Positions 1 to 64,000 of a stretch of DNA of 64,000 bases are shown here, in pieces. Position 1 is the first letter of the stretch. Every line of letters begins with the position of its first letter. The stretch comes from Rhizobium sp. NXC14 (GTDB taxonomy: Bacteria > Pseudomonadota > Alphaproteobacteria > Rhizobiales > Rhizobiaceae): positions 4,256,001-4,320,000 of the forward strand of contig NZ_CP021030.1 of assembly GCF_002117485.1 (NCBI RefSeq), given 5' to 3'. The notes under the pieces are model-generated. The model was not told where the DNA came from and made no database searches. It saw only the letters and a list, made by a program, of their open reading frames with translations. The translations under genes were made by a program, and so were the position numbers.

Positions 1-312
1 CTCGGCGAACGGCTGAACCACTATCCCGGCCAGCTTTCCGGCGGCGAGCAGCAGCGCGTGGCGATTGCCAGAGCGCTCGCTCCTTCGCCCGCCTTGCTGA
101 TTGCAGACGAGCCCACCGGCAATCTCGATACCGAGACCGGCCGACAGATCGCCGACCTTCTTTTCGCCAAGCAGGCCGAGCGCGGCATGACCCTGCTTCT
201 CGTCACCCACGACGTCTCGCTTGCAAACCGCTGCTCGCGCCAGATCCGCGTCCGTTCCGGCAGGATCGAGGGCGACAGCGCTGCCCGCCGCAGCGAAGCG
301 GCAATCGCATGA
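1..312 (+). CDS. ABC transporter ATP-binding protein, 3' part only
   Basis: The gene enters from the left edge, so only its last ~103 codons are present. They contain the ABC signature [15 protein letters not shown], a Walker B segment ending in ADEPTGNLD, and the H-loop LLLVTHD, typical of the LolD/MacB/YbbA exporter ATPases. Its TGA overlaps the ATG of the following permease (ATGA), so the two are translationally coupled. With an FtsX-fold permease of more than 800 residues downstream, this is probably the YbbA-like subunit. The Walker A motif and the start lie outside the window. Confidence 0.93.
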
Positions 313-2852
313 GCATGGTCACGCCACGCGTCGCGCTCGCTTTTCGCCTGGCGCTTCGCGAGTTGCGAGGCGGCATCCGCGGCTTCTATATCTTCCTGGC
401 CTGCATCGCACTCGGCACCGGGGCGATCGCCTCCGTCAATTCCGTTTCGCAGTCGATCACCGACACGATCGCCTCGCAGGGGCAGGAGCTGCTGGCGGGC
501 GACGTCCGCTTCGAACTCAACAATCGCCAGGCGACACCTCAGGAAATGAGCTTCCTTCAGGGCCTGGGAACCGTTTCGGTTTCAACGGGTCTGCGCTCGA
601 TGGCCCGCAAGCCTGACGGTTCCGATCAGGCGCTGGTCGAGGTCAAGGCGGTCGATGACGCCTATCCGCTCTACGGCAGGTTCGTCGCCGAACCGGACTA
701 TCCGCTTGCAGCCCTGCTTTCCGGCCAAGGCGGCACCTATGGCGCGGTCGCCGCCCCGCTGCTTCTCGATCGGCTCGGCCTTGCGATCGGCGACGAATTG
801 CTGCTCGGCAATGTCAAGCTCAGCATTACCGGTACAGTGAAGACCGAGCCGGACGCGCTGTCGGAAGGCTTCGGTTTTGCGCCGCGTCTGCTTGTCAGCC
901 GACAGGCGCTCGAAGCCTCGGGGCTGATCCAGACCGGAAGTCTGGTTGAACACGCCTATAAGATCCGATTGGAAGACAAGCGCGCCATGTCGGGCATCCA
1001 GGCGCGTGCCTCCAAGGAGTTTCCCTCTGCCGGCTGGGCGATCCGCACCAGCGACCGCGCAGCACCCTCGCTCACTGAAAACATCACCCGTTTCTCGCAA
1101 TTTCTGACGCTGGTCGGCCTCACAGCCCTGATCGTCGGTGGTGTTGGCGTCGCCAACGCCGTGCGTGCTTTCCTCGATTCCAAGCGCACCACCATCGCCA
1201 CCTTCAAATGCCTCGGCGCTCCGGCCGCCGTCGTCGTTCTGATTTATCTCTTTCAGATCGCCATCATCGCTCTTGGCGGCATTATGGCCGGCCTCGTCAT
1301 CGGCGCCCTGTCGCCGATCTTTGCAGCACAGTTCCTGGCGCAATTCCTGCCGGTCTCGACCGAGCCGACCCTCTATCCCAGTGCCCTGCTGCTTGCGACG
1401 CTCTTCGGCATCCTGACCACGCTCGCCTTCGCCATTCTGCCGCTCGGCCATGCCCGCGAAGTACCGGCCACCGCGCTCTTCCGCGAGCAGGGTTTTGAGG
1501 CCCGCCGTCTACCGTCCTGGCCCTATATCCTGCTTGCCGCCCTCTTCATGGCTGCCCTTGCCGGCCTTGCCATCCTCACCGCCTATGATCGTTTCATCGC
1601 CGTCGTCTTCGTCGGCGCGATCGTCTTCGCCTTCGTCGTCCTGCGCCTCGTCGCCGCCTTGATCGCCTGGCTCGCGCGCCGCAGCCCGCGTGTTCATTCG
1701 CCGGCGCTCAGGCTCGCAATCGGCAACATCCACCGCCCCGGCGCGCTGACGCCATCGGTCGTGCTCTCGCTCGGCCTTGGCCTGGCGTTGCTGGTGACCC
1801 TGACCCTGATCGACGGCAACCTGCGCCAGCAGCTGACCGGCCGAATGAACGAGGGTGCACCCAACTTCTTCTTCGTCGATATTCAGAGTGCCGAGGTCGA
1901 CGCCTTCCGCAATCTTGTCCAGACGCAGGCGCCGAAGGGCAAGTTGATGGAGGTGCCGATGCTGCGCGGCCGGATCGTCGCCTTCAACGGCGAGGACGTC
2001 ACCAAGATGAATGTGCCGGCCGCCGGCCGATGGGTGCTGAACGGCGATCGAGGCATCACCTACGCCGACACGCTGCCGGAAAATGCCGCCCTCACCGAAG
2101 GCATCTGGTGGCACAAGGATTATAGCGGCGAGCCGCTCGTCTCCTTCTCCTCGGAAGAGGCGCATGAACTCGGGCTCAAGATCGGAGACACGGTGACCGT
2201 GAACGTGCTGGGGCGCAATATCACGGCAAAGATTGCCAATCTGCGCCGCGTCCGATGGGAATCACTGTCGATCAATTTTGTCATGGTCTTCTCACCGAAC
2301 ACCTTCCGCGGCGCCCCGCATGCCTGGCTGGCGACCCTGACCGATCCCTCCTCGACGCCGGCCGAAGATGCGGCGATCCTGAAATCCGTCACCAATACCT
2401 ATCCGACGATCACCAGCGTGCGAGTCAAGGACGCGATCGACATCGTCAACCAGCTCGTCGAGCAGCTTGCGACAGCGATCCGTGCCGCCGCATCGGTGGC
2501 GCTCATCGCCTCGATTCTTGTCCTGGCCGGTGCGCTCGCCGCCGGCAACAGGACGCGCACCCACGATGCGGTGGTGCTGAAGACGCTCGGCGCCACCCGC
2601 GCCATGCTGATTCGTGCCTTCAGCTACGAATATCTGATCCTCGGACTGGCGACTGCGATCTTCGCACTCTTTGCCGGCGCCATCGCCGCCTGGTTCATCG
2701 TCGCCCGCATCATGCGACTGCCGTCTGCCTTCCTGCCTGACGTGGCGGGCCTGACGCTGGTGACGGCACTCGTTCTGACAGTCGGCATCGGCCTCATCGG
2801 CACCTGGCGCATCCTCGGGCAGAAGGCGGCGCCCGTGCTGCGCGAGCTTTGA
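309..2852 (+). CDS. ABC transporter permease, FtsX/MacB fold (YbbP-like)
   Basis: This 847-residue inner-membrane protein has an N-terminal membrane segment (around residues 25-45), a large periplasmic domain, and then two blocks of hydrophobic helices: four or more near residues 260-460 and three near 720-840. The last block is an FtsX-like domain. Length and layout match YbbP-type permeases, which work with a YbbA ATPase; members are proposed to export or release lipids or lipoproteins, but the substrate cannot be read from sequence. It starts inside the stop codon of the ATPase gene, so the two form one operon. Confidence 0.9.
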
Positions 2853-2950
2853 AGCTGTCCCAAGGCCTTCACCTTACGGCGATTTAACCGGCCGCGCCGT
2901 TGCAGGCCCCTTGTTTGCAAAGGGCGAAGGCCTCATATTGTCTGCAGGCA

Positions 2951-3021
2951 TGCTGGAGCTCCGCAGCGGCGCCCGGGTCGAGAACCCCGACACCGTATCT
3001 CCTTCGGAGCTTGTAAGAGGA
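2951..3021 (+). promoter_or_regulatory. probable ybhL-type leader RNA
   Basis: The segment directly upstream of a YbhL-family gene contains nested inverted repeats: GCTG/CAGC arms flanking GAGCTCC, a GGTCG/CCGAC hairpin, and a CTCC-TTCG-GAG tetraloop hairpin that ends just before the Shine-Dalgarno AAGAGGA. A structured ybhL leader is known upstream of ybhL genes in alphaproteobacteria. Gene context and structure fit; membership of that family is inferred and was not tested against a covariance model. Confidence 0.45.
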
Positions 3022-3025
3022 AACT

Positions 3026-3754
3026 ATGGCTGATCTTCGTAACTATCAAAGCCGCGTCCAGACCGGCGAGATGATTGATCAAGGCCTGCGCGCATATATG
3101 CTCAAGGTCTACAACCTGATGGCGCTCGGCCTGGCGATCACCGGCGTGGCCGCATATCTCGGATTCAACTTCGCGGTCCAGGACGGCCAGCTCACCCAGT
3201 TTGGCGCGCTTCTGTTCCAGTCGCCGTTGCGCTGGGTCGTCATCCTTGCCCCCCTTGCGGTCGTCTTCTTCCTGAGCTTCCGCATTCATCAGATGAGCGT
3301 CTCCGCCGCCCAGACCACCTTCTGGATCTATGCCGCCCTGGTAGGGCTGTCGCTCTCGTCGATCTTCCTGGTCTATACCGGCCAGAGCGTCGTTCAGACC
3401 TTCTTCGTCACCGCCGCTTCCTTCGGCGCACTGTCGCTTTACGGCTATACCGCGAAGCGTGACCTGTCGGCGATGGGTTCGTTCCTGATCATGGGTCTCT
3501 TCGGCCTGATCATCGCCTCGCTCGTCAACATCTTCCTGGCTTCATCCGCGCTGCAGTTCGCGATTTCGGTGATCGGCGTGCTGATCTTCGCAGGCCTCAC
3601 CGCCTACGACACGCAGCGGATCAAGGAACTCTACTATGAAGCCGATGACGTCGCTGTCGCCGGTCGCAAGGCCATCATGGGCGCACTGACGCTTTACCTC
3701 GACTTCCTCAACCTCTTCATGTTCCTGCTGCAGTTCATGGGCAACCGCAGATAA
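3026..3754 (+). CDS. Bax inhibitor-1/YccA family membrane protein (YbhL-like)
   Basis: This is a 242-residue integral membrane protein with about seven hydrophobic segments after a short polar N-terminus. The C-terminal region carries the family signature FAGLTAYDTQRIKELYYEA, with the conserved aspartate of the proposed pH/Ca2+ sensor. Bacterial members (YbhL, YccA) are calcium-leak channels or FtsH modulators; the physiological role here is not evident. The ATG follows an AAGAGGA ribosome-binding site. The gene is monocistronic, with its own structured leader and a strong terminator. Confidence 0.93.
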   Translation: MADLRNYQSRVQTGEMIDQGLRAYMLKVYNLMALGLAITGVAAYLGFNFAVQDGQLTQFGALLFQSPLRWVVILAPLAVVFFLSFRIHQMSVSAAQTTFWIYAALVGLSLSSIFLVYTGQSVVQTFFVTAASFGALSLYGYTAKRDLSAMGSFLIMGLFGLIIASLVNIFLASSALQFAISVIGVLIFAGLTAYDTQRIKELYYEADDVAVAGRKAIMGALTLYLDFLNLFMFLLQFMGNRR

Positions 3755-3771
3755 CAGGCGCAATGCGATCG

Positions 3772-3797
3772 AAAAGGCGGCTTCGGCCGCCTTTTTT
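3772..3797 (+). terminator. Rho-independent terminator after the Bax inhibitor gene
   Basis: A 9-bp stem AAAGGCGGC/GCCGCCTTT closed by a TTCG tetraloop runs straight into six T residues. It lies about 18 bp after the stop codon and before the acetyltransferase start. Confidence 0.92.
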
Positions 3798-3861
3798 GTT
3801 GCGCCGGTTTCGCAGGGATGATTTTAGAGGAGCCTGCTCTTCCGATGGACCTGCCGCCCCG

Positions 3862-4419
3862 ATGTCCTTCCTCCTGCGCAACGCCGCCCAAGCCGACATC
3901 CCCGCCATCACGGAGATCTATGGTGACTCGGTCCTGAATGGCGTTGCAAGCTACGAGATTGCGCCGCCCTCCGAGGCCGAAATGGCCCAGCGTTTTTCCG
4001 CAATAGTCAGTCAGCAATATCCCTACATCGCCGCGGCCGATGCGGACGGGAAACTCCTGGGCTACGCTTATGCGTCGGCCTTCCGCACCCGCCCCGCCTA
4101 TCGCTGGATGGTGGAGGATTCAATCTACCTGGCCCCCGAAGCCCGCGGCCGTGGCATCGGCAAGGCACTGATGATCGAGCTGATCGACCGCTGCACCGCG
4201 CTTGGTTTTCGTCAGATGGTGGCCGTCATCGGTGGCGCGAGCCCGGCCTCAATCGCGCTTCATCTGAAGGCAGGTTTTGTGGAGGTCGGCCTGATGAAGG
4301 GCACCGGCTACAAGCACGGCCACTGGCTGGACACGATGCTCATGCAGCGCAGCCTCGGCGAGGGCATGACAACCGATCCGAATCCCTCCACCTACCCCGG
4401 TACGCTGTTTGCGGGCTGA
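3862..4419 (+). CDS. GNAT family N-acetyltransferase (phosphinothricin acetyltransferase-like)
   Basis: The 185-residue protein spans a GNAT fold: an N-terminal LRNAAQADIPAITEIY strand-helix, then the acetyl-CoA pyrophosphate-binding motif YLAPEARGRGIGKALM near residues 90-105, then VIGGASPASIALHLKAGF. This arrangement is that of the Pat/Bar/YncA subgroup, which acetylates small amines such as phosphinothricin or methionine sulfoximine. An in-frame ATG 99 bp upstream exists, but it falls in the terminator of the previous gene, so the start at MSFLLRN is preferred. Convergent with the DUF2794 gene. Confidence 0.88.
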   Translation: MSFLLRNAAQADIPAITEIYGDSVLNGVASYEIAPPSEAEMAQRFSAIVSQQYPYIAAADADGKLLGYAYASAFRTRPAYRWMVEDSIYLAPEARGRGIGKALMIELIDRCTALGFRQMVAVIGGASPASIALHLKAGFVEVGLMKGTGYKHGHWLDTMLMQRSLGEGMTTDPNPSTYPGTLFAG

Positions 4420-4425
4420 TAAGAG

Positions 4426-4827
4426 TTATTTGTCCACGAGTTTCAAGGTTTTGTCGAATACCTTGAGGACCTGGTTCAACTCGTGTCCGCGCTTCAGGAT
4501 CATGCCGTTGATATTGATCACGGAATAGGCACCCTGCTTGGCGGCAAGCTTCGGGTTCTTTTCGATCCGGAAGAGCGGCATCTCGCCAGAGCGCTTGAAG
4601 ACGGAAAAGACCGCTCTGTCCTTCAGATGGTCAATGGCGTAATCGCGCCATTCCCCCTCGCCCACCATGCGGCCGTAGATCCAGAGGATCGCATCCAGCT
4701 CGCGCCGATGGAAAGTCACCGGAAGCGGGTCCTTGCTTTGTTTGTATTCCCTGAGATCGACGATGACCGAGGAACTATTGTCGACGGAGCGGCTTTCGCC
4801 GTGTCGCAAATCCGGCTGATCTGTCAT
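4426..4827 (-). CDS. DUF2794 domain protein
   Basis: A 133-residue soluble protein of the DUF2794 family, conserved in Rhizobiales and without a known function. It starts at MTDQPDLRHGE; an upstream in-frame ATG would add an unrelated basic stretch. Visible features are the conserved VTFHRRELDAILWIYGRMV segment near residue 40 and a lysine-rich C-terminus (VLKVFDKTLKLVDK). There is no signal peptide or membrane segment. Confidence 0.82.
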   Translation of the reverse strand: MTDQPDLRHGESRSVDNSSSVIVDLREYKQSKDPLPVTFHRRELDAILWIYGRMVGEGEWRDYAIDHLKDRAVFSVFKRSGEMPLFRIEKNPKLAAKQGAYSVININGMILKRGHELNQVLKVFDKTLKLVDK

Positions 4828-5125
4828 CAGGTCTCCAAGGCCTCCGCTTGTGACAGGAGAGTGACAGTTTGCCCGAGCCGCCGCAAATTGCAAGAGCGGC
4901 GCTCCTCACATTCGCCGCAGGTCCAGTCACGTTCGCTGGGGACCAAGCAATGCTTTCTCCCCAGTGCCGCATTTCAGTCAAAACAGCGCCTCATTTGCGG
5001 GAGATTTATGCATCCCGGTTTGGCGCCAGCGCGCCAAAGGGCCCGGCGGAGCGTATCGACCTTAACCCCAGCCCCGAATACGCTCGGCCGGGCCGCCCGC
5101 ATTTCACCCGTACTCGGGTGAAATA
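4828..5125. other. intergenic region with a perfect 10-bp hairpin
   Basis: About 300 bp with no convincing gene. Next to the DUF1223 stop codon lies a perfect inverted repeat ATTTCACCCG-tact-CGGGTGAAAT (5101-5124). It has no T-run on the minus strand, so it is at most a Rho-assisted or mRNA-stabilising hairpin for the DUF1223 gene. The rest should hold the promoter of the DUF2794 gene, but I could not assign -35/-10 boxes with confidence. Confidence 0.5.
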
Positions 5126-5866
5126 TCAGATGCTTTTTCCCGCCATCACCACGGTCGCGCCGAGGATCGCCGCCGGATCGCCGTCGGCCGTGGCCGACTG
5201 TAGCAGGATTGCGCAGCCCTCGAGCTGCGGCCGCTGCAAGACGCTCGCCGGTAGCGTCAGACTGGTCGCCTTGCCATCCCACATGCCGACGGTTTCGACG
5301 TTGGTGACGCTGTGCAGATAGGAGATTTTCTTTCCGCTGTTTTCGCCTTTTTCAACGTCGATTGTCTTCTCCTTGTCGAAATAGACCATGACGACATTGG
5401 CCTTGCCCTGTCCGGCACCGATCTTGATCTCCAGCTCGTCGCCGCGCATCGCCGCGCTGATGGGAACGGTCAGCCCATTGCCTTCGCTGCTGTAGGTGTC
5501 GATCTTGCTGTTGATGCCGGTGAGATCGGCGCCGGCCAAATGGCCGCGCCCGTTGACGATGGCTTGCGGCGTATAGACGTTGCTGCGACCCATTGTCCTC
5601 GCATAGCCGTACTGCCGCTCGGTATTTTCCTTCGAGCTCAGCGTATCGGCCCAGCCGAGATAATTCCAGTAGTCGATGTGATAGGCGAGCGCGATGACAT
5701 CGCCTTGGTTCACCAGCTTGCGGAAGGCGGCATCAGCGGGAGGACAGGAGGAGCAGCCCTGTGACGTGAAAAGCTCGACGACGCCTCTGGGCTTGCCGTC
5801 TTCGGCATGCAGCGAGCCTGCAAAAGCAACGCCGGCGATCAGCGAAATCAAGAAACGGGGGGACAT
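5126..5866 (-). CDS. secreted DUF1223 protein (thioredoxin-fold)
   Basis: A 246-residue protein with a Sec signal peptide (hydrophobic residues 4-20, cleavage probably after HAE). The DUF1223 domain follows, with the motif VELFTSQGCSSCPPAD, a CxxC in a thioredoxin-like setting, then HIDYWNYLGW and VYTPQAIVNGRG. This family is widespread in alphaproteobacteria and uncharacterised; the CxxC suggests a periplasmic redox role, which is inference. It is probably transcribed on its own. Confidence 0.88.
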   Translation of the reverse strand: MSPRFLISLIAGVAFAGSLHAEDGKPRGVVELFTSQGCSSCPPADAAFRKLVNQGDVIALAYHIDYWNYLGWADTLSSKENTERQYGYARTMGRSNVYTPQAIVNGRGHLAGADLTGINSKIDTYSSEGNGLTVPISAAMRGDELEIKIGAGQGKANVVMVYFDKEKTIDVEKGENSGKKISYLHSVTNVETVGMWDGKATSLTLPASVLQRPQLEGCAILLQSATADGDPAAILGATVVMAGKSI

Positions 5867-6210
5867 TCACCTGCACCTCTTTTTCAGCGCCGGCGGCGTT
5901 TTGGAACCGAAGGCTCTGAGACATGAACGTACGAATAATCCTTCCGGGTCCAAACGAAAAGTCACGAACGGGTGAGACGTAGCTCGCCCGGAAAGCGCTG
6001 AAAACAAATCATCGTGAGCCCATCGAATACTGTCGCCGCAAAGAAGAGCCGCCGGAAATTGCTCTCCGGCGGCCATTATCGTAGCAAGCTCCTAGATCCG
6101 GATGATTCCAGGCCGATTCGGCCTAAAATCTGAATCCGGATCTACATCAAAGAAGCAGAGCATGATGTTGTCCGAAAACCGCTCACACTTTTCGGCATCA
6201 TGCTCGACAA
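5867..6210. repeat. intergenic region with three palindromic elements downstream of acnA
   Basis: About 340 bp without a gene. It holds a 9-bp hairpin GCCGCCGGA/TCCGGCGGC (6048-6073); an imperfect palindrome with GATCCGGAT/ATCCGGATC ends around an inner GGCCGATTCGGCC (about 6096-6142); and an inverted repeat GAGCATGATG/CATCATGCTC (about 6159-6204) ending just beyond the acnA stop. The last two resemble short palindromic elements found at many rhizobial intergenic sites and may serve as transcript 3' ends. Confidence 0.6.
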
Positions 6211-8901
<2,691 letters not shown>

Positions 8902-9162
8902 GAGAGACCCCGTTCTGATAGCCAACACAGTCGTGCGAACGCCTATGCACTTAATGCACATCAGGATGCGGGTACGGCCATTTCCGCTGTCCGCACGTGA
9001 AGCAGATGCTCCAAGTTCGGCGCAAGGATGAAATTCACGCCGACCGCTGGCGTGGTTGCCGGTCTTATAGATAATTTCCTAAAAACTTGCCATACCCGAG
9101 CACGGTCAAAATCGGAGATTTTTTGACCCTCCCGCGAGCCGAAACGAAGAAAGAGCCGACAC

Positions 9163-9807
9163 ATGCAACTCACCGCCGAAAATCTGGCTGCAAGGCGCGG
9201 TGAGGATCTCATTTTCGTAAACATTTCCTTTCACTTGACAGCAGGACAAGCCCTTGTCCTGACCGGCAAAAATGGATCGGGAAAATCCACTTTGCTGCGC
9301 GTTGCCGCCGGCCTTCTCAAGCCCGAAAAAGGAACTGTCATCTTCCGCGATAAAGAGAGCCCGCAAGGCCGCTATCCGGGTGAGGTCAGCCACTACCTAG
9401 GCCACCGAAATGCGATGAAGAATGAACTTACGGTTGCAGAGAATTTGGAATTCTGGCAGTCCTTCCTCAGCAGCCCGGGCGCCGCCGGCCTCCCTCTCGA
9501 AGACGCCGCCGAAGCCGTCGGCCTCTCGGGGATCACCCACCTTCCCTTCGGCTATCTCTCCGCCGGCCAGCAGCGCCGCTTCGCCTTCGCCAAGCTGCTT
9601 GTCGCCCACCGCCCCATCTGGATCCTCGATGAACCCACGGCGGCACTGGATGCGAGCGCCGACCGGCTGTTTGCCGCACTGATCGAGGCGCATCTAGCCA
9701 AGGGCGGCATCGTGCTCGCGGCGACGCATCAGCCGCTGGGATTGAACAATGTGCAGGAAATGAAGATGGCGGGCTTCGCCGGTGTGGATCAGGGGGTGTG
9801 GGGGTGA
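9163..9807 (+). CDS. ccmA: heme exporter ATP-binding protein CcmA
   Basis: A 214-residue ABC ATPase of cytochrome c maturation system I. The Walker A is GKNGSGKST (residues ~36-44), the signature is YLSAGQQRRFA, the Walker B is IWILDEPTAALD, and the H-loop is AATHQ. With CcmB and CcmC it drives release of heme-bound CcmE. First gene of ccmABCDG; the unusual 235-bp gap to ccmB is filled by two inverted copies of a repeat. Confidence 0.94.
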   Translation: MQLTAENLAARRGEDLIFVNISFHLTAGQALVLTGKNGSGKSTLLRVAAGLLKPEKGTVIFRDKESPQGRYPGEVSHYLGHRNAMKNELTVAENLEFWQSFLSSPGAAGLPLEDAAEAVGLSGITHLPFGYLSAGQQRRFAFAKLLVAHRPIWILDEPTAALDASADRLFAALIEAHLAKGGIVLAATHQPLGLNNVQEMKMAGFAGVDQGVWG

Positions 9808-9820
9808 TGGTTTTCCGTGT

Positions 9821-9872
9821 GGTCACCCCCCTCTGCCCTGCCGGGCATCTCCCCCACAAGGGGGGAGATCGG
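9821..9872 (+). repeat. 52-bp palindromic repeat, left arm (ccmA-ccmB)
   Basis: A GC-rich unit starting GGTCACCCCCC and ending GGGGAGATCGG, itself partly palindromic (CCCTGCCGGGC; CTCCCCC/GGGGGGAG). It matches the inverted copy at 9963-10014 at 49 of 52 positions by eye and the copy inside ftsY at 47 of 48. It belongs to the RIME-like intergenic repeats of rhizobia. Confidence 0.85.
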
Positions 9873-9962
9873 CAAGATGCGCCGACTTTGCGAAAGCTTA
9901 ATCGTGCACAAATCGGCTCGCCTCATCCGATGCGTTTGATGGGGGCAAGAGCGCGCCCCCGG

Positions 9963-10014
9963 CCGATCTCTCCCCTTGTGGCGGAAATGCCCGGCAGGGC
10001 AGAGGGGGGTGACC
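9963..10014 (-). repeat. 52-bp palindromic repeat, right arm (ccmA-ccmB)
   Basis: An inverted copy of the unit at 9821-9872, separated from it by 90 bp. In the ccm transcript the two arms could pair into a very long hairpin between ccmA and ccmB. No transposase or clear target duplication is visible, so it is classed as a small non-autonomous repeat. Confidence 0.85.
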
Positions 10015-10042
10015 CGTCCGTAGATGCAGAGAGCCACCCCGC

Positions 10043-10702
10043 ATGACCGCCCTCTTCCTCCGCGACCTCAAACTCTCGATTCGCGCCGGCGGCGGCGCAC
10101 TGATCGGCGTGTTGTTCTTCCTGACCGTCGTCGCCGTCATCCCTTTCGGCGTCGGCCCTGACCTCAAGCTTCTCTCCCGCATCGGCCCCGCCATCGTCTG
10201 GATCGGCGCACTGCTCGCCGCCCTTCTCGGCCTCGACCGCCTGTTCCAGGCCGAGCGCGACGACGGATCGCTCGACTTGATGCTGATGCAGGAAACGCCG
10301 CTGGTCCTGACCGTGCTCCTCAAATGCTTCGCCCACTGGACCGCGACCAGCCTGCCGCTGGTCATCGCTTCGCCGCTGCTCGGCCTGTTCATGAACATGG
10401 ACGAGAGGGCGATCGGCGCCACAGTGCTGACGCTCTTCGTCGGATCGCCGGCGATCACCTTCATCGGCGCCGTCGGCGCTGCCGTCGCCGTCGCTCTGCC
10501 CCGCGGCGGCCTGCTGGTCTCGATCCTCGTGCTGCCGCTGACCATTCCGGTACTGATCTTCGGCGTCAGCGCGACTTATGCCGCGGTCGAGGAGCCGGCG
10601 CCATTCCTGCCGCCCTTCCTCATATTGATCGCACTGACGCTCTTCTTCGCGGTCATCGGCCCGGCCGCCGCGGCACTTGCGCTGCGAAACACGTCGGATT
10701 GA
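10043..10702 (+). CDS. ccmB: heme exporter membrane protein CcmB
   Basis: A 219-residue protein with six predicted membrane helices, the usual CcmB size and topology. The N-terminus MTALFLRDLKLSIRAGGGA and the segment LLAALLGLDRLFQAERDDGSLD are family hallmarks. It forms the CcmABCD complex that handles heme for periplasmic cytochrome c assembly. The next gene, ccmC, begins 47 bp later. Confidence 0.94.
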   Translation: MTALFLRDLKLSIRAGGGALIGVLFFLTVVAVIPFGVGPDLKLLSRIGPAIVWIGALLAALLGLDRLFQAERDDGSLDLMLMQETPLVLTVLLKCFAHWTATSLPLVIASPLLGLFMNMDERAIGATVLTLFVGSPAITFIGAVGAAVAVALPRGGLLVSILVLPLTIPVLIFGVSATYAAVEEPAPFLPPFLILIALTLFFAVIGPAAAALALRNTSD

Positions 10703-10749
10703 AAGCCATTCGATTGCGGGAAAAGCCGGATCAAGGTAAGGAAGCGGTC

Positions 10750-11511
10750 ATGAGCCAAACCAGCCTTGCCATCAGCAAAATCAGCGATCTTGCCAACCCG
10801 ACGCGGTTTCTGGCGCTGGCGGCCCGCATCATTCCCTGGATGGCCGGCATCACCACCCTCTGTTTTGCGGTCGGTCTTTATCTGAGCTTCGCGACCGAAG
10901 GCGATTACCAGCAGGGCGAGACCGTGCGCATCATGTATATCCACGTGCCCGCGGCCTGGCTTTCGATGATGTGTTACACGATCATGAGCCTCTCGGCGAT
11001 CGGCACGCTCGTCTGGCGCCACCCGCTCGCCGATGTTTCCGCCAAGGCCGCAGCTCCGCTCGGCGCCGCCTTTACCCTGATTGCGCTCATCACCGGTTCG
11101 CTCTGGGGCAAGCCGATGTGGGGCACCTGGTGGGTCTGGGATGCGAGGCTCACCTCCGTCTTCATCCTCTTCCTGATGTACCTCGGCCTCATTGCGCTGA
11201 GCCGCGCCATCGACGATCCTTCGAGGGCGGCGCGAGTCTCCGCCGTGCTGACCCTCGTGGGCTTTGTCAACATCCCGATCATCAAGTTTTCCGTCGACTG
11301 GTGGAACACGCTGCATCAGCCGGCAAGCGTGATGCGCCTTGGCGGCCCGGCGATTGATCCGGAATTCCTGCGCCCGCTTTTCGTCATGGCGATCGCCTTC
11401 ACCCTGCTGTTCTTCACGCTGCATATCATGGCCATGAGAAACGAGATCTGGCGCCGCCGTGTCGCCGCCCAGCGCCGTCTCGCCGCCCGCATGGCGAGCC
11501 GGGAGGAATAG
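10750..11511 (+). CDS. ccmC: heme exporter/handling protein CcmC
   Basis: A 253-residue, six-helix membrane protein. It carries the tryptophan-rich WWD signature WGTWWVWDARLTS (around residues 125-137) and flanking histidines (IHVPAAW, LHQPAS) that bind heme and pass it to CcmE. The ATG at MSQTSLAISK is chosen because it follows the ccmB stop closely and gives the normal CcmC N-terminus. Three bases separate its stop from the GTG of ccmD. Confidence 0.95.
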   Translation: MSQTSLAISKISDLANPTRFLALAARIIPWMAGITTLCFAVGLYLSFATEGDYQQGETVRIMYIHVPAAWLSMMCYTIMSLSAIGTLVWRHPLADVSAKAAAPLGAAFTLIALITGSLWGKPMWGTWWVWDARLTSVFILFLMYLGLIALSRAIDDPSRAARVSAVLTLVGFVNIPIIKFSVDWWNTLHQPASVMRLGGPAIDPEFLRPLFVMAIAFTLLFFTLHIMAMRNEIWRRRVAAQRRLAARMASREE

Positions 11512-11514
11512 GCC

Positions 11515-11682
11515 GTGACGCACGCCTTCTATGTCTATGTATCCTATGGCATCGCCGCTTTGGTGACGATCGCCGTCATCCTGTGGACCTGGGCCGACGG
11601 CCGGGCGCGTCGCCGCGAGCTTGCAAGCCTCGAAGCCGCCGGTATCCGCCGCCGCTCGGCGCGGCCAAAGGATGGCGAATGA
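11515..11682 (+). CDS. ccmD: heme exporter small subunit CcmD
   Basis: A short reading frame of 55 codons starting with GTG ([20 protein letters not shown]). It has one membrane helix (about residues 7-27) followed by a basic tail rich in Arg ([20 protein letters not shown]), exactly the CcmD pattern. CcmD holds CcmE to CcmABC. Its stop codon overlaps the ccmG start (ATGA), indicating translational coupling. It is easily missed because of its size and GTG start. Confidence 0.9.
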
Positions 11683-12287
11683 CCGAGACGCCCGATACCA
11701 AAACTGGCAAGCCAAGCGGATTTGGCCGCTATGCACTGGCGCTTCTGCCGCTGATCGTGTTCGGCGGCATTGCCGCGACGGCCGCGAAGATGCTCTACGA
11801 CCAGGATTTCCACGGCAAGAACATCGCCGAAATCCCTTCCGCCCTGATCGGCACCAAGGCGCCGGCGCTGAACCTTCCGCCGCTCGACGGCGCGAACCTG
11901 CCGGCACTGACCGACGCAGCGGTCAAAGGCAAGCTGACGCTCGTCAACGTCTTCGCCTCCTGGTGCCTCCCCTGCCGCGACGAGCACCCCATCCTGAAGG
12001 AACTGGCGAAAGACGGCAGGCTGAACATTGTCGCCATCAATTACAAGGACAAGAACGAGAACGCCCTGCGCTTCCTCGGCGAACTCGGCAATCCCTACCA
12101 GGCGATCGGAATCGATCCGAACGGCAAGGCCGCGATCGACTGGGGCGTGTACGGCATTCCGGAAAGCTACCTCGTCGGCACGGACGGCACCATCCTCTAC
12201 AAACGCGTCGGCCCCTTCGACGATATCAGCCTGAAGGAAGGCCTGTATCCGGCGATGGAAAGGGCGCTGGGAAAGCCGGCGTCGTAG
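11679..12287 (+). CDS. ccmG: thiol:disulfide interchange protein CcmG (DsbE/CycY)
   Basis: A 202-residue periplasmic thioredoxin-like protein anchored by an N-terminal helix (about residues 18-38). The redox motif is [15 protein letters not shown] (WCxxC near residue 93), and the cis-proline region is [10 protein letters not shown]. It keeps apocytochrome c CXXCH cysteines reduced for heme ligation. The start at [10 protein letters not shown] overlaps ccmD; the longer in-frame form would read through ccmD. Last gene of the ccm operon, followed by a hairpin. Confidence 0.94.
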
Positions 12288-12302
12288 TCACCAGGCAAGA
12301 CA

Positions 12303-12326
12303 CGCCTCCCCACAGGGAGGCGCTTC
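12303..12326 (+). terminator. hairpin after ccmG (weak terminator)
   Basis: A perfect 8-bp stem CGCCTCCC/GGGAGGCG with loop CACA, followed only by CTTCACTTG rather than a clear T-run. It probably ends the ccm transcript; it also marks the left edge of the sulfur island. Confidence 0.55.
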
Positions 12327-12404
12327 ACTTGTCGCACCGCCTTTCCGAATCCGATTCTAACAACTCACTGCTTGTTGCTGTCGAGAGCGGACCGAAGTGT
12401 AAGG

Positions 12405-13280
12405 TCAGATCGCAAACGAGCGAGCAAAATGCCGATGTGGCAGTCGGTCCCCTGCTCCGAAAAGCTTCTTCCTCAGCGTACCGTCCGAATAAGCGGTTTT
12501 GTATCGTCCGCGCTCCTGTAATCTCGGAACGACATGATTGACGAAATCCTCGTAGCTCTCCGGAACGACAGTTCTGGTGAGATTGAAGCCGTCGATCTCG
12601 CCCTCGTCCATCCACGAAATCATCTCCGACGCCACGCTGTCGCCATCCCCTACGATGAGTGGATAGCGCCCTCCAATCTTGAGTTCCTCCAAAAGCTGAC
12701 GCTTCGTCCAACGCTTCTCCTGCGCCAGCTGAGTGACAGATTGGATGGAGTTGGAGGTTCCGTAGGAGATCGGTTCGTCCAGCCCGAACCTGGAGAGGTC
12801 GATCCCGGTGCCAGCAGAAAAGTGAGCCAGCCCGGCTTCGGGGTTGGCGTAGCTGAGATAATCCCGGTATAGATCCTGCGCCGCGCTCCGTGTCGCGCCG
12901 GTTATGACCGTTATGCCGACGAATATCTTTACATCGTCGGCATTCCGACCGGCACTGACCGCTCCCTCGCGGATGGCGCGCGCGGTCTTGCGAGCGGCTG
13001 CCTTGTCGACTGCGGTGATGAATACACATTCCGCGTGTTTCGCAGCGAATTCCTTTCCACGACCGGAGGTGCCGGCCTGATAAAGGACCGGCGTGCGTTG
13101 AGGGGAAGGCTCCGCCAAATGATAACCGGTGGCCTTGTAGTAGAGGCCATCGTGCATGACCGGCCTCACTCTGTTCGGATCTGCGTAGTGGGATTGATCA
13201 CGCGGGTGCGCCCATAGACCGTGATTGATGTGGCCCACCGAATTCATGTTGAACGCGTTGATCAGCAGTTTTTTTGTCAT
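12405..13280 (-). pseudogene. NtaA/SnaA/SoxA-type FMN monooxygenase with a large internal deletion
   Basis: The N-terminus (LLINAFNMNSVGHINHGLW, then AHPRDQSH) and the C-terminal half (YHLAEPSPQRTPVLYQAGTS, then GRGKEFAAKHAE, to the end) are typical of the two-component flavin monooxygenases of sulfur-source and xenobiotic metabolism. Only 291 residues are present where the family has about 440. Homology jumps at residue ~32 (minus strand near 13187) from the first strand directly to the segment YADPNRVRP, normally near residue 185. About 150 residues covering TIM-barrel strands 2-4 and part of the FMN site are gone, in frame. The reading frame is open, but activity is unlikely. Last gene of the minus-strand sulfur operon. 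Confidence 0.75.
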
Positions 13281-13291
13281 CGTAAAATCGC

Positions 13292-14524
13292 CTAGATGGC
13301 ACCGTGTCGCGGCGGGGCGCGCTCATTCAGGTAATAGTTTCCGATAGCCTGGTACTTCCAACGGACCGGGTCGTGGAGTGTGTGCGTTCTGACATTGCGC
13401 CAGTATCGGTGGAGGTTAAGCTCACTCGCCGTGGCGGAGGTGCCCGACAATTCGAACAATTTCGTTGCGGCCAGCAGACCAGCTTTTGTCGTTAGAATTC
13501 TGGCTTCGGCTACTGCCACCGATGCCGCGGCTACCGTGGCTTCTGTCGGCGTGGATTGTGCGTCATGCACAAAGCGGGATGCCCGACGCAACAATGCCGC
13601 GGCGGCTTTTAGCTTGACGTTCACCTGGCCCACTGCGCTGACCGTTAGCGGGTCGTCGGAGGCTCTGCCGACATTGGCGTCAATCCACGGCCTGGCTCGC
13701 TCGCGGACGAAGCGCTTCATTTCTTCATGTGCTCCGACGCCGATGCCGTAATCAATGGCCGCGTGCATCAGCTGGGCGAAAGGCCCGATCGTAGTCGGCG
13801 TATCGAACGAAGCCTGGAATGGTATGATCCACCGTTCTTCGACGCGAACGTTATCGAACGTCACGGAGCCGCTGCCGGTTACGCGCTGCCCGAAGCCGTC
13901 CCAGTCGTCGACGACGGCGACGCCGTCCGATGATCTTGGAACCATCACCAGATAGGAGACCTGCCCGCCTCCCTCCTGCGCGACAGCAAGGGTCGGTATC
14001 CAATGCGCAAAGATCGCCCCGGTGCAATAGAATTTGCGCCCGCTGACGATCCAATCGCCGTTCTCCTGGCGCAAGGAGGTTCTTCTTTTGAAATCCTTAT
14101 TGCCAATCTCCGCAAGCGCATTGCCAAAACGCTCTCCGGCGAGGACGCGATCGTAGAAAAAGCGCTTCTGCTCCCAGCTTCCGCCGACGCGTAGCACCTC
14201 AAGGGCATAGAAATGGTTCTGAGGAATCTGCGAAATCGATCCGTCGGCCGCCCCGATCGTCGATATGATATCCGCGACCGTCTTGGAGCCGAGCGCCGGG
14301 CCGCCGAACTCCTTTGGAACGGTGACACCCCAAAGGCCACTCTGGGAGAACTGTTCAACCTCGCTCCAGGGAAGTTCGCGGCCGCGATCCCTTTCGGAAG
14401 CCGTCACCGCAAAACCGGCGGCGAGCTTATCGGCTACTTCGAGGGCTTGCTCATGGCTACCAATGACCGGCGGGACACCTGACGGCCGAGGGGCCGGCGC
14501 GGCAGCTTTTGCTTCATCACTCAT
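13292..14524 (-). CDS. SfnB-family acyl-CoA dehydrogenase-like sulfur acquisition oxidoreductase
   Basis: The 410-residue protein has an acyl-CoA dehydrogenase fold, with helical N-terminus, central beta domain, and C-terminal helices ending RYWRNVRTHTLHDPVRWKYQ, the end signature of the SfnB/DszC/SoxC group. These flavoenzymes use FMNH2 to oxidise organosulfur compounds such as dimethyl sulfone or thiophenes. The ATG chosen lies 2 bp after the stop of its paralogue and has GGAA upstream; another ATG 12 bp earlier is possible. The substrate is unknown. Confidence 0.85.
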   Translation of the reverse strand: MSDEAKAAAPAPRPSGVPPVIGSHEQALEVADKLAAGFAVTASERDRGRELPWSEVEQFSQSGLWGVTVPKEFGGPALGSKTVADIISTIGAADGSISQIPQNHFYALEVLRVGGSWEQKRFFYDRVLAGERFGNALAEIGNKDFKRRTSLRQENGDWIVSGRKFYCTGAIFAHWIPTLAVAQEGGGQVSYLVMVPRSSDGVAVVDDWDGFGQRVTGSGSVTFDNVRVEERWIIPFQASFDTPTTIGPFAQLMHAAIDYGIGVGAHEEMKRFVRERARPWIDANVGRASDDPLTVSAVGQVNVKLKAAAALLRRASRFVHDAQSTPTEATVAAASVAVAEARILTTKAGLLAATKLFELSGTSATASELNLHRYWRNVRTHTLHDPVRWKYQAIGNYYLNERAPPRHGAI

Positions 14525-14526
14525 CA

Positions 14527-15765
14527 CTAGTTCCATTGATGCCGCTTGGGAAAAATGTCGTTCAGTTCGAAATTGCCCACAAGGTGATACTTCCAACGAA
14601 CCGGATCGTGCAGAGTGTGCGTTCTTGCATTCCTCCAATGGCGGTCAAGATTGTGGGAGGCGCGCGTGGCCGAGGAACCCGCTAGATCGAAAAGCATCTC
14701 GCTTGCCTCCAGCGCGACTTCGGTCGTGAGTATCTTTGCGTTCGCCACCGCTACAGAGGCCTCTGCGGTGGAACGTTCGGTCACAGGCCGCCTCGCGATC
14801 TCATCTAGCGCGGCAGCGGCCTCATAGAGTACCTCCTGGGCCGCATGGTAGCTCGTGTAAAGGTTTCCTATTTCGTGGATGATAGTCGGGTCGTCCGCGG
14901 CGCGCTCGCCGCCGAAATCGACCCAAGGGCGTACCCGGTCTCGAACGAAGGACACCGCATCGGATATTGCCGCGCCAGCAATGCCGCAATCGATCGCGGC
15001 CTGTATCAATTGCGAAGTGGGACCGGCGAGCCCCGGCCTGTCCTTGAACTCGGCCATCAGGAAAATAAGATCGGGATCGGCCGCTGCGTCGTCGAAGATG
15101 ACCGATCCGCTTGCCGTTGTCCGTTGCCCGAAGGAAGACCAGTCGTCGACAACCTTCACACCGGGCTGGTCTCGACGAAGCCAGACCTGGACTGGGTTAT
15201 CGTCGTCATCAACCGCACGGGTTGGAATCCAATGGGCGAATATTGCACTGGTCGAATAGAAACGCCTCCCCGTGAGCCTCGGCTCTCCGTTGACCATCGA
15301 TAGTCGAGTTGTGCTCGCCGTAACCACCCGGCTGCCTTTTTCAGGTCCCGCGTTTCCAATCCGATGACCGTTGAGCACGTCACCGAAAATGCGGGTCTTT
15401 TGGCTCTCGCTCCCGATATCACGGAGCAAAGCGAGCACGCCAAACTGGTTTTGGGGGAGTTGGCCGAGCGATGGATCGGCCTCGCACAGGATTTCGAACA
15501 CCTTGGCGAGAGTTACCAACGAGACGTCCGCACCGCCAAACTCGCGCGGAACCGTGATACCGCCAAGACCGCTCGCAGTGTATTCCTCTATTTCATCCCA
15601 AGGCAGTCGTCGTTCGCGGTCTCGTGACGACGCCTCGATTTTGAAACGCGCGGCCAATTTTTCCGCTATCGCCAGGGCATCGCGGTCGCTTGTGATCAAA
15701 TGCGGCTTTGCGGGTGGACGCGGTAGTCGATTTTCAACCGGCCGATGAGACACATTGTCAGCCAT
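14527..15765 (-). CDS. SfnB-family oxidoreductase, second paralogue
   Basis: A 412-residue paralogue of the downstream gene, with the same domain order and the same C-terminal HWRNARTHTLHDPVRWKYH. Identity between the two is only moderate, so the duplication is not recent. Of two adjacent ATGs the second is preferred for its spacing from a GAGG ribosome site. The gene follows the permease stop by 8 bp. Two such paralogues beside a flavin monooxygenase and an importer suggest desulfurisation of more than one organosulfur compound, which is inference. Confidence 0.85.
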   Translation of the reverse strand: MADNVSHRPVENRLPRPPAKPHLITSDRDALAIAEKLAARFKIEASSRDRERRLPWDEIEEYTASGLGGITVPREFGGADVSLVTLAKVFEILCEADPSLGQLPQNQFGVLALLRDIGSESQKTRIFGDVLNGHRIGNAGPEKGSRVVTASTTRLSMVNGEPRLTGRRFYSTSAIFAHWIPTRAVDDDDNPVQVWLRRDQPGVKVVDDWSSFGQRTTASGSVIFDDAAADPDLIFLMAEFKDRPGLAGPTSQLIQAAIDCGIAGAAISDAVSFVRDRVRPWVDFGGERAADDPTIIHEIGNLYTSYHAAQEVLYEAAAALDEIARRPVTERSTAEASVAVANAKILTTEVALEASEMLFDLAGSSATRASHNLDRHWRNARTHTLHDPVRWKYHLVGNFELNDIFPKRHQWN

Positions 15766-15773
15766 CATTGACC

Positions 15774-16427
15774 TCATCGTGCCTTGAGGCGGCGAACTAC
15801 AGCGTCGCCGCCAAGCTGTACGACACATACCAGGGCAATGAGCACGACGATCACCGCCACCATAACGGTCGTGTCAAAACGCTGATACCCGTACCGGATT
15901 GCCATATCACCGAGGCCTCCTGCACCCACAGCACCTGCCATCGCTGAGGCGCCGATCATGCTGACGACGGTGATCGTGAAGCCGCCGACGATTCCGGGAA
16001 GCGCCTCCGGAAGCAGGACGTGCCTGACGATATGCCATCTCCTGCAGCCGATGGCCTGGGCTGCCTCAATCAGCCCGCCATCGACCTCGCGCAGGCTGAC
16101 TTCCGCAATTCTAGCGAAGAACGGCGTCGCACTTATTGAAAGCGGCACGACCGCGGCCCACACCCCGATTGTGGTTCCTGTGATCAACCGAGTGAGGGGT
16201 AACAGCGCGACGAGCAACACGATGAATGGCGTTGCTCTAAAACCGTTGATGACTGCCGCCAAAGAGCGTTGGGCATAAGGAGCCTTTATGAGCCCGCCTG
16301 GGGCAGCTAGAACGAGGAAGACTGCAAGCGGGATACCGGCGGCCAGTGCGATCAGAGCCGATGTGCCCACCATGAGAACGGTGTCCAGCAGCGCCTGCCA
16401 GAGGCGCTCATACATCATCGCGGACAT
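15774..16427 (-). CDS. MetI-type ABC permease
   Basis: A 217-residue inner-membrane protein with five hydrophobic segments and the MetI family EAA region EAAQAIGCRRWHIVRHVLLPEALP. It forms the channel of a methionine/organosulfur importer with the overlapping ATPase gene (20-bp overlap) and the binding protein. Beside SfnB-type enzymes, the solute is more likely an organosulfur compound or a methionine analogue than free methionine; this is inference. Confidence 0.9.
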   Translation of the reverse strand: MSAMMYERLWQALLDTVLMVGTSALIALAAGIPLAVFLVLAAPGGLIKAPYAQRSLAAVINGFRATPFIVLLVALLPLTRLITGTTIGVWAAVVPLSISATPFFARIAEVSLREVDGGLIEAAQAIGCRRWHIVRHVLLPEALPGIVGGFTITVVSMIGASAMAGAVGAGGLGDMAIRYGYQRFDTTVMVAVIVVLIALVCVVQLGGDAVVRRLKAR

Positions 16428-17550
16428 AGCCGAGTATCCTTACGTTATCTGCAAGTCCCTCGAATCTGGAGAGACCGACTTGATCGTCTGCGTCAGTTGT
16501 CAAAAGTATCCGGCCGTACGCGTGGCCTTGGATCCGGTCCACTATGCTCTGAACGATCTGCACCGATGAGCCGACGACCCTCGCCAACTCCTGAAGCTTG
16601 ATACCCTCACGCCCATTGCCCCCGTAGGTGAGTTCAATGAGCGCCCGCTGGTAAAAATGCTCGCGCGCAGATGTCAGCCGGTCCGCGATATCGCGCGGAA
16701 TACCAGGCTCCAGCGGCTTGAGCAGTGCCTTTGTGGCTGCATGGCCGGGCTTGCTGAAAATCTCCCAGGTCTTGCCAGCCTCGGCAACCTGGCCGCCTTC
16801 GAGCACAACGACATCATCACAGATCTCACGCACGACGCTCATCTCGTGCGTGATCAGCAGGATTGTGATGCCGAGCGAGCGATTGATGTCTTTGAGCAAT
16901 TGGAGAATAGAGAGCGTGGTCTCCGGATCAAGCGCGGAGGTCGCCTCGTCGCAAAGGAGAATTTCAGGTCGGTTCACCAGCGCCCTCGCGATCCCTACCC
17001 TCTGTTTCTGCCCACCTGACAAACGCGAGGGGTAGGCGTCCTGCTTCCCTTCGAGGCCGACAAGCCGCAAAACATCAGCAACGCGCTCGTCAATTTCGAG
17101 CTTGGGCACACCCGCCACTATCAGAGGGAGCGCGACGTTACCCCAGACGGTTTTAGCCGACAGCAAATTGAAGTGTTGAAAGATCATTCCGACCTTGCGT
17201 CGGAATGTCACGAGTTCGCCGTCACTTAGCGACCGGACGTCAACCCCGTCTACGACGACGCTGCCCTCGGTCGCGGTCTCCAGCCGATTCACAGTGCGGA
17301 GCAGGCTCGATTTCCCTGCTCCGCTGCGCCCTATGATGCCGAAGATCGAGCCTCGTGCGACGTCTATCGTAATGCCTTTGAGAGCGTGGACGGAGCCCTT
17401 GTGTGTGTCATAGGTCTTTCCCACGCCGTCGAACGAAACGGCGATTGCCCGCGCGGGATTGGCCGATAAGCCTTTCCCGTTTTCCGGCGAAGGTGCCTCG
17501 ATTGGCTCGACCCGGCTTACGGATAAGGCGGTCAATTCGTTGCCACCCAA
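16408..17550 (-). CDS. MetN-type ABC transporter ATP-binding protein
   Basis: A 380-residue ATPase. The Walker A is GRSGAGKSSLLR (residues ~73-84), the signature is LSGGQKQRVGIARAL, the Walker B is ILLCDEATSALDPET and the H-loop is LLITHEM. A C-terminal NIL-like domain follows (from about residue 300: FYQRALIELTYGG to VQSIVDRIQGHAYG), which in MetN binds methionine and shuts down uptake. It has an extra ~35-residue polar N-terminus. Its ATG overlaps the end of the binding-protein gene by 19 bp. Confidence 0.92.
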   Translation of the reverse strand: MGGNELTALSVSRVEPIEAPSPENGKGLSANPARAIAVSFDGVGKTYDTHKGSVHALKGITIDVARGSIFGIIGRSGAGKSSLLRTVNRLETATEGSVVVDGVDVRSLSDGELVTFRRKVGMIFQHFNLLSAKTVWGNVALPLIVAGVPKLEIDERVADVLRLVGLEGKQDAYPSRLSGGQKQRVGIARALVNRPEILLCDEATSALDPETTLSILQLLKDINRSLGITILLITHEMSVVREICDDVVVLEGGQVAEAGKTWEIFSKPGHAATKALLKPLEPGIPRDIADRLTSAREHFYQRALIELTYGGNGREGIKLQELARVVGSSVQIVQSIVDRIQGHAYGRILLTTDADDQVGLSRFEGLADNVRILGYVRDDV

Positions 17551-18344
17551 GGCAGCGTGTAGAGCTTCGTGTCGGATGCGAACGCCTTGTTGATCGCATC
17601 CTTCACGGCCTGCGAATTCTGGTAAAGAGTGACCAGCTCCTTGACGGCCGGATCTTCCACGCGGTCGGACTTTACGGCAAAAATGATGGCGAACTGCTTG
17701 TCGTCGACACCGGAGTAGAGGAGGCCCGAACTCGGATCGAACGCCTTGGAGGCGACGATAAAGTGAGGGTACCCCTGAGCCAGATCAACATCGCCAGTGA
17801 CGCGCGCAAGCTGGGGACCCTCGACTTCGGTGAAACTCAGGTTCTTTGGATTCTCCGTGATGTCGTCAAGCGATCCCTTGAACCCAACGCCGTCCTTGAG
17901 CTTGAGCAGGCCGGCGCGCTGGAGGAGTAGGAGTCCGCGGCCCTGGTTAACCGGGTCGTTCGCTATGGCGACCTTGCCGTTTTCGGGGATATCTTCGAAC
18001 TTCTTGTACTTGAGCGAGTACAGCCCGATGTTAGCAAGCACGCCGATGCCTGCGCTCTTGAAATCATAGCCACGTTCCTTGGTAGCATTGTCGAGGAACG
18101 GCTGGTGTTGAAAGTAGTTGACGTCGATGTCGCCGGATTGAAGCGCGATATTCGGAGTCGTCCAGTCGCTGAACTCGACCACTTCGAGATCGAGCCCTTT
18201 GGCCTTCGCCTCCGGGATCAAGGCTTCAATCGAGTCCGCGTATACGCCAGGAACAACGCCGACCTTCAACGTGGCCGCCGTTGCAGGCAATGAGAAGGAC
18301 AGCGCGGCCACAGCCACAAGCAATGTTCTAAGCGTAAGTTTCAT
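17532..18344 (-). CDS. MetQ/NlpA-family substrate-binding protein
   Basis: A 270-residue binding protein of the NlpA family: KVGVVPGVYADSIEALIP, then WTTPNIALQSGDIDVNYFQHQPF and later VANDPVNQGRGLLLLQRAGL-like segments. The signal peptide (hydrophobic residues 6-22) ends ATAATLKV with no lipobox cysteine, so it is a free periplasmic protein, unlike the E. coli MetQ lipoprotein. First gene of the transporter part; a 23-bp inverted repeat lies about 33 bp upstream. Confidence 0.9.
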   Translation of the reverse strand: MKLTLRTLLVAVAALSFSLPATAATLKVGVVPGVYADSIEALIPEAKAKGLDLEVVEFSDWTTPNIALQSGDIDVNYFQHQPFLDNATKERGYDFKSAGIGVLANIGLYSLKYKKFEDIPENGKVAIANDPVNQGRGLLLLQRAGLLKLKDGVGFKGSLDDITENPKNLSFTEVEGPQLARVTGDVDLAQGYPHFIVASKAFDPSSGLLYSGVDDKQFAIIFAVKSDRVEDPAVKELVTLYQNSQAVKDAINKAFASDTKLYTLPWVATN

Positions 18345-18377
18345 TGGTTGACCTCTTGTTTTGGAGGGACCAACCTA

Positions 18378-18400
18378 TTGTCTGTGAAATTGATAGACAA
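18378..18400. promoter_or_regulatory. inverted repeat TTGTCT-N11-AGACAA upstream of metQ-like gene
   Basis: A perfect 6-bp dyad with an 11-bp AT-rich centre, about 33 bp before the binding-protein start. The T-N11-A layout is that of LysR-type regulators, the class controlling sulfur genes (CysB, SsuR and others). No regulator gene is adjacent; assignment is inference. Confidence 0.35.
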
Positions 18401-18625
18401 AGATGATTTTGCGAGATGGCTTTCGCTTCGAGAATATTTTCGCAACCCAAAGTCATCGATTCAATGCGAACGCTTGCGGTGGCGGACGACAACCCTGAAG
18501 GGCGGGCGATTACTACCCCGCGGCCCGGAGATGTGCGTTCGGCTACAAAAGATTGGCCTTGATGAGACAATGGCGGCGGTTTTTGAGAACGAACTGAACC
18601 GCGCGGATTGCCGGAGACCGTTGGC

Positions 18626-20044
18626 TTAAATTGTGCAGTCATCGCCGGTTCGCCCAGCATGGCGTGCTGGGAAATCACTCCGGACTGAAACTGCCCGCGC
18701 CGCTTCACCGATCAAGTTGTTGGCCACCGACGCAGCGGCATGGCTTTGCTGAACGATCTGGGGCACCAGATCGATATCGGGAAGGCTGCCCAGCCCCAGT
18801 GGCCCCATCGCAAACACCCCATGCGAAGGGTTCGCCCGGGTCCGCCCGCAGTCGTCCACGACGATGCCGATATCGAGTTCGTCCCTCGTTGCCAGACCCG
18901 CAACAATAAGCGAACGAACGGGTGGGCTATCGGTCCCGGATGGCCGCAAGCGGCAGTCGATGGTCAGATCCGCGGGAAGGACCTCCGGCCCGGTCAGTGC
19001 CGAAAACAGCACGCCGTTGGTGGCTATGCAATTTACCTTTCCCTTCCTCACGGCAATCGCGCCGCTTGCGATTGCGTGATGCAGGCGCTGATAGTGCTCC
19101 GGCGGCAAGCGGTTGCGATGACTGTCGTAGACGGCCTTCACGTGACGTTTGAACCGTGCCCGTTCTTCCGGCGTCAGGCCAGTCCAGATGTCTCGCGCGC
19201 GGGAACGAAAACCGTTCATGACGCCCTGCCATCCCGAACCTTCCAGGTCGGCTCTGCGTGCGGCCTCGCGCAAGAAGCGAAACGCACCGCGCAGCGTCTT
19301 CGGCACGGGCTGGTCCGTGACGACGGATCCAACCGCAGCGGGAGCATGCGACTGAGGCAGGAAACCCGATTCCGAGATCAACGTGACACGGGAAATTCTG
19401 GAATCAGTCAGCAGCCGGAGCGCCCTGTCGACCGCGTGAATGCCACTGCCGATCACGATAGCGCTTTGCGCAGCATCGGCAAGCGCCGCATCCGAAGTTT
19501 CACGCAGGCCGTTACCGGTGGCGAGAAAAACGGCATCGAAGCGGGTCGGCTGCTCGGCACCTGCGAAGACCGAATATCCTCCGGCCGGATGCCTGCCGAT
19601 CGCCGTGATCGCATCCGAACCAAACTGCACGACGACATCGGGCCGATCTGTCAGGGCCTCGGAGAAGCGTTTATAGACATAGCTGCTGAAGATATCTCCG
19701 GAAACGAAGGCGTGCTCGAGACCGGCAGGGTCCGAGGTGAGGCGATCGCGCCATGTGTCATCTCTTTCCAGCCAGCGACGGAAATCGTCGGGCAGCGCGG
19801 GATCGACGGAAAGGTCGCGAACCCGGCTGGTCAGCACCGTCGATGCAGGCTGGCTGATGCCTTCGCTGATATCGATCTTTGCGCGCGGGTCGAACATCAC
19901 CAGATGGAAAGGGTGATCGACTCTCTTGAAAAGAGCGATTGCGGTCATGATTCCGGTAAAGCCCCGGCCGACGATCGCAATCCGTGCGAGATGGTCGGCT
20001 TTCTGGCCATCCGGCCTCGAAGAACGTGACGAGAGAAGAGTCAT
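18626..20044 (-). CDS. FAD/NAD(P)-binding protein (COG4529-type)
   Basis: A 472-residue flavoprotein with an N-terminal dinucleotide-binding motif ARIAIVGRGFTGIMTA (GxGxxG-like, residues ~20-35), a second nucleotide motif IVIGSGIHAVDRALRLL near residue 200, and a C-terminal IVDDCGRTRANPSHGVFAMG. It resembles the uncharacterised HI0933/YdhS-like proteins found near sulfur or siderophore genes. An AGGAG site lies 9 bp before the ATG. A 280-bp gap separates it from metQ, so it may have its own transcript; its promoter is divergent from cysE. Confidence 0.8.
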   Translation of the reverse strand: MTLLSSRSSRPDGQKADHLARIAIVGRGFTGIMTAIALFKRVDHPFHLVMFDPRAKIDISEGISQPASTVLTSRVRDLSVDPALPDDFRRWLERDDTWRDRLTSDPAGLEHAFVSGDIFSSYVYKRFSEALTDRPDVVVQFGSDAITAIGRHPAGGYSVFAGAEQPTRFDAVFLATGNGLRETSDAALADAAQSAIVIGSGIHAVDRALRLLTDSRISRVTLISESGFLPQSHAPAAVGSVVTDQPVPKTLRGAFRFLREAARRADLEGSGWQGVMNGFRSRARDIWTGLTPEERARFKRHVKAVYDSHRNRLPPEHYQRLHHAIASGAIAVRKGKVNCIATNGVLFSALTGPEVLPADLTIDCRLRPSGTDSPPVRSLIVAGLATRDELDIGIVVDDCGRTRANPSHGVFAMGPLGLGSLPDIDLVPQIVQQSHAAASVANNLIGEAARAVSVRSDFPARHAGRTGDDCTI

Positions 20045-20399
20045 TCATCGGCTCCTTCTGCGTGTGAGCGCCCGGAACGAGCGCCGCGTAATTCTCCACT
20101 AAAATAATAGAAAATACTGTTCCGAACGCAAGCACTATTCGACGCGCTCGGTTGACAACGTGGCGTCGGCGTGCGGCAGGACCGCTGTTCCCTTGCCGAC
20201 TGGCTACTTTGCGCCTTCTGAAGCAATGAAGATTCGGGAGAGGCGACGGTTGGAAATTAATTCCCAGCAACGCCGAAAAAAGAGAGAAATTTAGAACAAC
20301 TGCAACGATCTGCGGAATTCTTGAACCATCAATTCCAGCGAGGATTGGCTTAACGTCTCTCTGCCGGGTCCATGGCATCGGCTGCAAGAGGAAGGTAGC
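20045..20399. other. divergent promoter region between the FAD gene and cysE
   Basis: About 355 bp with no gene. An AT-rich segment (about 20095-20120) lies in front of the minus-strand gene, and a TTGACA-like -35 candidate (about 20151) faces cysE. A polypurine GAGGAAGG ribosome site precedes the cysE ATG. I saw no riboswitch-like fold. Confidence 0.4.
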
Positions 20400-21248
20400 A
20401 TGGCGGCTCCACTGGTCAGCTTGAGCAATCTGTCGACAGAGCCAGCGGCTTCGCCTCAGGTTGCCGCGATCTGGCAGGCCCTTTGCGCGGAGGCCGTCAA
20501 TGCTTCGGCCAAGGACCCCGCACTCACGCGCGCCATGAATTCGGCAGTGCTCTATCATGCGAGCTTCGCCCAGGCGCTCGCCCAGCGGGTCGCGATCAAA
20601 CTGGCCAACCATGATCTCGACCAGGACGAACTGCTGGCGGTAATCGCGCAGGCCTTCATCGCCAATCGCACTATCATTGCGGATGCGGCTGCGGACCTGA
20701 CGGCGATCAAGGAGCGCGATCCGTCGAATACGGAAATCCTGACGCCATTTCTATATTTCAAAGGCTTTGTCGCATTGCAGGGACAACGCGTCGCCCATTG
20801 GCTCTGGCATCATGACCGCCTGCATCTTGCGCGCCACATCCAGAGCCGCATTTCTGAAGTCTTTGGCGTCGACATTCATCCCGCCGCCAAGATGGGCAGG
20901 AGCATCATGCTCGATCACGGGAGCGGCTTGGTCATCGGCGAGACAGCCATCGTTGAAGACGACGTATCGATCCTCCAGAACGTCACATTGGGAGGAACGG
21001 GCAAGGAGACCGGCGACCGACACCCCAAGGTGCGGCGTGGCGCGCTGATCGGAGCAGGCGCCAAGATCCTCGGCAACATCGAAATCGGCGTCGGCGCCAA
21101 GGTTGGCGCAGGAAGCGTTGTCGTAAATGCCGTGGCAGCCTACACATCCGTGGCCGGCGTTCCGGCGAGACAGGTCGGCAAGTGCCATTTCAATCTGCCG
21201 GGCATCACGATGGACCAGACCTTATCTGAACCGGAATATACGATATAG
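20400..21248 (+). CDS. cysE: serine O-acetyltransferase CysE
   Basis: A 282-residue enzyme making O-acetylserine from serine and acetyl-CoA, the carbon acceptor for sulfide in cysteine synthesis. The N-terminal helical domain is followed by the left-handed beta-helix of hexapeptide repeats: DIHPAAKMGRSIMLDHGSGL, then VIGETAIVEDDVSILQNVTL and GGTGKETGDRHPKVRRGALI, with the catalytic Asp/His in the usual places. Length is close to E. coli CysE. Its position at the edge of an organosulfur-uptake cluster suggests joint control by sulfur supply. Confidence 0.93.
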   Translation: MAAPLVSLSNLSTEPAASPQVAAIWQALCAEAVNASAKDPALTRAMNSAVLYHASFAQALAQRVAIKLANHDLDQDELLAVIAQAFIANRTIIADAAADLTAIKERDPSNTEILTPFLYFKGFVALQGQRVAHWLWHHDRLHLARHIQSRISEVFGVDIHPAAKMGRSIMLDHGSGLVIGETAIVEDDVSILQNVTLGGTGKETGDRHPKVRRGALIGAGAKILGNIEIGVGAKVGAGSVVVNAVAAYTSVAGVPARQVGKCHFNLPGITMDQTLSEPEYTI

Positions 21249-21289
21249 AGACGTTCTTGGAGGAGCGAGGCGGTGCCCCAGATTAGACT

Positions 21290-21331
21290 AGTCCCTCCCT
21301 CTTCTGGGGAGGGTTGGGGAGGGGACTTTTC
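21290..21331 (+). terminator. GC-rich inverted repeat and T-run after cysE
   Basis: AGTCCCTCCC pairs with GGGAGGGGACT across a G-rich centre and runs into TTTTC on the plus strand. It lies between the convergent cysE and DUF2585 genes. The unit resembles another small repeat found between rhizobial genes, so it may be a repeat doing duty as a terminator. Confidence 0.6.
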
Positions 21332-21336
21332 TGACC

Positions 21337-21924
21337 CTAAATTCCGCCCTGCCAGACCTTGATCGCCTCGACCGGCCAGATCAGCATCAGCACATTGAGT
21401 GTCAGGTTGTCGCGGATCATATAGCCCGTGAAAATCTCGAAGAAGATGGCGATCGCCACCGTCAGCGCCACCGGCGCGCGCCAGGCGAAGAAGAAGCCGA
21501 GGCACATGAAGACGGTGTCCATTGCCGAATTCAGGATGCTGTCGCCGTAATAATCCAGCGCGATCGTCGCCGTACGGTAGCGATCGATGATGAGAGGCGA
21601 ATTTTCCAGAAGTTCCCAGCCCGACTCGATGACGAGCGCCAGGAGCAGGCGCGCCATCAGCGGCTTATGGCGCAACAGCAGATAGCTCAGGCCGTAGAAC
21701 AGGAAGCCATGGATGATGTGCGACGGCGTGTACCAGTCCGACAGATGCTGCGAATTGCCGCTGGTATTGACACCTCCCTCCCACAGCTTGACATAGCCGC
21801 AGGCACAGATCGGCACGCGCCCCATCAGATGCTCGGCGATAATCTGGGCGACCAGAACCGCAAGGCAGGCGACGAACCAGAAGGTCTGGTGCCTGACCCG
21901 ATATTCGGCGTCTGCAGCGCTCAA
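21337..21924 (-). CDS. DUF2585 (UPF0314) membrane protein
   Basis: A 195-residue integral membrane protein with about five helices. It shows the UPF0314 features [20 protein letters not shown], then [18 protein letters not shown] and [18 protein letters not shown], rich in conserved His, Trp and Glu. Function unknown; restricted to alphaproteobacteria. Its ATG overlaps the stop of yciB (ATGA), so it is the second gene of that operon. Confidence 0.88.
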
Positions 21925-22595
21925 TTTTCACCGTCCTTTTCGGGATTGAGGCTATGCTTCAGAATGAGCGGCATCTGCGACATGGTGAAAATCAGGGTAA
22001 TCGGGAGGTTGCCCCAGACCTTGAAGACTACCCAGGCATTGTCTGCCGCCTTCATGTCAGGCTGGTAGTACCAGTTGAAGCCGCGCCAGACGACCTCGTT
22101 CAGAATCGCACAGAATAGAAAGAAGATCCCCCAACGGATGGTGAGCTTACGCCAGCCTTCGGCGTTAAGCTCGAAGGCGGTATTGAATACATAGCCAAGC
22201 AACGACTTTCCGAAAACAAGCCCGCCGAGCAACGCGACACCAAAGAGCCCGTTGATGATAGTCGGCTTCATCTTGATGAAGGTCTCGTTCTGCAGATAAA
22301 TTGCCAGCGCCCCGAAGCTCAACACCACCAGACCGGAGACAAAAGGCATGATCGGTAGGTGGCCGAGGACGACTTTCGAGACGACCAGGGAAACAATCGT
22401 CGCCAACATGAAAAGCGCTGTGGCGATGAAGAGCGGTCCGCCCAATCCCGCAAGAGCCGGAAACTGTACAGCAAGCCACTCGGCCCGCAGATTGGCAAAG
22501 AAGAAGATCAACAGCGGCCCGAGTTCCAGCGCCAGTTTCAGCATCGGATGATGGCGGTCGGCCGAGCTAGGCGTAATATCGCTTTCGGTGGTCAT
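21921..22595 (-). CDS. yciB: inner-membrane septation protein YciB/IspA
   Basis: A 224-residue protein with six hydrophobic segments and the YciB/IspZ motifs [34 protein letters not shown] and LNEVVWR. Homologues affect septation and envelope synthesis in enterics and Shigella. It lies 78 bp downstream of ftsY and probably shares its transcript. Confidence 0.92.
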
Positions 22596-22673
22596 GCGTT
22601 CTTCGAACCTGCTATTCCTGAAAACCTGTGTCCCGACCGTCCCTTGCAGGTTTTCGGCGGCATATCTGTGGCA

Positions 22674-24221
22674 TCATTGGGGAAGTCCGGCAATGGCATG
22701 GGCAAAATCCTCGGCCTCGAACGGCTCCAGATCTTCCACGCCTTCGCCGACGCCGATGAAATAGACCGGCAACTTGTGCTTGGCGGAGATCGCGACGAGA
22801 ATGCCGCCGCGCGCTGTGCCGTCGAGCTTAGTCATGATCAACCCGTTGACGCCGGCGACATTGCGGAAGATCTCGACCTGGCTCAGCGCATTCTGCCCCG
22901 TCGTGGCATCGAGCGTCTGCAGCACGGTGTGCGGCGCGTCGGGATCAAGCTTGCCGAGCACACGCACGATCTTCTCAAGTTCGGCCATCAGCTCGGCCTT
23001 GTTCTGCAGGCGGCCGGCGGTATCGACGATCAGCACGTCGCATTTCCGGGCCTTCGCCTGTTCGAAAGCGTCATAGGCAAGGCCGGCGGCATCCGCGCCG
23101 AGCTTTGTGCCGATGAATTCGGAATTGGTCCGCTCTGCCCAGATCTTCAGCTGCTCGATCGCCGCCGCACGGAACGTATCGCCGGCGGCCAGCATCACTT
23201 TCAGCCCGGCGCCTGAAAGCTTCGCCGCGAGCTTGCCGATCGTCGTCGTCTTGCCGGTGCCGTTGACGCCGACGACGAGGATAACATGCGGCTTGTGCGA
23301 AAGATCGAGCTGTAGAGGCTTGGCGACCGGCTTCAGAACCTTGGCGATTTCCGACGCCATGATCCGGCTGACATCCTCGCCGGTCACATCTTTGCCGTAG
23401 CGCTCGGAAGCGAGCGTATCGGTGACGCGCAGCGCCGTCTCGACGCCGAGATCGGCCTGGATCAACAGGTCTTCGAGATCCTGCAGGGTCTCGTCGTCGA
23501 GCTTGCGCTTGGTGAAGAGCGCGGTGATCTGGCCGGTGAGCTGCGAGGACGTACGCGCAAGCCCGTTGCGCAGGCGCTGGAACCAGCTGAGTCTGGGTTG
23601 CGGGGCAACGGGTTCGGGTTCGGCGACCTTCGGGCCGGTAGCGAAGCCTTTGGGAAGGATGGGAGTGCTGGTCGCCGATTCCGCCGTGGGGCTACCCCCC
23701 TCTGCCCTGCCGGGCATCTCCCCCACAGGGGGGGAGATCGGCTGAACAGAGGCGTCCAGCACCTCATCGATCTCAGGTAGAATTTCCTCTACAGGCGCTT
23801 CTGCGACTTCTTCGGTCCCTTCGATCGAAGCCGGCGCATCAGACTCCAAATGATCTCCCCCCTTGTAGCGGACATGTCCCGAAGGGACAGAGGGGGGTGC
23901 TTCCGCAGCACTCTCGGCACTCACCTCCGCTTCCGCCTCGGCTTCCAGCAGCGACAGCGGCACGACGCCCATATCTCTGAGCTGGTCCGGAGCCGGCAGG
24001 ATCGCTGGCTCGGCATCGTCACGCTCTTCCTCGGCATCCTGCACGACATCCGCAGCCGGTCCGCCGGCGGTATCCATCTCCTCGGGAAGAACAGGATCAT
24101 CCGCGATCGGCAGGTCTTCGTCGCGCGAACGCTGCTCGAGCTCCCTTTCCACAGCCTCAGGCACGGGTTCTTCAGCCGGCTTGCCGAAGGTGAAGACCTT
24201 TTTAATGAAACTGAGCGCCAT
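22674..24221 (-). CDS. ftsY: signal recognition particle receptor FtsY with repeat-expanded A domain
   Basis: A 515-residue GTPase that docks SRP-ribosome complexes at the inner membrane. The NG domain begins near residue 205: WFQRLRNGLARTSSQL, G1 GVNGTGKTTTIGKLA near 317, DTAGRLQNK, and TKLDGTARGGI. The A domain (residues ~15-200) is acidic and low-complexity. Two stretches in it, residues ~107-123 and ~160-176, are encoded by palindromic intergenic repeats in opposite orientation (peptides PPSVPSGHVRYKGGDHLE and PISPPVGEMPGRAEGG). They are Pro/Gly-rich and basic, unlike the Glu/Ala-rich surroundings. Downstream of mtaB. Confidence 0.95.
   Translation of the reverse strand: MALSFIKKVFTFGKPAEEPVPEAVERELEQRSRDEDLPIADDPVLPEEMDTAGGPAADVVQDAEEERDDAEPAILPAPDQLRDMGVVPLSLLEAEAEAEVSAESAAEAPPSVPSGHVRYKGGDHLESDAPASIEGTEEVAEAPVEEILPEIDEVLDASVQPISPPVGEMPGRAEGGSPTAESATSTPILPKGFATGPKVAEPEPVAPQPRLSWFQRLRNGLARTSSQLTGQITALFTKRKLDDETLQDLEDLLIQADLGVETALRVTDTLASERYGKDVTGEDVSRIMASEIAKVLKPVAKPLQLDLSHKPHVILVVGVNGTGKTTTIGKLAAKLSGAGLKVMLAAGDTFRAAAIEQLKIWAERTNSEFIGTKLGADAAGLAYDAFEQAKARKCDVLIVDTAGRLQNKAELMAELEKIVRVLGKLDPDAPHTVLQTLDATTGQNALSQVEIFRNVAGVNGLIMTKLDGTARGGILVAISAKHKLPVYFIGVGEGVEDLEPFEAEDFAHAIAGLPQ
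23694..23741 (+). repeat. palindromic repeat copy inside ftsY (1)
   Basis: Matches the ccmA-ccmB left arm at 47 of 48 positions and has the same orientation on the plus strand. It is read in frame as PISPPVGEMPGRAEGG on the minus strand and creates no stop. Confidence 0.85.
23852..23899 (-). repeat. palindromic repeat copy inside ftsY (2), inverted
   Basis: A diverged copy in the opposite orientation to the one at 23694-23741. It keeps the GATCTCCCCCCTTGT start and AGAGGGGGGTG end, with a central GTCCCGAAGGGAC palindrome. It encodes PPSVPSGHVRYKGGDHLE in FtsY. Confidence 0.75.
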
Positions 24222-24237
24222 GGGGATTCCGTGAAAG

Positions 24238-25509
24238 TCAGGCCGCTGCGGCCGTCAATTGCATGTCGAGATGCTTGCCATTGTGGCCGGTGATCGTGAC
24301 CGGCACAAGTTCGCCGGGACGAAGGCCGGCGGCTGTGACCAGCGTGAAGTTTTCCGTATGCGCAAGGCCGTTGTTTTCGACAAGCAGCCACTGCCGGGTT
24401 CCTACCATGCCATCGAGGTGGGATTGATGCAGCCTATGTCCCGTGGCGCGCAGCCGTGCGGCGCGGTCCTTGACCAGCGACCGGTCGAGCTGCGGCATGC
24501 GGGCGGCCGGCGTGCCGGGACGCGGGCTGTAGGGGAAAACATGCAGGTGCGCGATATCAGCTTCTTCAGCGAGCCGCACCGCATTGCCGAACATCTCTTC
24601 CGTTTCCGTTGGGAAACCTGCGATCATATCGGCGCCGAAGCTTATCTCCGGGCGAAGGCGGCGCGCATCCTCGATGAAACGCAGCGCGTCGGCGCGAGAA
24701 TGCCGCCTCTTCATCCGCTTCAGGATCATGTCGTCGCCATGCTGCAGCGACAGATGCAGATGCGGCATGAAGCGAGGCTCGTCGGCGATCAGGTCCATCA
24801 GATGGGCATCGGCCTCGATGCTGTCGATCGAGGATAGCCTCAGTCGGCGGATCTCCGGGAGCTGTTTCAAAAGCGTCTTTGCCAGAAGCCCGAGCGTCGG
24901 CGCGCCCGGCAGATCGCCGCCATAGCTGGTGGCGTCGACCCCGGTCAGCACGATCTCGCGATACCCGCTGTCGACGAGCTTGCGGGCCTGGTCAACCACG
25001 GCGCCCATCGGCACCGAGCGGGAATTGCCGCGGCCATAGGGAATGATGCAGAAGGTGCAGCGATGGTCGCAGCCGTTCTGGACCTGGATGAAGGCACGAA
25101 CATGACCGTCGATGTGCCTGAGCATCTGCGGCGCCGTCGCCTTGACGCTCATGATATCGTTGACGCGGAGCTTCTCCTCGGCCGAAACACCGAAATCCGG
25201 CAGGCTGCGATAGGAGGCGCTCGAAAGCTTCTCCTCGTTGCCGAGCACCGCATCGACCTCCGCCATCTCGGCGAAGGTCTGTTTTTCCGTCTGCGCGGCG
25301 CAGCCGGTGACGATGATGCGGGCATGTGGATTGTCGCGCCGCGCCCGGCGGATCGCCTGGCGGGCCTGACGCACGGCTTCGCCGGTGACGGCGCAAGTAT
25401 TGACCAGGATGGCGTTGTTGAGCCCGGCCTTCTCGGCCTGCGCCTTCATCACTTCGGATTCATATGTGTTGAGGCGGCAGCCGAAGGTAATGACCTCGAC
25501 GCCGCTCAC
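24238..25509 (-). CDS. mtaB: tRNA t6A37 methylthiotransferase MtaB
   Basis: A 423-residue radical-SAM enzyme that adds a methylthio group to t6A37 in ANN-decoding tRNAs. The N-terminal UPF0004 domain has cluster cysteines in [20 protein letters not shown] and VTGCAAQ. The radical-SAM CxxxCxxC is [16 protein letters not shown], and the C-terminal TRAM-like part binds tRNA. The start is a GTG whose last two bases overlap the dapF stop (GTGA); a longer ATG form would run across dapF in another frame. Confidence 0.93.
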
Positions 25510-26411
25510 TGCGCCCCCGCCTCTTGGGTACCATCGCGCGACCAGAGACCTGTCGACGGATCGAGTCGGCCCGACCATTCCCATTCGGCCGGACCGGTCA
25601 TGATGACGTGATCGTCGCGCTCGCGCCATTCGATCGAAAGCACGGCTGGCGGCTTGGCGCTCGCCACATTGATCGTCACCTTGCGGCCGGTACGGCCGGT
25701 ACGTGCGGCGCTGACAGCAGCGGAACAGGCGGCCGAGCCGCAGGCGAGCGTCAATCCCGCGCCGCGCTCCCAAGTCCGTGTCGTCACGGATGTCGGCGAC
25801 GTCACCTGCGCCAGGGTGATATTGGCGCGCTCGGGAAACATAGGATGATTTTCGAGCAGCGGCCCGAAGCGGGCGAGATCATAGGACATTACGTCCTTAT
25901 CCACCCAGAAGATCGCATGCGGATTTCCCATCGACATGGCGGAAGGCGAATGCAGCACCGGATTGTCGATCGGGCCGATCTGCAGCTCGATAAGGCTGGT
26001 GTCGTGAAATTCTTCCGCCAGCGGGATCCTGTCCCAATCGAAAACCGGCTTTCCCATATCGACGGAGATCGTCCCGTCCTCGTGCTCGACGGCATTGAGG
26101 ATCCCGGCGACCGTCTGGAAGGTGAAGGCCTTCCGACCGGTCTCTGCGGCAAGCGCCTGCACGACGCAGCGGGTGCCGTTACCGCAGGCCTGCGCCTTCG
26201 AGCCATCGGAGTTCAGGATATCGATGAAGGCATCTGTGCCGTCGGCCTTCGGATCATGGATCGCCATGATCTGGTCGAACTCGGTCTCAGGATCGGCATT
26301 GAGCGCGACCGCCGCCGAGGGCGTCACTTTATCAGGCCGTCCGCGCATGTCGACGACCAGGATCTTGTTGCCAAGCCCGTTCATCCTCGCGAATTCGACC
26401 GTTGCGCTCAT
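25506..26411 (-). CDS. dapF: diaminopimelate epimerase DapF
   Basis: A 301-residue enzyme converting LL- to meso-diaminopimelate for lysine and peptidoglycan. Both catalytic cysteines are present, in [10 protein letters not shown] and [12 protein letters not shown]. The family start [17 protein letters not shown] fixes the ATG; an upstream in-frame ATG would add 50 unrelated residues. Translationally coupled to mtaB. Confidence 0.95.
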
Positions 26412-26523
26412 AATATCATTCCGTCCGTCTTTCCGCTGTATATGGCGGAAACGCGAGGGAATTACCAGTGGGTGAGTGCCATGCAGGCCTTGCAGCCGAC
26501 TGAGCCTCCGGGCGGTCCGTCTT

Positions 26524-26727
26524 CTACCGCTGCCCGCCGTCGGCTTCGAAGGACGCCGCATGCGCCTCGACGATAGCGGCGGTGATGACCTTCTTCAGCT
26601 CGTAGACCAGCGAGCGGGATCGTTTGCGATCCAGATCCTGTGCCGCTTTTGCAAGACTAAGGCCTTCGTTGAGAACAATATGATGGGCCCGTGCCAGCGC
26701 CCAACTTTCAATATCAGCATTGATCAT
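26524..26727 (-). CDS. small hypothetical protein
   Basis: A 67-codon frame ([18 protein letters not shown]...). The sequence looks like a small helical protein: an amphipathic [18 protein letters not shown] region, then [18 protein letters not shown] with a helix-turn-helix flavour, then [15 protein letters not shown]. No signal peptide and no recognised family. It lies alone between dapF and ffh, and AT-rich DNA upstream could hold its promoter. An ATG seven codons earlier is also possible. Confidence 0.5.
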
Positions 26728-26954
26728 TCGATATCTCCGCCGGATCATCCGGCATCAAGGATATTCACGAATCATTTTACAGGACGCACTTAAGTAGAAA
26801 GTAGAATCACAAGCGGAATATTTTGCAACTGGCGTAAATAGCGTATTGGCCTGTAAGCGGCATTTAACTACCGGATCCATGTCACATTGCTTCCGAAAAG
26901 CCGGTCATGCGGCCATCGGCCCGCATTCGCCTTGACTTTCCCGCCGCTTTCCTG

Positions 26955-27072
26955 TTTATCGCGGCCAATCCGCGACGAGCCACATGACTCCGAGCCGCCG
27001 ACCGGGACACCGAGATCCCGGAGGTCAACACCCGACAGCGCGATGCGCCCTCGGGTGCTTTTTGGCTTTGCG
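26955..27072 (+). ncRNA. possible small RNA or attenuator upstream of ffh
   Basis: Two hairpins lie in line: CCGGGA-N8-TCCCGG (about 27000-27020), and CACCCGA/TCGGGTG enclosing a GCGCGATGCGC palindrome (about 27026-27056) that runs into CTTTTTGG. The second has the form of a Rho-independent terminator about 90 bp before ffh. It could end a short independent RNA or act as a leader attenuator. No known family was recognised. Confidence 0.35.
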
Positions 27073-27146
27073 TCTTGTTTTCGTCAAGGAAAAGCACAAC
27101 GTTTCCGGGCAGATCAACCCGCCCGAAACGTATCAAGGAAGAGCTG

Positions 27147-28727
27147 ATGTTTGAAAACCTCCAGGACCGTCTCGGATCCATTCTGAATGGACTGACAGGC
27201 CGTGGCGCGCTTTCGGAAGCCGATGTTTCTGCAGCGCTGCGCGAGGTTCGCCGCGCGTTGCTGGAGGCCGACGTCGCACTCGACGTCGTGCGCTCCTTCA
27301 CTGACCGCGTGCGTGAAAAGGCAGTTGGCGCCGAGATCCTGAAGTCGATCAAACCCGGCCAAATGGTCGTCAAGATCGTCCATGACGAGCTGATCGAGAT
27401 GCTGGGCGGCGAAGGTGTCGGCATCGATCTGCATGCGCCGGCCCCCGTCGTGGTCATGATGGTCGGCCTGCAGGGCTCGGGCAAGACGACGACGACCGCC
27501 AAGATCGCCAATCGCCTGTCGACGCGCGATAAGAAGAAGGTGCTGATGGCGTCGCTCGACACGCGCCGTCCGGCCGCTCAGGAACAGCTTCGTCAGCTCG
27601 GCGCCCAGACCAATATCGACACGCTGCCGATCATCACCGGTCAGTCGCCGACCGATATCGCCGCCCGCGCCGTGCAGGCGGCCAAGCTCGGCGGCCACGA
27701 CGTCGTCATCCTCGATACCGCCGGCCGCACCCATATCGACGAGCCCTTGATGGTCGAGATGGCCGACATCAAGAAGCGATCGAATCCGCATGAAATCCTG
27801 CTGGTCGCCGACAGCCTCACCGGTCAGGACGCCGTCAACCTCGCCCGCAACTTCGACGAACGCGTCGGCATCACCGGTCTCGTGCTGACCCGTATGGACG
27901 GCGACGGTCGCGGCGGTGCTGCCCTTTCGATGCGCGCCGTAACCGGCAAGCCGATCAAGCTGATCGGCGTCGGCGAGAAGATGAGCGAGCTCGAGGAATT
28001 CCATCCCCGCCGCATCGCCGACCGTATCCTCGGCATGGGCGACATCGTCTCGCTCGTCGAGCGCGCGGCCGAGAACATCGACGCCGAGAAGGCGGCCGCG
28101 ATGGCCGCCAAGATGGCCAAGGGTAAGTTCGACCTCGATGACCTCGCCGACCAGCTGCGCCAGATGCAGAAGATGGGCGGCATGGGCGGCATCATGGGTA
28201 TGATGCCCGGCATGGGCGGCATGAAGGACAAGATGGCCGCCGCCGGTCTGAACGACAAGCTTTTCGGCCGCCAGATCGCCATCATCCAGTCGATGACCAA
28301 GGCCGAGCGCGCCAATCCCGACTTGCTCAAGCATTCGCGCAAGAAGCGAATCGCCGCCGGCTCAGGCACCGATGCCGCCGACATCAACAAGCTTCTGAAG
28401 ATGCACCGCCAGATGGCTGATATGATGAAGATGATGGGCGGCAAGGGCAAAGGCGGCCTGATGAAGCAGATGATGGGCGGCCTTGCCGGCAAGATGGGGC
28501 TGGGGGGCCTCGGCGGCATGGGCGGCATGCCCGATCTCTCGAATATCGACCCGAAGCAGCTGGAAGCCCTGCAGAAACAGGCGGAAGCGGCGGGTTTGGG
28601 AAAACCGGGTGGGGGTATGCCCGGTCTCGGCGGCTTGCCGGGTGGTTTGCCTGGCCTCGGCGGCGCAAAGCTGCCGGGTCTTGGCGGTGGTTTCCCGGGT
28701 TTGCCCGGATTGCCGAAGAAGAAGTGA
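27147..28727 (+). CDS. ffh: signal recognition particle protein Ffh
   Basis: A 526-residue SRP GTPase that binds SRP RNA and signal sequences. The N domain starts MFENLQDRLGSILNGL; G1 is GLQGSGKTTTTAKIA (~107), G3 is DTAGRTHIDE, and G4 is TRMDGDGRGG. The methionine-rich M domain (from ~residue 330) contains GMGGIMGMMPGMGGMKDKM, and the tail is very rich in Gly, Met, Leu and Pro. An AGGAAG site precedes the ATG. First gene of the ffh-rplS cluster. Confidence 0.96.
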   Translation: MFENLQDRLGSILNGLTGRGALSEADVSAALREVRRALLEADVALDVVRSFTDRVREKAVGAEILKSIKPGQMVVKIVHDELIEMLGGEGVGIDLHAPAPVVVMMVGLQGSGKTTTTAKIANRLSTRDKKKVLMASLDTRRPAAQEQLRQLGAQTNIDTLPIITGQSPTDIAARAVQAAKLGGHDVVILDTAGRTHIDEPLMVEMADIKKRSNPHEILLVADSLTGQDAVNLARNFDERVGITGLVLTRMDGDGRGGAALSMRAVTGKPIKLIGVGEKMSELEEFHPRRIADRILGMGDIVSLVERAAENIDAEKAAAMAAKMAKGKFDLDDLADQLRQMQKMGGMGGIMGMMPGMGGMKDKMAAAGLNDKLFGRQIAIIQSMTKAERANPDLLKHSRKKRIAAGSGTDAADINKLLKMHRQMADMMKMMGGKGKGGLMKQMMGGLAGKMGLGGLGGMGGMPDLSNIDPKQLEALQKQAEAAGLGKPGGGMPGLGGLPGGLPGLGGAKLPGLGGGFPGLPGLPKKK

Positions 28728-28743
28728 AAGGATCGCTTGCCCC

Positions 28744-29064
28744 ATGATTGATCCGGACGTCAAAGCCCAGCTCGGGAGCTATCGTCAGTCGATCGACAAT
28801 ATCGATGCCGCTCTCGTGCACATGCTGGCCGAACGCTTCCGCTGCACCAAAGAGGTCGGCGTGTTGAAGGCCAAATACAATCTGCCGCCGGCCGATCCGG
28901 CGCGCGAGGAATACCAGATCGAACGCCTTCGCCAGCTGGCGAAAGCCGCCAATCTGGACCCGGATTTCGCCGAGAAGTTCTTGAACTTCGTCATCAAGGA
29001 AGTCATCCGGCATCATGAGCAGATCGCTGCGGACCACGCTGAACAGAACGCCGCAGCCCGATAA
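28744..29064 (+). CDS. chorismate mutase (AroQ class)
   Basis: A 106-residue all-helical AroQ-type chorismate mutase (chorismate to prephenate). Recognisable are SYRQSIDNIDAALVHMLAER, then FRCTKEVGVLKAKYNLPPAD, with the Arg/Lys positions of the active site, and a C-terminal helix FLNFVIKEVIRHHEQIA. It is a stand-alone mutase domain, 16 bp downstream of ffh and 49 bp before rpsP, a placement typical of Rhizobiales. Confidence 0.9.
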   Translation: MIDPDVKAQLGSYRQSIDNIDAALVHMLAERFRCTKEVGVLKAKYNLPPADPAREEYQIERLRQLAKAANLDPDFAEKFLNFVIKEVIRHHEQIAADHAEQNAAAR

Positions 29065-29113
29065 CCATACCGCCTTACGAAGCGGTCTAGAAAAAGCCTA
29101 AGGAGTAAAGAAC

Positions 29114-29485
29114 ATGGCACTGAAAATTCGTCTCGCCCGCGGTGGCTCCAAAAAGCGCCCGTATTACCACGTCGTTCTCGCCGATGCGCGCAGCCCGCGT
29201 GACGGCCGCTTCCTCGAAAATCTCGGCTCCTGGAACCCGATGCTCGCCAAGGATGACGAAAAGCGCGTTCAGCTGAACGCCGAGCGCATCAAGCATTGGC
29301 TCGACAACGGCGCTCAGCCGACTGACCGCGTCCTGCGCTTCCTCGACGAAGCCGGCGTTGCCAAGCGCGAAGCCAAGAACAACCCGCTCAAGGCGAAGCC
29401 TGGCAAACGCGCCCAGGAACGCGCCGCCGAAAAGGCCCAGAAGATCGCCGACGCCGCAGCAGCTGCTGCTGACGCCGCGGAATAA
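29114..29485 (+). CDS. rpsP: 30S ribosomal protein S16
   Basis: A 123-residue protein. The first ~80 residues are the conserved S16 fold ([20 protein letters not shown], then [20 protein letters not shown]), followed by an Ala/Lys-rich extension ending AAAAADAAE, common in rhizobia. A GGAG-type site precedes the ATG, and a terminator follows the gene. Confidence 0.96.
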
Positions 29486-29506
29486 TCCGGACATCCCCTT
29501 TTCGAG

Positions 29507-29541
29507 CGGGCGGCATGGCGACATGCCGCCCGTTTTCGTTT
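29507..29541 (+). terminator. terminator between rpsP and rimM
   Basis: A perfect 11-bp stem CGGGCGGCATG/CATGCCGCCCG with GCGA loop, then TTTTCGTTT. It sits inside the ffh-rplS cluster and probably lowers rimM-trmD expression relative to rpsP. Confidence 0.85.
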
Positions 29542-29600
29542 CCAATCGCCCGCACTTCGTTTATGAGAAACCTGTCTTTCGGCTTCACATGAAGGAACCC

Positions 29601-30167
29601 ATGACAAAGCTTGAAAACCCGGTTTTGATGGCGACGATCGGCGGCGCACAGGGCCTCAGGGGCGAGGTGCGCGCCAAGGCCTACACGGCCGATCCGACTG
29701 CGCTCGGCGATTACGGCCTTTTGCACAGCACGGACGGACGCAGCTTCGAAATCCTCGAGATCCGCGAGATGAAGAACGTCGTCGTCGTCCGTTTCCGCGG
29801 CATCAACGACCGCAACGCCGCCGAAGCGCTGAACGGACTCGAACTCTATATCGAGCGAGACAACCTGCCGGACGAGGAGCTCGAGGACGACGAATTCTAC
29901 TATGCAGATCTCGAAGGGCTTGAAGCGCTTGATGACAAGGGCGTCAGCTACGGGACGGTCACCGGCGTCTTCGATTTCGGCGCCGGCGATCTCCTGGAGC
30001 TCAAGGGTCCGGGCAAGCGCCCGGTCCTCATTCCCTTCTCCGAAGCCTCGGTGCTGGAAATCGATCTCGAAGCCGGTACGCTGCTGATCGATCCGCTGGC
30101 GGCGGGACTGGTCGATGAGCCCGAGCTGTCGCAGTTCACTGCGGGCAAGCCGAAAAAGAAGAAGTAA
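29601..30167 (+). CDS. rimM: 16S rRNA processing factor RimM
   Basis: A 188-residue 30S maturation factor. The RimM N-terminal beta-barrel begins [20 protein letters not shown]. The PRC-barrel C-terminal part has [20 protein letters not shown] and [20 protein letters not shown]. It ends in a short lysine tail. AAGGAA lies before the chosen ATG; an ATG four codons earlier is possible. Its TAA shares a base with the trmD ATG (TAATG). Confidence 0.94.
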
Positions 30168-30868
30168 TGGCTTTCCGGGCGCGCATACTGACACTTTATC
30201 CGGAAATGTTTCCGGGGCATCTTGGCTTCTCGCTCGCCGGCAAGGCGATGGAGCGTGGGCAATGGTCGCTGGATCTGGTGCAAATACGTGATTTCGCCAC
30301 TGACAGACACCGCACCGTCGACGACACCCCGGCGGGCGGCGGCGCCGGCATGGTGCTGAAGGCAGACGTTCTTGCTCGCGCGATCGACAGCGGCGGTGAG
30401 AATGATCCCCGGCCGCGCCTGCTGATGAGCCCGCGCGGCCGTCCACTGACTCAGCGGCGCGTGCGTGAGCTTGCGGCGGGTGACGGCGTGATCATCGTCT
30501 GCGGTCGCTTCGAGGGCGTCGACCAGCGGGTCATCGAGGCACGCGGATTGGAAGAGATCTCGATCGGCGATTACGTGCTGTCGGGTGGCGAGCCGGCGGC
30601 GCTGGTTCTGCTTGATGCGATCATCCGCACCCTGCCCGGCGTTATGGGCAACGATCTTTCCGGCCTGCACGAAAGCTTCGAGGGCGGCCTGCTGGAACAT
30701 CCCCATTATACCCGCCCCCAAGAGTGGGAAGGCCGGGAAATTCCCTCCGTCTTGACGTCCGGCAACCACGGGGCCATCGAGAAATGGCGCCACCAGGAAG
30801 CGGTGCGACTGACGCGGGAACGGCGGCCGGACTTGCTCGAAAGCGTTAAAAGCGAGAAAAACGGCTGA
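30167..30868 (+). CDS. trmD: tRNA (guanine-N1)-methyltransferase TrmD
   Basis: A 233-residue SPOUT-class enzyme making m1G37 in tRNA, which prevents frameshifting. It has the N-terminal [20 protein letters not shown], the knot region with [27 protein letters not shown] and [16 protein letters not shown], and a C-terminal helical tRNA-binding domain. Translationally coupled to rimM. Confidence 0.96.
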
Positions 30869-30944
30869 TTTCGCCGGCCTTTTCACAAAAATGTCGTGCG
30901 AGGGATGACAAGCCCCGGCCTTTCGTGTATTGGCGCACGCGGAA

Positions 30945-31024
30945 ATGGGGTTAGCCCCGTCTGCCAGCAAACAAAGAATGGCGAATCCGCTCCCGCCCGC
31001 AAGGGCAAAATCCTGAGGCTAACC
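30945..31024 (+). promoter_or_regulatory. rplS leader with alternative pairings
   Basis: In the 211-bp trmD-rplS gap, GGGGTTAGCCCC (about 30946-30957) is a self-complementary hairpin. Its GGGTTAGCC can also pair exactly with GGCTAACCC about 65 bp downstream (about 31016-31024). The two pairings exclude each other, as in attenuators or ribosomal-protein leaders. No family assigned. Confidence 0.4.
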
Positions 31025-31079
31025 CAAAGGATCAGTGTCGAGCGCTCTGGCTGTTTCAGAAGAACCAAAGGTTAAGACG

Positions 31080-31616
31080 ATGAACATCATCCAGCAGCTT
31101 GAGGCCGAACAGGCCGCCAAGATCGAAGCCAAGCGCACCCTCCCCGAATTCTCCCCGGGCGACACCGTCCGCGTCAACGTGAAGGTCACGGAAGGCAACC
31201 GTACCCGCGTTCAGGCCTATGAAGGCGTCTGCATCGCCCGCTCCGGCGGCGGCCTGCAGGAAAACTTCACGGTCCGCAAGATCTCCTACGGCGAAGGCGT
31301 CGAGCGCGTATTCCCGGTCTACTCGCCGCTGATCGAAAGCGTCGACGTCGTTCGTCGCGGTAAGGTCCGTCGCGCCAAGCTCTATTACCTCCGCGACCGT
31401 CGCGGCAAGTCCGCTCGTATCGTCGAAGACACCGGCGTTCGCGCCCGCAAGCTCAACGACGCCGAACGCGCTGCTGTCGCCGAGGAGAAGGCCCGTATCG
31501 AAGCCGAGAAGGTTGCAGCCGCCCAGGCGCTCGCGGCCGAAAAGGCAGCAGCAGAAGCTGCCGAAGCCAAGGCCGCTGCTGAAGCAGCCGCCGCAGCGGA
31601 ACCGGCAGCAGAATAA
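31080..31616 (+). CDS. rplS: 50S ribosomal protein L19
   Basis: A 178-residue L19. The core (residues 1-120) is typical, from [20 protein letters not shown] to [21 protein letters not shown] rhizobial C-terminal extension of alternating Ala, Glu and Lys (~50 residues) follows, predicted to be a charged helix. An upstream ATG in frame is not conserved; the chosen ATG has AAGG 9 bp before it. Confidence 0.96.
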
Positions 31617-31641
31617 GATCTGCGCAAAATTCTATTCCTGG

Positions 31642-31675
31642 AAAGGCGGCCTTCGGGTCGCCTTTTCTATTTTTT
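31642..31675 (+). terminator. Rho-independent terminator after rplS
   Basis: AAAGGCG/CGCCTTT stem around GCCTTCGGGT, followed by TTTTCTATTTTTT. Ends the ffh-rplS cluster. Confidence 0.9.
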
Positions 31676-31755
31676 GCTTCGCCACGCAGCCGGCGGCCTT
31701 GCCTCACACCCATCTTCCGTGACAGTTTTTGCCGTTCATTTGAGGGAACCGTTCA

Positions 31756-32553
31756 ATGTTGTTTCGCCGCACCGTTCTTGCTGGCTTTGCCGCCCTTGCT
31801 CTTCTGCCGCTTGCCGCATCGGCCGCCGAATTGCCGAATCTTGGCGGCAAGACCGTCGTCGTCGTCACCGAGAATGCCTATCCGCCGCTGCAGTTCGTCG
31901 ACCCGAAATCCGGCAAGGCGATCGGCTGGGAATATGACGCGATGAACGAGATCGCCAAGCGGCTGAATTTCAAGGTCGAGTACCAGAACACCAGCTGGGA
32001 CGCGATGATCCAGGCGGTTTCCGACGGCCAGTACAACATCGGCATGACCGGCATCACGATCAAGGATGACCGCAAGCAGAAGGTGGATTTTTCCGATCCT
32101 TATATGCGCTCGCAGCAATTCATGCTGGTGCGCGGGGACGAGAAGCGCTTCACCGACGCCAAGTCCTTTGGTGAATTCAAGGAAGGCCTGATCGGCGCCC
32201 AGCCCGGCACCTCGCCTTTCTACACAGCCGTCTATGAAATCCTCGACGGCAACGAACAGAACCCGCGCGTCAAGCTTTTCGAAACATTCGGCGCAACCGT
32301 GCAAGCCCTGAAAACAGGCGACGTCGATCTCGTCCTCACCGACAGCGTCGCTGCCAAGGGCTATGTCGATTCTTCGAACGGCGCCCTCAAGGTGGTCGGA
32401 GAGCCGCTCGGCACCGAGGATTTCGGCTTCATCTTCCCGAAGGGTTCCGATCTCGTCGCTCCCGTCAATGCGGCTATCACAGCGCTGAAGTCCGACGGCA
32501 CCTTCGACGCACTGAACAAGAAATGGTTCCTCGACTACAAGATGGGCGAATAA
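31756..32553 (+). CDS. polar amino acid ABC transporter substrate-binding protein
   Basis: A 265-residue periplasmic protein: signal peptide (residues 1-22, ending ASAAE), then the SBP family 3 fold with TENAYPPLQFVDPKSGKAIG, GWEYDAMNEIAKRL, MTGITIKDDRKQKVDFSDPY and GAQPGTSPFY. These fit a receptor for polar or basic amino acids; the exact ligand is not clear. A GAGGGAACC site precedes the ATG. The permease follows after 18 bp; no ATPase gene is adjacent. Confidence 0.9.
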   Translation: MLFRRTVLAGFAALALLPLAASAAELPNLGGKTVVVVTENAYPPLQFVDPKSGKAIGWEYDAMNEIAKRLNFKVEYQNTSWDAMIQAVSDGQYNIGMTGITIKDDRKQKVDFSDPYMRSQQFMLVRGDEKRFTDAKSFGEFKEGLIGAQPGTSPFYTAVYEILDGNEQNPRVKLFETFGATVQALKTGDVDLVLTDSVAAKGYVDSSNGALKVVGEPLGTEDFGFIFPKGSDLVAPVNAAITALKSDGTFDALNKKWFLDYKMGE

Positions 32554-32571
32554 TCCGCCGAGCGATCGCAG

Positions 32572-33390
32572 ATGGCGCCACAACCATCCCCGCGACACGA
32601 GAAGGACGACCGTCCCTGGTGGCTGGCCGTCCTTGTCCTGATCGGCATCGTTCTCGCCGTCGTCATCATCACCAATGACATTTACACCCAGGTCTTCCGG
32701 ACCGTGGTGAATGGCGTCGGCGTCACCGTGTTCGTGACGCTCGTCGCCTTTGCGCTGGCAACCGTGCTTGGTCTCGGCATCGCGCTGCTCGGGCTGGCGG
32801 ACAGCATCGTGCTGCGCCAGATCGCCCGCTTCTACATCGAGATCATCCGCGGCATCCCTATGCTGGTGCTGCTCTTTTACGTCGCCTTCGTCGGTGCGCC
32901 CGGTTTCGTCACGACCTACAACTTCATCATCACGCCCCTGGTGAAATCAGGTATCGCCGAGCCGATCCTGGTGCGCGACCTGTCGCTGATGTGGCGGGCC
33001 ATCATCGCGCTGATGATCGGCTATTCTTCCTTCATCGCCGAGGTCTTCCGCGCCGGTTTCCAGTCCGTCGATATCGGTCAGATCGAGGCGGCAAAGTCGC
33101 TCGGCCTGTCGCGCTACCGCCGGTTCCGGCTCGTGGTCTTCCCGCAGGCGATCCGGGTCATCCTCCCGCCGCTCTCCAACGATTTCGTCTCGATGGTGAA
33201 GGATTCGTCTCTCGTGTCGGTGCTCGGCGTGGCCGATATTACGCAGATGGGTAAGGTCTATGCCTCCGGCTCCTTCCGCTTCTTCGAGACCTATTCGATC
33301 GTCACCTATATCTATCTGATCCTGACGATCGGACTGTCGCTGGCGCTGCGGCGGATCGAGAAGAAGATGAAGCAGATGCCGCGACACTAA
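32572..33390 (+). CDS. amino acid ABC transporter permease (HisM/GlnP type)
   Basis: A 272-residue membrane protein with a cytoplasmic N-terminus (PSPRHEKDDRPWW), about six helices and the EAA loop EAAKSLGLSRYRRFRLVVFP that contacts the ATPase. The segment RGIPMLVLLFYVAFVG is typical of polar amino acid permeases. The next gene is leuC after 270 bp, so the required ATPase must be encoded elsewhere. The 272-bp gap before leuC shows no clear gene or fold. Confidence 0.9.
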   Translation: MAPQPSPRHEKDDRPWWLAVLVLIGIVLAVVIITNDIYTQVFRTVVNGVGVTVFVTLVAFALATVLGLGIALLGLADSIVLRQIARFYIEIIRGIPMLVLLFYVAFVGAPGFVTTYNFIITPLVKSGIAEPILVRDLSLMWRAIIALMIGYSSFIAEVFRAGFQSVDIGQIEAAKSLGLSRYRRFRLVVFPQAIRVILPPLSNDFVSMVKDSSLVSVLGVADITQMGKVYASGSFRFFETYSIVTYIYLILTIGLSLALRRIEKKMKQMPRH

Positions 33391-33662
33391 ACACCTGCGT
33401 CCATTCGGATGCAGAAAGGACGCGCTCACGATTCGAATTGCCGTTTCGATCAAAAATCGCTATATCCAGCGCCATGGAATCCAAGTTCAGTTGCATTGGC
33501 GCGCATATATTCGTGCTGCAGGATCATTATCGCCTGCCGGCGCGGTTCTTTGCATGCGTCTCCGGTGCGCTCAACAGCCGACTTCGTTGATCGAATGACG
33601 GCCCGCGGAGCCTGATCCGCTTTTTCCGATTTTCCAAAGCTTCCAAAAACGGACTTACCGCC

Positions 33663-35072
33663 ATGAGCGCACCGCGTACCCTCTACGACAAGATCTGGGA
33701 CGACCACCTGGTCGACGAGCAGGCAGACGGCACCTGTCTTCTCTACATCGACCGCCACCTGGTCCATGAAGTCACCTCGCCGCAGGCTTTCGAAGGCCTG
33801 CGCATGTCCGGCCGCAAGGTTCGCGCCCCTGAAAAGACGCTCGCCGTCGTCGACCACAACGTTCCGACCTCGGCCGACCGCCATCTCGGCATCAAGAACG
33901 AGGAAAGCCGCATCCAGGTCGAGCAGCTCGCCAAGAACGCTGCCGAATTCAACGTAGAATATTATTCCGAGAACGATAAGCGCCAGGGCATCGTCCACAT
34001 CATCGGGCCGGAACAGGGCTTCACCCTGCCGGGCATGACGATTGTCTGCGGCGACAGCCACACCTCCACCCATGGCGCCTTCGGCTCGCTCGCCCACGGC
34101 ATCGGCACATCTGAGGTCGAGCACGTTCTCGCCACCCAGACGCTGATCCAGAAGAAGGCCAAGAACATGCTGGTGCAGGTCGACGGCCAGCTGCCGGCAG
34201 GCGTCACCGCCAAGGATATCGTTCTTGCCATCATCGGCGAGATCGGCACCGCAGGCGGCACCGGCTACGTCATCGAATATGCCGGCGAAGCGATCCGTGC
34301 GCTGTCGATGGAAGGCCGCATGACGATCTGCAACATGTCGATCGAAGGCGGCGCCCGCGCTGGCCTCATCGCCCCTGACGAAACCACCTTCGAATATATC
34401 AAGGGTAAGCCGCGCGCGCCGAAGGGTGAAGCGCTGGAACAGGCGATCGCCTACTGGAAGACGCTGAAATCAGACGAAGGCGCTCATTTCGACCGCGTCG
34501 TCAAACTGAACGCCGCCGAACTGCCGCCGATCGTCTCCTGGGGCTCCTCGCCTGAGGACGTCGTCTCGGTCCAGGGCATCGTACCCAATCCGGATGAGAT
34601 CCAGGACGAAACGAAGCGTGCCTCCAAGTGGCGTGCGCTTGACTACATGGGCCTGAAGCCGGGCACGAAGATGACCGACATCGCTGTCGATCGCGTCTTC
34701 ATCGGCTCGTGCACCAACGGTCGCATCGAAGACCTTCGCGCCGCTGCCAAGGTCGTCGAGGGCAAGACCGTCGCCTCGACCGTCAACGCGATGATCGTCC
34801 CCGGCTCCGGCCTCGTCAAGGAACAGGCGGAAGCCGAAGGCCTCGACAAGATCTTCAAGGCCGCCGGTTTTGACTGGCGCGAGCCGGGTTGCTCCATGTG
34901 CCTTGCCATGAACGACGACCGCCTTAAGCCGGGCGAGCGTTGCGCCTCGACCTCGAACCGAAATTTCGAAGGCCGTCAGGGCTTCAAGGGCCGCACGCAT
35001 CTCGTCTCGCCGGCCATGGCCGCCGCCGCCGCAATTGCCGGGCACTTCGTCGATATCCGCGAGTGGAACTGA
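33663..35072 (+). CDS. leuC: 3-isopropylmalate dehydratase large subunit LeuC
   Basis: A 469-residue aconitase-family subunit that isomerises 2- to 3-isopropylmalate in leucine synthesis. It has the family start [40 protein letters not shown], and the [4Fe-4S] cysteines in [17 protein letters not shown] and [15 protein letters not shown]. LeuD is not adjacent. A strong terminator follows. Confidence 0.96.
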
Positions 35073-35094
35073 TCCGTCCGACGGAATGAAAGAT

Positions 35095-35133
35095 AAAGCC
35101 GCCCGATGCGTCTCCGCGCATCGGGCGGCTTTT
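35095..35133 (+). terminator. strong bidirectional terminator after leuC
   Basis: A perfect 16-bp stem AAAGCCGCCCGATGCG/CGCATCGGGCGGCTTT with a short loop and flanking T-run (A-run on the other side). It separates leuC from the convergent aldo/keto reductase and can serve both. Confidence 0.93.
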
Positions 35134-35180
35134 ACATTGCGGCGCCGACAGCCGATCGGCGGTGTTCGCGCAACCGGCGA

Positions 35181-36011
35181 TCAGAAAGCCGCCGTCATCG
35201 GATCCGGACCCATGCGGGCGCCAGCAGTGTCGAGCTTGGCAATCTCCGCCATGTCGTCGGCATCCAGCTTGAAGTCGAACACCTGGAAGTTCTCCTCGAT
35301 GCGCGACGGCGTGACCGACTTCGGGATGACGACGAGGCCGGTATCGATATGCCAGCGGATGATCACCTGGGCCGGTGTCTTCCGATGTTTCTTGGCAATC
35401 TCGCCGATGACCTTGTTCGAGATGAATTTGCCCTGACCGAGCGGACTCCACGATTCGGTGGCGATATTCAGTTTCTTGTGAACCTCCTGCGCCGCCTTCT
35501 GCTGAAAGTCGGGATGCAGTTCGATCTGGTTGATCACCGGAACGACGCCGGTCTCGCCGATGATGCGCTCGAGATGTTCGGGATAGAAGTTCGACACGCC
35601 GATCGAGCGGGCGCGGCCCTCTTCGCGGATGCGCACGAACGCTTTCCAGGTCTCGGCGTAGAGGCCGCGATGCGGCGACGGCCAGTGAATGAGATAGAGG
35701 TCGACATAGTCGCAGCCGAGCTTCTTGAGGCTGCCGTCGAAGGCGCGCAACGCATTGTCGTAGCCCTGGTCGGTATTCCTGAGTTTGGTGGTGACGAAGA
35801 TATCCTTTCGGTCGAGGCCAGACGAGCGGATGCCTTCGCCGACACCCTCTTCATTGTCGTAACCCGAAGCCGTGTCGATATGCCGATAGCCGGCGGCAAT
35901 GGCAGTGCGTACCGTCGGCGCGGCAATCTCCTGCGGCGTCTGCCAGACGCCGAGACCGACCTGGGGAATGGAATGTCCGTCATGGAAAGTGATGATGGGT
36001 TGAGCGGTCAC
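35181..36011 (-). CDS. aldo/keto reductase (2,5-diketo-gluconate reductase-like)
   Basis: A 276-residue NADPH-dependent reductase with a TIM barrel. The catalytic tetrad is visible: Asp and Tyr in HIDTASGYDNEEGVGEGI, Lys in VTTKLRNTDQ, His in LYLIHWPSPH. C-terminal KSVTPSRIEENFQVFDF contacts NADPH. The start is a GTG (TAQPIITFHDGH) with GGAG 9 bp upstream; the longer ATG form adds a Ser/Gly-rich non-conserved leader. The physiological substrate is unknown. Confidence 0.88.
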   Translation of the reverse strand: MTAQPIITFHDGHSIPQVGLGVWQTPQEIAAPTVRTAIAAGYRHIDTASGYDNEEGVGEGIRSSGLDRKDIFVTTKLRNTDQGYDNALRAFDGSLKKLGCDYVDLYLIHWPSPHRGLYAETWKAFVRIREEGRARSIGVSNFYPEHLERIIGETGVVPVINQIELHPDFQQKAAQEVHKKLNIATESWSPLGQGKFISNKVIGEIAKKHRKTPAQVIIRWHIDTGLVVIPKSVTPSRIEENFQVFDFKLDADDMAEIAKLDTAGARMGPDPMTAAF

Positions 36012-36142
36012 AATATATCTCCGGGAGTTTGAAGAATTGGACGAGGCATGGATTGCGCCCGCACCTGCGGACGTCCCGGAACGCATTTCAGCCGGAGCGT
36101 CCGGTCACCGGAACCATATAGGTGGCGGCATCCTGAAGACAA

Positions 36143-36664
36143 TCAGAGGACCCGGACAATCGTTCCCTTTCGAAGGTGGGGCAGAAGGCGGCGCATGTCA
36201 CGCAGGCTTACGGCTACGCAGCCGGCCGTCGGCTCGTAGCCAGGCCTGATGAGATGGAAGAAGATCGCCGAACCGCGGTTGCGCACCCGCGAGGAAATGT
36301 TCCAGTCCATGACAAGGCAGATATCGTAGAGGCCGTCGCTACGCCGCATCTCCTCATGACTTGCGCCGAATGGCGTGCGCACGAGGCGATTGTAGTTGGC
36401 GTTGCCGGGCTGGTCGCACCAGAGCATGTCTGCGCGGATGCGGCGAAGGGGAAGCGAGGTGATGAGCTGACCATTCCGTTCGCCACGCCGGAAGCCGGAA
36501 ATCAGCCGCATCGCGGCGATCGGCGTGGCGCCGTCACCCTCGCGTTTGAGGATGGTCCGGCCCGAACGGCCGATCGCGGCAGGGATGGTGATTGCGCCGA
36601 ATCGGACGATGGCGCGGCTCTTCTTCCCTGGCGCGGGGCGCACCATGATCGTCGATGACCGCAT
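36143..36664 (-). CDS. L,D-transpeptidase (YkuD) family protein
   Basis: About 173 residues, nearly all one YkuD domain. The conserved end FFHLIRPGYEPTAGCVAVSL has the catalytic His and Cys of the H-x(n)-GC motif; upstream are DGATPIAAMRLISGFRRG and DMLWCDQPGNANYN. Such enzymes form 3-3 cross-links or anchor proteins to peptidoglycan. The start is uncertain: the ATG chosen has GGAG upstream, with others 27 bp earlier and 18 bp later. No clear signal peptide is seen, odd for a periplasmic enzyme. Confidence 0.8.
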   Translation of the reverse strand: MRSSTIMVRPAPGKKSRAIVRFGAITIPAAIGRSGRTILKREGDGATPIAAMRLISGFRRGERNGQLITSLPLRRIRADMLWCDQPGNANYNRLVRTPFGASHEEMRRSDGLYDICLVMDWNISSRVRNRGSAIFFHLIRPGYEPTAGCVAVSLRDMRRLLPHLRKGTIVRVL

Positions 36665-36832
36665 GCCCCGGCTCCGCCTTGCTTTTTCCATTTTTCTCGC
36701 ATGTCTTGCATTGCTTGAGGCCTTGATTGAAATCATATGAAAAGCTGCGCGGCAACAGCACCGCCGGCCGATCCTTGCCAAAGCTGCAATTTGGCGTAGG
36801 ACTAGGGGACTTAACTTTGAGGACGCAACGGC

Positions 36833-37516
36833 ATGACCGCACGCACCATTCTTCTGGTGGATGACGACGAGGATCTTCGTCAGACCCTGACGGAGCAATT
36901 GTCGCTTTATGAGGAATTCACGGTTCTGCAGGAAGCCAACGCCGGCAAAGGTGTTGCGACCGCCCGTTCGACGCCGGTCGACCTCTTGATCATGGATGTC
37001 GGCCTGCCCGACATGGACGGCCGCGAAGCGGTGAAGCTCCTGCGCAAGGGCGGCTTCAAGGCGCCGATCATCATGCTCACCGGTCACGATACCGATTCGG
37101 ACACGATCCTCGGCCTCGAAGCAGGCGCCAACGATTATGTCACCAAGCCCTTCCGCTTCGCTGTGCTGCTGGCGCGCATTCGCGTGCAATTGCGCCAGCA
37201 CGAGCAGAGCGAAGACGCGACCTTTACCGTCGGTCCTTACCTCTTCAAGCCAAGCCAGAAACTGCTCACCACCGACAACGGCCAGAAGATCCGCCTGACG
37301 GAAAAGGAAGCGGCGATCATCCGCTATCTCTACCGCGCCGAACAGAAGGTCGTCACCCGTGACGTGCTTCTTGAAGAGGTCTGGGGCTACAATTCCGGTG
37401 TAACCACGCACACGCTGGAAACCCATGTGTACCGGCTGCGCCAGAAGATCGAGCGCGATCCCTCCAACGCCGAAATTCTGGTGACGGAAAACGGCGGCTA
37501 CAAGATCATACCCTAG
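36833..37516 (+). CDS. OmpR/PhoB-family response regulator (CenR/OtpR-like)
   Basis: A 227-residue regulator. The receiver domain has acidic pocket LVDDDED, phospho-acceptor Asp in LLIMDVGLPDMDG (~residue 54), Thr/Lys switch residues in MLTGHD and YVTKPFR. The C-terminal winged helix ends THTLETHVYRLRQKIERDP and LVTENGGYKIIP. It closely resembles the CenR/OtpR regulators of Caulobacter and Brucella, which govern envelope integrity. No kinase gene is nearby. The next gene, a cyclic-nucleotide-binding protein, is the neighbour also reported for Brucella otpR. Confidence 0.9.
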   Translation: MTARTILLVDDDEDLRQTLTEQLSLYEEFTVLQEANAGKGVATARSTPVDLLIMDVGLPDMDGREAVKLLRKGGFKAPIIMLTGHDTDSDTILGLEAGANDYVTKPFRFAVLLARIRVQLRQHEQSEDATFTVGPYLFKPSQKLLTTDNGQKIRLTEKEAAIIRYLYRAEQKVVTRDVLLEEVWGYNSGVTTHTLETHVYRLRQKIERDPSNAEILVTENGGYKIIP

Positions 37517-37630
37517 AGCATTCCGTTTTCTCCAGAGATGCTCTAACTCTTTGTTTTCACGTAGCTCCCAGCAAAAGCGTTTCACGCTTTTCCTGGCAAA
37601 ACCGCCAGGCGCTTCTGTTGGAATTGCTCT
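37515..37630. repeat. palindromic intergenic repeat
   Basis: Fills the gap between the response regulator and the cyclic-nucleotide gene. The ends AGAGCATTCC and GGAATTGCTCT are inverted copies, and an inner AAGCGTTTCACGCTTTTC is also palindromic. A related element lies at 59193-59272. It resembles an abundant rhizobial intergenic repeat. Confidence 0.6.
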
Positions 37631-37646
37631 AAGGCGAAAAGCCGAC

Positions 37647-38102
37647 ATGGCGCTGACCGACGACATTCATCTGCTTTCCCAGCTTCCGCTGTTCAAGGAC
37701 ATGAGCGAGGACCAGTTGCGGTTGATCGCCTTCGGCGCCGACCGGCGCATGATCGCCGCCGGCCAGATGCTGTTCCGCCAAGGCTCCCCGGCCGAGAGCG
37801 CCTACGTCGTCTTGAGCGGCAGCCTGGAACTTAGCACGACGAGCAGCGACGGCATGCAGCGGGCGGAGGCTGTCGCCGGACCGGGAACACTGATTTCGGA
37901 GCTGGCGCTGGTCACCCTGGTGGAGCGCAAGTTCACCGCGATCGCGCGCGAAGACACAAGCATCATCCGCATCACCCGCGCCCTCTTCCATCGGCTACTC
38001 GAGGAATATCCCGATGCGGCCCGCCTGATCGAAAACCGCATCCGCGACAATCTCGCCGAACTTGCAGCCAAGGCGGCAAGCCAGTTCCATCGATTCAGCT
38101 GA
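37647..38102 (+). CDS. cyclic nucleotide-binding domain protein without DNA-binding domain
   Basis: A 151-residue protein made of one cNMP-binding domain: PLFKDMSEDQLRLIAFGADR, GQMLFRQGSPAESAYVVLSG, and the phosphate-cassette region PGTLISELALV, in which the usual FGE is replaced by ISE. It ends without the Crp helix-turn-helix, so it may act through a partner, perhaps the adjacent response regulator. Ends 6 bp from the convergent exonuclease III gene. Confidence 0.82.
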   Translation: MALTDDIHLLSQLPLFKDMSEDQLRLIAFGADRRMIAAGQMLFRQGSPAESAYVVLSGSLELSTTSSDGMQRAEAVAGPGTLISELALVTLVERKFTAIAREDTSIIRITRALFHRLLEEYPDAARLIENRIRDNLAELAAKAASQFHRFS

Positions 38103-38108
38103 TTGCCG

Positions 38109-38912
38109 TCAGAAATCGAAATGCGCCGTGACCGGCACATGATCCGACGGCCGGTCCCAGCCGCGCGCTTCCTTGAGGATCTCGATCCGCTGGAGATGCG
38201 GCCCGAGATCGGATGAGGACCAGATGTGGTCGAGGCGACGGCCACGATCGGCAGCCTCCCAATCCTTGGCCCGGTAGCTCCACCAGGTATAGAGCTTCTC
38301 GCTTGCCGGCACGTGCTGGCGCATGAGATCGAGCCAGCCGCCGCGCTTCATCACCTCGATGAGCCCGTCCGTTTCAACAGGCGTATGGCTGACGATCTTC
38401 AGCAGCTGCTTGTGCGACCAGACATCGTGCTCCAGAGGCGCGATATTGAGGTCGCCGACGAGGATGGCGGAGGTATTGGCCTCGCCATTGGCTTTCAACT
38501 GCTTCATCTCCTCGATGAAATCGAGCTTGTGGCCGAATTTCGGATTGATGGTGCGATCCGGCTCGTCGCCGCCGGCCGGGACGTAGAAATTGTGCAGCCG
38601 GACACGGCGATTGCCGCGTTCGAACACCGCCGATATGTGGCGGGCATCGCCGACGCCGCAATAATCCTGCCGGTGATCCTCCGTCAGCGGAATGCGCGAG
38701 GCGATTGCGACCCCGTGATAGCCCTTCTGGCCATGGATGATGATGTGATCGTAGCCCATCGCTCGCAAAGGTGCTGCCGGGAAGAGCTCGTTCGGCACCT
38801 TGGTCTCCTGCAGGCAGAGAATGTCAGGCCTCTGTTTGAGCACGAGCTGCTCGACGATCGGCATGCGCAGCCGCACCGAATTGATGTTCCAAGTCGTAAT
38901 CGAAAAACCCAT
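38109..38912 (-). CDS. xthA: exodeoxyribonuclease III
   Basis: A 267-residue AP endonuclease/3'-5' exonuclease of the XthA family. It has the N-terminal metal site SITTWNINSVRLR, catalytic ILCLQETKVPNELFP, VGDLNIAPLEHDVW, and the terminal SDHVPVTAHFDF with catalytic Asp-His. The ATG used gives the family N-terminus; an in-frame TTG two codons earlier is less likely. Confidence 0.93.
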   Translation of the reverse strand: MGFSITTWNINSVRLRMPIVEQLVLKQRPDILCLQETKVPNELFPAAPLRAMGYDHIIIHGQKGYHGVAIASRIPLTEDHRQDYCGVGDARHISAVFERGNRRVRLHNFYVPAGGDEPDRTINPKFGHKLDFIEEMKQLKANGEANTSAILVGDLNIAPLEHDVWSHKQLLKIVSHTPVETDGLIEVMKRGGWLDLMRQHVPASEKLYTWWSYRAKDWEAADRGRRLDHIWSSSDLGPHLQRIEILKEARGWDRPSDHVPVTAHFDF

Positions 38913-39012
38913 GCCCAAGCCCTTTCACACTTTCATGGAAGGGCTTTAGAACAACGGCACGCAGGAGGAAACTGGCAGCGTGCAAAGGCTTCAGGCGATC
39001 AACCGAAAACCC

Positions 39013-39681
39013 TCAGTCGCGTGAAGCTGCCGTGCCGGGAATGCTCTCGTAGGGCACCCGGAAGACGCGGTCGTCGAACTGCACGCCCGTCTTCACGTTG
39101 AAGATCATCACCGACGTATCCTTGCCCTGGTTGTCGGTGATCGTCCACTGGCGCAGATCATAGGTCTTCGGATCGAACATCATGGTGATGGTCGAGTTTC
39201 CGAACACGGTATTGTTGCCGAGCGCGATCGTCGTCAGGTCCGACTCCTCCTTCACGCCCTTCACCATGCCGGCCGAAAGGTCGATATGCTGCGCCAGGAG
39301 CAGGCTGAGCGGAGTCTTCGAGAGCGGATAGAGATCCCAGGTCTTGAGCTTGGTATTGCCGATGGCTACGTTCTTGCCATCGGCGATCACCCGCATCGGC
39401 GACGGATCGTCGTAGTTGAAACGCAGCTTGCCGGGACGCTGGATGAAGAACTTGCCGCCGGTTTGTTCGCCGCGCGGACCGAACTGGACAAATTCGCCCT
39501 GCATCGTCGTGACACCGGAGAAATGATCGGCGATTGCCTGCGCGGTGCCGGAGGCGGGCGCTGCCGCCTGCGCGATGGCGCTGATAGGGACGGCGCTCGC
39601 CACAGCAGCGACGGCGAAAGCGCCGAGAAGATCGCGGCGCGTCATCGCCAGGCCGGAGAGGAAGGAATCGGAGTTACGCAT
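39013..39681 (-). CDS. lolA: outer-membrane lipoprotein carrier protein LolA
   Basis: A 222-residue periplasmic chaperone that shuttles lipoproteins to LolB/the outer membrane. A twin-arginine-like leader (MTRRDLLGAFAVAAVASAVP) is unusual for LolA. The mature part has TMQGEFVQFGPRGEQTGGKF, FIQRPGKLRFNYDDPSPMRV, then WDLYPLSKTPLSLLLAQ and MFDPKTYDLRQWTITDNQG, standard LolA features. Located 138 bp downstream of ftsK. Confidence 0.92.
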   Translation of the reverse strand: MRNSDSFLSGLAMTRRDLLGAFAVAAVASAVPISAIAQAAAPASGTAQAIADHFSGVTTMQGEFVQFGPRGEQTGGKFFIQRPGKLRFNYDDPSPMRVIADGKNVAIGNTKLKTWDLYPLSKTPLSLLLAQHIDLSAGMVKGVKEESDLTTIALGNNTVFGNSTITMMFDPKTYDLRQWTITDNQGKDTSVMIFNVKTGVQFDDRVFRVPYESIPGTAASRD

Positions 39682-39819
39682 CTAAATCTCCTTAATGCGA
39701 TCTGCATGCCGCTGAAAGGCGGCGTCTTCAAGGCGTTGCGATCGGCGCGCGAAAAGCAACGGCGTTGATGCCGTTACGTTTCCGCAAAGCGGCCACATCA
39801 GAAATATATGGCGCTTGTC

Positions 39820-42489
39820 TCAGCGGTCGAGGATGTCGCCCTCGGTCGGAACGAGGATTTCTCGTTTGCCGGCATGGTTGGCCGGCCCGATGATGCCTTC
39901 CTTCTCCATGCGCTCGATCAGCGAGGCGGCTCTATTATAGCCGATACCAAGTCGGCGTTGGACGTAAGAGGTCGAAGCCTTGCCGTCGCGCAGCACGATG
40001 GCGACGGCCTGATCATAGGGATCTTCCGAATCCGAAAGGTTCGACGTGCCGGCCGGGCCGCCGCCGCCATAATCGCCGTCCTCGTCGTCATCGGCGGTGA
40101 TCGCATCGAGATATTGCGGCGAGCCCTGCGTTTTCAGGTAGGAGACGATCTCTTCCACCTCGACATCAGAAACAAACGGGCCGTGGACGCGCTGGATGCG
40201 CCCGCCGCCCGCCATGTAGAGCATGTCGCCCATGCCGAGCAGCTGTTCGGCGCCCTGCTCGCCGAGAATCGTGCGGCTGTCGATCTTCGAGGTGACCTGG
40301 AAGGAGATGCGGGTCGGGAAATTCGCCTTGATCGTGCCGGTGATGACGTCGACCGAAGGGCGCTGGGTCGCCATGATCACGTGGATGCCGGCCGCACGCG
40401 CCATTTGCGCCAGGCGTTGGACCGCGCCTTCGATATCCTTGCCGGCGACCATCATCAGATCGGCCATTTCGTCGATGATGACGACGATATAGGGCATCGG
40501 CTTCAGATCGAATTCCTCGGTCTCGTACATGGCTTCGCCGGTATGGCGGTCGAAGCCGGTCTGCACCGTGCGCGAGATCACCTCACCCTTCGACAAGGCC
40601 TGTTCGACGCGCGTGTTGAAGCCGTCGATGTTGCGCACGCCGATCTTCGACATCTTCTTGTAGCGCTCTTCCATCTCGCGCACCGTCCATTTCAGCGCGA
40701 CGACGGCCTTCTTCGGATCGGTGACAACAGGCGAAAGCAGATGCGGAATGCCGTCATAGACGGAGAGTTCGAGCATCTTCGGGTCGATCATGATCAGCCG
40801 GCACTGTTCCGGCGTCATGCGGTAGAGCAGCGACAGGATCATCGTGTTGATGGCGACCGATTTGCCCGAACCGGTGGTGCCGGCGACGAGCAGATGCGGC
40901 ATCTTGGCGAGGTCGGCGATGACGGCTTCGCCGCCGATCGTCTTGCCGAGCGCCATGGCGAGCTTGGCCTTGCTGCCGTCGAAATCCCGCGACGCGATCA
41001 GTTCGCGGAGATAGACGGTCTCGCGTGTCTGGTTCGGCAGTTCGATACCGATCGCATTGCGGCCCGGCACGACGGCGACGCGGGCGGCAATGGCGCTCAT
41101 CGAACGGGCGATATCGTCGGCAAGGCCGATGACGCGCGACGATTTGATGCCGGGCGCCGGCTCCAGTTCGTACAGCGTGACCACGGGGCCGGGACGGACA
41201 TGAATGATTTCGCCCTTGACGCCGAAATCCTCGAGCACGCCTTCGAGCATGCGGGCATTCTGCTCCAGCGCATCGGCCGACAGTGTCGAATCGCGCACCA
41301 CGTTCCTGGGCTCGGCGAGCAAATGCATGGAGGGAAGCTGGAAGCCCTCGGGACGAATGAACGAGCCCTGCGCTTCCCGCTCGACACGCGCGCCGGGCTT
41401 CGGACGCGTGATCGCCGGGACGACGCGAGGCTCCGGCTTGGCGGCGGCTTTTGCCGGCGCACGGATCATCCAGTCGTCATCATCGTCGTCAGGCAGAATG
41501 TCGGCCGGACGCGGCGGCATGTCGGTATCGAAGGGCGGATCGTCGTCCTCATCCTCATCGTCGATGGAAAGCGATGGCGCGGCGACGCGGCGGAGCGAAG
41601 CCGAGCGCGGCTCCATCGACGGCTCGAGGCGCTCGCCGCGAACGGCCGGCGCTTTGGCGCGGACCGGTTCGTTCAGCGTGCCGAATTCATCGTCGTTGAA
41701 ATCATAGGGCGATTCGAAATCACCCTGGCGCCGCTTGCGCGGTCCCATGCCGAACAGCCGGCGCAGCCGGCCCTGGCTCATGAACCAGGCATGCGTCATC
41801 GCGCCGCTGAAAGCGACCCAGCGCGATTCGTCCTCTTCCTCATCCTCGTCTCCGACCACCCGCGCCTTGCTTGTTGTCTCGACGTAATCGTCCTCGATTT
41901 CGTCCTCGGTCTCGCTGCGGCCGACGAGGCCTGATGCGAAGAGCATCATCCAGGCCGTCGGCACGGCAAAAATGCAGCCGACGACCATGGCGAAGGTCCC
42001 TGTGGGATAGGCGCCGACGAAGAGTGCGGGAAAACGCAGAATCATATCGCCGATGACGCCGCCGATACCGTTCGGGATCGGCCAGGTGAGCGGCGGAGGA
42101 AAACAGCCGATGACGGCGGAGGAAAGCACGGAGCCGGCAAGCCAGGCGCCGATGCGGGCGGGAATGCGGTCGAAGCGACGGCCGGAGATCATCGTCAGTG
42201 CCCAGGCCACGATCGGCAGCATCGCCACGACACTGGCAAGCCCCAGAAACTGCATGACGATATCGGCAAAGGCAGCACCGCTGTAGCCGAGAATATTCGT
42301 CGGCAGGTTGGCAGTGGCGTAGGAATAGCTCGGATCGGCGACATTCCACGTCGCCAGCGCCGCAACTGAGAAAGCCAGCAGCAGAAAGATCGCAAAGCCG
42401 ATGAGTGCCTGGATCTGCCGCAGCATGAATGCCGAGAGGGAGAACCGATCCGGACGGCCATCCATTGCCGGCGACGTGCTTCTTGCCAT
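39820..42489 (-). CDS. ftsK: DNA translocase FtsK
   Basis: An 889-residue septal DNA pump. Four N-terminal helices (residues ~25-190) anchor it. An acidic, proline-rich linker (~200-400) is much shorter than in E. coli. The motor follows: Walker [15 protein letters not shown] (~540), Walker [16 protein letters not shown], and [20 protein letters not shown]. The C-terminal gamma winged helix, which reads KOPS sites, is [20 protein letters not shown]. Complete. Confidence 0.96.
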
Positions 42490-42624
42490 GTGTCTAACCC
42501 GTCCAATGCCTGAGGGCAGGCGAATCGCCGAAGCCTCGCCATGCCAAATGCGTCCGCTCTACCTAACCAGAGCCGGGTTAAAGCGATGTTAACCATGCAT
42601 TCCGGCGTGCCCAATGCCGGCGAT

Positions 42625-42662
42625 GAAAATAAAAAGGCCCGAACCGGTGGAAGGTTCGGGCC
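42625..42662 (-). terminator. terminator after amtB
   Basis: On the minus strand GGCCCGAACC/GGTTCGGGCC forms a 10-bp stem followed by TTTTTATTTTCATC. It lies about 70 bp downstream of the amtB stop and ends the glnK-amtB transcript. Confidence 0.88.
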
Positions 42663-42732
42663 AAGAGCGGCTCTTGGTGAGAGCCGCGACGGGCTGTGTG
42701 GGGCGCCCTCACGCGGGCGCCCAAGGCCGAGA

Positions 42733-44157
42733 TTACGAGTGATAGGCGGCTTCGCCGTGGGTCGCCAGGTCGAGACCTTCGCGCTCGGCCTCGACGGAGA
42801 CGCGCAGGCCGATGACGACGTCGACGATCTTGTAGAGGATCGCCGAACCGATGCCCGACCACAGGAGGGTGGTGAGAACGCCCTTCGCCTGGTTCAAGAC
42901 CTGGGTTGCCGTGCCGGCATAGGTGGCGGCAAAATCAGCCGTCGAATAGTCGACAATGCCTGCACCGCCCAGCGCCGGATTGACGAGGATGCCGGTGCCG
43001 AGAGCGCCGATGATGCCACCGATGCAGTGGACGCCGAAGACGTCGAGGCTGTCGTCATAGTTGAACTTATTCTTCACGACGTCGACGAAGAAGTAGCAGA
43101 TCGGCGAGACGACGAGGCCGAGAACGATCGAGCCCATCGGACCGGCAAAACCTGCCGCCGGCGTGATGGCGACGAGACCGGCGACGGCACCGGAAGCGCC
43201 GCCGAGCATCGAGGCCTTGCCGCGGGCGAGGCTTTCGACGATGCACCAGGACACGGCGGCGGCGGCCGTCGCGACGAAGGTGTTGATCATCGCAAGCGAT
43301 GCATAGCCATTGGCTTCGAGGTTGGAGCCGGCATTGAAGCCGAACCAGCCGACCCAGAGCAGCGAGGCACCGACCATGGTCAGCGTCATCGAATGCGGAG
43401 CCATGATTTCCTTCTTATAGCCCGTGCGCTTGCCGAGCATGATGGCGCCGACAAGGCCGGCGATACCGGCATTGATGTGAACGACCGTGCCGCCGGCGAA
43501 GTCGATTGCGCCGTAAGAGAAGATCAGGCCGGCCGGTGCGCTGTAGGAACTCGGGCCGCCCCAGAACCAGACCATGTGCGCCATCGGGAAGTAGATGAAG
43601 GTGACCCACAGCACGACGAAGAGCATGACGGCCGAGAACTTGACGCGTTCGGCGAAGGCGCCGACGATCAGGCCGGGCGTGATGCAGGCGAAGGTCATCT
43701 GGAAGACGATGAAGGTGTATTCCGGAATGGCGACGCCCTTCGAGAAGGTTTCGGCAAGCGACGATGTGTTGACGCCGGCGAGGAAGGCCTTGGAGAAGCC
43801 GCCGATGAAGCTGTTCAGCGAGCCGCCGTCGGTAAAGGCGAGCGAATAGCCGTAGGTCACCCAGATCAGCGACACGACCGCCGTGATCATGAAGACCTGC
43901 ATCAGCACGGAGAGCATGTTTTTGGCGCGCACGAGACCGCCGTAGAAAAGCGCAAGGCCGGGGATGGTCATCAGAAGGACGAGCGCCGAGGAGACGAGCA
44001 TCCAGGTATTGTCACCCTTGTCCATGGTGAAGGCAGGAGCAGCGGCGGCAGCAGCTGGCGCGGCAGTCTCCTGCGCAAAAGCGACGGCCGGCGCAAGAAG
44101 CGCGGCCGATGCAGCGCCGACGCGCGCAAAGGTGGAAGAAAACTTCGAGATTGACAT
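42733..44157 (-). CDS. amtB: ammonium transporter AmtB
   Basis: A 474-residue trimeric ammonium channel. A cleavable N-terminal helix (to about AFAQE) and eleven further membrane segments are visible. The pore signature is FAGGTVVHINAGIAGLVGAI, with the pore His, and the second pore His is in DVFGVHCIGGIIGALGTGI. The C-terminal tail that GlnK grips (GLRVSVEAEREGLDLATHGE) is present. Operon with glnK, 27 bp apart. Confidence 0.97.
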   Translation of the reverse strand: MSISKFSSTFARVGAASAALLAPAVAFAQETAAPAAAAAAPAFTMDKGDNTWMLVSSALVLLMTIPGLALFYGGLVRAKNMLSVLMQVFMITAVVSLIWVTYGYSLAFTDGGSLNSFIGGFSKAFLAGVNTSSLAETFSKGVAIPEYTFIVFQMTFACITPGLIVGAFAERVKFSAVMLFVVLWVTFIYFPMAHMVWFWGGPSSYSAPAGLIFSYGAIDFAGGTVVHINAGIAGLVGAIMLGKRTGYKKEIMAPHSMTLTMVGASLLWVGWFGFNAGSNLEANGYASLAMINTFVATAAAAVSWCIVESLARGKASMLGGASGAVAGLVAITPAAGFAGPMGSIVLGLVVSPICYFFVDVVKNKFNYDDSLDVFGVHCIGGIIGALGTGILVNPALGGAGIVDYSTADFAATYAGTATQVLNQAKGVLTTLLWSGIGSAILYKIVDVVIGLRVSVEAEREGLDLATHGEAAYHS

Positions 44158-44184
44158 TGGAAAAGGCTCCTTGATCTGCCGTTC

Positions 44185-44541
<357 letters not shown>

Positions 44542-44607
44542 TTATCCTCGGCGCGGAGCCGACTCTCCTTGCCGCTGACGTTCCTGAACAGCGACCGGCG
44601 ATATACA

Positions 44608-44624
44608 TTCAAAGGACGTGCCAG
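44608..44624 (-). promoter_or_regulatory. sigma-54 promoter of glnK-amtB
   Basis: The minus strand reads CTGGCACG-TCCT-TTGAA, matching YTGGCACG-N4-TTGCW at all but one position. Transcription would start near 44597, leaving a ~75-nt leader before glnK. Confidence 0.85.
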
Positions 44625-44705
44625 ATTCGAAGCCGAAGTTAACTTATTGAAAAATAAATGTTATAATTGGGAATGCCAATAAACAGGCAATTGACCGAGC
44701 AATAA

Positions 44706-44722
44706 GCGCACAAATAATGCGC
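44706..44722. promoter_or_regulatory. NtrC-type dyad upstream of glnK
   Basis: A 17-bp inverted repeat GCGCA-N7-TGCGC about 110-125 bp before the predicted start, the usual distance for an NtrC enhancer. A weaker TGCC-N8-GGCA dyad lies at 44674-44689. Confidence 0.5.
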
Positions 44723-44745
44723 AAATCTGCAAATATGCCTGTTAT

Positions 44746-45630
44746 TTATTCATTTGCCTTTTTCCGAATCAATCCTTCTTGCGCGACCGATGCGATCAGC
44801 ACACCTGTCCGGGTGAACAGGCTCCCGCGGGTTAATCCCCTGGCGCCCGAAGCCGAAGGGCTGTCCTGCGTATAGAGCAGCCAGTCGTCGAGTTTGCAGG
44901 GTCGGTGGAACCACATGGAGTGATCGAGACTTGCCACCTGCAGGCTCTGGTCGAAGATGGACGTTCCGTGGGCATAAAGCGACGTATCGAGCAGCGTCAT
45001 GTCTGAGAGATAGGCAAGCACCGCCGCCTGATAGAGCCGGTCATCGGGAACCGGACCGGTGGCGCGCACCCAGACGTCCTGCCGGGGCTCGAGCTTCCTG
45101 TCGGAAAAATAATGGGTCAGCGAGACGGGACGGATCTCGATCGGCCGCTCGCGCTCCCAATATTTCCGGATCGCTTCCGGTGCATGCGCGAGATATTGCT
45201 CCTTGATCTGCTGCTCGCCAAGCAGCTCTTCGGGCATCGCCACCTCGGGCATGGCGATCTGGTGGTCGAAGCCTGCTTCCTCGACCTGGAAAGAAGCCGA
45301 CAGCGCGAAGATTGCCTTGCCGTGCTGGATAGCGACGACGCGCCGGGTGTTGAAGCTCGATCCGTCGCGGATGCGCTCCACCTGGTAGATGATCGGTACC
45401 GAGGGATCGCCGGGGCGCATGAAATAAGCGTGCAGCGAATGAACGAAGCGCTCGGCCCCGATGGTGCGCTGTGCCGCCATCAGCGCCTGGCCGACGACCT
45501 GGCCGCCGAAGACCCGCTGCCAGCCGGCCTGCGGACTGCGGCCGCGGAAGATATCGACCTCGATCGGCTCCAGATCGAGCGTCGCAAGCAGCCTCTCCAT
45601 CGCCGAAGGTTCGCTCGTCTCGCGCGTCAT
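44746..45630 (-). CDS. tesB: acyl-CoA thioesterase II TesB
   Basis: A 294-residue double-hotdog thioesterase. It shows RVFGGQVVGQALMAAQRTI, HSLHAYFMRPGDPSVPIIYQ and, in the second hotdog, SLYAHGTSIFDQSLQVASLD with the catalytic Asp region, then HSMWFHRPCKLDDWLLY. GGGAGG lies 11 bp before the chosen ATG; the longer in-frame form would overlap the divergent hydroxylase gene. It hydrolyses medium and long acyl-CoA. Confidence 0.93.
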   Translation of the reverse strand: MTRETSEPSAMERLLATLDLEPIEVDIFRGRSPQAGWQRVFGGQVVGQALMAAQRTIGAERFVHSLHAYFMRPGDPSVPIIYQVERIRDGSSFNTRRVVAIQHGKAIFALSASFQVEEAGFDHQIAMPEVAMPEELLGEQQIKEQYLAHAPEAIRKYWERERPIEIRPVSLTHYFSDRKLEPRQDVWVRATGPVPDDRLYQAAVLAYLSDMTLLDTSLYAHGTSIFDQSLQVASLDHSMWFHRPCKLDDWLLYTQDSPSASGARGLTRGSLFTRTGVLIASVAQEGLIRKKANE

Positions 45631-45714
45631 TTTGTATGCCTCCCGGCGGTAGGAAGTGAAGTTGCGATGATCTATATAGATCACATCTGAGGCACAAGGT
45701 ACGGGAGCGGCGCG

Positions 45715-46929
45715 ATGCTGGATATGCTGGTTGTGGGCGGGGGGTATGTCGGCCTTTCTGCGGCGGTCGCGGTCAAGCAGGCAGCACCCCATCTGAACGT
45801 CGCGGTCGTGGAGGCCGCCCCCGAGCATGTCTGGAAAAACGATACGCGCGCTTCAGCCATCATCGCGGCGGCCTCAAAGATGCTCGAAGTCTTCGGCATC
45901 TGGAACGAGATAGAGCCTGAAGCGCAGCCGATCACCAAGATGATCGTCACCGATTCCCGGACCTCCGATCCGGTCCGTCCCGTATTCCTGACGTTCGACG
46001 GCGAAGTGGAGGAAGGCCGGCCCTTCGCACACATGATCCCGAACCTTGCCATGGTGGCAGCACTGCGCGGTCTCTGCCAGCGGCTCGGCATCGACATCCG
46101 CCACGGGCTTGGGGCGACCGAATTCAAAACCCACGACAGCCATGCCGACGTCACGCTTTCGGACGGCAGCACGCTGGAATCCCGGCTGGTGGTTGCCTGC
46201 GACGGCGTGCGCTCAAGGCTGCGCGATCTCGCCGGCATCAGGACCGTCACCTGGGACTACGGGCAGTCCGGCATTGTCGCGACCGTCGAACATGAGCGGC
46301 CGCATGACGGCTGTGCCGAAGAGCATTTTCTGCCGGCCGGCCCCTTCGCCATCCTGCCGCTCCGGAACAACCGCTCCTCGCTCGTCTGGACGGAACGCAC
46401 GCATGATGCCGACAGGCTGGTCGCCGCCGACGATCTGATCTTCGAGGAGGAACTGGAACGCCGCTTCGGCCACAAGCTCGGGGCGCTCAAGGTCATCGGC
46501 GACAAACGCGCCTTTCCGCTCGGCCTGACGCTTGCCCGCGCCTTCGTCGCTCCACGTCTGGCGCTGGCCGGCGACGCCGCCCACGGTATCCACCCGATTT
46601 CGGGACAGGGCCTCAATCTCGGCTTCAAGGACGTGGCGGCGCTCGCCGAAACGATCGTCGAGGCCGACCGCCTCGGTCTTGATATCGGCTCGATCAACAT
46701 CCTCGAGCGCTACCAGACCTGGCGGCGCTTCGACACCTTCCGTATGGGCGTGACGACCGACGTGCTGAACCGGCTCTTCTCCAACGACGCAATGCCGATC
46801 CGTATCGCTCGCGATGTCGGTCTCGGCATCGTCGACCGGCTGCCGCGCCTCAAATCCTTCTTCATCAGCCAGGCGGCCGGAACAGCGGCAAAGGATAATC
46901 CGCGGCTGCTGGCCGGCCAGACGATTTAG
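45715..46929 (+). CDS. UbiH/UbiF/COQ6-family ubiquinone biosynthesis hydroxylase
   Basis: A 404-residue FAD monooxygenase. It has an N-terminal GxGxxG in MLVVGGGYVGLSAAVAVKQA, the DG motif ACDGVRSRLRDLAG, and the GD motif ALAGDAAHGIHPISGQGLNL, followed by GFKDVAALAE. Family members hydroxylate the ubiquinone ring; which position cannot be told from sequence. Divergent from tesB. Confidence 0.9.
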   Translation: MLDMLVVGGGYVGLSAAVAVKQAAPHLNVAVVEAAPEHVWKNDTRASAIIAAASKMLEVFGIWNEIEPEAQPITKMIVTDSRTSDPVRPVFLTFDGEVEEGRPFAHMIPNLAMVAALRGLCQRLGIDIRHGLGATEFKTHDSHADVTLSDGSTLESRLVVACDGVRSRLRDLAGIRTVTWDYGQSGIVATVEHERPHDGCAEEHFLPAGPFAILPLRNNRSSLVWTERTHDADRLVAADDLIFEEELERRFGHKLGALKVIGDKRAFPLGLTLARAFVAPRLALAGDAAHGIHPISGQGLNLGFKDVAALAETIVEADRLGLDIGSINILERYQTWRRFDTFRMGVTTDVLNRLFSNDAMPIRIARDVGLGIVDRLPRLKSFFISQAAGTAAKDNPRLLAGQTI

Positions 46930-46944
46930 CCGAATTCGGAGAGG

Positions 46945-47133
46945 CTATTCGTCGAGGCGGCGGGCCTCGGACACCAGCATGATCGGAATGCCGTCGCGGA
47001 TCGGATAGGCAAGCTGCGCCTTTTCCGAGACGAGCTCATTGTGTTCGCGATCATAGGAAAGCCGGCCCTTGGAGAGCGGACAGACCAGGAGTTCCAGCAG
47101 TTTCGGATCGACGCGGCTCAGTTTTTCGTCCAT
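46945..47133 (-). CDS. Trm112/UPF0434 family protein
   Basis: A 62-residue protein with the Trm112-like zinc-ribbon sequence [20 protein letters not shown] and [19 protein letters not shown]. Only one of the usual cysteines remains, so it may not bind zinc. In eukaryotes Trm112 activates methyltransferases; the bacterial role is unknown. It starts 9 bp after the Lon-domain gene on the same strand. Confidence 0.88.
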
Positions 47134-47142
47134 GACCACAGT

Positions 47143-47814
47143 TTACTGCAGAACCGTATCGGAGTCACCGAAGACCCGCGCCAGCACGATTTCGGTAATG
47201 GCGATCAGCGTCTCGGCCCGCGTCTTCAGGTCCGGCGCCTCCAGGAGCGCCTGTTTTTCAGCCGGCCCGAACGGCGACATCATGGCAAGTGAATTGACGA
47301 GCGTCAGGTTGCTGGCCCGCTCGACGCTCTCCCAGTCGGCCTCCAGCTTATTGGCATCGAGATAGGCCTTAAAAGCGGTCAGCAGCGCCGTACGGTCGAC
47401 CGCCTCCTCCTCGTTCTCGGCCGAGAGATCGGCAATGAAGGGCGCGATGCGGAAGGTGCGGAAGGGATCGCTGGTCACCTTCTCCTCCAGGAGCCGGAAG
47501 CGGCAGACGCCGGTCAGAGACACGATATAGCGCCCGTCGCCGGTCTCGGCAAAGGAGGTGATGCGACCGAGGCAGCCGACGGCGGCAAGGTTGTGCTCGC
47601 CGCCCTTGTCCTCATGTTCGCCGAGTGCCGGCTGGACCATCCCGATCAGCCGGTTTCCGGCAAGGGCTGCATCCAGCATCGCCAGATAACGCGGCTCGAA
47701 GATGTTGAGGGGAAGCTGCCCGGCGGGCAGGAGGAGGGCCCCGGTCAGGGGGAAGACTGCGATCGCATCAGGCAGATCGCCCGGCTTCAGGTATCTGGCA
47801 TTACCGACTTGCAT
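47143..47814 (-). CDS. LON peptidase substrate-binding domain protein
   Basis: A 223-residue protein consisting of the N-terminal substrate-binding domain of Lon without ATPase or protease: IAVFPLTGALLLPAGQLPLN, IFEPRYLAMLDAALAGNRLI, GCLGRITSFAETGDGRYIVS, and a helical C-terminal half. Function unknown; possibly a protein-binding adaptor. An ATG five codons upstream exists, but GGGACGG favours the start used. Confidence 0.88.
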   Translation of the reverse strand: MQVGNARYLKPGDLPDAIAVFPLTGALLLPAGQLPLNIFEPRYLAMLDAALAGNRLIGMVQPALGEHEDKGGEHNLAAVGCLGRITSFAETGDGRYIVSLTGVCRFRLLEEKVTSDPFRTFRIAPFIADLSAENEEEAVDRTALLTAFKAYLDANKLEADWESVERASNLTLVNSLAMMSPFGPAEKQALLEAPDLKTRAETLIAITEIVLARVFGDSDTVLQ

Positions 47815-47903
47815 GAAACCGTCCCGCATTCTGGTGGACGGGCGCGCCCGTCCTGACGAGAATGTGGTGCCCCCGCCCGAAAACGCAAGGGCGGATGTTC
47901 ATC

Positions 47904-48878
47904 TTAAGAGAACAGCATTGCCGAAAGCTTGCGCCGCGCGGCAACCGTCGCCGGATCCTTGAAACCCCAGACCTCGAAGAACTGCAGCAGTTGCCGGCGG
48001 GCGCCGTCATCGTCGAAGGCGCGATCCTTGCGCATGATGTGAAGCAGATGTTCGGCGGCTTCCTCGCGCCGGCCTTCGACATTGAGGATCTTGGCGAGCT
48101 TCAGCCGCGCCTCGTGATTGTCGGGATTGGTCGCCAGCTCCTGCTCGAGCGCGACGGGATCGCCGAGCTTGCGCGCCTCCTCGATCTGGTCGAGCTTCTT
48201 CAGCACCGCCTGGATGCCGGCGTCCTTCGCAAGCTCCTCGGGCAGATCAGTCAGCGTTTCGCGGGCCCGCTGATGCTGGTTTGCGGCGATCATGCATTCG
48301 GCCATGCCGGCAAGCGCCTTGGCATTCTCCGGATCGGCCTGCATGACCGCGCCGTAAAGCTGCGCCGCCTCGTTGACGTTGCCAGCAGCGAGCAGCTCCG
48401 CCGCTTCCGTCAGCACGGCTTCGATTTCGGCCGCCTCATCGGCACCGGCAGGCCCGGCAATACGGTCGATGAACTGAGTGATCTGACTTTCCGGCACCGC
48501 ACCCATGAAGCCGTCAGCCGGACGGCCGTTGACGAAGGCAATGACGGCGGGGATCGACTGGATTCCGAGCTTACCGGCAATCGAGGGATGGTCGTCGATG
48601 TTCATCTTGACCAGTCGAACGCGGCCCTTGGCCTCATTGACCACCTTCTCCAGGACCGGCGTCAGCTGCTTGCAGGGACCGCACCACGGCGCCCAGAAAT
48701 CGACCAGCACCGGCTGTTTGCGCGACGCCTCAATGACGTCCTTGCCGAAATTCGCAGTCGTCGTTTCGCTGATGTAGCTGCCGGCCGCAGCCGCCGCTTC
48801 CGGCTGAGCGCCGAAGCTTGCCGTCGCCGACATCTGATTTCCGAAGGAACCGTTATAGGGGTTGTTGCTGCCGCTCAT
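47904..48878 (-). CDS. thioredoxin with TPR tail (CnoX/YbbN-like)
   Basis: A 324-residue co-chaperone-like protein. A thioredoxin domain (residues ~35-145) keeps an active WAPWCGPCKQLTPVLEKVV motif. A helical tetratricopeptide-like region (~160-320) has ELLAAGNVNEAAQLYGAVMQ and PDNHEARLKLAKILNVEGRR. E. coli CnoX has lost one cysteine; this CGPC is complete, so redox activity is likely. Confidence 0.9.
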   Translation of the reverse strand: MSGSNNPYNGSFGNQMSATASFGAQPEAAAAAGSYISETTTANFGKDVIEASRKQPVLVDFWAPWCGPCKQLTPVLEKVVNEAKGRVRLVKMNIDDHPSIAGKLGIQSIPAVIAFVNGRPADGFMGAVPESQITQFIDRIAGPAGADEAAEIEAVLTEAAELLAAGNVNEAAQLYGAVMQADPENAKALAGMAECMIAANQHQRARETLTDLPEELAKDAGIQAVLKKLDQIEEARKLGDPVALEQELATNPDNHEARLKLAKILNVEGRREEAAEHLLHIMRKDRAFDDDGARRQLLQFFEVWGFKDPATVAARRKLSAMLFS

Positions 48879-48934
48879 AGGTATCTCCCGCCGCGCCGAT
48901 CCTGCCGGCGTCATTGTAGCGCTAAAATCGTATG

Positions 48935-49444
48935 TCAGGACGTCACTTTCAAGACAAGCGGCTTATGTCCGGTCGCTTCCATGAAACGGATGAGGTCGCC
49001 GCTCGCAATCGATGTTGTCGCATCGTTGGAGAGCGGATGGCAGTTGATGATTTCCTCGGCCATCAGATCGGCATCGAGCACGAAAGTGACGTTTCCGCCG
49101 ATGTCGTTGATCGCGCCGAAGGCAGTGACCGCTCCCGGAATGACACCGAGATACTCCATCAGCTTCTCCGCTCTGCCGAAGGAGACCCGGCCGGACCCGC
49201 CAATAATGGTGTGAACCTGCTTGAGGTCGACCTCGGCATTCTCCTCCACCGTCAGCAGGAAATACCTGTCCTTCTTGTCCTTGATGAAAAGATTCTTCGT
49301 GTGGCCGCCGGGGATCGCGTCGCGCAACGCAACTGATTCGGCTACGGTGAAAACAGGCGCATGATCCACTGTCTTATGGGCGATGCCGAGCCCGTCGAGG
49401 AAGGCGAACAATTCTTCTCTTGTCTTGGGGGTATTATCGGACAT
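48935..49444 (-). CDS. prolyl-tRNA editing protein (YbaK/ProX deacylase)
   Basis: A 169-residue stand-alone editing domain that removes alanine (or cysteine) from tRNA-Pro. It has VDHAPVFTVAESVALRDAIP, the catalytic Lys region GGHTKNLFIKDKKDRYFLLT, and GVIPGAVTAFGAINDIGG, the usual family features. An ATG four codons upstream is possible. Confidence 0.9.
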   Translation of the reverse strand: MSDNTPKTREELFAFLDGLGIAHKTVDHAPVFTVAESVALRDAIPGGHTKNLFIKDKKDRYFLLTVEENAEVDLKQVHTIIGGSGRVSFGRAEKLMEYLGVIPGAVTAFGAINDIGGNVTFVLDADLMAEEIINCHPLSNDATTSIASGDLIRFMEATGHKPLVLKVTS

Positions 49445-49702
49445 CGGGCAATCCATCGAACGGAGATAAGGAAAAGTCGAGGCGTCCTGATTAAGTCCGT
49501 CCACAATATTTGGCAATCTTCGCAACCGACGCTCTGCCCCCAGTTTTGCGGCCTTTCCGCTCTGCCTCGCCGGACACCGAAATTTTTCTTCGCTTCTCCG
49601 TCATTTCCCTGTTGCATTTGAAAATCCGTTAGGCCATATAGCGCCCGTCGCCACGAGGCGGCCCCCACGGTCCAACGACTACCCCGGACCGATGCGGATT
49701 GA

Positions 49703-49777
49703 GCGGGTGTAGCTCAGGGGTAGAGCACAACCTTGCCAAGGTTGGGGTCGAGGGTTCGAATCCCTTCGCCCGCTCCA
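49703..49777 (+). tRNA. tRNA-Gly (GCC)
   Basis: A complete cloverleaf: acceptor GCGGGTG/CGCCCGC, D-arm GCTC-AGGGGTA-GAGC, anticodon arm CAACC-TTGCCAA-GGTTG with anticodon GCC, T-arm with GGTTCGAATCC, and encoded CCA. It lies at the edge of the RNA-repair locus. Confidence 0.97.
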
Positions 49778-49891
49778 GTTTTTCTCTTGCACATCCCGAA
49801 GACACAGGTACGGAACGGACCCAAGCGGCAGCCTCCCAACGACCGGTTGGCGATGGTTCGCAAGGGCCAGGTGCTGATGAGGAGACGCCGC

Positions 49892-51502
49892 CTAGCGGGA
49901 TTTTCTTACGTCTTCGAATTTCAGATCAAAGCGCGCGAGATATTTGGCAAGCCGATCGGCGTCGTTGCTGCTCTTTTTTTCCAGGCGCGAGTTTGCAAAC
50001 AGTGCCCGGCCCGCGGCACTGGCGCTGACATGCTCCTGGCAGGTGCGAACAACGGCGGCGAGTTGAACGGCGTCGAAACGATCGAGGCTGTTAACGGCGT
50101 CCTCGCCGAGCAGATCGATGAGGATGTGGTCGGATGACCGGCGTGCCGAGGAGCCGCGCCAGGCGGCCTCTAGGCGTCGAATCTCGTCGTCGACTACCTC
50201 GACAGTGATTCGACCTTGAGGCGCGAGCGTTGCCATGCGCGTCACGGAGGCGGACAAGTCGCGGAAGTTCGCGCTCCAGAGAGCATCGGGGCCGGTCGCA
50301 AACGTGAGATAGCGGCTTCGAGCCTCCTTGTTGAAGGTCACATTCTGCCCTTCACGATCGAGGAAACGTCGAAGTTCGAAATCGAGATTGGGCTCGATAT
50401 CCTCCTTGCGCTCGCGCAACGCCGGCAGCTGGAAAGTCCATAGATTGAGCCGGGCAAAGAGATCTTCGCGGAATTGACCGTGGTGGACGGCTTCACCGAG
50501 ATCGCGATTGGTACCCGCCAGAAGCTGGAAGTCGGCGGAAACTTCGCGGTCCGCGCCGACGGGCAGGAAGCGCTTCTCCTCGATCGCCCGCAGGCACATG
50601 GCCTGTTCATCCAGGCCGAGTTCGCCGATCTCATCGAGAAAGAGCACACCCTTGTCCGCCGACTTCAGCAGGCCGGGCCGTTCGCCTGCCGCGCCGGTAA
50701 AGGCGCCTTTGACATGGCCGAAAAGCGCCGACATGGCGTGATCGCCGCGGAGCGTTGCGCAGTTGACCTCAACGAACGGACCGCTGACTTTTCGCTCGAC
50801 CCTCTTGAGTTCGTAGATGCGCTTGGCAAGTTGCGATTTTCCCGCGCCGGTCGGGCCGGTCAGCAAGACGGGTGCGGTAGAACGGATCACAACGCGCTCG
50901 ATCTCGTCGATCATGCGGTTGAAGGCGGGGTTTCGCGTCGAAATACCGGATTTCAGAAATGAGGCGGCATCGGCCTGTTCGGATGCGAAGCGCTTGGCGA
51001 TTTCGTCATAGCGCGAGAGATCAAGATCGATGATGCGATGGGTTCCCGCGAAATCCTGTCCCGGCTCGCGCTCGCGCGGCGGAGAGAGCTGCAGCAACCT
51101 GCCGGGGATGATGCGCGCTTCGGTCAGGAGGAACCAGCAGATCTGGGCGACATGGGTGCCGGTGGTGATGTTGACGAAATAGTCTTCGGCCTCGGGATCG
51201 AAACTGTAGTCCCGGGCAAAATCCCTGAGGCTCGTATAGACTTCGGAAAAGTCCCAGGGGTCCCGCAGATTGATGATGCGCTGGCGAACCTCCGTCGCGG
51301 GCGAAATCGTCTCGATATCCCTGATCACAGTCTTGGCCAGCCAGTCGGAATGGTTGTCGTGGATCAATTCCAGCCGATCGATAAAAAGACCGGCCTGTTG
51401 GCAAAGGCCGACGTTCGGCCGCCAGCGCGTCCATCGGTCTTCCCGCCGGCCCACGTCGAGAGTCGTTCCAAGAATGCTGATGGCGACTCGGCGCTTCATC
51501 AT
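49892..51502 (-). CDS. rtcR: sigma-54-dependent RNA repair activator RtcR
   Basis: A 536-residue enhancer-binding protein. The N-terminal half (1-~185) is the RtcR regulatory domain with a CARF fold (MKRRVAISILGTTLDVGRRE, EDYFVNITTGTHVAQICWFL). In the AAA+ domain, Walker A is LLTGPTGAGKSQ (216-223), the sigma-54 contact loop is GAFTGA (266-271), and Walker B is GVLFLDEIGEL. A C-terminal DNA-binding region follows. It is divergent from rsr-rtcB, which has a sigma-54 promoter. In enterics RtcR is auto-inhibited by the CARF domain and responds to RNA damage ends. Confidence 0.95.
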   Translation of the reverse strand: MMKRRVAISILGTTLDVGRREDRWTRWRPNVGLCQQAGLFIDRLELIHDNHSDWLAKTVIRDIETISPATEVRQRIINLRDPWDFSEVYTSLRDFARDYSFDPEAEDYFVNITTGTHVAQICWFLLTEARIIPGRLLQLSPPREREPGQDFAGTHRIIDLDLSRYDEIAKRFASEQADAASFLKSGISTRNPAFNRMIDEIERVVIRSTAPVLLTGPTGAGKSQLAKRIYELKRVERKVSGPFVEVNCATLRGDHAMSALFGHVKGAFTGAAGERPGLLKSADKGVLFLDEIGELGLDEQAMCLRAIEEKRFLPVGADREVSADFQLLAGTNRDLGEAVHHGQFREDLFARLNLWTFQLPALRERKEDIEPNLDFELRRFLDREGQNVTFNKEARSRYLTFATGPDALWSANFRDLSASVTRMATLAPQGRITVEVVDDEIRRLEAAWRGSSARRSSDHILIDLLGEDAVNSLDRFDAVQLAAVVRTCQEHVSASAAGRALFANSRLEKKSSNDADRLAKYLARFDLKFEDVRKSR

Positions 51503-51579
51503 TTATCCAAAATTATAAAATCCTATATCACCAGATAGACTATTCCGCCTTCTCGAACTTGGCAATTTGCAAGGCAGAA

Positions 51580-51608
51580 ATTCTCTTATAAATTTTAATA
51601 TTGAGAAT
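51580..51608. promoter_or_regulatory. possible RtcR binding site
   Basis: An inverted repeat ATTCTC-N17-GAGAAT in a very AT-rich stretch between rtcR and rsr, about 80-105 bp before the predicted rsr transcription start, a suitable distance for a sigma-54 enhancer site. Single occurrence; assignment is inference. Confidence 0.35.
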
Positions 51609-51657
51609 CAAAGGTTTATGATCTATTTCGCGGAAACCTTGTCGCGGATTCTAGAGA

Positions 51658-51674
51658 CTGGCACGCCACTTGAA
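51658..51674 (+). promoter_or_regulatory. sigma-54 promoter of rsr-yrl-rtcB
   Basis: CTGGCACG-CCAC-TTGAA matches the sigma-54 consensus in every -24 position and all but one of the -12 box, the same deviation seen in the glnK promoter here. Transcription would begin near 51685, 26 nt before the rsr ATG. This excludes the longer rsr reading frame that starts upstream of the promoter. Confidence 0.88.
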
Positions 51675-51710
51675 TTGTATTCGGCAGAACCAAATCAAAG
51701 AGGTGCTGCC

Positions 51711-53264
51711 ATGGTGAACAAGGCAATCTTCAGATCCTATTTCGGAAAGCTGCTCGCCGGCACGACGACGACCAACCACGAAGGCGCAGGAGCCTATGCT
51801 CTCTCGCCGCGTGAAGCCCTGGCGCAATATGCCGTCACCGGAACATTCGGCGACACGTTCTATGCGGATGCCGGGGAACAGCTCGATGCCGTGATGCGCC
51901 TTGGCGCGGAGGTCGAGCCGGAATTCCTGGCAAAGCTTGCGGTCTACGCGGCGGAGAAGGGCCATATGAAGGACATGCCGGTCATGCTGCTGGCGATGCT
52001 TTCGGGCCTCGAAAGCGATGCCTTTGCGCGGGCGTTTCCGCGTGTCGTGAAGAGCAGCAAGATGTTGCGCGGCTTCGTGCAGGTCATGCGGTCAGGTGTG
52101 ACTGGCCGAAAATCGCTCGGATCGCGGCCGAAGAAGATGGTGCAGGCCTGGTTCGACCGGGTGACGACGGAACAGTTTCTGCATGCGATAGTCGGCAATG
52201 ATCCGTCGCTGCCGGATGTGATCCGGATGGTACATCCGAAGCCGCGAGACGCGGAACGTCGTGCGCTCTACGCCTGGGCGATCGGCAAGCCGTATGACAT
52301 CGCCGCATTGCCGGCGGAGGTAAAGGCGTTCGAAGCATTCAAGCGCAATAACGGCTTGCCGCTGCCGCCCGTACCGTTCCAGATGCTGACCTCGCTTGGT
52401 CTGAGCAGGGAGCAGTGGTCGGAAATCGCCTTGAAGGGCTCGTGGCAGATGGTGCGCCAGAACCTCAACACCTTTGCTCGAAACGGCGTGTTCGAGGTGG
52501 ATGGCATGGCCGCACGGCTTGCTGCGCGGATCGCCGATCCGGAAGCGGTGCGCAAGGCGCGTGTCTTCCCCTACCAGTTGATGGTGGCGTGGCATATGGC
52601 GAACCGGTCGGTTCCGGCTGTCGTTGCGGATGCTGTGCAGGATGCGATGGAGGTGGCAGTCTCCAGCGTGCCGACGATCGGCGGTAATGTCGTGGTCTGC
52701 CCGGATGTCTCCGGCTCCATGTCGTCCCCCGTCACCGGCTACCGAAAGGGCGCGACATCAACCGTCCGCTGCATCGATGTCGCAGCACTCGTGGCTGCGT
52801 CGTTCCTGCGGCGTAACCGGCAGACGCGTATCATCCCGTTCGAACAGGACGTCGTGAACGTCCAGCTGAACGGGCGTGACAGCGTGATGACCAATGCGGC
52901 GAAGCTCGCGGCAGTCGGCGGTGGCGGAACGAACTGCTCCGCGCCGCTGCGGCTGCTGGCAAAGGAGAAAGCGGCGGTCGACCTCGTGCTCTTCGTCTCG
53001 GACAACCAGTCCTGGATGGATGCGCGGGGGCACGGCCAGGCGACCGCGATGATGGCTGAATGGGCGTGGATCAAGAGGCTGAACCCGGCGGCGAAGCTGG
53101 TCTGCCTCGACATCCAGCCCTACGTCCAGACGCCGGCAGCGGGAGAGGACGTGCTGAATATCGGCGGCTTCTCGGATGCCGTCTACGGAGCCATCACCAG
53201 CTTCGCAGCCGGCAAGTCCGGCCCGGGCGAATGGGTTCGCAGGATCGAGGCGACCGATCTTTGA
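51711..53264 (+). CDS. rsr: Ro60-like RNA-binding protein Rsr (TROVE + vWA)
   Basis: A 517-residue Ro/SSA orthologue. The TROVE domain of HEAT-like helices (residues ~10-320) forms a ring that binds single-stranded RNA ends inside and Y RNA outside: GTFGDTFYADAGEQLDAVMR, FPRVVKSSKMLRGFVQVMRS. The C-terminal von Willebrand A domain has an intact MIDAS, CPDVSGSMSS (~331), plus GGGGTNCSAPLRLL and LFVSDNQSW. The start has AGAGG 8 bp upstream and lies 26 bp after the sigma-54 start. Followed by three Y-like RNAs and rtcB. Confidence 0.94.
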   Translation: MVNKAIFRSYFGKLLAGTTTTNHEGAGAYALSPREALAQYAVTGTFGDTFYADAGEQLDAVMRLGAEVEPEFLAKLAVYAAEKGHMKDMPVMLLAMLSGLESDAFARAFPRVVKSSKMLRGFVQVMRSGVTGRKSLGSRPKKMVQAWFDRVTTEQFLHAIVGNDPSLPDVIRMVHPKPRDAERRALYAWAIGKPYDIAALPAEVKAFEAFKRNNGLPLPPVPFQMLTSLGLSREQWSEIALKGSWQMVRQNLNTFARNGVFEVDGMAARLAARIADPEAVRKARVFPYQLMVAWHMANRSVPAVVADAVQDAMEVAVSSVPTIGGNVVVCPDVSGSMSSPVTGYRKGATSTVRCIDVAALVAASFLRRNRQTRIIPFEQDVVNVQLNGRDSVMTNAAKLAAVGGGGTNCSAPLRLLAKEKAAVDLVLFVSDNQSWMDARGHGQATAMMAEWAWIKRLNPAAKLVCLDIQPYVQTPAAGEDVLNIGGFSDAVYGAITSFAAGKSGPGEWVRRIEATDL

Positions 53265-53299
53265 AATTGCTTCGCGCCGCCAGTGAACGGCGCGAGGCA

Positions 53300-53435
53300 C
53301 CGTGACGAATGCCGGATGGAACTACAGACTGTCACTCTCCAGGTCGCGGGTTCGAATCCCGTCGGGTCCCCCAAAAAACAAGGACCCGTAGCTCAGCGGA
53401 TAGAGCGGGTGTTCCACCACATCTCGTCGTCACGG
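53300..53435 (+). ncRNA. Y RNA-like RNA 1 with a complete permuted tRNA module
   Basis: The ends CCGTGACGA and TCGTCACGG pair (9 bp) to give the Ro-binding stem, with the bacterial Y RNA motif GNCGAANG as GACGAATG at 53304-53311. Inside, in order, are an anticodon-loop-like CTGTCAC; a T-arm GCGGG-TTCGAAT-CCCGT; acceptor 3' strand CGGGTCC plus CCCA; a short A-rich loop; acceptor 5' strand GGACCCG (perfect 7-bp match); TA; and D-arm GCTC-AGCGGATA-GAGC. This is a tRNA circularly permuted so that its ends fall at the anticodon arm, as in YrlA-type tRNA mimics. Confidence 0.85.
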
Positions 53436-53459
53436 ACCAATCGAAAGACATGTTAAAGA

Positions 53460-53581
53460 CATGGCGAATGCCGGGAAAACTACATCGGTAATCCCGGGCG
53501 CGGGTTCAAGGCCCGCCTTGTCGCCCGAATCCCGAAAGGGAGAAGGATGCGCAAGATGTTTCCTCAGGACTTGTCGCCATG
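53460..53581 (+). ncRNA. Y RNA-like RNA 2, reduced tRNA mimic
   Basis: End stem CATGGCGA/TCGCCATG (8 bp), motif GGCGAATG, and the shared blocks CGAATGCCGG and AACTACA. The T-arm GCGGG-TTCAAGG-CCCGC is present. The acceptor-like stem CTTG(T)CGC/GCGCAAG is imperfect and encloses a TCCC-GAAA-GGGA hairpin; the D-arm is reduced to TCC-TCA-GGA. It lies 24 bp after RNA 1 and 7 bp before RNA 3. Confidence 0.72.
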
Positions 53582-53588
53582 ACGAGAA

Positions 53589-53721
53589 TTGCAGCGGCGA
53601 ATGCCGGACGAAACTACAGCCTCCGTATCGAGGTGGCCTGACAGGTTCGACTCCTGTCCCGGCAGCGCTCTCTGGCACGAGCGGGGCCACTCGGTTTCGT
53701 CCACCTTTGTCGCCGCTGCAA
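53589..53721 (+). ncRNA. Y RNA-like RNA 3
   Basis: The longest end stem of the three, TTGCAGCGGCGA/TCGCCGCTGCAA (12 bp), with GGCGAATG and the shared CGAATGCCGG and AACTACA blocks. The T-arm is perfect (ACAGG-TTCGACT-CCTGT). The acceptor-like stem is GGC/GCC plus CGCTC/GAGCG around an AG/GG internal loop. I could not assign a convincing D-arm. Confidence 0.72.
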
Positions 53722-53725
53722 AAAT

Positions 53726-53756
53726 GCCTGGCGTCCGGGAAAATCGTCGCCCAGGC
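53726..53756 (+). other. hairpin between Y RNA 3 and rtcB
   Basis: GCCTGGCG pairs with CGCCCAGGC (one bulged base) around a 14-nt loop. No T-run follows, so it is more likely a processing or stability hairpin at the RNA 3 boundary than a terminator. Confidence 0.45.
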
Positions 53757-53804
53757 GAGCATGAAACGTAACCGAGAAGAAGGACTGCAGACGCAGAAAA
53801 GAAG

Positions 53805-55229
53805 ATGACCGAGATAATGAGCGGACAGGATCTGATCGACGCAGGCATGAGCCAGGGCAAGTGGTTTCGTCCGGCTCTCGATGCGGCCAACAGGGTTTTG
53901 AGCCAGGGCGGTTCGGCCGCGGAGGCGCTTGAAGCAGCAAGGGCTTTTCAGCCGGGGCCGACGCTCGCCCTGAGATCGGATAACGATATCGAGATCTATT
54001 CCAATATCCGCGCCGAGAACGCCTTCGAGCAGGACAATGTCGAAAAGGTCAATGCTACGATGCGGGCGCTGGTGCGCACGCCGGTCGTGCGGGCTGCGGC
54101 GATCATGCCGGACGCCTGCCCGGCCGGGCCGGTCGGCACCATTCCGGTTGGCGGTGTCGTGGCATCCGAGGCGATCCATCCGGGGATGCACTCGGCTGAC
54201 ATCTGCTGCTCCATGGCAATCTCGATCTTTCCGGATGTCGATCCGAAATCGCTTCTCGACGCCGTGCATGCGGTAACGCATTTCGGGCCTGGTGGCCGCC
54301 CGCGCGGTGCGCAGATCAAGCCTTCCGAAGCGACACTGTCTGCCTTCCAGCAGAACCCGTTCCTGCGGGACGGGGCGCTGAGCGCCGGCATCGAACATTT
54401 CGGCACGCAGGGCGACGGCAATCATTTCGCTTTTGTCGGAACGATAAAATCGACCGGCGAGACCGCGCTCGTCACCCATCACGGGTCGCGTGCACCGGGT
54501 GCCCGGCTCTACGACAAGGGCATGAAGGCCGCGAACCGCTTTCGCGAGCAGATCTCGCCGGAAACCCTGCGGGACAATGCATGGATTCCCGCCGACACCG
54601 AAGAGGGCGACCTCTACTGGTCGGCTCTGCAGGCCATCCGGCAGTGGACGAGGGAAAACCATTATGTCGTGCATGACATGGCGGCAAAGGCACTCTCGGC
54701 GAAGGTGGCCGATCGTTTCTGGAACGAGCACAATTTCGTTTTCCGGAAATCGGACGGCCTCTTCTATCACGGCAAGGGAGCGACGCCGGCCTTCGACAAA
54801 TGGGCGGAGGATGCCACCGATCTGACGATCATTCCGCTGAACATGGCGGAACCGATCCTGATCGTCCGCGGCTCCAACGCCGTCCATGGCCTCGGCTTCT
54901 CGCCACACGGCGCCGGCCGTAATTTCTCGCGCAGCGCCCATATCAGGCGCCTGGCGGAAGAATATGGCGCGGATGCCCGCGGCTTGAGCCCGAACAACAT
55001 GGCGGCGATCATGGAAAAGGAGACGGCGGGTCTGGACGTTCGCTTCTTCTCGGGCTTTGCCGACGTCTCGGAACTGCCGAGCGCCTACAAGTCCGCCGCC
55101 AATGTGCGTGCGCAGATTGAGCACTACGGTCTGGCCGAGGTGGTCGACGAGGTCGTTCCGTATGGAAGCATCATGGCCGGCGACTGGCAGAAGGACGCAC
55201 CCTGGCGTCGCAAACGGGAACGCCGTTGA
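53805..55229 (+). CDS. rtcB: RNA ligase RtcB
   Basis: A 474-residue GTP-dependent ligase joining 2',3'-cyclic-phosphate or 3'-phosphate ends to 5'-OH ends. Mn2+ and nucleotide residues are in place: Asp132 and Cys134 in HSADICCSM, GDGNHF (204-208), THHGSR (224-228), NEHNFVF, and the guanylylated His of FSPHGAGRNFSR (~368). The first motif reads ADICCS instead of the usual GxDIGCG, and the protein is longer than E. coli RtcB, suggesting a divergent subfamily. An ATG four codons on is possible. No rtcA follows. Confidence 0.94.
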   Translation: MTEIMSGQDLIDAGMSQGKWFRPALDAANRVLSQGGSAAEALEAARAFQPGPTLALRSDNDIEIYSNIRAENAFEQDNVEKVNATMRALVRTPVVRAAAIMPDACPAGPVGTIPVGGVVASEAIHPGMHSADICCSMAISIFPDVDPKSLLDAVHAVTHFGPGGRPRGAQIKPSEATLSAFQQNPFLRDGALSAGIEHFGTQGDGNHFAFVGTIKSTGETALVTHHGSRAPGARLYDKGMKAANRFREQISPETLRDNAWIPADTEEGDLYWSALQAIRQWTRENHYVVHDMAAKALSAKVADRFWNEHNFVFRKSDGLFYHGKGATPAFDKWAEDATDLTIIPLNMAEPILIVRGSNAVHGLGFSPHGAGRNFSRSAHIRRLAEEYGADARGLSPNNMAAIMEKETAGLDVRFFSGFADVSELPSAYKSAANVRAQIEHYGLAEVVDEVVPYGSIMAGDWQKDAPWRRKRERR

Positions 55230-55284
55230 TTGCCTCCAGTGCTCCGGCCTTTGCCGTATTGGCAAGGGCCGCAGCACGATACGT

Positions 55285-55300
55285 GCGGCAATTCTGCCGC
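55285..55300 (+). terminator. possible terminator after rtcB
   Basis: A GCGGCA-ATTC-TGCCGC hairpin about 55 bp after the rtcB stop. The following sequence is only moderately T-rich, so function as a terminator is uncertain. Confidence 0.4.
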
Positions 55301-55449
55301 CGGTTCCTATTACTTTATCAGGGCCTAAGTATCCGCATCTCTTCGCATTATCTAAAAACTAACGTTGCCTCGTAACCACTCCTAAAGCCAACTGTGGCAC
55401 CTTGTCGGCTATCGAAATTTGCTTCCAAATTTTTCGGCTGGGGTTTGTT

Positions 55450-55689
55450 ATGAGTCACAATCGGGACGCCTGGGTCAGCCAGCGCGCTTATTCGCTGTGG
55501 GAATCGGAAGGCCGGCCCGAGGGGCGCGGGGAAAGCCACTGGATGCAGGCGCTCAAGGAATTCGAGCAACTGGAATTGACCAAAGCCTCGCCCGACGGAA
55601 ATGACCTTATCGAGAAACTGAAGGCGGCCGGACGGCTGATGCGGGTCTATGACGGGCGGTCCCCGCCGTCGAGAACGGCCTTCAGCTGA
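55450..55689 (+). CDS. DUF2934 small protein
   Basis: A 79-residue DUF2934 protein. The core AYSLWESEGRPEGRGESHWM is the family signature (one short amphipathic helix, with W, E and G conserved). Many rhizobial genomes carry several copies; function unknown. The start at MSHNRDAWVS follows TTTGTT and lacks a strong ribosome site. Probably unrelated to the rtc operon upstream. Confidence 0.8.
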   Translation: MSHNRDAWVSQRAYSLWESEGRPEGRGESHWMQALKEFEQLELTKASPDGNDLIEKLKAAGRLMRVYDGRSPPSRTAFS

Positions 55690-55766
55690 AAGCGGCGCGT
55701 TAAAAGGTTTTCCAGTCGAATTGAAGCACTCATCCCGCCCGGATGCAGCAATGTGTCGTCCTGATA

Positions 55767-56411
55767 CTATTGGCGGGCGGCCCAGCCGAGGCCGCGCCGC
55801 AGGATGAGTGGCATAAAGGGATGGTCGAACTCGGCGGCGACATGGCCGAGTGCGGAATAGAAGATGCGGCCGGCGCCGAAATGGCGTTTGAAGACGACGG
55901 GCATCACCACATTGCGCGCCGCCGGATCGTAGGCGCCGGTGAAAGTGGTGGTCGCAAGGATTTCGACCGTCGGATCGTAATGCAGATAATATTGCTCCGA
56001 ACGGTAGTCGAAGTCGGGAATGCCCTCCATGACAGGATCGTCCTGGCGGGTGACGGCGACACGGAAATCGATGATGTTGCCGGGATGGGCGACCCAGGTG
56101 ACGCCGCAGACGTAGCGGAAAGGTGCGCTTTCCTTGAAGGAGGTGGCGAGCGCGCCGTGATGGCCGGCGAGTCCGAGACCTCCGCGCACGGCTTCGACCA
56201 GGGCGCTAGCATGGGGCTTTTCCAGCGTTCCGCCGGTGATGATGGGCACCAGCAAATCCGCCTTGGCCAGGATCGGAGATCCGAATATGCCGAGATCGCT
56301 GGTCACCTCCACGGCGAAGTCGTCCTCGCGCAGGAGATCGGCGACGATATGGGCGCATTGTTCCGGCTCATGGCCCTGCCAGCCGCCCCAGACGATCAAT
56401 GCCTTCCTCAT
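55767..56411 (-). CDS. ThuA-like domain protein
   Basis: A 214-residue cytoplasmic protein of the ThuA (trehalose utilisation) class, a glutamine-amidotransferase-like fold: KALIVWGGWQGHEPEQCAHI, GGLGLAGHHGALATSF, YRSEQYYLHYDP, and GRIFYSALGHVAAEFDHPFM. ThuA of Sinorhizobium helps catabolise trehalose and related disaccharides. No thuB or sugar transporter is adjacent, so the substrate is open. The start at MRKALIVWG is preferred over an ATG 54 bp upstream. Confidence 0.87.
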   Translation of the reverse strand: MRKALIVWGGWQGHEPEQCAHIVADLLREDDFAVEVTSDLGIFGSPILAKADLLVPIITGGTLEKPHASALVEAVRGGLGLAGHHGALATSFKESAPFRYVCGVTWVAHPGNIIDFRVAVTRQDDPVMEGIPDFDYRSEQYYLHYDPTVEILATTTFTGAYDPAARNVVMPVVFKRHFGAGRIFYSALGHVAAEFDHPFMPLILRRGLGWAARQ

Positions 56412-56656
56412 TCCCGTTCTCCTTGCTGTCTGTCGCGGATCGTAGAGCATCGCCCGATGGTACAAGCCGCTTAAATCGGGCGGTCATGCAAATCACGCGA
56501 ATAATTGATCGACTTCCCCGTTTCGGCCAAATCGCAAAACCGCCGGTTTCGGCATTTGACGTATTGTCCGCTCGCGCCGATCGAAGTTCCTTCTTTTTAT
56601 TGACGTGTATCTCGTCTAGGTTTCTTCCATCTCTCACTGATAATTAAGGGTGGTGC

Positions 56657-57640
56657 ATGGCAGGTGAAACGATTCTTGTGGTCGGCGGCGCCGGTTATAT
56701 CGGCTCGCATACGTGCCTCGACCTGGCGAACAAGGGCTATAGGCCTGTCGTCTTCGATAATTTTTCGAACGGCCATCGCGAGTTCGTCAAATGGGGGCCG
56801 GCTGAAGAGGGCGACATTCGCGATCGTGTCCGGCTGGACGAGGTGCTGGTCAAGCACAAGCCGGCGGCAATCCTTCACTTCGCGGCGCTGATCGAGGTCG
56901 GCGAATCGGTCAAGGATCCGGTTTCATTCTATGAAAATAATGTGATCGGCACTTTGACGCTGCTTTCGGCGGCGCAGGCGGCCGGCGTCAACGCCTTCGT
57001 CTTCTCCTCCACCTGCGCCACCTATGGCCTGCCACAGAGCGTACCGCTCGACGAGACGCACCGGCAGGTGCCGATCAACCCGTATGGGCGGACGAAATAT
57101 ATCGTCGAACAGGCGCTTGCCGATTACGACCAGTACAAGGGCCTGCGCTCGGTGGTGCTGCGTTATTTCAATGCGGCCGGTGCTGATTTCGAAGGTCGGA
57201 TCGGCGAGTGGCACCAGCCGGAAACGCATGCGATTCCCTTGGCGATCGACGCCGCACTCGGCCGTCGCCAGGGCTTCAAGGTGTTCGGTAGCGACTACGA
57301 GACGCGCGACGGCACCTGCGTGCGCGACTACATCCATGTGCTCGATCTTGCCGACGCGCATGTGCGCGCCGTCGAATATCTGCTGAAGGGCGGCGATTCC
57401 GTCGCGCTCAACCTCGGTACCGGCACGGGTACGACGGTCAGGGAATTGCTGGGCGCGATCGAGGACGTGTCGAACCGACCCTTCCCTGTCGAATATATCG
57501 GCCGGCGCGAAGGGGATTCGCATACGCTGGTCGCCAACAACGACAAGGCGCGCGACGTGCTCGGCTGGGTGCCGCAGTATGATCTGTCCGAGATCATAAG
57601 GTCCGCCTGGAACTGGCATGCAAAATCCAACCAGCATTGA
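56657..57640 (+). CDS. galE: UDP-glucose 4-epimerase GalE
   Basis: A 327-residue short-chain dehydrogenase-type enzyme that interconverts UDP-glucose and UDP-galactose for exopolysaccharide and LPS. It has the NAD site VVGGAGYIGSHTCLDLANKG, catalytic Ser/Thr region FSSTCATYGLP and YxxxK in NPYGRTKYIVE, then LRYFNAAGAD. A GGTG-rich site precedes the ATG. Its 3' end overlaps the sulfatase gene by 23 bp. Confidence 0.95.
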   Translation: MAGETILVVGGAGYIGSHTCLDLANKGYRPVVFDNFSNGHREFVKWGPAEEGDIRDRVRLDEVLVKHKPAAILHFAALIEVGESVKDPVSFYENNVIGTLTLLSAAQAAGVNAFVFSSTCATYGLPQSVPLDETHRQVPINPYGRTKYIVEQALADYDQYKGLRSVVLRYFNAAGADFEGRIGEWHQPETHAIPLAIDAALGRRQGFKVFGSDYETRDGTCVRDYIHVLDLADAHVRAVEYLLKGGDSVALNLGTGTGTTVRELLGAIEDVSNRPFPVEYIGRREGDSHTLVANNDKARDVLGWVPQYDLSEIIRSAWNWHAKSNQH

Positions 57641-59195
57641 GTCAAGCAGCATTGAGCCAAAAAGCATTGAGAAGCTCCGCCGGCCTAATATTCTGCTGAT
57701 TACCGCCGACCAATGGCGTGGCGACTGCCTGTCGGCGGTCGGTCATACTTGTGTGAAAACACCTCACATCGATGCACTGGCGCGCGAAGGCACGCTCTTC
57801 CGGCAGCATTATGCCGGGGCCGCCCCGTGCTCTCCGGCCCGGGCCACGCTTTATACCGGCCTTTATCAGATGAACCACCGCGTCTGCCGCAATGGTACGC
57901 CGCTCGACGCTCGCTTCGACAATCTGGCTCTAGCGGCCCGGCGGGCGGGATACGACCCAACGCTGTTCGGCTATACCGACACGGCGCCCGATCCGCGCGG
58001 CATGGATGCGGCTGACCCGCATCTGACCACCTACGAAGGCGTGTTGCCGGGTTTTACCGCTCGCCAACTCCTGCCCGAGCATGAGCGGCAATGGCTCTCA
58101 TGGCTCAGGTCACGTAGGCATGCAAATGCCGTCAGCCGCGACATCCACATCCCCGTCGGTGCGCGAGCCGGCGAAATTTCCGATGCTGCACCAGCCTATT
58201 CCAGCGATGAAACCCAGACCGCCTTCCTGGCCGGCGAGTTCATTCGCTGGATGGGCGAACAGCACCGGCCGTGGTTTGCGCATGTCTCCTTCTTGCGTCC
58301 GCACCCGCCATTCTCAGTGCCGGCGCCGTTCAACCGGATGTACAAGCCGGATGACGGGCCGGCCTTTGCGCGTGCGGAAAACCGCGAAGCGGAACAGGAA
58401 GCTCATCCCTATCTCGCCTATGCCATGCCGCTCACCGACAAGGGCAGCTTCATTCACGGGGCGCAAGGGCCGCTCAGCGCCTGGAGCAGCGAGGACTTCG
58501 CGGCGATCCGGGCAATTTATTACGGGATGATCTCAGAGGTCGATGCGCAGCTCGGCCGGATCTGGCAGGCGCTTAAGGATGCGGGCGCTTGGGAGAATAC
58601 GCTCGTCGTCTTCACCTCGGACCACGCCGAGATGGCGGGAGATCACTGGACGCTCGGCAAGGGTGGCTTCTTCGATGGCAGCTACCATATCCCGTTGATC
58701 ATCCGCGATCCCGCAAACGCTGCGGCCGGCAGGATCGTTGACGATTTCACCAGCGCTGCGGATATTTTTCCCACCTTGTGCGTAAGGCTCGGCATCGAGC
58801 CAAAGAACGGGCGCGACGGTCGGTCGCTGATGCCGTTCATCACGGGCGAGGTCGTCGAAGGCTGGCGCGACGCGATATTCTGGGAATTCGATTTCCGCGA
58901 CATCGCCAAGGGCGAGGCGGAGCGGCATTTCGGGCTGGGGCCGAACCAATGCAACCTCGCAGTGATCCGCGACGATCGGTTCAAATATGTGCATTTTGCC
59001 GCACTGCCGCCGCTGCTCTTCGATCTCAGCAATGATCCGATGGAGCTCGACGATGTCGCGGCCGATCCAGCCTATGCGGCGATCCGGCTTGAATATGCCG
59101 AGAAGTTGCTCTCGCTGAGAGCGCGGCATCTCGACCAGACGCTTGCCTATACCGAGCTGACGGAAAAGGGGCCGGTGACGCACCGACCCCGGTAG
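57618..59195 (+). CDS. sulfatase-family hydrolase
   Basis: A 525-residue alkaline phosphatase-superfamily enzyme. The metal site is NILLITADQWRGDCLSAVG, the formylglycine signature CxPxR is present as APCSPARATLYTGLY (Cys ~72), and the second metal site is VFTSDHAEMAGDHW, with LGKGGFFDGSYHIPLIIRDP. It could be a sulfate or phosphonate ester hydrolase; choline-sulfatase and phosphonate monoester hydrolase are relatives. No signal peptide, so it is cytoplasmic. The start lies inside galE, and AGCATTGAG occurs three times across the junction. Confidence 0.87.
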   Translation: MQNPTSIESSSIEPKSIEKLRRPNILLITADQWRGDCLSAVGHTCVKTPHIDALAREGTLFRQHYAGAAPCSPARATLYTGLYQMNHRVCRNGTPLDARFDNLALAARRAGYDPTLFGYTDTAPDPRGMDAADPHLTTYEGVLPGFTARQLLPEHERQWLSWLRSRRHANAVSRDIHIPVGARAGEISDAAPAYSSDETQTAFLAGEFIRWMGEQHRPWFAHVSFLRPHPPFSVPAPFNRMYKPDDGPAFARAENREAEQEAHPYLAYAMPLTDKGSFIHGAQGPLSAWSSEDFAAIRAIYYGMISEVDAQLGRIWQALKDAGAWENTLVVFTSDHAEMAGDHWTLGKGGFFDGSYHIPLIIRDPANAAAGRIVDDFTSAADIFPTLCVRLGIEPKNGRDGRSLMPFITGEVVEGWRDAIFWEFDFRDIAKGEAERHFGLGPNQCNLAVIRDDRFKYVHFAALPPLLFDLSNDPMELDDVAADPAYAAIRLEYAEKLLSLRARHLDQTLAYTELTEKGPVTHRPR

Positions 59196-59272
59196 AGCGT
59201 TTCCGTCTTCTTCGAATGCCGGGAATGCTCTCTTTATTGGCCAAGTCCAGCAAAACCGCTACTGGAATTGCC
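59193..59272. repeat. palindromic intergenic repeat
   Basis: Starts AGAGCGTTTCC and contains GGGAATGCTCTC and GGAATTGCC, related to the element at 37515-37630. Located between convergent genes, where it may form the shared transcript end. Confidence 0.5.
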
Positions 59273-59277
59273 TCCAA

Positions 59278-59775
59278 TCAACCGAGATAGTCGCGCTTGC
59301 CGATCGGTGCGCCCTGGTTGCGCAGGATGGCGTGGGCGGTGGCGACGTGAAAGTAGAAGTTCGGCAGGGCGAAGGTGGTGACATATTCGTCACCCGGCAG
59401 CACGATGCCGCTCTTGCCCGGCAGAGTGATCTGTCGGCTTTCCGCGCCCTCCAGGGCTTGCGCCGAGAAGCCGGCGAGATAGGCTTCTGTCTTTGCCAGG
59501 CGCTCGCGCAAATGCTCGATAGTCGTCTCGTTATCCTCGAACTTTGGCGCGTGGGTTGCGGTCAGGCGGGCGAGCGTGAACTTGGCGCTGTCGCTGGCCC
59601 GCTGATATTGGCCGGCGAGCGGCAGCATGTCGGATGCAAGCCGCGCGGAGACGAGTATCGCGGGATCGATATTCTTTTCCTTCGCATAGGCTTCAGCCTT
59701 ATCGAGATAGGTCTTCAGGCTGGCGAGGCCGCGCTGGAACATCGGAACGGTAAGGCGATAGATCGAAATGGACAT
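59278..59775 (-). CDS. DUF1993 family protein
   Basis: A 165-residue, mostly helical protein of the DUF1993 family (DinB-like four-helix bundle): SISIYRLTVPMFQRGLASLK, FTLARLTATHAPKFEDNETT, then FALPNFYFHVATAHAILRNQ and a C-terminal GAPIGKRDYLG. Two His residues in the last helix may be metal ligands. Function unknown. The start at MSIS fits the family; a longer in-frame form reads into the promoter region of the sugar transporter. Confidence 0.88.
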   Translation of the reverse strand: MSISIYRLTVPMFQRGLASLKTYLDKAEAYAKEKNIDPAILVSARLASDMLPLAGQYQRASDSAKFTLARLTATHAPKFEDNETTIEHLRERLAKTEAYLAGFSAQALEGAESRQITLPGKSGIVLPGDEYVTTFALPNFYFHVATAHAILRNQGAPIGKRDYLG

Positions 59776-60141
59776 CAGTCTGTCTCCAGAATTTTCAAAA
59801 TGAGGGGCCGCGGCGATGTCGAAGGGCCTGCGGCGGGGCCTGTCTTCGACCTTTCCATAGATGGAGGCTGCCCGCTTCGTGCGCAATGCCGCCGAACGCG
59901 TGTGCCACGCGCAATTCCCATGCATTGCCCCATCAATATCCCGAGTGCCGCTAAAGAGAGGCTTGACGTCTTTCCCAGAAAATGGAATGAATATTCCGCA
60001 GAACAAATTTTACGGTTTGTTTGTTCCGTTTTCGGAACGCCGCGGGAGAGGCGGCGCAGCAAATTGCGGCTTCAGGGCAGATGCCCGGAGCTCCGGCGTG
60101 AGGAGGGTGCAGCCGGGCACCGCTTTGTGGAGGAAGTGAAA
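59776..60141. promoter_or_regulatory. promoter region of the sugar ABC operon with two dyads
   Basis: About 365 bp without a gene. A palindrome GGAATGAATATTCC lies at 59984-59997 and an inverted repeat GAACAAA-N12-TTTGTTC at 60001-60026, preceded by a TTGACG -35-like box (about 59963). The dyads are good operator candidates for a sugar-responsive repressor. No regulator gene is adjacent. Confidence 0.45.
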
Positions 60142-61071
60142 ATGAAAAAGTTTATCCTGGGCACTGCGATGGCGCTCGTCATGTCGACGGCCGCCCACGC
60201 GGAAACGGTTGGCGTCTCTATGGCGAAGTTCGACGACAACTTCCTGACCGTTCTGCGCAACGGCATGACCGATTATGCCAAAACGCTTTCCGGCGTCACG
60301 CTGCAGGTCGAAGACGCACAGAACGACGTTTCCAAGCAGCAGAGCCAGATCCAGAATTTCATCGCCTCCAAGGTCGATGCCATCATCGTCAACCCCGTCG
60401 ATACCGATGCGACCACGGCAATGTCGAAGCTCGCCGCCGATGCCGGCATTCCGCTGGTTTACGTCAACCGCCAGCCGGTCAACGTCGACACGCTTCCGGA
60501 AAAGCAGGCCTTCGTCGCTTCCAACGAGCAGGAATCCGGCACGCTGGAAACCAAGGAAATCTGCCGCATTCTCGGTGGCAAGGGCAAGGCCGTCGTCATC
60601 ATGGGCGAGCTTTCCAACCAGGCTGCCCGCATGCGCACCCAGGACGTTCATGACGTCATCAAGACGGATGAATGCAAGGGCCTTGAGATCGTCGAAGAGC
60701 AGACGGCCAACTGGGATCGCACCCAGGGCGCCGACCTGATGACCAACTGGCTCTCCAGCGGCATCGAATTCGACGCTGTGATCTCCAACAACGACGAAAT
60801 GGCTATCGGCGCCATCCAGGCGCTGAAGGCAGCCGGCAAGGATATGAGCAAGGTTGTTATCGGTGGCGTCGACGCCACCCAGGACGCGCTTGCCGCCATG
60901 CAGGCGGGTGACCTCGACGTCACCGTATTCCAGGACGCTGCCGGCCAGGGCAAGGGCGCACTCGATACGGCGCTCAAGCTTGCCAAGGGCGAAAAGGTCG
61001 AAAAGAAGGTCTACATCCCCTTCCAGCTCGTCACCCCAGAAAACGTCAAGGACTTCGTCGCCAAGAACTGA
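60142..61071 (+). CDS. sugar ABC transporter substrate-binding protein (inositol/ribose type)
   Basis: A 309-residue periplasmic binding protein. Signal peptide residues 1-20 (cleavage after AHA), then the type I fold: GVSMAKFDDNFLTVLRNGMT, ASKVDAIIVNPVDTDATTAM, VYVNRQPVNVD, GVDATQDALAAMQAGDLDVT. It resembles the myo-inositol/rhizopine-binding proteins of rhizobia more than ribose-binding protein, but the ligand is not certain. GAGGAAGTG precedes the ATG. A hairpin follows the gene. Confidence 0.9.
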   Translation: MKKFILGTAMALVMSTAAHAETVGVSMAKFDDNFLTVLRNGMTDYAKTLSGVTLQVEDAQNDVSKQQSQIQNFIASKVDAIIVNPVDTDATTAMSKLAADAGIPLVYVNRQPVNVDTLPEKQAFVASNEQESGTLETKEICRILGGKGKAVVIMGELSNQAARMRTQDVHDVIKTDECKGLEIVEEQTANWDRTQGADLMTNWLSSGIEFDAVISNNDEMAIGAIQALKAAGKDMSKVVIGGVDATQDALAAMQAGDLDVTVFQDAAGQGKGALDTALKLAKGEKVEKKVYIPFQLVTPENVKDFVAKN

Positions 61072-61086
61072 GGCGAGTGCCAAGGA

Positions 61087-61112
61087 GGATGCGGGCTCTG
61101 CCCGCATCCTTT
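61087..61112 (+). terminator. intercistronic hairpin after the binding-protein gene
   Basis: GGATGCGGG/CCCGCATCC with a CTCTG loop and three T residues. It probably attenuates readthrough or stabilises the upstream mRNA so that binding protein exceeds ATPase and permease. Confidence 0.75.
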
Positions 61113-61140
61113 CAGCCTGTCCGTATCCGGAGGAGATGAT

Positions 61141-62682
61141 ATGGCCGTCAGTCCGACAACCATGGCAGCCGTGCGTGCGAGCGGCGCCGTTCCGAATGCG
61201 GAGTTTCTCTTGAGCGCCGAGGGCGTCCGCAAGGAGTTTCCCGGCGTCGTCGCACTCGATGACGTGCAGTTTCGGCTGAAACGCGCCTCAGTGCATGCGC
61301 TGATGGGTGAAAACGGCGCTGGTAAATCGACGTTGATGAAGATCCTCGCCGGAATCTATACGCCCGATAAAGGCGATATTCGCCTCAAAGGGGTCGAGAT
61401 CCAGCTGAAATCTCCGCTCGATGCGCTGGAGAACGGCATAGCCATGATCCATCAGGAGCTGAACCTGATGCCGTTCATGACGGTGGCCGAAAATATCTGG
61501 ATCCGCCGCGAACCGAAGAACCGCTTCGGTTTCATAGACCATGGCGTGATGCATAACATGACCGAGGAGCTGTTTGCCCGGCTCAATATTGATATCGATC
61601 CCGATATCGAAGTCCGGCACCTCTCGGTCGCCAACCGGCAGATGGTCGAGATCGCCAAGGCGGTTTCCTATAATTCCGATGTCCTCATCATGGACGAACC
61701 CACTTCGGCCCTGACGGAGCGCGAGGTCGAGCATCTTTTCCGCATCATCCGCGACCTCAGGTCTGAGGGAATCGGCATCGTCTACATCACCCATAAGATG
61801 AACGAGCTGTTCGAGATCGCCGACGAGTTTTCCGTCTTCCGCGATGGCCGATATATCGGTACGCACGCCTCGACCGACGTCACCCGCGACGACATCATCC
61901 GCATGATGGTCGGGCGTGAGATCACCCAGATGTTTCCGAAGGAACAGGTGCCGATCGGCGAGGTCGTGCTCTCCGTCAAGGATCTTTGCCTCAACGGTGT
62001 CTTCAAGAACGTCTCCTTCGAGGTCAGGGCCGGCGAGATTCTCGGTGTGGCCGGCCTCGTCGGCTCCGGACGGTCGAATGTCGCCGAAACACTGTTCGGC
62101 GTGACGCCGGCAAGCTCCGGCAGGATCGAACTGTTCGGCAAGCCGGTGACGATTTCCTCGCCGACCGAGGCGATCCGTCACCAGATGGCATTCCTGACGG
62201 AGGATCGCAAAGACACCGGCTGCCTGTTGATCTTGGATATTCTGGAAAACATGCAGATCGCCGTCCTGCAGGACAAATTTGTCAAGGGTGGTTTCGTGCA
62301 GCAGGGAGCACTCGAGGCGACCTGCGAAGACATGGCGAAAAGGCTGCGCGTAAAAACCCCCAATCTTTACGAGCGGGTGGAAAACCTTTCGGGCGGCAAT
62401 CAGCAGAAAGTACTGATCGGGCGCTGGCTGCTCACCCATCCGAAGATCCTGATCCTCGATGAACCGACGCGCGGCATCGATGTCGGCGCCAAGGCGGAAA
62501 TCCATCGGCTGGTCACGGAAATGGCGCGAAACGGCGTGGCGGTTATCATGATCTCATCCGAAATGCCCGAGGTTCTCGGCATGAGCGACCGCATCATGGT
62601 CATGCATGAGGGCCTGGTGACCGGTTTCCTCAATCGCGATGAAGCAACGCAGATCAAGGTGATGGAACTGGCTGCGCGGTAA
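61141..62682 (+). CDS. sugar ABC transporter ATP-binding protein (two ABC domains)
   Basis: A 513-residue RbsA/MglA-type ATPase with two tandem cassettes. In the first, Walker A is [14 protein letters not shown] (~residue 57), the signature is [15 protein letters not shown], and Walker B is [15 protein letters not shown]. In the second, Walker A is degenerate (GLVGSGRSN), but [15 protein letters not shown] and [14 protein letters not shown] are intact. This asymmetry is normal for the family. The permease follows after 34 bp. Confidence 0.94.
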
Positions 62683-62716
62683 TGCGCAGCTTGGAATCGC
62701 CTAAGGGAGGTTTGAT

Positions 62717-63742
62717 ATGAGTACCAAGGCAGCAGAGGGTACGGCCCCGCTCGCAACCCGGCAGAGACGGCGGCGTATGCCGCCGGAACTCAGCATCTTC
62801 CTGGTGCTTGTCGGCATCGCGCTCATCTATGAAGCGCTCGGCTGGATTTTCATCGGCCAAAGCTTCCTGATGAATTCGCAGCGCCTGACAATCATGATCC
62901 TGCAGGTCTCCGTCATCGGCATTATCGCCGTCGGCGTCACGCAGGTCATCATAACAGGCGGCATCGATCTATCATCGGGCTCCGTCGTCGGCATGACGGC
63001 GATGATCGCGACAAGTTTCGCCCAGTCCTCCACCTGGGGGCGGGCCGTTTTCCCCTCGCTGACCGATCTTCCGGCGCTCGTGCCCATCATGATCGGTCTG
63101 CTGATCGGAGCGGCGGCGGGTCTGGCGAACGGCGCGCTCATCGCCTATACGAAGATCCCTCCGTTCATTGCAACGCTTGGCATGTTCGTTTCCGCCAGAG
63201 GTGTTGCCAAGTGGTATACGAAGGGGCAGCCGGTTTCCGGTATCACCGAGCAGTTTCATTTCATCGGGACCAAGGCGTGGCCGGTTGTCGTCTTCCTCGT
63301 TGTTGCACTGATCTTCCACATCGCGCTGCGCTACACCCGCTATGGAAAGTTCACCTACGCCATCGGCGCGAACCCCCAGGCCGCCCGCGTTTCCGGTATC
63401 AACATCGAAGCGCACCTCGTCAAAGTCTATGTGATTGCTGGATTGCTTGCTGGTCTCGCCGGCATCGTCACGGCGGCACGCGCGGAAACCGCGCAGGCGA
63501 GCATGGGTGTCGGATATGAGTTGGACGCGATCGCTGCGACCGTCATCGGCGGCACCTCGCTCACCGGCGGCGTCGGGCGCATCACCGGCACCGTCATCGG
63601 CACCATCATTCTTGGCGTCATGACCTCGGGCTTCACCTTCCTCAGGATCGACGCCTATTATCAGGAGATCGTCAAGGGGTTCATCATCGTCGCGGCCGTC
63701 GTCATCGACGTCTACCGGCAAAAGAAGCGCCGCAAGCACTGA
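62717..63742 (+). CDS. sugar ABC transporter permease (RbsC-like)
   Basis: A 341-residue membrane protein with 8-10 hydrophobic segments. RbsC-family motifs are VTQVIITGGIDLSSGSVVGM and, in the EAA-like region, YAIGANPQAARVSGINIEAH, followed by YELDAIAATVIGGTSLTGG. GGAGG precedes the ATG. Last gene of the transporter operon, closed by a strong terminator. Confidence 0.94.
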   Translation: MSTKAAEGTAPLATRQRRRRMPPELSIFLVLVGIALIYEALGWIFIGQSFLMNSQRLTIMILQVSVIGIIAVGVTQVIITGGIDLSSGSVVGMTAMIATSFAQSSTWGRAVFPSLTDLPALVPIMIGLLIGAAAGLANGALIAYTKIPPFIATLGMFVSARGVAKWYTKGQPVSGITEQFHFIGTKAWPVVVFLVVALIFHIALRYTRYGKFTYAIGANPQAARVSGINIEAHLVKVYVIAGLLAGLAGIVTAARAETAQASMGVGYELDAIAATVIGGTSLTGGVGRITGTVIGTIILGVMTSGFTFLRIDAYYQEIVKGFIIVAAVVIDVYRQKKRRKH

Positions 63743-63769
63743 GCACGACCATGTGATCCGATGATTTTG

Positions 63770-63796
63770 CGGGGGCTTCGGCCCCCGTTTCGCTTT
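63770..63796 (+). terminator. Rho-independent terminator of the sugar ABC operon
   Basis: CGGGGGC-TTCG-GCCCCCG hairpin followed by TTTCGCTTTT. Confidence 0.88.
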
Positions 63797-63900
63797 TGGT
63801 GATGCTCCACGATGCCGATGTCCAAAAAAAGAGGTGGCGAATTCCGTCAGCTTTTCTATTCTGCCGCTTATTGGCCCGCTCGGGCAGCGCAGGAAGACAG

Positions 63901-64000
63901 ATGCAATTCGTATTTGACGGCCACAACGACGTTCTCCTCCGGCTCTGGACACATTCAAAAGACGGCAGCGACCCGATCGCGGAATTCGCAGACGGAACGA
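63901..64000 (+). CDS. membrane dipeptidase (renal dipeptidase family), 5' part only
   Basis: The first 33 codons, cut by the window edge. MQFVFDGHNDVLLRLW contains the HxD zinc motif that opens this metalloprotease family, which cleaves dipeptides including D-amino-acid ones. It follows the inositol-type transporter terminator, so it has its own promoter in the preceding ~100 bp. Confidence 0.8.
   Translation, partial: MQFVFDGHNDVLLRLWTHSKDGSDPIAEFADGT

Follow-up and report, generated by a model that had tools for sequence, protein, structure and literature searches.

In permuted tRNA genes and in two-piece tmRNA, the 3′ half of the tRNA fold precedes the 5′ half. The review PMC8394870 describes YrlA (Rfam RF02553; structure 6CU1, as cited there) as a tether of Rsr to PNPase and also as a substrate of DusA and TruB. 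In the Salmonella rsr-yrlBA-rtcBA operon, according to PMC7790460 and PMC9879122, RtcR is divergent from a sigma-54 promoter and the genes follow in the order rsr, Y RNAs, rtcB. The same arrangement is present in the window, the stretch of 64,000 nucleotides of Rhizobium sp. NXC14 DNA that was analysed here (Table 1). The original prediction of an rsr-Y RNA-rtcB locus with three Y-like RNAs, controlled by RtcR and sigma-54, is borne out by profile matches, by the promoter and by the covarying units. In our judgement the locus is probably a form of the RtcR-controlled RNA-repair operon that lacks RtcA and has a patchy distribution, the heads of its Y RNAs acting as adaptors.

Table 1. Features of the locus, in window coordinates
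Feature	Position	Strand	Basis or remark
rtcR, CARF-AAA+ sigma-54 activator	49892-51502	minus	NF038308, PF06956, PADLOC model
Possible RtcR enhancer region	51503-51544		conserved TATCCA..TATA..GATA blocks adjoining rtcR start
Predicted sigma-54 -24/-12 promoter TGGCACGCCACTTG	51659-51672	plus	spacing kept in 43/45 loci
rsr, Ro60-like TROVE + vWA, 517 aa	51711-53264	plus	profile matches and start alignment
GC-rich hairpin ahead of first Y RNA	53271-53298	plus	by eye, 8 gap sequences
Y RNA alpha	53300-53435	plus	Rfam YrlA, covariation, ARAGORN after re-ordering, fold
Alpha T-arm	53346-53362	plus	
Alpha acceptor	53363-53369 paired with 53382-53388	plus	
Alpha CCA	53371-53373	plus	
Alpha D-arm	53391-53406	plus	
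Y RNA gamma	53459-53582	plus	YrlA 34.2 bits, alignment of 19, fold
Y RNA delta	53589-53721	plus	alignment of 29, T-loop, covariation
Epsilon-start/zeta-3′-end remnant (deletion scar)	53722-53757	plus	match to L059 gap
rtcB, divergent subtype	53805-55229	plus	PF01139, alignment to archaeal RtcB

The order rtcR, promoter, rsr, Y RNAs, rtcB is kept in 44 of the 45 loci examined; the exception, L054, lies on a contig that ends before the array, and its row was dropped. RtcR passes the equivalog cut-off of NCBIfam NF038308 (816 bits, cut-off 650), matches Pfam PF06956 at E 2.7e-79, possesses both sensor and AAA+ domains (PF06956, PF00158) and is recognized by the PADLOC model RtcR--CARF_AAA_HTH. 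A sigma-54 site, TGGCAC-N5-TTG with C or T as sixth base, starts 50-54 nt ahead of the ATG of rsr in 43 of the 45 loci searched; the strict pattern was not found at L047 and L062. The predicted promoter is thus placed upstream of rsr, as expected of a member of the RtcR regulon. Alignment of the 45 rtcR-rsr intergenic regions also revealed the conserved blocks next to the rtcR start, a possible RtcR enhancer region.

As a whole protein, the window Rsr exceeds the Pfam cut-offs for TROVE (PF05731, 29.2 bits against 23) and vWA_Ro60 (PF25045, 59.9 against 27.7); the TROVE score was only 20.3 bits when the genome was searched in six frames. It is distant from the Rsr of solved structure, matching Deinococcus radiodurans Rsr (2nvo) at E 1.4e-17 (67 bits over 517 aa), and scores 75.7 bits against the cut-off of 900 of the NCBIfam equivalog NF041674. 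Its start at ATG 51711 agrees with the sequence MVNKAIF, which begins all eight aligned proteins, those of the window and seven relatives. One genome, G553, carries the array and rtcB and has no rsr; Rsr is therefore perhaps not always needed, or the G553 locus is decaying.

RtcB passes Pfam PF01139 (100 bits, cut-off 27), of which it is the sole match in the window genome, and falls under the NCBIfam RtcB equivalog cut-offs. Its translation, also when aligned to archaeal RtcB, contains D-x-x-C, GDGNHF, HHGSR, HGKGAT and HGAGR, Cys/His motifs that we take to be catalytic. RtcA (PF01137) was not found in the window genome or in nine further genomes with the same operon type; it occurs in two of 15 other TROVE genomes, both of which carry a different RtcB. 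The locus had been proposed to form a complete RNA surveillance and ligation system, a description which does not suit a genome without RtcA, given that Salmonella truA mutants need RtcA for induction (PMC7790460). The steady absence of RtcA in this branch raises the question of how RtcR is activated without the cyclase that Salmonella needs.

The covariance search of 53265-53804 suggested at the outset gave three matches to the YrlA model (64.0, 34.2 and 24.7 bits), all below its gathering score of 69, and the third is not significant by this model alone, as a tandem tRNA-Asp pair in the same genome scores 25.2 and a YrlA match at E<=1 is present in 13 of 14 control genomes. The gathering score is passed by six units of relatives (75.9-95.6 bits), and weak Rfam matches to tmRNA_permuted occur among the units. 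A stem scanner, designed after 8 of the 45 rsr-rtcB gaps had been viewed, detected 192 units in these gaps, against a mean of 3.4 over 20 shuffle rounds and one on the reverse strand. Each of the three units in the window has a better fold than its shuffled versions (z -3.0, -3.2 and -4.7), and covariation supports their classes, alpha, gamma and delta. For alpha, delta and epsilon, a class of the relatives, at most two of 500 shuffles reach any covariation measure, and the covariation also stands out against slid controls; gamma fails one of the five, the number of pair types, reached by 408 of 500 shuffles. A P1/P2 stem with a CGAAUGC..ACUAC motif and a tRNA-like head are seen fully in alpha and partly in gamma and delta. 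Conservation, covariation and shuffles together rule out an origin by chance or from a tRNA pseudogene. Alpha is not a recent copy of a genomic tRNA either, as its best matches outside the locus are pieces of 24-35 nt (best E 0.003); of seven such sites inspected, six fall within tRNA genes (Asn once, Asp twice, Arg three times) and one does not. Program-made open reading frames overlap the rsr-rtcB gap, where the conserved feature is RNA structure. The gap length of 959 at L058 is an overestimate, only part of its rsr having been matched.

Judging from the alignments, all classes share one Rsr-type (Ro-type) stem and differ in their heads. Alpha is predicted to carry a tRNA-like head that is open at the anticodon and in most units bears CCA. 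Its alignment, which covers 26 of 30 non-redundant units, holds 35 pairs, 13 with double changes, and ARAGORN calls a tRNA in 47 of 47 re-ordered alpha units and in none of the shuffled controls. An intact CCA is found in 19 of the 26 aligned units, or 21 of all 30, and the discriminator base varies; N+CCA is present in two of the four units left out, which have a long acceptor loop, and missing from the other two, which are second copies. Gamma (22 pairs in an alignment of 19) is read as the Ro-type stem plus a T-arm, without a D-arm; an acceptor-like hairpin after the T-arm was rejected as a feature of this class, being present in the window's single fold only and absent from the consensus. 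Delta, with 35 pairs (12 with double changes) and the T-loop UUCGACU in 29 of 29 units, would be the stem plus a T-arm and a D-like arm, an ‘elbow’ without an acceptor stem. Gamma, delta, zeta and eta gave no ARAGORN tRNA call in any rotation tried, and there is no anticodon loop in alpha, beta and delta.

The relatives carry 3-7 units each, 200 over 44 loci, in a largely kept order. Bases 53700-53731 and 53734-53810 of the window match bases 440-472 and 687-763 in the gap of R. aethiopicum (L059), which indicates that the window lineage has lost by deletion one epsilon unit and the greater part of a zeta unit. The three RNAs, earlier regarded as a triplication, belong instead to three different conserved classes, and the window array is a deletion form of longer ones. 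The variable unit number and the loss of two units could still be taken to mean that the units are redundant copies for higher Y RNA dosage with neutral head differences. We consider this highly improbable: alpha and delta persist in 44 of 44 loci, each a class of its own with a conserved head, and a neutral set should drift or homogenize.

Epsilon is predicted to be a tRNA opened in the D-loop, which would make it the second circularly permuted tRNA fold borne by this one handle. Re-ordered epsilon units are called by ARAGORN in 14 of 28 cases by default and 25 of 28 with relaxed settings (shuffled controls 0). The junctions are tRNA-like, with one nucleotide after the D-stem, a 5-nt variable loop and a 7-nt T-loop (28/28 each) and UA ahead of the D-stem (26/28); the T-arm abuts an acceptor-like arm capped by a 3-5 nt loop and lacking a CCA end, and an anticodon-like arm is present. 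Zeta and eta have no T-loop. Epsilon-like matches at E<=0.001 occur in 28 of 385 genomes of other Alphaproteobacteria; all three weak ones (34-37 bits) that were inspected proved to be tandem tRNA-Ile/tRNA-Ala pairs, and epsilon is consequently counted as strong in G092, G072 and G857 only. None of the literature matches listed, a scope outside which the primary Y RNA papers fall, describes delta- or epsilon-type heads.

The 7-bp acceptor stem of alpha, its frequent CCA and, before the 5′ strand, a 4-8 nt linker that has U as its last base in 24 of 26 units allow speculation that the tRNA-like elements are RNase P or tRNA-processing signals splitting rsr from rtcB and not working Y RNAs. This is improbable, as a single element would suffice, the conserved classes are separate, the Ro-type stem covaries and the closed epsilon arm has no CCA end.

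The dissected and permuted tRNA folds suggest roles in protein recruitment or as decoys. A tether or a decoy would suit these heads better than the guide role first envisaged, and class-by-class conservation makes a division of labour among the RNAs more plausible. As decoys, the RNAs would be baits for tRNA-cleaving or -modifying enzymes, such as anticodon nucleases of phages or rivals, and the cassette a defence or anti-toxin module in which RtcB mends the remaining cuts. The tRNA mimicry with differing parts retained would suit this, as would a competitive-inhibitor role suggested for YrlA by the Salmonella authors (PMC7790460). The cassette is also patchy and lies at different sites: it occurs in 8 of 37 genus genomes, and the window's flanking genes adjoin it at only 2 of 44 other loci. 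Plasmid NLR16a p3 was rejected as an independent insertion, its flanking genes being the same as the window's. With regard to possible integration at a tRNA 3′ end, a tRNA gene lies no more than 300 bp from the end of six of the 45 cassettes, and no long repeat of the tRNA end was noticed by eye. A few defence-type genes (AbiE, PDC-S01, Mza) are found in the flanks, yet they make up only a small share of the 125 ORFs scanned there (123 of 155 mechanical ORFs plus two of L119); the scanned ORFs match 103 Pfam families and few defence models, so that we do not propose a defence-island origin. Moreover, a bait would not need a Ro-type stem, the anticodon loop is missing from alpha, beta and delta (epsilon has its anticodon-like arm), and tRNA cleavage in Salmonella gave no visible YrlA fragments (PMC7790460). 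Decoys are thus an unlikely explanation.

In the adaptor explanation that we prefer, broken tRNAs with 2′,3′-cyclic phosphate ends would bind the CARF domain of RtcR, which would then fire the promoter at 51659 and yield one rsr-alpha-gamma-delta-rtcB transcript. The shared P1/P2 stem would be the Rsr contact of each RNA, and the class-conserved heads would bring different tRNA-recognizing proteins to Rsr, candidates being PNPase and tRNA-processing or -modifying enzymes; alternatively, the heads may gate the central hole of Rsr. Broken RNAs would finally be resealed by RtcB. As the same handle bears anticodon-opened (alpha), D-loop-opened (epsilon) and elbow-only (delta) tRNA, the heads would show partners different tRNA faces. 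Gene order, the sigma-54 site, the 200 units, covariation, the epsilon junctions, the ARAGORN calls and the YrlA-PNPase tether all speak for this explanation; counting against it are the missing RtcA, the distant Rsr, the G553 array, the incomplete CCA with its variable discriminator base and the classes without ARAGORN calls. Only tentatively, and with less than even confidence, do we propose its fullest form: modular tRNA-mimic adaptors, one Rsr handle on alpha/beta, epsilon, delta and gamma bodies, each recruiting a different tRNA-recognizing enzyme, as part of a response to tRNA damage that works without RtcA and travels as a cassette from one rhizobial genome to another. Heads differing in the part of tRNA copied would amount to a natural dissection experiment, predicting partners for each class, such as elbow or acceptor binders.

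Compared with the Salmonella operon, the window locus encodes divergent forms of RtcB and Rsr and three classes of Y RNA (relatives reach seven units), and no rtcA was found in it or elsewhere in the genome. The P1/P2 Ro-type stem is shared with YrlA; so is, in alpha and part of beta, an anticodon-opened head bearing T-, D- and acceptor-like arms. Unlike in YrlA, the acceptor loop of alpha is longer and carries N+CCA in most units, and the other heads depart further, delta lacking the acceptor, gamma the D-arm and zeta and eta the T-loop, with epsilon opened in the D-loop. As in permuted tRNA genes and two-piece tmRNA, the array heads place the 3′ half of the tRNA fold ahead of the 5′ half; unlike in these, alpha has no decoding anticodon and the breakpoint bears a Ro-type stem.

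The genes of the locus lie in the order rtcR, rsr, rtcB, with a non-coding gap before rtcB that carries the Y RNA array (see table). In 43 of the 45 loci the sigma-54 pattern begins 50–54 nt upstream of the rsr start codon (ATG), and conserved TATCCA/TATA/GATA blocks adjoining the rtcR start in the rtcR–rsr intergenic region may be RtcR sites. The stretch separating rsr from the first Y RNA holds a GC-rich hairpin (53271–53298), noticed by eye in eight of the gaps. Elsewhere in the window, a ybhL leader (2945–3014) and an ffh sRNA (27014–27065) gave Rfam matches above cut-off.

Features of the RtcR–Rsr–RtcB locus in the window
Feature	Position	Strand	Remarks
rtcR	49892-51502	minus	NCBIfam RtcR, 816 bits (cut-off 650)
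rtcR–rsr divergent promoter region			~210 nt
sigma-54 site	51659-51672		TGGCAC-N5-TTG
rsr	51711 (ATG) to 53264		TROVE + Ro60-vWA
rsr–rtcB gap			540 nt, non-coding
alpha unit	53300-53435
gamma unit	53459-53582
delta unit	53589-53721
rtcB	53805-55229

Rsr is present in 8 of 37 same-genus genomes, including that of the window. A scan of named genomes, restricted to close relatives, detected 43 loci in Rhizobium, Neorhizobium, Pararhizobium, Shinella, Ensifer/Sinorhizobium, Allorhizobium, Endobacterium, Brucella, Roseibium and other Rhizobiales isolates; one locus from a further genome and that of the window complete the set of 45. The order rtcR–rsr–gap–rtcB is constant in 44 of them, counting one locus (L058) though its genes matched only in part; the exception (L054) runs off its contig. 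The gap varies from 520 to 1205 nt. Rsr matches also occur in 75 plasmid records (43 from Rhizobium), with identity below 60% in 29, and alpha-like DNA is found in 52 plasmid records. Myxococcus phage Mx1 encodes an Rsr 45.5% identical to that of the window (L145, 4001–5650); near it there is no YrlA match and a weak match to the epsilon model (16.9 bits, 7132–7263).

The Rfam YrlA covariance model matched all three Y-like units of the window (64.0, 34.2 and 24.7 bits), every score falling under the gathering score of 69. The 45 gaps were scanned for the stem that the units share, defined by a P1 containing GAAUGC or a near variant, a P2, and a 3′-side GUCG or GUUG; this scanner, designed after eight of the gaps had been viewed, returned 192 units, against a mean of 3.4 in 20 shuffle rounds and one on the opposite strand. 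Clustering gave seven classes, and an epsilon covariance model added eight units missed by the scanner, for a census of at least 200 units in 44 loci. As lower bounds, 12 loci carry three units, 8 four, 16 five, 4 six and 4 seven; alpha and delta occur in all 44, epsilon in at least 29, beta in 24, gamma and zeta in 20 each and eta in 4. Units usually run alpha, beta and/or gamma, delta, epsilon, zeta; L025–L027, L038, L056 and L060 depart from this. The array of the window, alpha-gamma-delta, is a shortened form: its tail matches the R. aethiopicum array (L059) up to and again beyond a gap that takes out nearly all of one epsilon and most of one zeta unit.

The classes differ in how much of a tRNA their heads resemble. 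The alpha head, aligned from 26 of 30 non-redundant units, has a T-arm, a 7-bp acceptor and a D-loop with GG, and is opened at the anticodon; UA and the D-stem GCUC/GAGC are invariant (26/26), the acceptor pairs covary, six of the seven showing changes on both sides, and N+CCA follows the acceptor in 19 units (21 of 30 with the four left-out units added). The alpha units of L047 and L062 are 177 nt long with a long acceptor-loop insert, and both promoters lack the strict sigma-54 pattern. All 29 delta units share the T-loop UUCGACU and have an arm, CGCUC-UCUGGCAC-GAGCG, with GG at the loop positions of the commonest alpha D-loop and a linker where alpha has the acceptor; we read this head as a tRNA elbow alone and infer that the arm is a D-arm. 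One covariation measure for delta was reached by 2 of 500 shuffles. Gamma (n = 19) has the T-arm and no D-arm; one of five covariation measures was reached by 408 of 500 shuffles and the other four by none. For epsilon (28 units, none from the window), RNAalifold unaided predicted P1, P2, a GAGC/GCUC stem, an anticodon-like arm, a 5-nt variable loop and a 5-bp T-arm with 7-nt loop (both 28/28), and an 8-bp acceptor-like hairpin immediately 3′ of the T-arm, followed by UA (26/28) or UG (2/28). Double changes occur in 19 of 41 pairs, and none of 500 shuffles reached any of the five measures. The epsilon fold amounts to a tRNA cloverleaf whose break falls within the D-loop. The T-loop was found in none of the 20 zeta or four eta units.

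In native order, ARAGORN called no epsilon unit (0/28); of the alpha units it called 0/26 at default threshold and 1/26 at 95% of that threshold. After circularisation and a cut at the acceptor, with introns permitted, all alpha units (26/26) were called. Since ARAGORN permits no D-loop insert, the epsilon call needs removal of the stem; with the stem excised and the D-loop closed, 14/28 were called by default and 25/28 at 95% of the default threshold, with none in 20 shuffle rounds. When every third rotation was tried, intron allowed, calls among aligned units were 26/26 for alpha, 7/17 for beta, 5/28 for epsilon and none for gamma (0/19), delta (0/29), zeta (0/19) or one shuffle of each; among all scanner units they were 47/47, 15/28 and 5/29, with none for delta (0/44), gamma (0/20), zeta (0/20) or eta (0/4). 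The tRNA reading is therefore specific to classes keeping all arms. We infer that the differing heads bring different tRNA-recognising partners; the main rival to partner recruitment is that the Y RNAs act as decoys.

In genome G009, flanks 92–93% identical to those of the cassette in the window enclose 283 nt in place of 49788–55347, an empty site beside tRNA-Gly; these 283 nt (L118, 1901–2183) have no match to the window. The six genes flanking the cassette in the window were found beside only 2 of 44 other loci, and the scanned flanking ORFs match 103 Pfam families. Genome G553, without any rsr match, carries an array of about five units with rtcB (L119, 4452–9881) adjoining MzaD/MzaE-type defence genes.

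The assembly of the window has one RtcB match and none for RtcA. Among 15 other TROVE genomes, RtcA was found in two (G092 and G247), where rtcA lies close downstream and identity to the window is 61–63% for RtcR, 53% for Rsr and 25–27% for RtcB (matched part only). It is absent from all nine with RtcR and window-type RtcB (seven same-genus genomes, G251 and G158) and from the remaining four, which have no RtcR match within the stretch examined. Because induction in Salmonella truA mutants requires RtcA (PMC7790460), the RtcA-less branch may have a different means of sensing or producing cyclic ends.

Arrays of up to seven units, the elbow-only and D-loop-opened heads and the RtcA-less branch had no description in the literature searched, key primary papers lying outside it, and their novelty is provisional; the operon and the tRNA-like head of YrlA are already known. 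Judging from Salmonella and Deinococcus (PMC7790460, PMC8394870), the locus probably works as follows: tRNA breakage would activate RtcR, activated RtcR would drive transcription of the operon, Rsr would bind the Y RNAs via their stems and RtcB would reseal RNA.
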